34,045 bases of DNA from Roseburia sp. (GTDB lineage Bacteria; Bacillota; Clostridia; Lachnospirales; Lachnospiraceae). The stretch is taken from the NCBI GenBank assembly GCA_017549185.1, contig JAFYVJ010000055.1:1-34045 (forward strand). Reading direction: 5' to 3'. Of the stretch, positions 1 through 34,045 are shown piece after piece (position 1 is the first letter of the stretch; each line of letters begins with the position of its first letter). Under the pieces are notes generated by a model, which was given only the letters and a program-made list of their open reading frames with translations, was not told the origin of the DNA and ran no database searches. The position numbers and the translations under genes are program-made.

Positions 1-65
1 AGAATAGTGTAAAAGTAGCAGATAGTGAGGGTGGATGTGCAGGATGCCCACATAAAAGTAAGTAA
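1..65 (+). CDS. C-terminal end of an unidentified protein
   Basis: An open frame enters from the left edge in frame 3 and stops at TAA 63-65. The last 20 residues end in a Cys-rich, Lys-rich tail (GGCAGCPHKSK). It is followed at once by a terminator hairpin, which fits the end of a transcription unit. Too little is visible to name the family; the paired cysteines could bind metal, but that is speculation. Confidence 0.5.
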   Translation, partial: NSVKVADSEGGCAGCPHKSK

Positions 66-81
66 TTAAGAGTAGGTTTTA

Positions 82-115
82 GGGCATGATAGGTTTATCC
101 TATCATGCTCTTTTT
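82..115 (+). terminator. Rho-independent terminator of the upstream gene
   Basis: The arms GGGCATGATAGG (82-93) and CCTATCATGCTC (99-110) pair over 12 bp with one G-U, around a short loop, followed by a five-T run. It separates the left-edge gene from cysS. Confidence 0.85.
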
Positions 116-117
116 AC

Positions 118-146
118 TTGACGAAAGTTCAAGAACAGAATAAACT
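118..146 (+). promoter_or_regulatory. Promoter of the cysS cluster
   Basis: TTGACG (118-123), a 17-bp spacer and TAAACT (141-146) lie just after the terminator and about 50 nt before cysS. The leader is too short for a T-box, so no amino-acid-responsive leader is seen. Confidence 0.6.
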
Positions 147-194
147 ATAGTAGTATGATTAGGTGAAGTATGGGATATAAGGAGACTAATTATT

Positions 195-1616
195 ATGGAA
201 AATAAATTTAAATTTTTTAATTCATTAACGAGAACAGTGGAAACAGTGATTCCGCATGAGGAAGGCAAAATTGGCATGTATACTTGTGGACCTACTGTAT
301 ACCATTTTGCACATATTGGTAACTTAAGAAGTTATATTATGGAAGACGTATTAGAGAAAGCATTACGTTATGTAGGCTATGATGTAAAACGTGTTATGAA
401 TATTACAGACGTAGGACATTTATCATCGGATGCCGACACTGGTGAGGACAAAATGTTAAAAGGCGCACAGCGCGAGAATAAGACTGTTATGGAGATTGCA
501 AAATTCTATACAGATGCATTTTTTGCAGATTGTGCAGCGCTTAATATTAAAACACCGGATGTAGTAGAACCAGCCACTAACTGTATTCCGGAATTTATCC
601 AGATGATTGAAGGTCTTTTAGAAAACGGATACGCATACCTTGCAGGTGGCAATGTGTACTTTGATACTTCTAAATTAAGTGAGTACTTTGTATTTTCTTC
701 ACAGGCTGAACTGGATACTTTTGTAGGAGTACGAGATGATGTAGAAGAAGATACCAATAAGAGAAATAAAAATGACTTCGTACTTTGGTTTACAAAGTCT
801 AAATTCGAAGATCAGGCACTCAAATGGGATAGCCCATGGGGTGTAGGATATCCAGGCTGGCATATTGAATGTTCTTGCATCGGTATTAAACATTTAGGCG
901 AGTATATGGACATCCATTGTGGTGGTGTAGACAATATGTTCCCACATCACACCAACGAAATTGCACAGTCTGAAAGCTATCTCGGACATAAATGGTGCCC
1001 ATACTGGTTACACGTACAGCACTTAAATGACAGACAGGGTAAAATGAGCAAATCAAAAGGTGATTTCTTAACAGTATCTCTTTTAAAAGAAAAAGGATAT
1101 AATCCTCTTGTTTATCGTATGTTCTGTTTGCAGTCACACTATAGAAAACCATTAGAATTTTCATATGATATTTTAGATAATACAGCAGCAGCTTATAACA
1201 AATTAGTAAAACGTATCGCTGGTTTGCAAGCAGAAGGTGCAGTAGATGAGGTGGCTTTTGCAGAATATAAAAATAAATTCGAAGATGCAATCAGTAACGA
1301 TATGAATACTTCTATGGCGATTACAGTATTGTATGATTTATTAAAGGCAGATACAAATGATGCAACAAAACTTGCATTGATTAAAGATTTTGACAGAGTA
1401 CTTTCATTGGATTTAACAGTAGCACCAAAAGAAGAAGCAAAACCGGAAATCGATGCAGAATTAGAAGCATATGTATTGGCAAAAATTGAAGAACGTAAAG
1501 CTGCTAAGAAAGCAAAAGACTTTGCAACAGCAGATGCGATTCGTGATGAGCTTCTTGCAAAAGGTGTTGTGATTAAAGATACCCGTGAAGGCGTGGTATG
1601 GCATGTAGAAGCATAG
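195..1616 (+). CDS. cysS: Cysteinyl-tRNA synthetase
   Basis: Class I aminoacyl-tRNA synthetase that activates cysteine and charges tRNA-Cys in the cytoplasm. The 473-aa length is normal for the family. Visible signatures are the zinc-ligand Cys in TCGPTVY (C31), HIGN at 40-43 (the HIGH motif), a WHIECS Cys in the middle of the protein, the GGVDNMFPHHTNE zinc/substrate segment and KMSKSKGD (the KMSKS loop). The C-terminal region is helical and Lys/Glu-rich, as expected for the anticodon-binding part. The ATG follows an AAGGAG-like site (about 180-185). It is the first gene of the cluster cysS-mrnC-rlmB, an order conserved in Firmicutes. Confidence 0.97.
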   Translation: MENKFKFFNSLTRTVETVIPHEEGKIGMYTCGPTVYHFAHIGNLRSYIMEDVLEKALRYVGYDVKRVMNITDVGHLSSDADTGEDKMLKGAQRENKTVMEIAKFYTDAFFADCAALNIKTPDVVEPATNCIPEFIQMIEGLLENGYAYLAGGNVYFDTSKLSEYFVFSSQAELDTFVGVRDDVEEDTNKRNKNDFVLWFTKSKFEDQALKWDSPWGVGYPGWHIECSCIGIKHLGEYMDIHCGGVDNMFPHHTNEIAQSESYLGHKWCPYWLHVQHLNDRQGKMSKSKGDFLTVSLLKEKGYNPLVYRMFCLQSHYRKPLEFSYDILDNTAAAYNKLVKRIAGLQAEGAVDEVAFAEYKNKFEDAISNDMNTSMAITVLYDLLKADTNDATKLALIKDFDRVLSLDLTVAPKEEAKPEIDAELEAYVLAKIEERKAAKKAKDFATADAIRDELLAKGVVIKDTREGVVWHVEA

Positions 1617-1650
1617 TGTTTATGAGTTTCTAATTCAAGGAGATAGTATA

Positions 1651-2088
1651 TTGATACAAAAAGGAATTGATTCTTATTTAAAAGCACAATTTGATATCCC
1701 GAATGTGGATGTAAGAACGTATTCACCTCTTACATTGGCTTATATCGGGGATGGTATCTATGACTTGATTATCCGTTCTCTGGTGGTTGCAAAGGGCAAT
1801 ACCAGAGCCGGAGAGTTACATAAACGTACCAGTCAAATTGTAAAGGCAAAGACTCAGGCAGAGATGATAGAAGCCATTTTGCCGATGCTGACGGAGGAAG
1901 AGGCAGATATTTACCGACGTGGCAGAAATGCCAAATCGCCGACTATGGCTAAAAATGCGACTATGGCAGATTATCGCAAGGCTACAGGTTTTGAGGCACT
2001 GATGGGCTATCTGTATTTAAAGGATGAGTTTCCGCGTATTGTGGATTTGGTGAAGGCGGGAGTTGAAGAGATGGACTTACGATTATAG
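1651..2088 (+). CDS. mrnC: Mini-ribonuclease III (23S rRNA maturation)
   Basis: A dimeric RNase III-fold enzyme without a dsRNA-binding domain that trims the ends of 23S rRNA precursor in Firmicutes. The 145-aa length and the N-terminal signature LAYIGDGIYDL (the counterpart of the RNase III LEFLGD motif), plus RRGRNAK and the MADYRKATGFEALMGYLYL segment, are typical. The start is TTG at 1651, preceded by AAGGAG (1637-1642); no in-frame ATG would preserve the N-terminus. It lies 34 nt after cysS and is probably in the same operon. Confidence 0.93.
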   Translation: MIQKGIDSYLKAQFDIPNVDVRTYSPLTLAYIGDGIYDLIIRSLVVAKGNTRAGELHKRTSQIVKAKTQAEMIEAILPMLTEEEADIYRRGRNAKSPTMAKNATMADYRKATGFEALMGYLYLKDEFPRIVDLVKAGVEEMDLRL

Positions 2089-2105
2089 TTCATATTCGAA
2101 GGACA

Positions 2106-2121
2106 CTATGACTAGTCATAG
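2106..2121. other. 16-bp perfect palindrome in the mrnC-rlmB spacer
   Basis: CTATGACTAGTCATAG is a perfect palindrome in the 123-nt gap between mrnC and rlmB. A second short inverted repeat, GTTCTACAGAAC, follows nearby. No promoter elements stand out around them. It could be a processing hairpin or a binding site; its function is unknown. Confidence 0.5.
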
Positions 2122-2211
2122 GTTTCTCAAAGTGTGTTTGGATGAGCACCCTGTGAACTAGGTTCTACAGAACGCAAACAAAAAGCAAGCATTGGCTTAA
2201 AAGGAGATTGC

Positions 2212-2952
2212 ATGGGATACGAAGAACTTAAAATAGAAGGCAGAAATGCCGTATTAGAAGCATTCCGTTCAGGGAAGACTATTGATAAATTATTTGTGTT
2301 AGATGGTTGTCAGGATGGACCGGTTCGTACGATTGTCAGAGAAGCAAGAAAGTACGACACGATTATTAATTTTGTAGAAAAAGAACGTTTAGATCAGTTG
2401 TCTGAGACGAAGAAACATCAAGGTGTTATTGCAGTTGCGGCAGCTTATACGTATGCAGAGGTTGAGGACATTTTGGCGAAAGCAGAGGAAAAAGGTGAAC
2501 CGCCATTTGTTTTTATTTTGGATAATATCGAAGACCCGCATAATTTGGGAGCGATTATTAGAACAGCGAATCTTGCAGGAGCGCATGGTGTAATTATTCC
2601 AAAGCGTCGAGCAGTAGGATTGACTGCTACGGTAGCAAAGACTTCAGCAGGTGCTATTAATTATACGCCGGTTGCTAAAGTTACTAATATTTCTACAACC
2701 ATTAAAGAATTAAAAGAAAAAGGAATGTGGTTTGTCTGTGCAGATATGGGTGGCACAGAGATGTATAAATTGGATTTAAAAGGACCAATTGGCCTTGTCA
2801 TCGGAAATGAAGGAGAAGGTGTGAGTAAACTTGTGAGAGAGAATTGCGATTTTATTGCATCGATACCGATGAAGGGAGACATTGATTCATTGAATGCTTC
2901 TGTAGCAGCAGGAGTACTTGCTTATGAGATTGTAAGACAGAGATTACAGTAA
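2212..2952 (+). CDS. rlmB: 23S rRNA (guanosine-2'-O)-methyltransferase RlmB
   Basis: SpoU-family (SPOUT fold, trefoil knot) enzyme expected to methylate the ribose of G2251 (E. coli numbering) in 23S rRNA. The N-terminal part (about 1-75) matches the RNA-binding substrate domain (IEGRNAVLEAFRSG). The catalytic domain carries the three SpoU motifs: NIEDPHNLGAIIRTANLAGA, GLVIGNEGEGVS and IPMKGDIDSLNASVAAGVLAYE. The 246-aa length is normal. ATG follows AAGGAGA. In Firmicutes it sits after mrnC as here. Assignment to RlmB rather than another SpoU member rests on context and the substrate domain. Confidence 0.93.
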   Translation: MGYEELKIEGRNAVLEAFRSGKTIDKLFVLDGCQDGPVRTIVREARKYDTIINFVEKERLDQLSETKKHQGVIAVAAAYTYAEVEDILAKAEEKGEPPFVFILDNIEDPHNLGAIIRTANLAGAHGVIIPKRRAVGLTATVAKTSAGAINYTPVAKVTNISTTIKELKEKGMWFVCADMGGTEMYKLDLKGPIGLVIGNEGEGVSKLVRENCDFIASIPMKGDIDSLNASVAAGVLAYEIVRQRLQ

Positions 2953-2957
2953 GGATG

Positions 2958-2995
2958 AAAAGTATTGCTTGTATAAAAATGCAGGCAATACTTTT
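2958..2995 (+). terminator. Hairpin between rlmB and the sigma factor gene
   Basis: Perfect 11-bp arms (AAAAGTATTGC 2958-2968, GCAATACTTTT 2985-2995) end in a four-T run. It lies within an upstream extension of the sigma-factor frame, which argues that the real start is downstream at 3023. It may be a full terminator or a partial one that lowers sigma-factor expression. Confidence 0.65.
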
Positions 2996-3022
2996 AGTTT
3001 ATTAAGAAAAGAGGAAAATCAG

Positions 3023-3616
3023 TTGGAAAAATATAAGAATCTGACGGATGAAGAGCTAATAGACAAGTTACGTCTTGGTGATGAGAGAATTGTGGATTTT
3101 ATTTTGGATAAATATAAGCCTCTTGTGCGAAAAAAAGCAAATGCCATGTATTTAATAGGTGGAGATACCGATGATTTGATACAGGAAGGCATGATAGGGC
3201 TTTTTAAAGCAATTCGGGATTATAATAAAGAAAAGGAGAGTTCTTTTTTTCATTTTGCAGAGCTTTGTATCAGTCGTCAGTTGTATACAGTGGTAGAGGC
3301 TTATAATCGAAAAAAACATGCACCATTGAATTCTTATATTTCGCTGTATTCAGGAACGAATGAAGATGGTGTGGTGTTAGCAGACTCGCTTACGGCAGCA
3401 GTAACTGAAGATCCGGAGCAATTGATGATAGATCAGGAGAATATGGTATTGTTCTTAGAAAAAGTAAAAGAACGTTTAAGTAAGATGGAAACAGAGGTAT
3501 TGGATTATTATCTGACAGGACTGAATTACCAGCAGATTGCAGAAGAGATGAAGAAAAATCCAAAAGCGATTGATAATGCATTGCAGAGAATTAAGGTAAA
3601 GATCAGAAATGTATAG
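3023..3616 (+). CDS. sigH: SigH-type RNA polymerase sigma factor
   Basis: Sigma-70 family factor resembling sigma-H, which in Bacilli and Clostridia controls transition-phase and early sporulation genes. Seen: region 2 (DTDDLIQEGMIGLFKAIRDYN, core binding and -10 recognition) and a C-terminal region 4 helix-turn-helix (LTGLNYQQIAEEMKKNPKAIDNALQRIKVKI). I chose the TTG at 3023 (reading MEKYKNLTDEELI, 197 aa) because GAGGAAA lies just upstream and the family begins this way. A longer in-frame TTG at 2969 falls inside the terminator loop. Downstream rpmG/secE/nusG, usual in Bacilli, are absent here. Confidence 0.85.
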   Translation: MEKYKNLTDEELIDKLRLGDERIVDFILDKYKPLVRKKANAMYLIGGDTDDLIQEGMIGLFKAIRDYNKEKESSFFHFAELCISRQLYTVVEAYNRKKHAPLNSYISLYSGTNEDGVVLADSLTAAVTEDPEQLMIDQENMVLFLEKVKERLSKMETEVLDYYLTGLNYQQIAEEMKKNPKAIDNALQRIKVKIRNV

Positions 3617-3702
3617 AAACATGTAAAAAGTGCACAAAAAACGGGGTGAAATATTGTGAAGTTTGTGAACACTTTCTGTGAGGGATGTGGTATTATACTT
3701 TT

Positions 3703-3798
3703 TGTAAAAACCCCCCAATACATTATATAGTTTTTACTATACCCCATAGTAAAAATACCTTCTCCTAAAAAGGCAGCACATAGATAGCTGTCTTTTTT
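3703..3798 (+). ncRNA. Candidate small RNA or sigH 3' UTR
   Basis: An extended -10 element (TGG-TATTAT, 3688-3696) without a good -35 precedes a 95-nt stretch. It holds a 10-bp hairpin (3731-3740 with 3746-3755, loop ACCCC), then an unpaired CU-rich CCTTCTCC, then a terminator. That layout resembles small RNAs that target ribosome sites, but a plain 3' UTR of sigH is equally possible. Confidence 0.25.
3772..3798 (+). terminator. Terminator downstream of sigH
   Basis: GGCAGC (3772-3777) pairs with GCTGTC (3787-3792), one G-U, followed by six T. It is the only plus-strand terminator between sigH and the convergent uxaC gene. Confidence 0.7.
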
Positions 3799-3817
3799 AC
3801 TGTCTAAAAATAAGTGT

Positions 3818-3849
3818 TTGCTACCACAAACTTTCGTTTGTGGTAGCAA
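3818..3849 (-). terminator. Terminator hairpin of uxaC
   Basis: TTGCTACCACAAA (3818-3830) and TTTGTGGTAGCAA (3837-3849) form a 13-bp perfect stem with a closed six-base loop, 20 nt beyond the uxaC stop on the minus strand. The T-rich tail on that strand is interrupted, so it may act mainly as a 3'-protecting hairpin or work from both sides. Confidence 0.65.
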
Positions 3850-3869
3850 TTTGTAAATTTTAAGTGCCG

Positions 3870-5291
3870 TTATTTGGTCTCTAAGTCAAAGCCGAAGTAA
3901 CGAACAGCATTGTTGTAAGCAAGACCTTTTATGATTTTTGCTAATACTTTTTCATCTGCTGGATATTCCCCGTTTTCAACCCATCCACCGATAAGTTCAC
4001 AAGCGATACGACGGAAGTATTCATGTCTTGTGTATGATAAGAAACTACGTGAGTCTGTTAACATACCAATGAAGTTGCCAAGTAATCCAAGGTTTGCAAG
4101 AGAAATCATCTGGTCAATCATACCCTGTTTGTTATCATTGAACCACCAAGCTGAACCTTGCTGGATTTTGCCTACGCAAGAAGAATCCTGGAAACATCCA
4201 AGGATAGTGCCGATTGCTGCGTTATCGATTGGATTTAATGAGTAAAGGATAGTCTTTGGTAACTGTTCTGTAGATGCTAATGCATTTAAGAAGTCAGCCA
4301 TTTCAGATGATGGTGTGTAGTTAGAGATACAGTCGATACCGGCATCTGGTCCTAATTTAGAGAAGATGCTCTGGTTGTTATCACGTTTTACACCATAGTG
4401 AAGCTGCATTACCCAGTTTTTCTTGTGGTATTCTTTACCAAGTTCGATCATGATAGCTGTTTCGAATTTCTTAACCTCTACTTTGGAAACGAGTTCGCCG
4501 CCAAGACGTTTTGCAACAATTGCCTCTACTTCTTCAGCCGTAGCTGGCTCGAACATTACATAGTCTAAGCTGTGGTCAGAAATTGTACATCCATTTGCAT
4601 GGAAGTAGTCGAGACGTACTCTTAAAGCATCTACTAATGAAGCAAAAGAGTTTACTGTTACACCTGAAACTTCTGATAATTTTGCACAGTAATCAATGAA
4701 TCCAGGTTTGTTGATACCCATAGCTTTTTCAGGTCTCCAAGCTGGAACTACCTGTACATCAAATGTTTTGTCAGCTTTGATTTTCTGATGCCATTCTAAG
4801 GTATCTGCCGGATCGTCTGTAGTACATACTAATGTAACATTAGACATTTTGATAAGTCCACGAGCTGAGAATTCTGGCTGCTGTAATTTTTCGTTACAGA
4901 TGTTCCAAACTTCTTCTGCGGTTTCACCACAAAGATGACCTTCGTAACCGAAGTATCTCTGTAATTCTAAGTGGCTCCAGTGGTAAAGAGGATTACCAAT
5001 AGCCATTTCGAGTGTTTCAGCCCATTTCTGAAATTTTTCTCTGTCTGTTGCATCACCTGTGATGTATTTTTCTTCTACACCATTGGAACGCATCTGACGC
5101 CATTTGTAGTGGTCAGCACCAAGCCATACCTGTGTGATATTTTCGAATTTTCTGTCTTCATAAATTTCCTGTGGATTGATGTGGCAGTGATAGTCCAAAA
5201 CAGGTATAACTGTTGGAGCTGCATAATCATGATACAGATGTTTTGCGGTATCTGTTGTCAAAAGGAAATCTTTGTCCATAAATTGTTTCAT
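3870..5291 (-). CDS. uxaC: Uronate isomerase (glucuronate/galacturonate isomerase)
   Basis: Converts D-glucuronate to D-fructuronate and D-galacturonate to D-tagaturonate, the entry step of hexuronate and pectin-sugar catabolism. It belongs to the amidohydrolase superfamily; the N-terminal VLDYHCHI carries the HxH metal motif, and the C-terminal RHEYFRRIACELIG segment is characteristic. With the start at 5291 it has 473 aa, usual for UxaC. The upstream ATG at 5306 overlaps the GGAGGG ribosome site, so 5291 is preferred. It stands alone: no uxaA/uxaB/uxuA neighbours are visible. The promoter at 5535-5563 gives it a leader of about 235 nt. Confidence 0.95.
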   Translation of the reverse strand: MKQFMDKDFLLTTDTAKHLYHDYAAPTVIPVLDYHCHINPQEIYEDRKFENITQVWLGADHYKWRQMRSNGVEEKYITGDATDREKFQKWAETLEMAIGNPLYHWSHLELQRYFGYEGHLCGETAEEVWNICNEKLQQPEFSARGLIKMSNVTLVCTTDDPADTLEWHQKIKADKTFDVQVVPAWRPEKAMGINKPGFIDYCAKLSEVSGVTVNSFASLVDALRVRLDYFHANGCTISDHSLDYVMFEPATAEEVEAIVAKRLGGELVSKVEVKKFETAIMIELGKEYHKKNWVMQLHYGVKRDNNQSIFSKLGPDAGIDCISNYTPSSEMADFLNALASTEQLPKTILYSLNPIDNAAIGTILGCFQDSSCVGKIQQGSAWWFNDNKQGMIDQMISLANLGLLGNFIGMLTDSRSFLSYTRHEYFRRIACELIGGWVENGEYPADEKVLAKIIKGLAYNNAVRYFGFDLETK

Positions 5292-5321
5292 CGGTATACC
5301 CTCCATGATACATAATTACAT

Positions 5322-5477
5322 TGTAACTATTCAGAGCACCATTCGCAAAAGCGCCTCTGCGAGGCTTTACTTTTGCTCATATTGGCTTCTCGCCAAAGAA
5401 ATTTTCAAAAATGCATTCATTTCAGCAAGCTGAAAGTCTGCATTTTATGAAAACTGCCTTGGCTCTGAATAGTTACA
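5322..5477 (-). ncRNA. Structured leader/intergenic element closed by a 16-bp inverted repeat
   Basis: The ends (5322-5337 and 5462-5477) are perfect 16-bp inverted repeats. Inside lie a compound stem (TTTTCA 5402-5407 with 5448-5453, TGCA-core stem 5408-5415 with 5439-5446, TTTCAG/CTGAAA with a CTTG loop), a TTGGC/GCCAA hairpin (5382-5386 with 5392-5396), and GCAAAAG/CTTTTGC (5345-5351 with 5370-5376) capped by GCCTC/GAGGC. On the minus strand it lies within the uxaC leader. It could be a cis-regulatory RNA or a dispersed MITE-like intergenic repeat that folds when transcribed. No known riboswitch consensus is recognised. Confidence 0.6.
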
Positions 5478-5534
5478 TTAATAAAATATTTTTATCGTCA
5501 GCATAGCATGAGTTGTATGCATCTTAACTATAGG

Positions 5535-5563
5535 ATTATACAATATTATAAGAATTAATTCAA
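5535..5563 (-). promoter_or_regulatory. Promoter of uxaC
   Basis: On the minus strand TTGAAT (5563-5558), 17 bp and TATAAT (5540-5535) form a strong sigma-A-type promoter. Transcription from about 5528 places the whole structured element in the uxaC mRNA. Its -35 lies only 15 bp from the -35 of the divergent mntP promoter. Confidence 0.75.
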
Positions 5564-5578
5564 TAAAGGAAAAGGGGA

Positions 5579-5607
5579 TTGACAAGATGGCTCTTTTATT
5601 CTAAAAT
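5579..5607 (+). promoter_or_regulatory. Promoter of mntP
   Basis: TTGACA (5579-5584), 17 bp and TAAAAT (5602-5607) are near consensus. The start site would be around 5614, leaving a leader of roughly 15 nt. There is therefore no room for a yybP-ykoY manganese riboswitch in the transcript. Confidence 0.85.
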
Positions 5608-5629
5608 CTGTTTTTTGGAGGAACAAAAG

Positions 5630-6217
5630 ATGGAATGGAATTTTGTATTTATATTTAATAGTGTGTTGCTAGGTGTAGGTTTAGCGATGGATGCATTTTC
5701 TGTATCTATGGCGAATGCTTTGAATGAACCTACTATGAAACGAAAAAAAATGTGTGGGATTGCTGGTGTGTTTGCATTTTTTCAGGCATTAATGCCAATG
5801 ATTGGATGGATATGTATTCATAGTGTAGTACAGTATTTTACTGCTTTCGAAAAATTCATTCCCTGGATTGCGTTGATTTTATTACTTTATATTGGCGGAA
5901 AAATGTTGCTTGATGGTATTAAGAATGCAGACGGTGATGAGGAAGAGTCTTCTGGTGTAGGAATTTCTGCATTGCTCGTGCAAGGCGTGGCGACTTCTAT
6001 TGATGCACTTTCCGTTGGTTTTACCATTGCGGATTATGGTTTTGTAATGGCACTGGTGTGTGCATTGATTATTGCAGCAGTGACATTTGTGATTTGTATG
6101 GTTGGACTTTTAATTGGTAAGGAATTTGGAACAAAGCTTTCGAATAAGGCGGCTATTCTTGGTGGTGCAATATTGATTTTTATAGGCATAGAGATTTTTG
6201 TAACAGGAGTATTTTAA
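5630..6217 (+). CDS. mntP: Manganese efflux pump MntP
   Basis: Six-helix membrane exporter of the MntP (DUF204/YebN) family that protects against excess Mn(II). Two related halves are visible, each with a conserved acidic helix motif: GLAMDAFSVSMANAL near the N-terminus and TSIDALSVGF in the second half, with an acidic loop (NADGDEEES) between. GGAGG at 5618-5622 and ATG at 5630 give 195 aa, close to the family norm. The longer frame starting at 5579 begins inside the -35 box and is rejected. It is monocistronic, with its own promoter and terminator. Confidence 0.9.
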   Translation: MEWNFVFIFNSVLLGVGLAMDAFSVSMANALNEPTMKRKKMCGIAGVFAFFQALMPMIGWICIHSVVQYFTAFEKFIPWIALILLLYIGGKMLLDGIKNADGDEEESSGVGISALLVQGVATSIDALSVGFTIADYGFVMALVCALIIAAVTFVICMVGLLIGKEFGTKLSNKAAILGGAILIFIGIEIFVTGVF

Positions 6218-6228
6218 GGTATGTATAG

Positions 6229-6267
6229 AGGCTGAGACATTGTAAAAGTGCAGTGTTTCAGCTTTTT
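6229..6267 (+). terminator. Terminator of mntP
   Basis: AGGCTGAGACATTG pairs with the following CAGTGTTTCAGCTT with a few G-U or mismatch positions, then a T run. Confidence 0.75.
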
Positions 6268-6340
6268 GTTTATGGAAAAATGTATAAAAAGAAAGTCGTT
6301 GGCAGATACTATCTCTAAAAACAAGTAGCAGGAGGATGAT

Positions 6341-7696
6341 ATGTCGTTAGAAGCGAAAATTATCGGTGTACATGCAAGAGAGATTCTTGATTCAAGAGGA
6401 AATCCAACGATAGAAGTCGCAGTAACTGCAGAGACAGAAACTACAGGAAAAAAGATAACAGCTCATGAGTCAGTGCCTTCCGGTGCCAGCACAGGTAGAT
6501 TTGAGGCGATTGAGTTAAGAGATGGAGAGCCAAGATATTTTGGGTTAGGCGTTCAGAAGGTAGTAGATCATGTGAATACCAAAATTAAGGATGCATTATT
6601 AGGAGAAAATGTTCTTTGTCAATCCAAAATTGACCGTATTATGGTGGAACTTGATGGGACAGACAATAAAGGTAATTTAGGTGCAAATGCTATTTTAGGA
6701 GTATCATTAGCTTGTGCAAAAACAGCAGCGAAAGTGCTCGATATGCCGCTTTATCGTTATTTAGGCGGTACAAGTGCACATTTGATGCCGGTTCCTATGA
6801 TGAATGTAATCAATGGTGGTGCACATGCGAAAAATTCTTTGGATTTTCAGGAATTTATGATTATGCCAATCGGTGCTACCACCTTTAAAGACGGACTTCG
6901 CATGGGTGCGGAAGTTTACCATTTTTTGAAACACATTTTAAAAGCAGAGGGCAGAAATATAGCAGTAGGTGATGAAGGTGGTTTTGCACCTGATTTTCGG
7001 GATGCCAGAGAGGTATTTGAGTATTTAGAAAAAGCAGTTGTAAAGGCTGGCTACGAAGTGGGAAAAGATATCGTGTTTGCCATGGATGCGGCGGCAAGCG
7101 AACTTTACAGTCAGGAAAGCAAGTGTTATGAATTCGTAGGCGAAGCAGAAGCATTAAAAGTTGATGAAAAGGGTGAGCATCCAAATTGTATCTGTAGAAC
7201 AGCAGAGGAAATGATTGAATTATATGAGGAACTAGCAGAAGAATTTCCGATTTTTTCGATCGAGGATGGCCTTCATGAAGAGGACTGGGAAGGATGGCAG
7301 AAGCTTACGGCACGTCTGGGAGATAAAGTACAGTTAGTAGGGGATGATTTGTTTGTAACCAATCAGAAGCGTATCAAATGTGGAATTGACATGGGGGTTG
7401 GCAATGCTGTTTTAATCAAAGTGAATCAGATTGGTACACTGACAGAAGCTATGGAAGCGATTGAAATGGCAAAAACAGCAGGCTATCATGCAGTAATTTC
7501 ACATCGCTCCGGTGAAACAGAAGATGCATTTATTGCTGATCTTGCGGTAGCAGTAAATGCAGGACAGATTAAAACCGGTGCACCATGTCGTGGGGAGCGT
7601 ACTGCAAAATACAACCAGTTACTTCGAATAGAGGATGAGCTTGGTGAACTTGCCCGTTATGCGAGTACTGGTAAACCGAGCGAACGTACTGCATAA
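6341..7696 (+). CDS. eno: Enolase
   Basis: Glycolytic 2-phosphoglycerate dehydratase. Seen: [16 protein letters not shown] (mobile catalytic loop), [16 protein letters not shown], the catalytic-Glu region [11 protein letters not shown], Mg ligands in [22 protein letters not shown] and GDDLFVTN, the catalytic Lys in [12 protein letters not shown], and [15 protein letters not shown]. At 451 aa it is about 20 residues longer than the usual 430; the extra residues include a Cys-containing segment (ECVGEAE to HPNCICRT, near residues 265-288). ATG follows AGGAGG. Hairpins flank it, so it is probably expressed alone. Confidence 0.96.
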
Positions 7697-7729
7697 TGCT
7701 GAATGAAAAGTAAGCGGATTACATTTCAT

Positions 7730-7762
7730 CCCCACGCCAATCATTTGCGGATTGACGTGGGG
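7730..7762. other. Stable hairpin after eno without a T run
   Basis: CCCCACG-C-CAATC (7730-7742) pairs with GATTG-A-CGTGGGG (7750-7762) around a short loop, one internal mismatch. No T tract follows, so it is better seen as a 3'-stabilising structure or weak terminator. Confidence 0.5.
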
Positions 7763-7839
7763 AGAATGTGTACCCTAAGAGTAAATAGAACAAAAGAAAT
7801 TTTAAATAGGAGGGTGCACGTTACTTTTATTTTTAATAG

Positions 7840-7868
7840 TTGTTGGAAGAGGTGGAATATGGTAAAAT
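7840..7868 (+). promoter_or_regulatory. Putative promoter of the BTAD regulator
   Basis: TTGTTG (7840-7845), 17 bp and TAAAAT (7863-7868) lie 30 nt before the gene. The -35 is weak; the -10 and spacing are good. Confidence 0.5.
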
Positions 7869-7897
7869 AATACTATGGAAAAAGATGAGGTTTAGAT

Positions 7898-9115
7898 ATG
7901 GAAAAGCAACTTTTAAAGGTAAGAATGCTCGGAATGTTTAACATGGAATATGAGAATCAGCCGATTTCTTTTGAGCGGAATACACAGACAAAGACGAATC
8001 AGTTATTACAGATATTGTTTCATGCAGGAGAAGAAGGGATTGCAAGAGAGGTACTGTTACAACGTCTGTTTGGAAGAGAAGAAATTACGAATCCTTCAAA
8101 TAGTCTTAGAGCGACAGTCTTTCGTTTGAGAAAATTGCTGGTAGCGGCAGGTTTTCCGGAGAATGATGAATTTGTACATATTAAAAGTGGTATTTATCGT
8201 TGGACAGGTAATATTCCGGTAGAGGTAGATGCAGTTTTATTTGAGAGTAAAGCGAAAGAGGCATTAGAGACTGTAAAAGAAGAGGATCGCTATATAAAGT
8301 TAAAAGAGGTTTGTGAATTATATAAAGGAGATTTTCTTCCGCAGTTAGGTGCAGTGGAATGGGTGGCAACAGAAGCAGCCAGATATAAGACATTATATAA
8401 ACGTTGCATGAAGGCATTATGTCAGCTTTTAAAGACACGCAGAGAATATCAATTATTATATCAGATGGCAGCAGAAGCTGTGGAGTTGTATCCTTATGAT
8501 GAATGGCAGATATGGCAGATAGATAGTTTGATTGCACAAAATCGAATGAAAGAGGCTACTCGTTTGTATGAAGAGACAGCAGATGTTATGTTTCGTGAAA
8601 TGGGTGTATCTCCGTCAAGGAGAATGATGGAGAGGATGGCTCAGGTGAGTTCAGAGATACCAAATCGTGTGGAAATGCTCAAAGAAATACAGGGCGAATT
8701 GACGGAGAAAGAAGAAGTTAGAGGTGCGTTCTATTGTAGTTATCCAAGTTTTACAGAGAATTACCGCTACATGAAGCGAGTAATTTCTAGAACCGGACAG
8801 CAGGCCTATCTGATGTTGTGTACGATTACAGATGGGAAAGGATATCCGTTAGAAAAAGGAGAACGATTAGAGCGTTTTTCAGAAGAATTAGGATTAGCCA
8901 TTTTAGGTGCATTGAGAAAAGGAGATTTGTACACGAGATATAGTAATAATCAGTATCTTGTATTACTTTTAGATATCAGCCAGGAAGATTGCAGAATTGT
9001 GATTGATCGTATTAATCAAACTTTCGAGAATCCAAATCGAAAGAATTATTTGAAATATAATGTTTCTTCCTTATGTGAGGGAGAAGATGCATTGCAGGAA
9101 GATAAAAATATATAA
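7898..9115 (+). CDS. BTAD-domain transcriptional regulator with degenerate GGDEF-like tail
   Basis: Probable cytoplasmic transcription regulator. Residues about 5-100 look like an OmpR/SARP-type winged helix (LKVRMLGMFNMEYENQPISF ... SLRATVFRLRKLL). Residues about 105-250 are the helical bacterial transcriptional activation domain (VDAVLFESKAKEAL ... YPYDEWQIWQID ... LYEETADVMFREMGVSPSRRM). The C-terminal third (about 280-395) has the layout of a nucleotide-cyclase/GGDEF fold (LRKGDLYTRYSNNQYLVLLLDI ... RINQTFE), but SNNQY replaces GGDEF, so cyclase activity is not expected. It may sense a ligand. The target genes are unknown; no operon partner overlaps it. Confidence 0.8.
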   Translation: MEKQLLKVRMLGMFNMEYENQPISFERNTQTKTNQLLQILFHAGEEGIAREVLLQRLFGREEITNPSNSLRATVFRLRKLLVAAGFPENDEFVHIKSGIYRWTGNIPVEVDAVLFESKAKEALETVKEEDRYIKLKEVCELYKGDFLPQLGAVEWVATEAARYKTLYKRCMKALCQLLKTRREYQLLYQMAAEAVELYPYDEWQIWQIDSLIAQNRMKEATRLYEETADVMFREMGVSPSRRMMERMAQVSSEIPNRVEMLKEIQGELTEKEEVRGAFYCSYPSFTENYRYMKRVISRTGQQAYLMLCTITDGKGYPLEKGERLERFSEELGLAILGALRKGDLYTRYSNNQYLVLLLDISQEDCRIVIDRINQTFENPNRKNYLKYNVSSLCEGEDALQEDKNI

Positions 9116-9133
9116 GTAAAATCAAGAAAACAC

Positions 9134-9162
9134 TTGAAAATTCATAAAATCTATGTTATTAT
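9134..9162 (+). promoter_or_regulatory. Promoter of secG
   Basis: TTGAAA (9134-9139), 17 bp and TATTAT (9157-9162) lie 43 nt before the secG start. Confidence 0.7.
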
Positions 9163-9204
9163 TTGTAAAGTTATGAATTAATTTGCCGATGGGAGGTATA
9201 AATC

Positions 9205-9444
9205 GTGGCAGTTTTGAAGATGATTTTAACAATTGCATTTATTATAGTTAGTATCGCTTTAACAGTTATCATTTTGATGCAGCAGGGGAAAAATGCTGGA
9301 CTTGGAGCACTTGCTGGTGGTTCAGAGACATACTGGGGCAAGAATAAAGGTCGTTCGATGGAAGGCATGCTTGATAAGATGACTAAAATCTTAATTGCAG
9401 CATTTGTCATTATTGCAGCAGTATTGAATATGGGAATTTTCTAA
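9205..9444 (+). CDS. secG: Preprotein translocase subunit SecG
   Basis: Small membrane subunit of the SecYEG channel. The 79-aa protein has two hydrophobic helices (about 4-24 and 60-78) separated by the conserved Gly-rich cytoplasmic loop QQGKNAGLGALAGGSETYWGK. The start is GTG at 9205 after GGGAGG. Its place before rnr and smpB is the conserved Firmicutes arrangement, but a strong terminator and a separate promoter insulate it from rnr. Confidence 0.95.
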   Translation: MAVLKMILTIAFIIVSIALTVIILMQQGKNAGLGALAGGSETYWGKNKGRSMEGMLDKMTKILIAAFVIIAAVLNMGIF

Positions 9445-9454
9445 GAACAAATGA

Positions 9455-9484
9455 GGCTGTCGTGGATACGACAGCCTTTTTTTT
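9455..9484 (+). terminator. Terminator of secG
   Basis: GGCTGTCGT (9455-9463) and ACGACAGCC (9468-9476) form a perfect 9-bp stem followed by eight T. Confidence 0.93.
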
Positions 9485-9523
9485 ACGAATAAGCATACCG
9501 CATATTTGTGAGGAGGGGTATTT

Positions 9524-11683
9524 ATGGAGAAGGAGTTATTAAAAGAACGAAAAAAAACGATATACGATTTTATTTGTGATGAGTTTTATGTGCCGATGAA
9601 GGTAAAGGAAATCGCGATTATGTTAAATGTGCCAAAGTCGCAGAGGGCAGATTTACAGGAAGTGCTTGATTCCTTAGTAGCAGATGGTAAGATAGAAGTT
9701 TCCGTGAAAGGCAAGTATAGTAAGGCAGAGGGAAAGTTTTTGACGGGCACTTTTACGGCTCATCAGCGAGGATTTGGTTTTGTTACGATTGAAGGCGAAG
9801 ATCAGGATATTTTTATTCCGGAGACGCAGATTAATGGAGCTATGCATCAGGATATAGTGCAGGTAGCTATTACAAAAGGGGCGTCATCCGATAAGCGTCG
9901 TGAAGGTATGATTACCAAGATTTTGGAACGTGGCATGGAAACATTGGTGTGTTATTACGAAGAAAGTAAGAATTTTGGATTTGCGGTGCCTGATAATCCT
10001 CGTTTTACACAAGATATTTTTATTCCGAAGGAACATTCCATGGGAGCGGTTCGTGGTCACAAAGTCGTAGTAGAGATTACGGAGTATGGACGGGATGGCA
10101 AAAAACCGGAAGGTAAAGTTGTGGAGATTTTAGGGCATGTAAATGACCCGGGCACAGATATTTTGTCCATTGTCAGAGGATATGATTTGCCAATGGAATT
10201 TCCGGAAAAAGTAATGCGTCAGGTGGAAAATGTATCGAATGAAGTTAGTGCGGCTGATATGGCAGGCAGAATGGATTTGAGAGACTGGCAGACGGTCACG
10301 ATTGATGGTGAAGACGCAAAAGACTTAGATGATGCGATTACAATTACAAAAGAGGGTAATAAATATATATTAGGTGTTCATATTGCAGATGTAACGAATT
10401 ACGTTCAGGAGCATAGTGCACTAGACGTAGAAGCTTTGAATCGTGGAACATCCGTGTATTTGGTAGACAGGGTAATTCCAATGCTTCCGCATAAGCTATC
10501 AAATGGTATTTGTTCATTAAATGCGGATGAAAATCGTTTGGCATTAAGCTGTATTATGACGATTGATGAAAAGGGAAATGTGGTTGATCATACGATAGCA
10601 GAGACAGTTATTAAAGTAGATCGTCGTATGAGTTATAATAGTGTGAAAAAGATTTTAGAGGATAAAGACGAGGCAGAAATAGCGGAATATAAAGATTTGG
10701 TTCCGATGTTTGAATTGATGCAGGAGTTGGCATCTATTTTGCGTAAAAAGCGTATGAAACGTGGTTCGATTGATTTCGATTTCCCAGAGACAAAAATTAT
10801 TTTGAATGAACAGGGAAAACCGGTTGAGATTAAGCCATACGATAGAAATGTGGCGACAAAGATTATCGAGGACTTTATGTTGATTGCAAATGAAACTGTG
10901 GCACAGGATTATTTCTGGCAGGAACTTCCATTTGTGTATCGTACCCATGATAATCCGGATTCCGAAAAGATTCAAAAACTGGCTACGTTTATTAATAATT
11001 TCGGATATACTATCCGTATTGGACAAGATGAGGTACATCCAAAGGAATTACAGAAATTGTTAATGAATATTGAAGGAACACCGGAAGAAGTGCTGATTAG
11101 TCGTCTGACGCTTCGCTCTATGAAGCAGGCGAAATATACGACTATGAGTACCGGACATTTTGGTTTGGCGACACATTATTATTGTCATTTTACATCGCCA
11201 ATTCGACGTTATCCGGATTTACAGATTCACCGTATTATCAAGGATAATTTGCGTGGACGCATGAATGCTAAAAAAATTGAGCATTATGAGAAGATATTAG
11301 ATGAAGTAGCAGCACGTTCCAGCAAAATGGAACGTCGTGCCGAAGAAGCTGAACGTGAGACGGATAAGCTGAAGAAAGTAGAATATATGTCAGAGCATAT
11401 CGGAGAGACTTTTGAAGGTGTGATTTCCGGTGTGACAGAATGGGGATTCTATGTGGAATTGCCGAATACGGTGGAAGGTCTTGTGCATGTAACATCCTTA
11501 AATGATGATTATTATCATTACGACGAAAGAAGCTACGAATTGGTTGGAGAGACTGGAGCACGTAGATATAAGCTTGGACAGAAGATAAAAGTGATTGTAG
11601 CTGCTACGGATAAAGTTTTAAGAACCATTGATTTTGAGGTGGCCGTTTGCGATGAGTCAGATGAGCACACGATGACTAAATAA
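9524..11683 (+). CDS. rnr: Ribonuclease R
   Basis: Processive 3'-5' exoribonuclease of the RNase II/R family, which degrades structured RNA and works with tmRNA on non-stop mRNAs. Domains in order: N-terminal winged helix (about 10-65), cold-shock OB folds (GTFTAHQRGFGFVTIEGEDQ and the following FAVPDN/IFIPKEH repeat), the RNB catalytic domain with the metal-binding Asp cluster DGEDAKDLDDAI (about 261-272), and a C-terminal S1 domain (GETFEGVISGVTEWGFYVEL, about 627-705). The tail is short and acidic. The 719-aa length is usual for Firmicutes. ATG follows GAGGAGGGG. smpB and ssrA follow, a functional cluster. Confidence 0.96.
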   Translation: MEKELLKERKKTIYDFICDEFYVPMKVKEIAIMLNVPKSQRADLQEVLDSLVADGKIEVSVKGKYSKAEGKFLTGTFTAHQRGFGFVTIEGEDQDIFIPETQINGAMHQDIVQVAITKGASSDKRREGMITKILERGMETLVCYYEESKNFGFAVPDNPRFTQDIFIPKEHSMGAVRGHKVVVEITEYGRDGKKPEGKVVEILGHVNDPGTDILSIVRGYDLPMEFPEKVMRQVENVSNEVSAADMAGRMDLRDWQTVTIDGEDAKDLDDAITITKEGNKYILGVHIADVTNYVQEHSALDVEALNRGTSVYLVDRVIPMLPHKLSNGICSLNADENRLALSCIMTIDEKGNVVDHTIAETVIKVDRRMSYNSVKKILEDKDEAEIAEYKDLVPMFELMQELASILRKKRMKRGSIDFDFPETKIILNEQGKPVEIKPYDRNVATKIIEDFMLIANETVAQDYFWQELPFVYRTHDNPDSEKIQKLATFINNFGYTIRIGQDEVHPKELQKLLMNIEGTPEEVLISRLTLRSMKQAKYTTMSTGHFGLATHYYCHFTSPIRRYPDLQIHRIIKDNLRGRMNAKKIEHYEKILDEVAARSSKMERRAEEAERETDKLKKVEYMSEHIGETFEGVISGVTEWGFYVELPNTVEGLVHVTSLNDDYYHYDERSYELVGETGARRYKLGQKIKVIVAATDKVLRTIDFEVAVCDESDEHTMTK

Positions 11684-11695
11684 CGATAAAGCAGA

Positions 11696-11798
11696 TTTTT
11701 GACATAAGAATAAAGGTGGAACAGCGAGGATGCAGTGAGATTATCTTTGTGAATGGCGTGGGAGTGAACAGCAACTTTGCGAAAAAATTGTCAAAAAT
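11696..11798. repeat. Intergenic module bounded by a 9-bp inverted repeat
   Basis: TTTTTGACA (11696-11704) and TGTCAAAAA (11790-11798) bound about 85 nt in the 260-nt rnr-smpB gap. Inside, GTGGAACAGCGAG and GTGAACAGCAAC recur as imperfect direct repeats. It holds no ORF. It resembles dispersed intergenic repeats I associate with Lachnospiraceae, but only one copy is visible here. Confidence 0.35.
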
Positions 11799-11814
11799 TT
11801 ATAAGAGAAGTTTA

Positions 11815-11843
11815 TTGCATTGGAACGAAAGTTAGGTTATACT
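11815..11843 (+). promoter_or_regulatory. Promoter of smpB-ssrA
   Basis: TTGCAT (11815-11820), 17 bp and TATACT (11838-11843) sit about 100 nt before smpB. It probably also serves ssrA, which starts only 6 nt after the smpB stop. Confidence 0.7.
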
Positions 11844-11943
11844 CATAGAGCAGTTGAAAGTAAAAGTTCATGTGGATATGAATTTGGGAAACTGCTCTGG
11901 AGTATGACTTGTAGTTGACTATTATTTTGGAAAGGAGAGCATC

Positions 11944-12411
11944 ATGGCAAAAGAAGCGAAAAAATTAATAGCAAATAATAAAAAAGCCTACCATGATTAT
12001 TTCCTAGAAGAAAGATATGAGGCCGGTATCGAATTGCATGGTACCGAAGTAAAGTCTTTACGCATGGGAAAATGCAGTATCAAGGAAGCATTTGTGCGTA
12101 TTCAAGATGGTGAAGTATACATCTACGGTATGCACGTAAGTCCTTATGAAAAGGGTAATATTTTTAACAAGGATCCGCTTAGACCAAAGAAACTTCTACT
12201 TCATAAAGCAGAGATACGAAAGTTGATTGGAAAACTTGCTGAGCAGGGTTATACTTTGGTACCGGTTGAGGTATACTTAAAGGGAAGTCTTGTGAAGGTT
12301 GAAATTGCTCTTGCAAAAGGTAAAAAACTCTATGATAAGCGCCAGGATATTGCAAAGAAGGATATGAAGCGTGAAGCAGAGCGTGAGTTTAAGATACGTA
12401 ACTTTGGTTAA
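11944..12411 (+). CDS. smpB: tmRNA-binding protein SmpB
   Basis: Binds the tRNA-like part of tmRNA and delivers it to stalled ribosomes. The 155-aa protein has the OB-fold core with [30 protein letters not shown], the VSPYEKGN segment and the conserved basic C-terminal tail ([25 protein letters not shown]) that mimics a codon-anticodon helix in the decoding centre. ATG follows AAAGGAGAG. Its RNA partner ssrA starts directly after it, so one primary transcript could carry both. Confidence 0.97.
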
Positions 12412-12417
12412 GATTAT

Positions 12418-12754
12418 GGGCTTGTAAAGGTTTCGACAGGGATCATGCAGCTGGAGAAGCGAGTCGCACGGGATGCGTTAAATTCCAAAATTAAAAATAA
12501 ACGCTGAAGAAAATTTAGCATACGCTGCCTAGTTGCAGCAGTCTGACCTAGTGCACCTACACATTAGGACCCAGGCTTCGACCATGTAGGAAACGACACC
12601 GGCTAAGCTTTGCACCGGCGGGCGTATCATGAAGCTACTAAAGCGGGCATCCTGCCTATGGGAGGTTCGCGGAGGGAATGTCAAACTATAGGCTACACTC
12701 GTAGAAGGGCAGGGAATTGGTTTTTGGACAGGGGTTCGATTCCCCTCAGGTCCA
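12418..12754 (+). ncRNA. ssrA: Transfer-messenger RNA (tmRNA)
   Basis: One-piece tmRNA. The 5' end GGGCUUG (12418-12424) pairs with CAGGUCC (12747-12753), including two G-U pairs, to make the tRNA-like acceptor stem; A12754 is the discriminator and CCA is not encoded. GGTTTCGACAGG near the 5' end and GGGGTTCGATTCCCC near the 3' end are the conserved D- and T-arm regions. The middle holds the tag frame and pseudoknot arms such as GACACCGGC/GCACCGGCGGGC. It begins 6 nt after smpB, so RNase P probably generates the 5' end from a longer transcript. Confidence 0.96.
12503..12532 (+). other. tmRNA tag reading frame (AEENLAYAA, TAG stop)
   Basis: Resume codon GCT at 12503, preceded by TAAAC, compares with the TAGUC-type context in E. 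coli. It starts a nine-codon frame reading A-E-E-N-L-A-Y-A-A, ended by TAG at 12530-12532. The hydrophobic C-terminal -YAA is a proper degradation signal for ClpXP-type proteases. TAG is an uncommon stop here; TAA is more frequent in tmRNAs. Confidence 0.85.
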
Positions 12755-12760
12755 CTCTAA

Positions 12761-12807
12761 AATAGCAGGTTAATCAAACGTAAATTTGATTGACCTGCTA
12801 TTTTTTT
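12761..12807 (+). terminator. Terminator of ssrA
   Basis: An 18-bp stem (12761-12778 with 12785-12802, one G-U) with a six-base loop, followed by a run of T to 12807. Confidence 0.93.
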
Positions 12808-12810
12808 AAT

Positions 12811-12939
12811 GGTGATGTAGAATCATTTGTTAGACTGGCATTCAGTGATTGGTGTAATTCTTTCAAATTAAATATTGATTTGTATACGGAAAAAATAAAG
12901 TTGGATTATGATTATTTTTTACATGAGGTAATTGTATAA
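12811..12939 (+). pseudogene. Orphan C-terminal coding remnant downstream of ssrA
   Basis: A 42-codon frame without a usable start reads like a protein tail (GDVESFVRLAFSDWCNSF ... YDYFLHEVIV) and stops at TAA 12937-12939. It begins directly after the ssrA terminator, where mobile elements often insert. No family is recognised. It may be the residue of a gene lost with an excised or decayed element, or a chance frame. Confidence 0.3.
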
Positions 12940-12980
12940 TTCTTGTTAAAACTTCATATTCTATACCGAGGAGTGAGGAT

Positions 12981-13127
12981 ATGGATAAGAAAGAAAAACA
13001 GCAAGAACAGTGTCAAAAAAACAGAAATGAGTTCAACAGCGTCACACAAAAAGTAAAACCGGAAAATCAAAATCAGACACATAACGTCCGTAAAGAAGGT
13101 ATAGGACCGATTAATCAAAAACGGTAA
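12981..13127 (+). CDS. Small hydrophilic protein, 48 aa
   Basis: ATG 12981 lies seven bases after GAGGAG, and the frame ends at TAA 13125-13127, followed closely by a terminator. The product is very rich in Lys, Gln, Asn and Glu (MDKKEKQQEQCQKNRNEF), has almost no hydrophobic residues and ends in KEGIGPINQKR. Short proteins with a Gly-Pro-Asn/basic end are common in Clostridia, but no function is known to me. It is likely disordered and cytoplasmic. The good ribosome site and the terminator support a real gene. Confidence 0.65.
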   Translation: MDKKEKQQEQCQKNRNEFNSVTQKVKPENQNQTHNVRKEGIGPINQKR

Positions 13128-13149
13128 GTAAAAATGATGCTTAGAAGAG

Positions 13150-13192
13150 AGGCAGTATATTAGTTCAATGTGATTAATACACTGTCTTTTTT
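13150..13192 (+). terminator. Terminator of the 48-aa gene
   Basis: AGGCAGTATATTA pairs with TAATACACTGTCT with minor mismatches, followed by six T. Confidence 0.8.
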
Positions 13193-13299
13193 GTTCGTCT
13201 TGCACAGGGATTATGCGATATGCCACTAATGGTTTTATCCTGTCAGGATATATAATAAGAATATCTTTTCTGCATAGAACATGGTAGATGCAGTTATAG

Positions 13300-13950
13300 G
13301 TTTATATTCCTAAGAAGGAAAGAGAGCTTGCGGAGAAGTTAGCGATAAAGAAATATTTATCTTATCAATTGGATGAAATGAAACAGGAGAAATCAGCAAT
13401 TGAGTTTTATTTGCGTCATCATAAGAACATTTCTAATTGAGCAGAGAGTATGGTTGCTGAGATGTCCGGATATCAGGAACTTCTATTACCATATTTTAAA
13501 CCTATTTCAGAAGAATTAAATGATTGGACAAAGCAATCTTATAACTCTAATATGAAATATCCAGAACAATTGATACATAAAGCAAGTAATGGAAAGTTAG
13601 TACGTTCAAAATCAGAAGTGCTTATTGATATGGCACTATATACGAACAGGATTCCGTTTCGTTATGAGTGTGAACTTCAGATGGGAGATTCTATTATTTA
13701 TCCAGACTTTACAATACGACATCCAAAGACGGGAGAAGTATATTATTGGGAGCATTTTGGAATGATGGATGACATATTTTATATTAAAAATGCTTGTGCC
13801 AAGATGCAATTATATGCTACCAATGGAATAACACCGGGTATAGATTTAATTATGACATTTGAAACACATAAAAAGCCATTGAGTTTGGATAAAATAAATG
13901 GCATTATAAAAGATGCAAATCACGAGGAAAATGTATTAAAAATGGGGTGA
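13300..13950 (+). pseudogene. Decayed PD-(D/E)xK-like hypothetical gene
   Basis: One frame runs from about 13300 (VYIPKKERELAEKLAIKKYL ... IEFYLRHHKN), meets an in-frame TGA at 13438-13440 and continues (AESMVAEMSGYQELLLPYF ... RSKSEVLIDMALYTN ... IPFRYECELQMGDS ... YPDFTIRHPKTGEVYYWEHFG). Both sides match what I remember of one conserved Lachnospiraceae hypothetical family of roughly 300 aa. The YPDF and YYWEHFG motifs suggest a restriction-endonuclease-like fold. A likely frameshift near 13300 cuts off the N-terminus, since an upstream frame reads RCSYR just before. ATG 13450 could still give a 166-aa fragment containing the putative nuclease core, but no ribosome site is evident. Confidence 0.7.
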
Positions 13951-14071
13951 AACGGAAAAGTTTTTTATCATATGCCCCGAAGGTGATATTTCTCGAGAAA
14001 ATGGGGGCTGGGATAACATTTTTTTGCATAAGTCCTGGTAACCTGTACACAAACTCTTCACATAAATCGTA
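13951..14071. other. Non-coding spacer with a GCCCC/GGGGC hairpin
   Basis: No gene is seen. GCCCC near 13975 can pair with GGGGC near 14005 around a long AT-rich loop, followed by a T-rich run. It could be a weak terminator of the pseudogene. No c-di-GMP riboswitch consensus is recognised, although a GGDEF gene follows. Confidence 0.35.
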
Positions 14072-14100
14072 TTGCAAAACCATGCTGCTTTTTTTATAAT
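14072..14100 (+). promoter_or_regulatory. Promoter of the GGDEF-to-lipoprotein operon
   Basis: TTGCAA (14072-14077), 17 bp and a perfect TATAAT (14095-14100). The leader to the ATG at 14248 is about 140 nt. Confidence 0.75.
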
Positions 14101-14247
14101 ATGTTATAAGTAGAAAAATGTCTTGGGATAGCAAACGTAGGATTTTTCCCATGGCATACGAGAATGATTGAGTTTGAATTTGTACACAATGTCTGGAAAA
14201 TGGAATTGTATATAAAATGGAAGCAAGAGTAAATATGGAGAAGAAGT

Positions 14248-15714
14248 ATGGAAAATGTTGCGAAAAAGGAAATGGCAGAGGCACTGTACCAGCGTGGAAT
14301 AGCGTCTTTTTCAAAGGGGAAATATCAGGAGACAATTGAGGCATTAACCAATTGTATTAGTATGGAAAAAGCAGAACAATATGAGTATTTAGAAGCAGAT
14401 GCTTATAATACTTTAGGTATGCTATTCTTCTTTGCTGGATATGAGACGATAGCGTTGGATTATTATTTGTCAGCACTAGAATCAGCCAGACGTCAGTATA
14501 ATACAGGTGGTGTGGTATCCGCTTTTTTGAATATTGGATTATTGTATCAGGCGGGCAAGGAATATAGCAGGGCTATGTCATATTATCAGCAGGCAAAAGA
14601 AGCAGCAGAGCAGGATTTGCGAAGCAATGATGTTTTGTTGGTTTTGTATGCAGATATCCAGATTGCTCAGCTATATTGTAGAATGGGACAATATAAAGAT
14701 GCGAAACATCTGTGTAAAGAGATAGAGAATTTTGCAAAAGTGGTAGCAGATGGAGAGTTTTTGCTAACAAAATGGATGTTGGATATTTTTCTGGCAGATC
14801 ATGTGGCGGATTATACAAGAGTACATTTGCTTACAGAAGAAATTATTAATCACTTGAGGGAAGACGAGCAATTTATCGAGCAGATTGATTTTTATGTAGA
14901 TGTTTGTGAGATGATGTTTGCTTATGGAAATGTAAGAGAAACCCGAATGATTTTAGATTTAATAAGAGAGAAGATAAAAGATACAGATTTTTTACGTTTA
15001 AAGATTCGTATTGAACAGATTGAAGTAAATTATCAAAAAGAATATGGAAGGGAAATTGATTACAAAGAGGCTTGCAAACGTTATATAAAATTACATGCTC
15101 AGTATGAAGCATTATTAATAGAGTTTCGTAGAAAAAATTTAGAAAATATGGCCAGTATGCAAAAACTCGAGGAACAAAAACGAGAATTTGAACGTCGTAG
15201 CAGACATGATATGGCAACCGGACTTTTAAATAAAAAAGCTTTTCGGCATGAAGTAGAACAGGCGTTGATGGAACATTCAGGCGAGACAATGAATGCCATG
15301 GTTTTTTTGGATATTGATAATTTTAAATTGGTGAACGACAGCTTTGGCCATCTTTTAGGTGATGAGGTGATTCGTGCGTTGTCAGATAAGATTCAGGAAC
15401 ATTTTGCAGAAAAATGTATCTGTGGAAGATTTGGTGGCGATGAATTTAATGTATTCATTCGGGAAGTAGAAGATATGTTGGAACTGGAGTGTAAGATAGA
15501 GAGATTTAGAGAATCTTTTTCGAAACTTGGTTTTGGAGAAGATGGAGAAATATATGTTACTTTAAGTATTGGTGTCTCCTACAACAGAGGTATGAGTGTG
15601 TCTTATCAGTCTATGCTGGCTTGTGCGGATGAGGCATTAGAGAAGTCAAAAGAATATGGTAAGAACAGGGTATCTTATTATGAGATAAAAAGAGGAAGAT
15701 ATAGTTATGCCTAA
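14248..15714 (+). CDS. TPR-GGDEF diguanylate cyclase
   Basis: Predicted to make c-di-GMP from two GTP. The N-terminal two thirds (about 1-290) are tetratricopeptide-like helices (AEALYQRGIASFSKGKYQETIEAL; YEYLEADAYNTLGMLFFFAG; YSRAMSYYQQAKEAAEQ), a protein-interaction or sensing region. A short coiled coil (about 285-315) leads to the GGDEF domain with NKKAF, FLDIDNFKLVNDSFGHLLGD and RFGGDEF (GGDEF at 396-400), all intact. The product-inhibition RxxD site is missing: AEKC occupies its place. No signal peptide or membrane helix is seen, so it is cytosolic. Its end overlaps the next gene by 8 nt, implying coupled translation. Confidence 0.9.
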   Translation: MENVAKKEMAEALYQRGIASFSKGKYQETIEALTNCISMEKAEQYEYLEADAYNTLGMLFFFAGYETIALDYYLSALESARRQYNTGGVVSAFLNIGLLYQAGKEYSRAMSYYQQAKEAAEQDLRSNDVLLVLYADIQIAQLYCRMGQYKDAKHLCKEIENFAKVVADGEFLLTKWMLDIFLADHVADYTRVHLLTEEIINHLREDEQFIEQIDFYVDVCEMMFAYGNVRETRMILDLIREKIKDTDFLRLKIRIEQIEVNYQKEYGREIDYKEACKRYIKLHAQYEALLIEFRRKNLENMASMQKLEEQKREFERRSRHDMATGLLNKKAFRHEVEQALMEHSGETMNAMVFLDIDNFKLVNDSFGHLLGDEVIRALSDKIQEHFAEKCICGRFGGDEFNVFIREVEDMLELECKIERFRESFSKLGFGEDGEIYVTLSIGVSYNRGMSVSYQSMLACADEALEKSKEYGKNRVSYYEIKRGRYSYA

Positions 15715-16285
15715 AAAAGAAACGCTTTATGTGGTAGAAGGATTTGCTTTTTATAGTGAAGCAGAAGCTGAGCAGGCGAAAAAGGAATGCGAAGGAATTA
15801 AATATATTAAAGAAAAGGCTGACATGAGCAAGCCGGATGTAATGTTGCAGATATATAATAGAATGATTAAAGAAAAAATGTTTGTGACTTCGGTTGGCTA
15901 TGCATTTTTGTATGATCTGCAAGAGTATTTGCGGATAAATCCATATATAAAAGATGAGCATATTTTGCCAATAGAAATCATACATCCTTCCATACAGGAA
16001 AGCTTGCGTGAAGAGAAGCAAAAGCATCATGCTCAGTTAAGAGAGGTAAAACAAAAGTCTGTAAAAAAATCAATGACAGATAGTGAACTGATGAAGAAAT
16101 ATAAGTTTTCACTTGTGATGAATTTGATATTGATCATTAGTGTGGTATGTATGTTTCTTATTTCTGCTACTAGTGGACATCCGACGATTTTGAATTATGA
16201 GAAAACAATAATTAACCGTTATTCTGCGTGGGAACAGGAGTTGACGGAACGAGAAGCTGCACTACGGGAGGCAGAGAACCGGTAG
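15707..16285 (+). CDS. Single-pass membrane protein of unknown function
   Basis: A 192-aa protein not assigned to a family. The first ~105 residues are soluble and mixed alpha/beta (LYVVEGFAFYSEAEAEQAKK ... VGYAFLYDLQEYLRINP). A charged helix (about 105-130) precedes one transmembrane helix (about 137-156, NLILIISVVCMFLISA), and a short coiled-coil-like tail follows (SAWEQELTEREAALREAENR). By the positive-inside rule the basic N-terminal part is probably cytoplasmic. It overlaps the GGDEF gene and is 12 nt from the response regulator gene, so it may link c-di-GMP output to the membrane; that is inference. Confidence 0.75.
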   Translation: MPKKETLYVVEGFAFYSEAEAEQAKKECEGIKYIKEKADMSKPDVMLQIYNRMIKEKMFVTSVGYAFLYDLQEYLRINPYIKDEHILPIEIIHPSIQESLREEKQKHHAQLREVKQKSVKKSMTDSELMKKYKFSLVMNLILIISVVCMFLISATSGHPTILNYEKTIINRYSAWEQELTEREAALREAENR

Positions 16286-16297
16286 AAAAGAGGTTGT

Positions 16298-16990
16298 ATG
16301 GAAAAGCTGAAAATATTGGTAGTAGATGACGAAATGCGTATTAGGAAGCTGGTTCGTGATTTTCTTGTAAAACAGAATTATGATGTGTTAGAAGCTGAAG
16401 ATGGAGAAGCAGCATTAGATTTTTTTTATCAGGAAAAAGGTATTGCACTTGTGATTTTGGACGTTATGATGCCGAAGATGAATGGTTATCAGGTGTGTCG
16501 GGAAATCAGGGAGACATCTTCTGTGCCTGTTATTATGCTGACGGCAAAATCAGAAGAACGTGACGAATTAAATGGTTTTGAATGTGGAGCAGATGAATAT
16601 ATTTCCAAGCCGTTTTCACCAAAGATTCTAGTGGCAAGAGTGGAAGCGATTTTGCGACGTACTTCACCAGCAGGAAAAAAAGGAAATATTATCGAAATGG
16701 GTGGAATATATATAGACAAGGACGCCCATATGGTAAGTGTGGATGGTGTAAGTGTAGAATTAAGCTATAAGGAGTTTGAACTCTTGCTTTATTTTATGGA
16801 GAATCCGGGAATTGCTCTTTCACGGGAGAGGATTTTAAATGGTGTATGGAATTATGATTATTTTGGCGATGCCCGCACGATTGATACTCATGTAAAAAAA
16901 CTTAGGGCTAAGCTAGGCGAAAAAGGTACTTTATATATTCAGACAATCTGGGGGTTAGGGTACAAATTTGAAATAGTGCCAGAGACCTAA
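16298..16990 (+). CDS. OmpR-family response regulator
   Basis: Two-component DNA-binding regulator, 230 aa. The receiver domain (about 3-118) has the acidic pair VVDDE, the phosphoacceptor D55 in VILDVMMPK, a T in MLTAKSEE and K in ISKPFSP. The C-terminal winged helix (about 130-225) carries SYKEFELLLYFMENPG ... RTIDTHVKKLRAKLG ... IWGLGYKF. It pairs with the downstream histidine kinase gene. It is 12 nt from the preceding membrane-protein gene, so it probably belongs to the same operon. Confidence 0.94.
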   Translation: MEKLKILVVDDEMRIRKLVRDFLVKQNYDVLEAEDGEAALDFFYQEKGIALVILDVMMPKMNGYQVCREIRETSSVPVIMLTAKSEERDELNGFECGADEYISKPFSPKILVARVEAILRRTSPAGKKGNIIEMGGIYIDKDAHMVSVDGVSVELSYKEFELLLYFMENPGIALSRERILNGVWNYDYFGDARTIDTHVKKLRAKLGEKGTLYIQTIWGLGYKFEIVPET

Positions 16991-16996
16991 AATGAT

Positions 16997-17025
16997 TTGA
17001 CAATATTTGTAGAATGCAATAAAAT
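16997..17025 (+). promoter_or_regulatory. Internal promoter for the histidine kinase
   Basis: TTGACA (16997-17002), 17 bp and TAAAAT (17020-17025) lie in the 50-nt gap between regulator and kinase. Transcription would begin near 17032, only about 10 nt before the first possible start codon. Confidence 0.75.
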
Positions 17026-17040
17026 AAATAGATAGTATAG

Positions 17041-18555
17041 ATGATGGAAAAAAATTGCAATATGATAAAAAAGGGTTCCTTAACGAGGGAGCTGGTATTT
17101 ATTATTGTAGCATTGGTAGCAGGTACTATTTTGTTGTGTTATGGACTAAATGCTACATTGATTGAACGATATTATATAACGAATAAGCAGAACACGTTAT
17201 TGGAAGGTTTTGAAATTATTGATGAAGCCAGTGCGAGTGGTAAACTGAATACTCCATCTTTTGACGTGATATTTGATAATCTGTGTGCCAATGGAAATAT
17301 TAATGTATTGATTATTAATTCAAATCAGACGATTATTCGTTCATCGGCGAATGATGCACACAGTATGTTAATGGAATTTATGAATATTCTGTTTAATGCT
17401 AACCAGAAAAATAGTGTAGTGTTAAAACAGCAGAATAATTACAATATCTTGAGACAGCGGGACATACGATTGAATTCGGAGTATCTGGTATTATATGGAA
17501 GTTTGCAAAACGGGAATTTGGTTTTGATGCGTTCAGCTCTTGCTAGTATTCGAGAGAGTGCGGATATTTCTAATCGTTTTTTGGCAATTGTCGGTAGCAT
17601 TGCAGTAGTTATTAGCACGATTATTACTTTTTTTGTATCTAAAGGGATTACGAATCCGATACGTGAACTGAGTGTTATTTCAGAGAAGATGACGAAGTTG
17701 GATTTCGATGCGAAGTATGTAAGAAGTAGAATTCGTAAAAATGAAATTGATGAGTTGGGAGAGCATGTAAATCATTTGTCTGATACTTTGGAAACTACTA
17801 TTTCAGAGTTGAAAAGTGCGAATATTGCATTGCAGAGGGATATTGAAGAAAAGATACAGATAGATGAGATGAGGCAGGAATTTTTGTCTAACATATCTCA
17901 TGAATTGAAGACACCATTAGCAGTAATATCAGGTTATGCGGAAGGATTGGCAGAGTGTGTTAATGATGATCCGGAAAGCCGTAACTATTACTGTGAAGTT
18001 ATTTTAGATGAGACAGAGAAAATGACTCAGATGGTCAGACAACTTTTATCTTTAAATCAGTTGGAGTCTGGTCAGGAAATGTTGCAGATGCAGCGGTTTA
18101 ATTTGACGGAGTTGATACAGGGAGTCATTGAGAAAGTATCTATTTTGTTGGAACAGTATGGATGTGTATTAGTTTTTTCGGATAATGAGCCCCTATACGT
18201 GTGGGCTGATGAATTTAAGATAGAAGAAGTTTTGACTAACTATATTACGAATGCTATCTATCACGCCAAGAACGAAAAAAGGATACAAATATTTTATACA
18301 AAAAAAGAAATGTGTGTCCGGGTGCATGTGTTTAATACCGGAGATTTGATACCGGAAGAAGCACTGACGGAGATTTGGACAAAATTTTATAAAGTAGACA
18401 AAGCCCGTACCAGAGAGTACGGAGGAACAGGAATAGGCTTGTCTATTGTGAAAGCAATTATGCAGTCTCATAAGCAGGAATTTGGTGTGATAAACCGTGA
18501 AAATGGTGTAGAATTCTGGTTTGAGATGGATAGTTCTCAAAATAGCAGTTTATAA
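17041..18555 (+). CDS. Sensor histidine kinase
   Basis: Membrane sensor kinase, 504 aa. The first transmembrane helix is at about 15-36 (LVFIIVALVAGTILLCYGLNA), with an extracytoplasmic sensor region to about 175 and a second helix at about 180-200 (FLAIVGSIAVVISTIITFFV). HAMP follows (GITNPIRELSVISEKMTKLD). HisKA has the phosphorylated His in SNISHELKTPL (H287). The ATPase domain has an N box (NYITNAIYHAKN), an unusual G1 (VFNTGDLIPEEAL) and G2 (YGGTGIGLSIVKAI). G1 has Thr-Gly-Asp rather than Asn-x-Gly, a common mild variant. Start choice is uncertain among ATGs at 17041, 17044 and 17062; none has a strong ribosome site. It is the partner of the preceding regulator. Confidence 0.93.
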   Translation: MMEKNCNMIKKGSLTRELVFIIVALVAGTILLCYGLNATLIERYYITNKQNTLLEGFEIIDEASASGKLNTPSFDVIFDNLCANGNINVLIINSNQTIIRSSANDAHSMLMEFMNILFNANQKNSVVLKQQNNYNILRQRDIRLNSEYLVLYGSLQNGNLVLMRSALASIRESADISNRFLAIVGSIAVVISTIITFFVSKGITNPIRELSVISEKMTKLDFDAKYVRSRIRKNEIDELGEHVNHLSDTLETTISELKSANIALQRDIEEKIQIDEMRQEFLSNISHELKTPLAVISGYAEGLAECVNDDPESRNYYCEVILDETEKMTQMVRQLLSLNQLESGQEMLQMQRFNLTELIQGVIEKVSILLEQYGCVLVFSDNEPLYVWADEFKIEEVLTNYITNAIYHAKNEKRIQIFYTKKEMCVRVHVFNTGDLIPEEALTEIWTKFYKVDKARTREYGGTGIGLSIVKAIMQSHKQEFGVINRENGVEFWFEMDSSQNSSL

Positions 18556-18568
18556 GAGAGGTATGGTT

Positions 18569-19333
18569 ATGAAGATGAAACAAAAGAAATATTGGGGGGT
18601 AGTACTATTGTTGTTAGGAAGCCTGATGTTATCTGGTTGTGGAATGCAGGAAGCTCCATATGATTTGTCAGAAGAGGAACAACAGTTAATTGTCAGCTAT
18701 TCAGCACATGTGGTATCGAAATTTAATTCTCATCAGAAAGATGGACTTACTTATGTGCCAGAAAGTGATGAACCGGTTTTAGAATCTACAGAGATTGAAG
18801 TGATTCCGGAATCTGAGACGGAACAGGAAGAAAATACAGAAATTGTAAATAGCGAAGCTGAAGAAGCAAATCCGAATACAGAAGTAGAAACAACGACAGA
18901 AGAACCGGCAGAAGAAACTACTATTGATTCAGTATTTGCAGATACGGGATTGACCTTTACTTATTTAGGGAACGAAGTGACAGCTTCTTATATGGAAGAT
19001 GATACTTATGCAGTAAATGCAGGACTTGGTAAAAGCCTGTTAGTAGTAAAATTGAAAGCGGAGAATCTGACAGAAGAGGCGATTACAATTGACAATATGG
19101 CATCAGGAGATGTGTATAGTGCCAAATATGTAATGGAATCTGGAAAATTATATAATGCCAAGTCAGTAATGACACTTTTAATTAATGATTTTACTACATA
19201 TGAAGGTACAATTGAACCACAGAATGCAGTAGAGATGGTAATCGTATTTGAAATTCCGGCAGATACTACTGTGATAGATGAATTTGAATTAAATATTGAG
19301 CGAAATGATAATTTTTTTCGAATAAATTTATAA
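18569..19333 (+). CDS. Lipoprotein with DUF4352-like C-terminal domain
   Basis: Surface lipoprotein. Starting at ATG 18569 (after GAGAGG), a basic N-terminus and hydrophobic stretch lead to the lipobox LSGC with Cys24. A Glu/Thr-rich, probably extended linker (about 60-125) then leads to a C-terminal beta-sandwich-like domain (FTYLGNEVTASYMEDD ... LLVVKLKAENLTEEAI ... VEMVIVFEIPAD) of the DUF4352 type, seen in extracellular ligand or stress proteins. It lies 13 nt after the kinase gene and is likely the last gene of this operon. It could modulate the kinase or be its target; unproven. The upstream in-frame ATGs at 18521 and 18563 are rejected on ribosome-site spacing. Confidence 0.85.
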   Translation: MKMKQKKYWGVVLLLLGSLMLSGCGMQEAPYDLSEEEQQLIVSYSAHVVSKFNSHQKDGLTYVPESDEPVLESTEIEVIPESETEQEENTEIVNSEAEEANPNTEVETTTEEPAEETTIDSVFADTGLTFTYLGNEVTASYMEDDTYAVNAGLGKSLLVVKLKAENLTEEAITIDNMASGDVYSAKYVMESGKLYNAKSVMTLLINDFTTYEGTIEPQNAVEMVIVFEIPADTTVIDEFELNIERNDNFFRINL

Positions 19334-19369
19334 TTTTTACTAAAAATAGTACAATTTTTTTGAATGATA

Positions 19370-19378
19370 TGGTATAAT
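19370..19378 (+). promoter_or_regulatory. Extended -10 promoter of cheV
   Basis: TGG-TATAAT (extended -10) lies 52 nt before cheV. The -35 region (17 bp upstream) is weak, and no sigma-28 consensus is seen. Confidence 0.6.
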
Positions 19379-19429
19379 GAGCACAAATAGTGACAATTTA
19401 GCGAAAAGCGTTATTGGAGGAAAGTATAT

Positions 19430-20335
19430 ATGGATACAAATATTCTCTTAGAATCAGGAACAAATGAACTGGAAGTACTCGAATTTAAACTTGGTAATAG
19501 CTATTACGGAATCAACGTGGCAAAAATCCGTGAGATTTTATCGTATATGCCTATTACCCCAATTCCGAATGCACATCCTTGTGTAGAAGGTATTTTTATG
19601 CCTCGTGATACGATGATGACGGTTGTTAATTTGAGAAAGTGTCTAGGTATGCCTGATCTTGATACAGAAGGTTTATTCATTATCACGAACTTCAATAAAT
19701 TAAATATTGCATTCCATGTAGATCAGGTTATCGGTATTCATCGTGTATCATGGGAAGAGATTATCAAACCAGATTCTACTATTAATACACAGGATAACAG
19801 TGCATCAACAGGTGTTATTAAGTTAAATGAGAAATTAGTAGTAATCTTAGACTTTGAGAAGATTATTTCAGATATTAGTCCAGAGACCGGACTTAAGGTA
19901 TCAGAAGTAGAAAATCTTATGGGAAGAGAGAGAAGTGATTCTCCAATTTTGATTGCAGAAGATTCTCCATTACTTAGCAAATTAATCACAGACTGTTTGA
20001 GAAAAGCAGGTTACACAAACCTTATCATTACAATGAATGGTAAGGAAGCATGGGATAAGCTTACAGCATTGAAGAATGCAGGAACTGTTCGAGATAAGGT
20101 TCATTGTATTATTACAGATATTGAGATGCCATTAATGGACGGACACAGACTTACAAAACTTTGTAAGGCAGATGATACGCTTAAGTCGATTCCACTTGTT
20201 ATCTTCTCCTCTCTTGTAAATGAAGAAATGAGAAGAAAAGGTGAATTGCTTGGTGCAGATGCACAGTTGACCAAACCAGAGATTGGTATGTTAGTAAGTG
20301 CAATTGACGATTTGATTAATAAGAGCTTAGCATAA
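19430..20335 (+). CDS. cheV: Chemotaxis coupling/receiver protein CheV
   Basis: Couples chemoreceptors to CheA and tunes adaptation through phosphorylation. The N-terminal CheW domain (about 10-160: VLEFKLGNSYYGINVAKIRE, GIFMPRDTMMTVVNLRKCLG, VIKLNEKLVVILDFEKII) is followed by a receiver domain (about 172-295) with AEDSP, the phosphoacceptor D230 in IITDIEMPLMDG, and TKPEIG holding the conserved Lys. The 301-aa length is typical. It is monocistronic, with its own promoter and downstream hairpin. With the FliD-like gene further on it indicates a motile cell. Confidence 0.95.
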   Translation: MDTNILLESGTNELEVLEFKLGNSYYGINVAKIREILSYMPITPIPNAHPCVEGIFMPRDTMMTVVNLRKCLGMPDLDTEGLFIITNFNKLNIAFHVDQVIGIHRVSWEEIIKPDSTINTQDNSASTGVIKLNEKLVVILDFEKIISDISPETGLKVSEVENLMGRERSDSPILIAEDSPLLSKLITDCLRKAGYTNLIITMNGKEAWDKLTALKNAGTVRDKVHCIITDIEMPLMDGHRLTKLCKADDTLKSIPLVIFSSLVNEEMRRKGELLGADAQLTKPEIGMLVSAIDDLINKSLA

Positions 20336-20345
20336 TAATGAAAAC

Positions 20346-20372
20346 GGGGGTGTGATGTTGCATCACATCCCC
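20346..20372 (+). other. Hairpin after cheV
   Basis: GGGGG-TGTGATG (20346-20357) and CATCACA-TCCCC (20361-20372) form a 12-bp stem with a TTG loop and one G-T pair. The downstream sequence is A-rich with no T run, so termination is uncertain. Confidence 0.55.
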
Positions 20373-20418
20373 AAATTAATAATACGATAGCGAAGACCGC
20401 GGAAAGGTATGGCGCAAA

Positions 20419-22059
20419 ATGAGTAGATCAGAGGATTATCTGGATCAGTTATTAAACGGTGTGGAACTAGAGGAACAGGAAAAAGCAGAACTGGAACAGG
20501 ATATATTGGATGATAACATTTTTAATGATATTTTAGAGAAATTGGCAGAAGAAAAAGAGGAATTTTTAGAGGAAGATTTCTTTTCAGAAGAGGATTTTCT
20601 TGATGAAGATTTTCTAAAAGAGTTTGAGATGGAAGGATTAGAAGAAGCAGGTAGCGAAGAAGATGTCCTGTCTCTTTTTAATGATTTGGATAATATTCTA
20701 AATGGAGAAAAAGTACATGAAGCGGTTGAAGAATTAGAAGAAGAACCGATTAGTGCGATAGAAGAACCGGTAGTATCGGTAGAAGAACCGGCAATAGAAG
20801 AATCTGTAATAGAAGAATCTGTAATAGAAGAATCTGTAATAGAAGAACCAGCTATAGAAGAACCAGCTATAGAAGAACTTGCCATAGAAGAAAACGATAA
20901 GGAAGCTAGTGTTCCGTTAGAAATCAATACTGCTATGGAAGAGGGATTTTCATTTGCTAATTTATTTGCGTCAGAAGGAGCGGAAAGTAAGGAATCGGCT
21001 CCGGAGGAAGATGCGGATGTTTTAAAGATTTTAGAAGGTTTAGAAGGGATTGATTTGGAGCTGGATGAAGTAGATGGAAGCCAGTCTGGTAACGAGCAGT
21101 CTGATTTTAGTGCTTTAGAAGGATTTCTTGCAGGAGCAAGTAAGCAGGCGGTAAGTAATACAGATGCAGATACGACATCGGCCAATGACATTCTGAGTGG
21201 ATTTAGTTTTGGAGAGAATTTAGAAGAGGCTACATCAGGCGCCAGTGAAGAAACCCCAAAGAAGGAAAAGAAAGCAGGCGAAAAAGATAGCTTTATGAGT
21301 AAATTGGGCTTGATTCTTTTTGGTGAAGATGATGATGACGAAGAAGAAGAGTTAGCAATGTTGGAAGACAGTGCTAAAAAGGCTGAAAAAGAACAGGCAA
21401 AAAAAGAGAAAAAGGAAAAGAGAGAAAAGGCTAAGCAGGAGAGAAAAGAAAAGCGGGAAAAAGCGAAGCTGGAGAAACAAACGAAGGCAGCGGAAGAAAA
21501 GAAGCTAAAGCCACCGAAGGAGCCGGATAATACACCACCATTACCAAAGAAACCGGTATTCTTAATTTTCTTAATGGTTGGTTCATTTATAGCATTGGTA
21601 GTGATGGGGGCTGATTTATTGGGATATTCAAATCAAATGGAGAATGCCAAGAATCAGTATGCGAAGAAGAATTATAGTGAAGCTTTTGCTGAAATCGCTG
21701 GTATGGAAATAAAAGAAGAGGATTCTTTACTCTATAATAAGTATCACGTAATGGCGATGGTGTCGGCTGAGTTAGAAGCATATGAGAGTCTGATGTCACA
21801 GGAATTTTATGATATGGCGTTAGATTGTTTGGTACGTACTGTAGGACGTGCAGAAAAGTATAGAGAAGATGCAGAGACTTATGGATGTATTCAAGAGTTG
21901 AATGGATTAGAAGCGAAGGCAGAAGAGATATTAAAAGAAACTTTTGACTTAAGTAAAGAAGATGCATTAGAAATATATGCTTATAGAAGTAAAAAGGAGT
22001 ATTCAACTGCAATTCTTAAAGTAATAAAAGAACATGGGTTGGAAAAGGTAACAAAATGA
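20419..22059 (+). CDS. Acidic repeat-containing membrane-anchored protein, unknown function
   Basis: A 546-aa protein of no recognised family. Residues 1-300 are extremely acidic (LEEDFFSEEDFLDEDFLKEFE) and hold seven tandem pentapeptides of the form IEE(S/P)(V/A) at about 126-160. Residues about 310-370 are a strongly basic/acidic charged helix (KKAEKEQAKKEKKEKREKAK). A transmembrane helix follows (about 378-400, PVFLIFLMVGSFIALVVMGAD), then a 145-residue C-terminal domain that looks alpha-helical and TPR-like (NQMENAKNQYAKKNYSEAFAEIAGM). The acidic part would be cytoplasmic and the C-terminus outside. It overlaps hisH by 4 nt (ATGA), which is odd for a biosynthetic operon. Confidence 0.85.
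   Translation: MSRSEDYLDQLLNGVELEEQEKAELEQDILDDNIFNDILEKLAEEKEEFLEEDFFSEEDFLDEDFLKEFEMEGLEEAGSEEDVLSLFNDLDNILNGEKVHEAVEELEEEPISAIEEPVVSVEEPAIEESVIEESVIEESVIEEPAIEEPAIEELAIEENDKEASVPLEINTAMEEGFSFANLFASEGAESKESAPEEDADVLKILEGLEGIDLELDEVDGSQSGNEQSDFSALEGFLAGASKQAVSNTDADTTSANDILSGFSFGENLEEATSGASEETPKKEKKAGEKDSFMSKLGLILFGEDDDDEEEELAMLEDSAKKAEKEQAKKEKKEKREKAKQERKEKREKAKLEKQTKAAEEKKLKPPKEPDNTPPLPKKPVFLIFLMVGSFIALVVMGADLLGYSNQMENAKNQYAKKNYSEAFAEIAGMEIKEEDSLLYNKYHVMAMVSAELEAYESLMSQEFYDMALDCLVRTVGRAEKYREDAETYGCIQELNGLEAKAEEILKETFDLSKEDALEIYAYRSKKEYSTAILKVIKEHGLEKVTK
20794..20892 (+). repeat. 15-bp tandem repeats in the acidic gene
   Basis: Units begin ATAGAAGAA at 20794, 20809, 20824, 20839, 20854, 20869 and 20884. 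The first three are identical (ATAGAAGAATCTGTA), the next two identical (ATAGAAGAACCAGCT), the last two diverged. Because the unit is 15 bp, copy-number change would keep the frame. Confidence 0.95.
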
Positions 22060-22661
22060 TAGCAATAATTGATTACGATGCAGGCAATTTAAAAAGTGTG
22101 GAGAAAGCGTTGGTATCTTTGGGAGAAGAGACCATTATCACTCGTAATTTTACAGAGATTTTAAGTGCTGACAAGGTGATTCTGCCAGGTGTAGGTGCTT
22201 TTGGTGATGCAATGGATCAGTTGAAAAAATACGAGCTGGATAAGGTGGTTCATGAAGTGGCATCCAAAGAGACACCGCTCCTTGGAATTTGTCTTGGATT
22301 GCAATTAATGTTTGAAAGCAGTGAGGAAACACCCGGAGTAGAAGGGTTGCATCTTTTAGATGGGCATATTCATCGTATACCAGATGCAGCGGGTATTAAA
22401 ATACCTCACATTGGCTGGAACTCACTGGATTTTCCAAAAGAAAGTAAATTATTTAAAGGGATTTCCGAACAGGCATATGTCTATTTTGTTCACTCCTATT
22501 ATCTAAAAGCTGCGGATTCAGGGATTGTAGCTGCGACAACGGAGTATAGTACTCATATCCATGCGGCGGTAGAATGCGGCAATATTTTTGCCTGTCAGTT
22601 CCATCCGGAAAAAAGCAGTGCGGTAGGATTAAAGATTTTAAAGAATTTTGCAAATCTATAA
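22056..22661 (+). CDS. hisH: Imidazole glycerol phosphate synthase, glutaminase subunit
   Basis: Class I glutamine amidotransferase that supplies ammonia to HisF in histidine biosynthesis. The triad is visible: nucleophile C79 in GICLGLQLMFE, and H183 with E185 in CQFHPEKS. The N-terminal IIDYDAGNLKSV and LPGVGAFGDAM are typical. The 201-aa length is normal. It shares ATGA with the end of the acidic-protein gene and is followed 33 nt later by its partner hisF. The other his genes are not in the window. Confidence 0.96.
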   Translation: MIAIIDYDAGNLKSVEKALVSLGEETIITRNFTEILSADKVILPGVGAFGDAMDQLKKYELDKVVHEVASKETPLLGICLGLQLMFESSEETPGVEGLHLLDGHIHRIPDAAGIKIPHIGWNSLDFPKESKLFKGISEQAYVYFVHSYYLKAADSGIVAATTEYSTHIHAAVECGNIFACQFHPEKSSAVGLKILKNFANL

Positions 22662-22694
22662 GTACCGTAGGAGTAAAGGAACTGGAGGGAAACG

Positions 22695-23456
22695 ATGTTT
22701 ACGAAGAGAATTATTCCTTGTCTGGATGTAAAAGAAGGCAGGGTTGTAAAAGGTGTTAATTTTGTTGATTTAAGAGATGCAGGAGATCCGGTAGAGATTG
22801 CAGCAGCTTATGATAAAGCCGGAGCGGATGAACTGGTATTTTTAGATATTACAGCTACGAGTGATGCTAGAGGAACTGTGGTAGATATGGTTCGTAAGGT
22901 GGCAGAAAAGGTATTTATTCCTTTTACAGTAGGCGGTGGTATCAGAACAGTGGATGATTTTAAGATGTTGCTTAGAGAAGGGGCAGATAAGATTTCTATC
23001 AATTCAGCAGCAATTAACAATCCAAATCTGATTAGCGAAGCAGCAGAAAAGTTTGGAAGCCAATGTGTGGTGGTGGCGATTGACGCTAGAAGACGTGCAG
23101 ATGGTTCCGGATGGAATGTGTATAAGAACGGCGGTAGAATAGACACCGGTTTAGACGCTATTGAATGGGCAATAAAAGCCGATAAACTAGGTGCAGGAGA
23201 GATTTTGCTTACCAGTATGGACTGCGATGGTACCAAGGCAGGATACGATTTAGATGTGACTAAAATGATTGCAGAAAACGTATCAATTCCGGTGATTGCA
23301 TCAGGTGGTGCAGGAACCAAAGAACATTTTTACGATGCGCTGACAGCGGGAAAAGCAGATGCAGCGTTAGCAGCATCCTTATTCCATTACAAAGAATTGG
23401 AAATTATGGATTTGAAAAATTATTTGGCAGACCGTGGTGTATCAGTCAGAAGATAA
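22695..23456 (+). CDS. hisF: Imidazole glycerol phosphate synthase, cyclase subunit
   Basis: TIM-barrel partner of HisH that makes imidazole glycerol phosphate and AICAR from PRFAR. Catalytic Asp residues D11 ([18 protein letters not shown]) and D130 (VVVAIDARR) are present, as are phosphate-binding [10 protein letters not shown] and [12 protein letters not shown]. The 253-aa length is normal. ATG follows GGAGGG. A hairpin downstream closes the unit. Confidence 0.97.
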
Positions 23457-23505
23457 TGAGATACATATCAGAGAACGTATTTGGTAATAGACATTTGATA
23501 TGCAA

Positions 23506-23539
23506 AAAACGCAGGTGTATAGAAATACACTTGCGTTTT
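23506..23539 (+). terminator. Terminator of the hisHF unit
   Basis: AAAACGCA-G-GTGTAT (23506-23520) pairs with ATACAC-T-TGCGTTTT (23525-23539) around an AGAA loop; the arm itself provides the T run. Confidence 0.75.
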
Positions 23540-23562
23540 GTAAATAGAGAGGAAATAGTGCA

Positions 23563-24240
23563 ATGGGGATGATTACAAATGACTGGCTTGCTCCGATGCA
23601 GGCAGAGTTTAAAAAGCCTTATTATTCAGAACTGTATAAATTTGTGAGAGAAGAATATAGTAAAGGCGTAGTATACCCGCCAGCGGATGATATATTTAAT
23701 GCGATGCATTTTACTCCGCTTAGCGAGGTGAAAGTAGTTATATTGGGGCAGGATCCTTATCATAATGTAAATCAAGCACATGGACTAAGTTTTTCAGTGC
23801 CGACTTCGCAAAAAGATATTCCGCCATCTCTGCAGAATATTTATAAAGAATTAGAGTCGGATATAGGCTGTTATATTCCAAACAATGGTTATCTGAAAAA
23901 GTGGGCAGACCAAGGAGTATTATTATTAAACACAGTGCTGACTGTTCGGGCACATCAGGCTAATTCTCATCAGGGAAGAGGTTGGGAACAGTTTACAGAT
24001 GCTATTATTCGAACAGTAAACGAGCAGGAACGCCCGGTGGTATATTTGCTTTGGGGAAGACCGGCACAGGCTAAGATTCCGATGTTAAATAATCCAAAGC
24101 ATCTTATACTAAAAGCACCTCATCCAAGTCCGCTATCGGCATATCGAGGTTTCTTTGGGTGTAAGCATTTTAGCCAGACGAATGAGTTTTTAGAAAAAAA
24201 TGGAGTAGCACCAATTGACTGGCAGATTGAGAATGTGTAG
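23563..24240 (+). CDS. ung: Uracil-DNA glycosylase
   Basis: Family 1 UDG that removes uracil from DNA, the first step of base excision repair. Seen: the water-activating loop GQDPYHN with D64, the uracil-binding VLLLNTVLTVR, the WGRPAQ region, and the DNA-intercalating HPSPLSAYRGFFG with H187. The 225-aa length is normal. ATG 23563 follows GAGGAAA; an ATG two codons later is an alternative. It is not obviously co-regulated with its neighbours. Confidence 0.97.
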   Translation: MGMITNDWLAPMQAEFKKPYYSELYKFVREEYSKGVVYPPADDIFNAMHFTPLSEVKVVILGQDPYHNVNQAHGLSFSVPTSQKDIPPSLQNIYKELESDIGCYIPNNGYLKKWADQGVLLLNTVLTVRAHQANSHQGRGWEQFTDAIIRTVNEQERPVVYLLWGRPAQAKIPMLNNPKHLILKAPHPSPLSAYRGFFGCKHFSQTNEFLEKNGVAPIDWQIENV

Positions 24241-24264
24241 ATTGTAAATTTTTCTAATTTATGA

Positions 24265-24292
24265 TAAAGTATAGTTAGAGATAGACCGATAA
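24265..24292 (+). promoter_or_regulatory. Sigma-28 (SigD/FliA) promoter
   Basis: TAAA (24265-24268), 16 bp and ACCGATAA (24285-24292) match the flagellar sigma consensus TAAA-N15-GCCGATAA at 11 of 12 fixed positions. It lies 142 nt before a FliD-like gene, so late-flagellar control is likely. Confidence 0.85.
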
Positions 24293-24350
24293 GTTAATTA
24301 TATAGGAAGGTTGTAACGCAAGGACGCGAACTAATAAACAGTTAAAAACA

Positions 24351-24429
24351 AGGAGGCAAAAACCTCTCCTCACCAAAGGTTAAACTCTGCAAGCAGAGTT
24401 GGATTTTGCTTCGCAAAACAAGGAGGTTT
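24351..24429 (+). promoter_or_regulatory. Leader with mutually exclusive hairpins at the ribosome site
   Basis: AAACCTC (24360-24366) can pair with GAGGTTT (24423-24429), covering the ribosome site AGGAGG (24421-24426), or with an upstream GAGG (24353-24356). Two small stems lie between: AACTCTGC/GCAGAGTT (24383-24390 with 24393-24400) and TTTTGC/GCAAAA (24404-24409 with 24413-24418). Translation may be switched by a protein or RNA that selects one fold. Confidence 0.5.
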
Positions 24430-24433
24430 GTAT

Positions 24434-25258
24434 ATGGCAACAATTTCAGGATATGATTCAGCTTCTATTGGAGTATTATTTTCAAGTTTGAATACGAAAT
24501 CAGGTAGTGGAACGTCAGATTTATTAGGTATTAATTATACGGATTATGCAACTATTCGCAGTGGTTCTTATTTTAAATTATTGAAGTCTTATTATAGTAT
24601 GGACTCTTCTGACGAAGTGAAAAAGATTGTAAATAACGATAAAGATGATGATGATAAAAAAACGGATTCTAAGAAAGAGCCTGTTTCTTCGTCAACTTCG
24701 ACTTCTACTTCTAAAGATTCTGCAGAAACAATTTCTAAAGTAGAAAGTGCAGCGGATGAATTAGGTGTTGCGGCGGATAAATTATTAGATACAGGAAAAA
24801 CGTCGTTATTTAAAGTCGTAGAGACAAAAGATGATGCCGGTAATGTGACTGAGAAGTATGATACAGAGAAGATTTACAAAGCGGTGAATGATTTTGTAAC
24901 AAAATATAATGCAGTAATTGATCGTTCATTAAGTTCGAAGTCAGCTAATATTATAGGTGCGACAGAACGTATGGAGCGTATTACCGGATACAATGAAGAA
25001 TCATTGGAAAAACTTGGTATTACAGTAGATAATAGCGGTAAATTAAAGATTGATGAGAATACTTTTAAGGCAGCAGATACAGCTGATGTGAAAAAGGTAT
25101 TTAATAATGAAAATGGGTATGTTGCACAGGTAAATACACAGGCATCTATGATTGCATATTATGCAGAGAATGAAGCTGCTAAGTCTAATACCTATAGTAA
25201 TACTGGTTCGTATACCAATACATATAATGTTGGTACGATGTATAGTGAGGGAATTTAA
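24434..25258 (+). CDS. FliD-like flagellar protein under sigma-28
   Basis: A 274-aa protein without signal peptide or membrane helix. The N-terminus (SASIGVLFSSLNTKSG ... YTDYATIRSGSYFKLLKSYY) and a Lys/Asp-Ser/Thr linker (about 70-105) lead to a C-terminal part that resembles the FliD C-terminal region: KIYKAVNDFVTKYNAVID, then LEKLGITVDNSGKLKIDENTF and VKKVFNNENGYVAQV. FliD caps the filament, but it is usually 450 aa or more, so this is a shortened relative or a non-capping filament-associated protein. Export by the flagellar secretion system is inferred. ATG 24434 is seven bases after AGGAGG; an in-frame TTG at 24428 is too close. Confidence 0.75.
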   Translation: MATISGYDSASIGVLFSSLNTKSGSGTSDLLGINYTDYATIRSGSYFKLLKSYYSMDSSDEVKKIVNNDKDDDDKKTDSKKEPVSSSTSTSTSKDSAETISKVESAADELGVAADKLLDTGKTSLFKVVETKDDAGNVTEKYDTEKIYKAVNDFVTKYNAVIDRSLSSKSANIIGATERMERITGYNEESLEKLGITVDNSGKLKIDENTFKAADTADVKKVFNNENGYVAQVNTQASMIAYYAENEAAKSNTYSNTGSYTNTYNVGTMYSEGI

Positions 25259-25305
25259 GGAATTTTCTAAAACACATTGAAAAAATAAAATAAGCGTGTT
25301 ATGTT

Positions 25306-25340
25306 ATGAGAAGTTCAAGGAATTGGACTTCTCATTTTTC
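25306..25340 (+). terminator. Terminator of the FliD-like gene
   Basis: ATGAGAAGTTC (25306-25316) pairs with the GGACTTCTCAT ending at 25335, with one bulge, followed by five T. Confidence 0.85.
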
Positions 25341-25436
25341 GAATATAAGCAGAGGAAAATCAAGAAAACGCAGTTTTGATATTGCTTGCAATTTTATGGT
25401 CTCTGCGTATATGGTTTAGTAGAAAGGGTATTTTTT

Positions 25437-26495
25437 ATGGCGAAGAAAGTAGTAATCGGTATGTCGGGAGGCGTAGATTCTTCTGTGGCCGCTTATTTGT
25501 TAAAAAAAGAAGGGTATGAAGTGGTGGGAGTCACCATGCAGACCTGGCAGGATAGAGAAGATGATGGTAGCGAATTGACAATGGTAAAGGATGCAAAAGC
25601 GGTTGCAGAACGTTTGGGCATTGAATATCATGTAGTGGATTTTCGCAAAGAATTTAAAAAACATGTCATGGATTATTTTGTAGAAGAATATTTGCAGGGA
25701 CGGACACCAAATCCATGTGTAGTGTGTAATCGTTTTGTAAAATGGGAAGCATTGCTTCATTATGCGAACAAAACCGGGGCAGACTACATTGCAACGGGAC
25801 ACTATGCCCGTATAGATAAACTTCCTAATGGCAGATATGCGATATGCAATTCCGTAACAGCAGCGAAAGATCAGACTTATGCATTATATAATTTAAAACA
25901 GGAACAGCTTGCACATACGATTATGCCGGTTGGAGCTTATACGAAGGACGAAATCCGCAGTATTGCAGAAGAAATAGGTTTGAACGTGGCACAGAAAAAG
26001 GACAGTATGGAAATTTGTTTTATTCCGGATGATGATTATGCGGCGTTTATTGAAGAAAAAACAGATGGACAGGTGCCACCACCGGGAAATTTTGTCTCAG
26101 TAACAGGGGAAGTATTAGGACAGCATAAAGGAATTACACATTACACGATTGGCCAGCGAAAAGGCTTAGGGATTGCATTAGGAGCACCTGCGTTTGTCGT
26201 GGCAATCCGACCAGAGACAAACGAAGTAGTATTGGGAACGAATGAAGATGTGTTTACGACAAAGCTTTATGCAAATCGTTTAAATACCATGTCGATACCT
26301 GAGTTTGTGGATGGAATGGAGCTAAAAGCCAAAATCCGTTATTCACATGCAGGTTCTATGTGTAAGATTACACGAACTGGAGAAGATGAAATCTGTTGTG
26401 AATTTGCAGAGCCGGTAAGAGCGGTAACGCCGGGACAGGCGGTTGTGTTCTACGATGGAGAGTATGTTGCCGGAGGCGGAACGATTGTAAGATAA
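25437..26495 (+). CDS. mnmA: tRNA-specific 2-thiouridylase MnmA
   Basis: Adds sulfur to U34 of tRNA-Lys, -Glu and -Gln. Seen: the PP-loop SGGVDSS at the N-terminus, the catalytic Cys in PNPCVVCNRFVKW (C97, with C94 near), the persulfide-carrying C194 in SMEICFIPDDDY, the TGHYAR and KDQTYALY motifs, and the C-terminal beta-barrel (HYTIGQRKGLGI ... GQAVVFYDGEYVAGGGTI). From ATG 25437, after AGAAAGGG, it has 352 aa. The upstream ATG at 25386 lacks a ribosome site and adds non-conserved residues. Confidence 0.96.
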   Translation: MAKKVVIGMSGGVDSSVAAYLLKKEGYEVVGVTMQTWQDREDDGSELTMVKDAKAVAERLGIEYHVVDFRKEFKKHVMDYFVEEYLQGRTPNPCVVCNRFVKWEALLHYANKTGADYIATGHYARIDKLPNGRYAICNSVTAAKDQTYALYNLKQEQLAHTIMPVGAYTKDEIRSIAEEIGLNVAQKKDSMEICFIPDDDYAAFIEEKTDGQVPPPGNFVSVTGEVLGQHKGITHYTIGQRKGLGIALGAPAFVVAIRPETNEVVLGTNEDVFTTKLYANRLNTMSIPEFVDGMELKAKIRYSHAGSMCKITRTGEDEICCEFAEPVRAVTPGQAVVFYDGEYVAGGGTIVR

Positions 26496-26561
26496 AAGAA
26501 ATAGTTGGAATAGTAAATCTTATATTTATAAAGATGGATATGGAGTTTTAACAAAAATATC

Positions 26562-26589
26562 TTGACAACAAAACTGAATAGGATATAAT
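26562..26589 (+). promoter_or_regulatory. Promoter of the efflux permease-fur unit
   Basis: Perfect TTGACA (26562-26567) and perfect TATAAT (26584-26589) with a 16-bp spacer. Confidence 0.85.
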
Positions 26590-26591
26590 AC

Positions 26592-26632
26592 AAAATGCAA
26601 ACAAATTGCAAAAGCAAAGTGTTTGCATTTTT
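26592..26632 (+). promoter_or_regulatory. Attenuator-like hairpin or operator in the permease leader
   Basis: AAAATGCAAACA (26592-26603) and TGTTTGCATTTT (26620-26631) are perfect 12-bp inverted repeats with a 16-base loop containing TTGCAAAAGC, ending in a T-rich run. Placed right at the transcription start, it can be an operator for the Fur-type regulator or a terminator that attenuates the permease mRNA. Confidence 0.6.
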
Positions 26633-26664
26633 GTTTATGAGAATATGAGAGGTCAAGATAGAGA

Positions 26665-27531
26665 ATGTTACACATTTTAGAACATGCATTAGAACATACG
26701 GTGGTAGATGTAATAGGGTTATTGCCGTTTTTATTTGTTACTTATCTGGCAATGGAGTTAATGGAACATTATGCGAGTAGCAGATTTAATAAGATTATTG
26801 AAAATTCAGGAAAGTGGGGGCCATTTTTAGGAGCAGCGCTTGGCGTAATGCCACAGTGTGGTTTTTCAGCAGCAGCAGCCAGTTTCTTTTCGGCGAGAAT
26901 CGTTGGTGTAGGAACAATTATAGCTGTATTTTTATCGACATCGGATGAGATGTTGCCCATTTTATTATCAGAATCAGTTCCGGTTACTTCCATTGTAGAA
27001 ATTTTATCTATAAAAGTAGTGATTGCTTGTACATCTGGGTATTTGGCATCTTTTGTATATCAGCAGTTTTTACAAAAAAAGGATAGAGAAATGGACATCC
27101 ATTTGGTGTGTGAAGAGGAACAGTGCAGTTGTGAAGAAGGGATATTAAAATCAGCGATTAAGCATACGGTAAAGATTTTCATTTATATTTTTATCATTGC
27201 ATTTTTGTTAAATGCAGTGATTGAAGGTGTGGGAGAAGAAGCACTGGCACAGGTATGCTCGAATGTACCAGTAGCTGGACAGATGGTGGCTTCGCTGGTA
27301 GGATTGATTCCGAACTGTGCGTCTTCGGTCGTAATTACCCAGCTTTATCTAAAAGGGGTTATTAGTGCGGGTGTGATGATGTCAGGACTTTTGGTAAATG
27401 CGGGAATCGGAAGTATCGTGTTATTTCGTTTAAATCAAAATGTAAAACAGAATGTAGGGATTCTTACTACCGTGTATTGTTTCGGTGTGGTATGGGGTAT
27501 TTTAATCGATGTCCTCGGAATTGTATTTTAA
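26665..27531 (+). CDS. ArsP_2-type heavy-metal/manganese efflux permease
   Basis: A 288-aa polytopic membrane protein of the family annotated as putative arsenic efflux or putative manganese transporter. It has about eight hydrophobic helices in two related halves, each with a small-residue/Cys motif: ALGVMPQCGFSAAAASFFSAR and GLIPNCASSVVITQLYLKG. The central cytoplasmic loop (about residues 140-165) is rich in Cys, His and Glu (DIHLVCEEEQCSCEEG), a plausible metal-sensing segment. It is followed 75 nt later by a Fur-family regulator gene. The substrate is not established; metal export is inferred from family and neighbour. Confidence 0.8.
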   Translation: MLHILEHALEHTVVDVIGLLPFLFVTYLAMELMEHYASSRFNKIIENSGKWGPFLGAALGVMPQCGFSAAAASFFSARIVGVGTIIAVFLSTSDEMLPILLSESVPVTSIVEILSIKVVIACTSGYLASFVYQQFLQKKDREMDIHLVCEEEQCSCEEGILKSAIKHTVKIFIYIFIIAFLLNAVIEGVGEEALAQVCSNVPVAGQMVASLVGLIPNCASSVVITQLYLKGVISAGVMMSGLLVNAGIGSIVLFRLNQNVKQNVGILTTVYCFGVVWGILIDVLGIVF

Positions 27532-27605
27532 GCTACGCCTTTTTGTTAGAAAAGGCATAATCGATGTGATTTTTCAAATGGCATAAGGGTGAAAGGGATG
27601 AGAAG

Positions 27606-28010
27606 ATGGCAAATTGTGGTTATGCAACAGCAAATAGAAAAAAGATACTGGATTTTTTGAAGGAAAATCATAATCGTACACTTACAGTAGCAGATATCGA
27701 TGCTTACTTGAAATCTTGCGACAGCGAGGTAAATATCACAACAATTTACCGTTACTTGGACAAGTTGGAAAAAGATGGTACGGTGATGAAATATGTGGCT
27801 GAAAAAGGTAGTCAGGCTACATATCAGTATGTAGAATCGGGGCATAATTGTGAGGACCATCTGCATTTGCAGTGTGTACGATGTGGAAAAGTGATACATT
27901 TAGAGTGTCATTTTATGCATGAAATATTAGAACATGTGGAAAAAGAGCATGGATTTGTTATGCAGTGTAAGAATTCGATTGTGTATGGGACCTGCAGGGA
28001 GTGCATGTAG
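27606..28010 (+). CDS. Fur-family metal-responsive repressor
   Basis: A 134-aa winged-helix metalloregulator. The N-terminal DNA-binding part (about 1-75: YATANRKKILDFLKENHN ... TIYRYLDKLEKDGTV) is followed by a dimerisation/metal domain with HLHLQCVRCGKVIHLECHF and the C-terminal CREC. The CxxC pairs are the structural zinc site and HLH plus HxE-like residues form the sensor site. Its place behind an efflux permease suggests it controls that gene (Zur-, Mur- or Fur-like; the metal cannot be told by reading). ATG follows GGGATGAGAAG. Confidence 0.88.
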   Translation: MANCGYATANRKKILDFLKENHNRTLTVADIDAYLKSCDSEVNITTIYRYLDKLEKDGTVMKYVAEKGSQATYQYVESGHNCEDHLHLQCVRCGKVIHLECHFMHEILEHVEKEHGFVMQCKNSIVYGTCRECM

Positions 28011-28056
28011 AGCAGAGAATCTCCGATGGTCGCTAGTGAAGAGTATATATAAGAAT

Positions 28057-28096
28057 GAGCATCTTGGGCGGGGAGTTCGAAGATGCTTATTTTTTC
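28057..28096 (+). terminator. Terminator of the permease-fur unit
   Basis: AGCATCTT (28058-28065) pairs with AAGATGCT (28080-28087), followed by TATTTTTTC. Confidence 0.85.
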
Positions 28097-28146
28097 TTGA
28101 CATATATAGACTGACTACATATAATTATATATAGATAGTCTATATA
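28097..28146 (+). promoter_or_regulatory. PadR promoter with overlapping palindromic operator
   Basis: Perfect TTGACA (28097-28102), 17 bp and TATAAT (28120-28125). A palindrome TATATAGA-TAG-TCTATATA (28128-28146) lies at the start site, and a third half-site TATATAGACT (28103-28112) sits in the spacer, inverted relative to AGTCTATATA (28137-28146). This layout fits repression by the PadR protein encoded next. Confidence 0.8.
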
Positions 28147-28172
28147 AATACAGAATAGGAGGAAATATTACA

Positions 28173-28502
28173 ATGGCAATTGATAAATCATTAATACAAG
28201 GCAGTCTGGCAATGTTGATTTTGCGTCTGTTGGAAGAAAAGGATATGTACGGATATGAAATGATTGAGACGTTACGTGGACGGTCTAACAATGTTTTTGA
28301 ATTAAAAGCAGGTTCGTTATATCCATTATTACATTCTTTGGAAGAGAAAAGTTATGTAATTTCTTACGAAGATGATTCCAGTGGAAAGACTAGAAAATAT
28401 TATCATTTATCCGGTGAAGGGAAACGGTTTTTAAAAGAGAAAAAGGAAGAGTGGGAAGTGTACAGCACTGCGGTTAGCAGTGTGCTGACTTTAGCGTATT
28501 AG
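28173..28502 (+). CDS. PadR-family transcriptional regulator
   Basis: A 109-aa winged-helix repressor: GSLAMLILRLLEEKDMYGYEMIETL, FELKAGSLYPLLHSLEEKSYVIS and RKYYHLSGEGKRFL are the PadR hallmarks, with a short C-terminal helix for dimerisation. ATG follows AGGAGG by about eleven bases. It is followed 19 nt later by the membrane-protein gene, the usual PadR plus membrane-protein operon. Autoregulation is likely from the palindrome at its promoter. The inducer is unknown; in related systems it is often an envelope-active compound. Confidence 0.93.
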   Translation: MAIDKSLIQGSLAMLILRLLEEKDMYGYEMIETLRGRSNNVFELKAGSLYPLLHSLEEKSYVISYEDDSSGKTRKYYHLSGEGKRFLKEKKEEWEVYSTAVSSVLTLAY

Positions 28503-28521
28503 GAGGTAAAACAAGGATTAT

Positions 28522-29895
28522 ATGGAATATGAAGAATATATGGTGAGTCTGACGGAACAGATACACGATAAGCGTGCGAAACAACTCGTGGCAAAAGAAA
28601 TCAAAAATCACATTGAAGAACAGGCGGAGATGTATGAAGGGGATGGTATGGAGCATGCCAAGGCTTTAAAGGAAGCAGTGCGACAGATGGGGAATCCGGT
28701 AGAGACGGGTGCTGCACTGAATCAAATTCATAAACCGAAGATGCCATGGGTGATGCTTGGGATAATCGTATTTCTTATGATTTCCAGTATTATTATGCAG
28801 GCTGTTGTGTTTGCAGAAGGCCAGTCTTCCAAGTGGAATTTAAACTGGGGCAGTTTGTTGCCAAGCACCATTGTTTATAATTTAGCTGGCTTTGCAATGA
28901 TTATGTTATTGCTTTACGTGGATTACAATTTTATTGCAAAATATGCTTACAAGATATATGCAGCTTACTTGGTGGGAATGATTACTTGGCTGCTGGTAGT
29001 AAACATGAATATATGGAGTTCACCATCTATTAACACATATTATGGTTTGCAGATGTTATTTCCGGTTGTGTTTGCAGGGATTGTGTACCGTAATCGTAAC
29101 CGCGGATGTCGGGGAATCGTTATTTGCCTTACAATGGCACTTGTGGAATTTGTGTGGCATGTGATAGGATGGGAATGGTTAGGAGATACGTTTTATTACA
29201 GTTATTATCCGGCATTAGCCGAAAGTATTTTAATCATGCTTCTGGTATTGTGCCTTGCAATTTGGAAAGGAATTTTTGGAAAAGAACGTAGAAAACCGGT
29301 TATTTTCTTGACTGCAATAGTATTAGTCCTGGCAGTATCAGGTGTTGTATTTATGAAAAATGCAGGTGGCATGGGGATTTATATTTTACGCCGTTTTAGG
29401 AATATTTTTGTAAAAGAAGATACCGCATATCTAAATCTGTTATTGCAGGAAGGAATCGCACGGGCGGATTGGTTTGGCGGAGGCGTACTCGTAGGAAACG
29501 AGCCGGAAAGTCTGAATTATAGTACATTGCTATTGAATGGTGTGTTTACTTATTTTGGAAAAGTTGCGGGAGTAGCTGTGATAGCGGCATTTATTGTTTT
29601 TATAGGATTGGCGCTTAAGATGTCGCTGAAGCAGAGTAACCGGATTGGATTTTTATTGGGCACGGTATGTACCATGAGTATATTGGTTCGTTTTGTGGCA
29701 TATGTAGCAATTAATCTGGGTTGTGCAATGTGGTGGACAACACTTGTGCCATTTTTCAGTTATGGAAAAGTCGGGGCAATGATGAATGGTATTTATATTG
29801 GATTGATTTTATGTGTGTATCGTAACAGTAGGATTTTGCATGAGGAATATATAGGACAGAAACGTCTGCCGAGGATTCGGGTGACGATAGAATAA
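28522..29895 (+). CDS. SEDS-like (FtsW/RodA-related) membrane protein with permease-prefix domain
   Basis: A 457-aa protein. Residues 1-70 match the cytoplasmic helical prefix seen in PadR-linked permeases (EYMVSLTEQIHDKRAKQLVAKE ... KEAVRQMGNPVETG). About ten transmembrane helices follow. The C-terminal part resembles the end of FtsW/RodA: WFGGGVLVGNEPESLNYSTLL, FTYFGKVAGVAVI, then NLGCAMWWTTLVPFFSYGKVGAMMNGIYIGLIL, comparable to the VTGIPLPFISYGGSS region. Where active SEDS polymerases have the catalytic Asp (HTDFIF), this has N332 (SLNYST), so glycosyltransferase activity is doubtful. It is probably controlled by the upstream PadR and may act in envelope stress or drug resistance. Confidence 0.8.
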   Translation: MEYEEYMVSLTEQIHDKRAKQLVAKEIKNHIEEQAEMYEGDGMEHAKALKEAVRQMGNPVETGAALNQIHKPKMPWVMLGIIVFLMISSIIMQAVVFAEGQSSKWNLNWGSLLPSTIVYNLAGFAMIMLLLYVDYNFIAKYAYKIYAAYLVGMITWLLVVNMNIWSSPSINTYYGLQMLFPVVFAGIVYRNRNRGCRGIVICLTMALVEFVWHVIGWEWLGDTFYYSYYPALAESILIMLLVLCLAIWKGIFGKERRKPVIFLTAIVLVLAVSGVVFMKNAGGMGIYILRRFRNIFVKEDTAYLNLLLQEGIARADWFGGGVLVGNEPESLNYSTLLLNGVFTYFGKVAGVAVIAAFIVFIGLALKMSLKQSNRIGFLLGTVCTMSILVRFVAYVAINLGCAMWWTTLVPFFSYGKVGAMMNGIYIGLILCVYRNSRILHEEYIGQKRLPRIRVTIE

Positions 29896-29908
29896 AAAAA
29901 GAGTAAAG

Positions 29909-29960
29909 AAAACACTTGTAATGTATGAGAAATGAAAAGTCATGCGTTACAAGTGTTTTT
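29909..29960 (+). terminator. Terminator of the padR-SEDS unit
   Basis: AAAACACTTGTAA (29909-29921) pairs perfectly with TTACAAGTGTTTT (29947-29959), with a further hairpin-capable loop, then T. Confidence 0.85.
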
Positions 29961-30019
29961 ATAATACTGAACTCGTCTAGCTTGATAAATTCGTAATCAT
30001 CAGATTCGTAATGAAAGCA

Positions 30020-31162
30020 TTACTGCACCATGAGAACACCTTCACAATCGCAAAGAACATATTGCAGCATTTGGAATGCGGCAGATTTTTTGGCCTCTTT
30101 TTTCGAGGATAATTTTGCTGAAAAAGACTTATTTTTTTCGGCTATACTGCAAATACAGTTCCAAATCGGATTACCGTCTTTATCGTATGTTAGTTCAAAA
30201 TCGTAAATAGGAATAGAGAAGTATCCGCGCCGAGCTAAAGTTTCTAATTGATTAATAGCATTATCCTTATTAGGATTATCAATTTCATCCCGAATAGAAA
30301 ACCAATAACCTTCTTTACAAAGAAACTCATATGCAAGTTTGCAAACATTTTTTCTGGCCTCTGTTTGTGATTGTCCAAAAGCTCTGAAAATAGGTAAATC
30401 ATCTGCTATTTTCAAAAGGCAATGGTATTTTGTTTTATGGATAAGTTCATCTTGTAGTCCAAGAGGCTGAGAAATTCCGTCAAACGGAGAGTACTGAGTG
30501 ATTTGATATCCGCTTTCTTCGAAATGATAAAGGGGTATTCCGTTCGATTTTCTGTACGACCATTCTTGAATCAACAAAATATAATCTTCCGTATTGTCAT
30601 CATTAAGAATACTATCGGGAGATAGCATAATCTCAACTGCGTTTTGTAGCTTTTCCATATTCCAGTTGCAGTCAATTGCAATCGCACCGAGAATCGCTTC
30701 GAACAGATCTTCTTTTACAGAGTTTTCCGCACCTATATTTTGGATGATATCACCATGTCCCATCAGTAGATAATTCGATAGACCAAGATCGTCAATACGG
30801 CTTGCCAATGTTTTCTTTTGCACCAACAGTTTTTTGATTTCAGTTAGTTCAGATTCCGAATAGTTTGAAATCAGTACATTTTCCACGGGAAAAGTTTTGC
30901 TTTCCGTCTCATACAACCAACTGTTTTTGAGGTTGGGATCAAACTTTTTATACAGTCCTACCGAATTGCTGTTTTTGGTGATTAAAAATTTCACCGCAAA
31001 GAGGTCTAACACTTTATCACCGATAAATTCTAACACCTCGTTGTTCTCGCCGCCGTTTTCTACCGAGTATGAGCGTCTAGTGAATGCTTGCTGCAACAAG
31101 TTAAAATTGTTGAATGTGTAGCCGATTTGATTTTGGATAAAGATTAAATCATTTTGTTCCAT
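30020..31162 (-). CDS. Divergent RNase III with two dsRNA-binding domains
   Basis: A 380-aa endoribonuclease homologue. The RNase III domain (about 5-165) has NNEVLEFIGDKVLDLF (E42, E45, D49) and SVKEDLFEAILGAIAID (D152, E155), so all catalytic metal ligands are intact. About 40 extra residues (60-100) are inserted before SESELTEIKKLLVQKKTLA. Two dsRBD-like regions follow: about 193-282 (DYILLIQEWSYRK ... GQSQTEARKNVCKLAYEFL, degenerate with an insert) and about 301-371 (NAINQLETLARRG ... SSKKEAKKSAAFQMLQYVL, close to consensus). Housekeeping bacterial RNase III has one dsRBD and about 230 aa. ATG 31162 follows AAAGGA; an ATG 11 codons upstream lacks one. It stands alone, next to tRNA-Leu. 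The target is unknown; RNA processing or antiphage function is possible. Confidence 0.85.
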   Translation of the reverse strand: MEQNDLIFIQNQIGYTFNNFNLLQQAFTRRSYSVENGGENNEVLEFIGDKVLDLFAVKFLITKNSNSVGLYKKFDPNLKNSWLYETESKTFPVENVLISNYSESELTEIKKLLVQKKTLASRIDDLGLSNYLLMGHGDIIQNIGAENSVKEDLFEAILGAIAIDCNWNMEKLQNAVEIMLSPDSILNDDNTEDYILLIQEWSYRKSNGIPLYHFEESGYQITQYSPFDGISQPLGLQDELIHKTKYHCLLKIADDLPIFRAFGQSQTEARKNVCKLAYEFLCKEGYWFSIRDEIDNPNKDNAINQLETLARRGYFSIPIYDFELTYDKDGNPIWNCICSIAEKNKSFSAKLSSKKEAKKSAAFQMLQYVLCDCEGVLMVQ

Positions 31163-31660
31163 AATAAAAAATCCTTTCAGTAAATAATTTACCAAAAGGC
31201 ATAATTATATCCGACAAAAAATACTACCCCTGTGTACCGAGATAGCAATTGCCGGACAATGTAGATTAAATTCAATTCTTTGTTTTTGGGTGTTTACAGA
31301 TGTTCACTTGCATAAACAAAAATAAACACATAGAAACAATGTCTCAAATTTAAAATATTATGCCTAATGCAAATTTATTGTAGCAGAGGAAAACTGGAAT
31401 GGCAATAGTTATATAATAAAACTATTCTTCGGAACAATGGAATCGTTACTGTTAAGAGAGCAGCTAATCACTTGCTGATTTACTGCAAAATAAAATGATT
31501 CAAATTATTTTTTTGAGAAAAGTATCATTGTGATTTTGCAGGGGGAAAATAGGGGGAAGTCACTCAATTTTGACTTGTGTGAGGTCGATTTTGATATAAC
31601 GATATTGAGCTTATTTATAAAATGGGGAAAAGTTTTGTAGCATAAGGGGGTAAGGCATAG
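31163..31660. other. AT-rich spacer without genes
   Basis: About 500 nt with no convincing ORF on either strand. A TATAAT on the minus strand (near 31205-31210) may be the RNase III promoter -10, with a poor -35. GTGTTTA/TAAACAC (about 31289 and 31328) and AATAGTT/AACTATT (about 31402 and 31420) are inverted repeats. Two GGGGGAA repeats occur near 31541-31558. Confidence 0.5.
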
Positions 31661-31697
31661 AAAAAGCACGATGGTTTTACATCAAAACCATCGTGCT
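31661..31697 (-). terminator. Terminator of tRNA-Leu(CAG)
   Basis: On the minus strand a perfect 14-bp stem (31697-31684 with 31678-31665) is followed by a T run (31665-31661), eight bases after the tRNA. Confidence 0.92.
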
Positions 31698-31704
31698 GAT
31701 ATGA

Positions 31705-31788
31705 TGCAGAAGAAGGGACTTGAACCCTCACGGTATTGCTACCACTGGCACCTGAAGCCAGCGCGTCTGCCGATTCCACCACTTCTGC
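31705..31788 (-). tRNA. tRNA-Leu (anticodon CAG)
   Basis: The 84-nt cloverleaf has acceptor stem GCAGAAG/CTTCTGC, anticodon stem CTGGC/GCCAG with loop TTCAGGT (CAG), a long variable arm as in class II tRNAs, and the T arm GAGGGTTCAAGTCCCTT. The discriminator is A; CCA is not encoded. It reads CUG codons. Confidence 0.97.
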
Positions 31789-31799
31789 AAGTAAGATAT

Positions 31800-31828
31800 A
31801 TTTTATCTGTTTTAAAAGGAGAAGTCAA
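31800..31828 (-). promoter_or_regulatory. Promoter of tRNA-Leu(CAG)
   Basis: On the minus strand TTGACT (31828-31823), 17 bp and TAAAAT (31805-31800) lie 11 nt before the tRNA. Confidence 0.8.
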
Positions 31829-31891
31829 GGGTCAATTCCAAAATTGTTTTAATTGTTTTAAAATTAATTTAAATTTTTTTGAGAAAAAGTG

Positions 31892-31920
31892 TTGACAATT
31901 TTGGATATCTTTGTTATTAT
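31892..31920 (+). promoter_or_regulatory. Promoter of tRNA-Leu(AAG)
   Basis: TTGACA (31892-31897), 17 bp and TATTAT (31915-31920) lie 30 nt before the tRNA. It is divergent from the other tRNA-Leu promoter. Confidence 0.85.
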
Positions 31921-31950
31921 AATCAAGTCGTCACGAACGAGTGACAAAAT

Positions 31951-32034
31951 GCGGAAGTGTCGGAATTGGCAGACGAGCAAGACTAAGGATCTTGTGGCAG
32001 TTATGTCGTGTGGGTTCAAGTCCCATCTTCCGCA
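31951..32034 (+). tRNA. tRNA-Leu (anticodon AAG)
   Basis: The 84-nt class II tRNA has acceptor GCGGAAG/CTTCCGC, anticodon stem CAAGA/TCTTG with loop CTAAGGA (AAG), a variable arm, T arm with GGGTTCAAGTCCC and discriminator A. CCA is not encoded. An A at position 34 is probably modified to inosine or read with wobble. Its 3' end faces the integrase gene, so it is the probable attachment site of the element on the right. Confidence 0.96.
32012..32034 (+). other. Presumed attachment site (tRNA 3' half)
   Basis: The T arm and 3' acceptor strand of tRNA-Leu(AAG) are the usual target of tyrosine integrases, and an integrase gene starts 77 nt away. The matching direct repeat that would mark the other end of the element is not in the window, so the exact core is not defined. 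Confidence 0.45.
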
Positions 32035-32047
32035 TTAACCTTTTAAG

Positions 32048-32080
32048 AAAAAGCCTTGATTTTCAAGGCTTTTTTCTTTT
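32048..32080 (+). terminator. Terminator after tRNA-Leu(AAG), possibly shared with the integrase
   Basis: AAAAAGCCTTGA and TCAAGGCTTTTTT form a 12-bp stem with a T run on the plus strand and an A/T run on the minus strand, so it can work for both converging units. Confidence 0.9.
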
Positions 32081-32110
32081 GTCTGTATGAAATTTTTTTG
32101 TTACACTTTG

Positions 32111-33427
32111 TTACACCGCTTTTGGCTTGAAAACTTTGGCAAATACATCTGCTTTTTCTGTAAGTGGTGTAACAGAATGAATATAATATTTCTGTGTTGT
32201 AGAAATATCTTTGTGACCTGCAAAGTCAGAAATCATTCTGTCTGGTAAAAGTTGGCTATCATGTAATTCCGAGATACAAGTTTTTCTAATTGCATGGTTT
32301 CCGCTAGGCTTACCAGAAATAATAAAGCGGTCTTTTTCATTTCTTACGCCGTTACATCTACGAAGCACATTATTCACAGCATATTCATGCATTCGTTCGC
32401 CAGACTTACTAACAAAGATATAATCTTTATCACTTCGCCCATTGGCTTTGTTTTCATCAAGTGCCATTTTAATATACTTTTTGGCGTCTGGTGTTAAAAC
32501 CAAGGTTCTAATGCCTGCGTCTGTCTTTGGGTGTTGTGCAACTCTATATCCGTCTGCGTGTATATTACCATTTTTATCTTTGGTATAGTTTTTAACTTCC
32601 GCCTTTGTAATATGAATAACATTATCATCAATATCACTTTCACAAAGTGCCACAAGTTCGCCAATACGCAGACCAAGATTAAAGTTAAGACAAATGGCTA
32701 AATAAGCGGTGTTTTTAGTTTTATTAAATTGTGCAAGTGCTTCTTTAATAACTTCGCTTTTGGTATCACTAGAATAAATAATTTCTTCTTCTGGTTTTGC
32801 TTCTGGTTCAGCGAAAACATTTTTTGAAGGCATAGCAATTTGACGAGGCAAATTAACCTGCACAATATCATGTGTAATACAATAATTATAGAGTTGGTTC
32901 ATCAAGCCTTTGGCTTCTATATATTTCTTTCTGGTAAGTTTTCTTTCGGCAATCAGTTTGAGTAGCCAATCGGATAATTTACCAACTGTAATTTTTGTAA
33001 TATCTTCATTTACAATATTGCTATCTTTATAGTAGGTGTTCCAGACCCATTGCAATTTATTGGCTGTTCCTTTTTCCGAAGATAAATATTTATATTCAAG
33101 GAATTTAGGATAAATAGTTGCCATTGTTATCTTGTCTGTTTCTTCCTTTGCTTTGTAAAATTCAACTATGAAATTTTCAAGGTTCTCTAATGTGGCTTTT
33201 GCTACAAGTTTCCCGTACTTGCTTCCGTCTGGGAGTTTCGTTTTCCAGCGTCCGTCCTTAGCCTGCCACACTTTGTAATTTTCTTTATGCTGTTTTAAGA
33301 TTGTTTGGCGTTTCATTATTTCTTTCACTTCTTCCAGCACATCATCTGTATTAAGATTATCTCTCTCTGGTAAATTATTCAATATCTCAACTACATTTTC
33401 TACAGTATTCAATTCATTATGGTTCAT
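32111..33427 (-). CDS. int: Tyrosine recombinase (integrase) of an integrated element
   Basis: A 438-aa site-specific recombinase. N-terminal region: a Lys-rich helix, then an arm-binding domain (YKVWQAKDGRWKTKLPDGSKYGK, about 48-72) with a Tn916-like three-strand look. The core-binding SAM-like domain spans about 95-205. The catalytic domain has Arg in NFNLGLRIGELVAL, HAIRKTCISELH (His and Arg), GHKDISTTQKYY with the Tyr nucleophile in the final YYIHSV segment. ATG 33427 follows AAGGAGG closely. It sits next to tRNA-Leu(AAG), facing it, as in integrative conjugative or mobilisable elements and prophages. Confidence 0.95.
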   Translation of the reverse strand: MNHNELNTVENVVEILNNLPERDNLNTDDVLEEVKEIMKRQTILKQHKENYKVWQAKDGRWKTKLPDGSKYGKLVAKATLENLENFIVEFYKAKEETDKITMATIYPKFLEYKYLSSEKGTANKLQWVWNTYYKDSNIVNEDITKITVGKLSDWLLKLIAERKLTRKKYIEAKGLMNQLYNYCITHDIVQVNLPRQIAMPSKNVFAEPEAKPEEEIIYSSDTKSEVIKEALAQFNKTKNTAYLAICLNFNLGLRIGELVALCESDIDDNVIHITKAEVKNYTKDKNGNIHADGYRVAQHPKTDAGIRTLVLTPDAKKYIKMALDENKANGRSDKDYIFVSKSGERMHEYAVNNVLRRCNGVRNEKDRFIISGKPSGNHAIRKTCISELHDSQLLPDRMISDFAGHKDISTTQKYYIHSVTPLTEKADVFAKVFKPKAV

Positions 33428-33449
33428 AGCGTCCTCCTTAAAAAAGGTG

Positions 33450-33488
33450 CTAACCGCAACCAGTTTGCAAGGCTGATTGCATGGTTAG
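33450..33488 (-). promoter_or_regulatory. Hairpin in the integrase leader
   Basis: CTAACC-G-CAA-C-CAG (33450-33463) pairs with CTG-A-TTG-CAT-GGTTAG (33473-33488), an interrupted stem just upstream of the integrase ribosome site. Confidence 0.55.
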
Positions 33489-33495
33489 AAGTTAT

Positions 33496-33513
33496 GAACC
33501 CGCGCGCGTGTTC
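33496..33513. other. 18-bp GC-rich near-palindrome
   Basis: GAACCCGCGCGCGTGTTC is symmetric except for one mismatched pair and contains alternating CG, in an otherwise AT-rich region upstream of int. It may be a binding site for a regulator or excisionase. Confidence 0.5.
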
Positions 33514-33523
33514 TTGTTACAAG

Positions 33524-33590
33524 TTGATTGTATCACCCTCCAAAATTGATTTTGGATTTCGGGACGGTCTCAAAAATTGATTACAGCACC
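33524..33590. repeat. Direct repeats upstream of int
   Basis: TTGATTGTATCACC (33524-33537) and TTGATTACAGCACC (33577-33590) share 10 of 14 bases; AATTGATT recurs at 33544-33551, 33575-33582 and 33714-33721. They may be arm-type sites for the integrase. The rest of 33591-33764 is AT-rich with no gene seen. Confidence 0.4.
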
Positions 33591-33764
33591 TTGCACAATG
33601 ATTTTGAAATTTCAATTTCTGTATAGAATTTTTTGAAAAATTACATAAAAAAGTTTGTGAAATATTTTTTTGAAAAACTATTGACAAGTTTTTGAACTCC
33701 AAAATTTATGGAAAATTGATTTTTTCTGGTGCGTTTAAGCCTTAAAATACCGAAATATTTCCAT

Positions 33765-33791
33765 GAAAAAAGGCAAGGACTAAGCCTTGCC
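33765..33791 (-). terminator. Terminator of the right-edge gene
   Basis: On the minus strand GGCAAGG (33791-33785) pairs with CCTTGCC (33778-33772), followed by six T, about 60 nt beyond the stop at 33853. Confidence 0.8.
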
Positions 33792-33852
33792 CTACCGCCA
33801 TCAAAATGCACCGAGCCACTTCGTGCCATGCTGCATTTTTCAGTTGGTGTAA

Positions 33853-34044
33853 TTATCTGGTGCGTTCCCTTTCTTCTAATAGTTCTTTCGCCTTTCTTAT
33901 GTTCCTTTCTTCCAAAGCCTTTGCTTCTGAAAGTAGATGATTGTAATTATCTACAAGTTTGTTATATTCATCAGCCATTTTATCTAATTTCTTATCAAGT
34001 TCTTTCTTTTCTTCTTCCATTTTCTTTTTATATTCCTTAGCAGA
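33853..34044 (-). CDS. C-terminal coiled-coil end of an element-borne protein (partial)
   Basis: On the minus strand 63 codons run in from the right edge and stop at TAA 33855-33853. The sequence is a continuous charged helix (KKKMEEEKKELDKKLDKMAD ... LLEERERTR) with heptad spacing, consistent with a coiled coil. Such tails are common on relaxase/mobilisation proteins of small mobile elements. Its position beside an integrase suggests this, but the diagnostic part lies outside the window. Confidence 0.65.
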   Translation of the reverse strand, partial: SAKEYKKKMEEEKKELDKKLDKMADEYNKLVDNYNHLLSEAKALEERNIRKAKELLEERERTR

Positions 34045-34045
34045 T

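Follow-up and report, generated by a model that had tools for sequence, protein, structure and literature searches.

An accessory RNase III with two dsRNA-binding domains is linked to a conserved structured RNA in Clostridia and may regulate itself

Bacterial RNase III is usually viewed as a housekeeping enzyme with one dsRNA-binding domain (dsRBD), and a gene for an RNase III with two such domains raises the question of what this enzyme does in its host. The gene lies on a contig of 34,045 nucleotides from Roseburia sp. (GCA_017549185.1, JAFYVJ010000055.1), the whole of which is referred to as the window. A sequence-only reading had described the protein as an intact RNase III with tandem dsRBDs, accessory and possibly acquired. 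Its observations on the protein stand; the structured RNA, the promoter and the terminator-like hairpin in front of the gene had been missed.

The features of the region are listed in Table 1. In an alignment of relatives (68 rows), residues N41, E42, E45 and D49 of the first signature and D152 and E155 of the second motif are invariant, and the predicted model has an intact RNase III fold with all catalytic E/E/D and D/E residues present, in agreement with the active site proposed earlier. The tandem dsRBDs were also recovered: dsRBD2 by Pfam dsrm and the model, dsRBD1, which has no Pfam match, by the model, where residues 193-282, the stretch on which the tandem claim depended, show a dsRBD fold. 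With a catalytic domain carrying E/E/D and D/E and a C-terminal dsRBD, the protein is by sequence a class 1 RNase III, and enzymes of this class cut long helices as dimers. By analogy with the family, the window enzyme would cleave dsRNA as a homodimer. Its score against TIGR02191, the rnc equivalog model, is 121.9 bits and thus below the curated cut-off of 166.25; its closest matches, among the matches listed, are bacterial RNase III, and PADLOC gave no match for it. It shares fold, catalytic residues and the C-terminal dsRBD with canonical RNase III (TIGR02191, rnc), but differs in the second dsRBD, an insertion in the catalytic domain, its accessory status and an upstream RNA of its own. 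The enzyme represents a new lineage within a known kind. A literature search, mostly without subscription journals and preprints, showed no bacterial RNase III with two dsRBDs among the papers listed.

Table 1. Features of the RNase III locus and its surroundings (window coordinates).
Feature	Position	Strand	Basis
RNase III gene, 380 aa: catalytic domain, dsRBD1, dsRBD2	30020..31162	-	domain searches, predicted model
First RNase III signature, residues 41-53 (N41, E42, E45, D49)	31004..31042	-	
Second catalytic motif, residues 149-160 (D152, E155)	30683..30718	-	
dsRBD1, residues 190-283, internal insert at about 216-245	30314..30595	-	model
dsRBD2, residues 299-372	30047..30268	-	Pfam dsrm 9.3e-8 and model
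Terminator-like hairpin, 12 bp then ATTTTTTATT; overlaps ribosome-binding site	31173..31199	-	
Conserved structured RNA, 167 nt, closing stem P1 GGCAUAAU/AUUAUGCC, arm A, arm B	31198..31364	-	
Promoter-like TTGCCA-17-TACAAT directly before RNA	31377..31405	-	10 of 12 matches
Widest DNA homology common with relatives at other genomic places (RNA, gene, short flanks)	29963..31385	-	blastn ends
tRNA-Leu(cag), 3' end towards module	31703..31789	-	
tRNA-Leu(aag)	31950..32035	+	
Tyrosine recombinase, neighbouring element at other tRNA-Leu	32111..33427	-	

The tandem-dsRBD enzyme is not the housekeeping RNase III, because a canonical rnc is present on another contig of the same genome (168.3 bits to PF14622; genome 70% complete). 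A canonical rnc above the TIGR02191 cut-off was likewise found in 49 of the 50 other carriers tested, where the family gene itself also matches this model, but below the cut-off. The housekeeping reading, which had been kept in reserve for the case that no other rnc existed and all relatives had the gene at this site, is ruled out by these results. The 145-aa ORF at 1651-2088 is the one that had been named Mini-III; it matches the RNase III model weakly, with 19.6 bits, so that the name is based on length and gene order.

The gene is accessory. Only 2 of 35 same-genus relatives have a clear homologue, and a third same-genus genome (G351) came from the family sample. In that sample, 11 of 397 genomes match at E <= 1e-9: seven intact members of the lineage (including the window's own genome), two with an N-extended form (G122 and G405), one with a decayed copy (G165) and one, G321, whose protein looks like the canonical enzyme. 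The order sample, which overlaps with the family sample, has the gene in 12 of 392 genomes at E <= 1e-12. When 84,980 genomes were scanned in a seeded search for the tandem-dsRBD part, 109 relatives emerged, of which the best 80 form the set of 80 loci used below. Their labels are all Bacillota or unplaced bacteria, records labelled with several families of Clostridia are among the carriers of the module, and many titles mention gut or rumen. Metagenome-assembled genomes (MAGs) are numerous among the carriers. Two divergent copies per genome were seen in G488 (L084) and G480 (L074); those in G488 lie about 14 kb apart on one contig.

The suggestion that the gene had been acquired was strengthened by its phylogenetic placement and by its genomic site. 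In a tree of 85 rows, the window protein groups with five MAG rows labelled Clostridia or Oscillospiraceae (100/100), and the proteins of the same-genus genome G035 and of Agathobacter ruminis (L114) are found elsewhere in the tree, a placement that indicates horizontal transfer of the gene. Genome G028 (L138:6012-10867) has a matching gene order up to the tRNA-Leu pair, where a recombinase and unrelated genes replace the RNase III gene; from this comparison, the tRNA-Leu pair of the window and G028 is a predicted insertion hotspot. In the window, roughly 75 bases separate the end of the tyrosine recombinase gene from the 3' end of tRNA-Leu(aag), and a separate element seems to begin here and to run off the contig end.

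Nearness to tRNA genes was also seen in the larger set (best 80 of 109), with a modest excess over random placements drawn within the 80 loci themselves: a tRNA is found within 500 bp of the gene in 8/80 loci (random, 3.1%; two of the eight, L058 and L059, are near-copies) and within 3 kb in 13/80 (random, 9.4%). Nine of these 13 tRNAs have their 3' end towards the gene. Two loci, L054 and L117, repeat 45 nt of the tRNA 3' end, not a full tRNA, on the far side of the gene, as for attachment sites; at the window, no attachment-type repeat beyond 13 nt was found. A viral origin was rejected: seeded protein searches of viral contigs revealed no relative and one exact RNA pattern had no match there, the phage collection gave six records with 41-76% coverage at 23-31% identity, and the RNA model described below had no match in the phage or plasmid collections. 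Among plasmids there were seven records, one of which (R. albus) has >80% coverage at 25.9% identity.

In most relatives, conservation extends upstream of the start codon, into DNA that contains a 167-nt RNA with the fold of a three-way junction. The window leader folds at -59.5 kcal/mol (z -5.69), and none of 200 shuffles was as low. In the alignment A7 (46 rows), 20 of the 41 consensus pairs have at least one change on both sides and 96.3% of 1879 cells are paired; slid pairings reach only 37-49%. The covariation is strong: both sides have changed in 86 cells, where shuffles gave 18.7 +/- 6.6 and no slid control exceeded 23, and none of five measures was reached by any of 500 shuffles. The RNA is closed by nine pairs, AAGGCAUAA with UUAUGCCUU. 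Arm A carries a GNAA tetraloop in 46/46 rows (GCAA 33, GAAA 8, GUAA 4, GGAA 1), and arm B covaries at its base and is variable at its tip. On the gene strand there are 279 G-U cells versus 11 A-C cells, which points to an RNA read from this strand. The median pairwise identity is 0.672 for the RNA, 0.572 for the coding DNA (0.669 for codon positions 1 and 2) and 0.513 for the protein. Within the RNA, the conservation of arm A (0.750) exceeds that of the coding DNA in 1025 of 1035 pairs, whereas that of arm B (0.525) falls below it.

Neither the RNA nor its linkage to RNase III turned up in any library or literature searched: when the window stretch and six loci were scanned, the Rfam 15 gathering score was reached only by tRNAs, and the literature search, with the coverage given above, revealed no description of the RNA. 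A short leader peptide was considered, as an ORF of 13 or 15 codons is present in 57 of the 71 leaders with a conserved AUG. We set it aside as unlikely because the conserved RNA explains these ORF lengths; five leaders read AUG-stop, since the variable base of the tetraloop is the first base of codon 2.

To follow the RNA, a model of it (R1) was searched over 95 sources. It matches 73 of the 80 loci (best 80 of 109) before the gene at E <= 2e-7, with weaker matches on the opposite strand over the same places. R1 was built from 45 of the 80 loci; of the other 35, 28 matched, some of them near-copies of used loci. L073, L075 and L077 gave only weak matches (E 0.007-0.019), and L076, L088, L115 and L129 none. 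In L088, L115 and L129 the start of the gene is cut off or broken; L076 is the sole locus with uncut gene and upstream region yet without a match (fold of L076:9278-9460, z +0.68). In whole genomes, where the stricter filters may lose weak matches, R1 was found in 7/397 genomes of the family sample and 11/392 of the order sample, together 13 different genomes. Each of the 13 has it immediately in front of an intact gene, at a distance of about 20-60 bases from where the protein match starts. The R1-positive genomes of the family sample are exactly the seven with an intact gene; G165, whose copy is decayed, has no match. In G746, the one carrier of the order sample without the RNA, the matched part starts 81 bases from a contig end, with a stop inside. 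No RNA was found away from the gene in the 397- and 392-genome samples with these filters. R1 can also be used as a marker for finding the module of RNA and RNase III.

Promoter and terminator were called from sequence alone. The window promoter by itself is weak, since the scan gave nine sites where shuffles gave 6.9 +/- 2.8. Across relatives, 62/76 leaders have a site with at least 9 of 12 matches in the 50 nt before the RNA, compared with 2/75 control stretches further upstream. For terminator-like sites, the region contains three versus 0.9 +/- 0.9 in shuffles. The 5' strand of the hairpin between RNA and gene starts with the CC that ends P1, and its 3' strand enters the ribosome-binding site. 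By one fixed criterion, a terminator-like hairpin starting from inside the 3' end of the RNA is present in 48/76 leaders versus 37/1520 shuffles and missing by this criterion in 28/76; paired changes are visible between loci. In the window, the P1 state (-59.5 kcal/mol) and the terminator state (-58.8 kcal/mol) differ by 0.7 kcal/mol. Six P1 pairs remain in the modelled terminator state, so that the two would compete over two or three pairs, and the predicted switch between them may be weak.

We interpret the locus as a mobile module of RNA and RNase III, with the leader as a target of the enzyme, a self-regulated dsRNA nuclease; to this reading we give a probability of somewhat less than one half (about 0.45). 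The protein, the covarying RNA structure, its tight linkage to the gene, the promoter, the overlap of the hairpin and the horizontal spread are computed observations, and from them we infer cleavage of the RNA by the enzyme, feedback and a dsRNA-clearing role. A single promoter would yield a leader that folds into the three-way junction, separated from the RNase III gene by the terminator-like hairpin, which would also cover the ribosome-binding site. The RNase III dimer would bind and cut this leader, which offers it two helical arms; cuts in the arms would weaken P1 and free its GCC end for the terminator. As the end of the P1 3' strand is common with the terminator stem, loss of P1 would favour termination with a covered ribosome-binding site, resulting in negative feedback. 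Other dsRNA, from an invading element or an antisense toxin RNA, would draw the enzyme away; the leader would then stay closed, and more enzyme would be made and destroy that dsRNA. Feedback on the leader is likely, action against foreign dsRNA is plausible, and a toxin-antitoxin-like role is possible. The defence role is suggested by mobility, tRNA sites and defence genes among ordinary neighbours.

Autoregulation has precedents in S. aureus and, as cited there, in E. coli and Streptomyces (accessible text of PMC3386247). Here as there, a structured stretch lies in the own mRNA, in our case in the 5' part of the predicted transcript. According to the same text, the S. aureus mRNA is cut within the coding region, whereas the window has a closed 167-nt three-way junction next to a terminator-like hairpin, and the RNA of the module is far more conserved than the mRNAs treated there. 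The locus belongs to a second, transferable RNase III lineage with two dsRBDs, linked to an RNA absent from the libraries searched. It makes directly testable whether a nuclease co-evolves with a leader that is itself the kind of RNA it cuts, and it is a candidate for bacterial defence directed at dsRNA. Several observations speak against the proposed feedback module: the few pairs over which P1 and terminator would compete, the 28 leaders without the hairpin, the gene of L076 without RNA and the weak matches of L073, L075 and L077, the decayed copy of G165 without a match, the low conservation of arm B and the mixed neighbourhood. Since any long hairpin would do for feedback, the near-invariant arm A and its loop hint at more than a cut site. 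A more far-reaching reading, which we regard as doubtful, is a new mobile RNA-enzyme immune module of gut Clostridia in which the tandem-dsRBD RNase III would be held in check by its cognate three-way-junction RNA; the RNA would be sensor and switch (P1 against terminator), and the nuclease would be released or induced by foreign dsRNA or by phages that interfere with RNA metabolism.

Three other explanations start from the same RNA and gene. In a system akin to type III toxin-antitoxin systems, RNA made in excess by way of the terminator would bind RNase III and keep it inactive until phage-induced transcription shut-off or RNA decay freed the enzyme and stopped growth. The order of promoter, RNA, terminator and endoribonuclease gene is that of ToxIN, AbiQ, TenpIN and CptIN in the accessible text of PMC5086642, arm A is conserved above the gene, and the gene is stand-alone, mobile and sometimes at tRNA sites. 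Unlike the tandem-repeat RNAs described there, however, the RNA is one large junction without tandem repeats (one weak row of 2.8 copies of 10 nt was found), the enzyme has an RNase III fold and no PADLOC match, and the RNA would more probably be a substrate than an inhibitor; we consider this explanation unlikely. Less probable still is a plain autoregulated accessory RNase III, engaged in ordinary RNA processing or in silencing antisense-controlled toxins, and retained on account of the type I toxins of resident mobile elements. Here the autoregulation precedent applies, and B. subtilis RNase III is essential by silencing foreign toxin genes (accessible text of PMC3531473), but nearly all carriers tested have a canonical rnc above the cut-off, and a conserved leader and two dsRBDs seem needless for such a role. 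Lower again we place the RNA as product, with RNase III as the maturase or partner of small RNAs or a trans-acting RNP derived from its own RNA. The invariant GNAA pattern, the beginning of the closed fold near the inferred transcript start and the conservation of arm A beyond the coding DNA agree with it, whereas the RNA never occurred away from the gene within the filters of the whole-genome scans, and no Piwi match was obtained in 50/50 carriers tested.

The last point also bears on a bacterial Dicer in an RNAi-like pathway, which we regard as very improbable. Budding-yeast Dcr1 likewise has two dsRBDs behind a single RNase III domain (accessible parts of PMC4521922 and PMC10328071), and the catalytic part of the window enzyme weakly matches K. 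polysporus Dcr1 (3rv0, 8.3e-4). However, the enzyme is bacterial and of weak sequence kinship to Dcr1 only, its best matches among those listed are bacterial RNase III, and Piwi/Argonaute matches at E <= 0.001 were found in 0/50 carriers, incomplete MAGs among them, by which an RNAi partner was rejected. The absence of K. polysporus Dcr1 among the 50 matches listed for the window protein is uninformative either way.

A conserved partner gene was rejected as well, as no neighbour cluster among 1182 ORFs occurs in more than 10 loci (best 80 of 109). Two clusters, by eye an ABC-type ATPase and an integrase, occur in 10 loci each, and in 11/79 loci a same-strand ORF starts less than 60 bp downstream or overlaps. 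The neighbours are mixed, with defence and mobile genes and also ordinary metabolism. Among immediate neighbours, 116/125 matched 233 PADLOC families, versus 65 families matched by 115 control proteins; as these models are redundant, families rather than matching proteins were counted, and the control regions are contigs that turned up in the search for the carriers' rnc, the excess is only indicative as a hint of defence islands. Small proteins alike by eye are encoded near the RNase III gene in G035 (L004:928-1296, minus strand) and G108 (L031:605-1153, minus strand).

An N-extended sister lineage is represented by the loci L023:11578-13098, L034:531-1727 and L036:1060-2397 (minus strand). 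One N-extended relative is encoded on plasmid pRUMAL01 of Ruminococcus albus 7 and has N in place of D49. R1 does not match in the N-extended relatives. Two of the three have strongly structured DNA upstream (z -5.0 and -5.6; R. albus, -2.1), and this lineage may have a leader RNA of its own; by eye, a CCUCC/GGAGG-type hairpin was seen there. A further sub-group, L068, L073, L075 and L077, has a diverged leader with tRNA-Leu(caa) on its upstream side, and the gene is followed on the same strand by an ORF of 227-272 aa, similar in sequence by eye.
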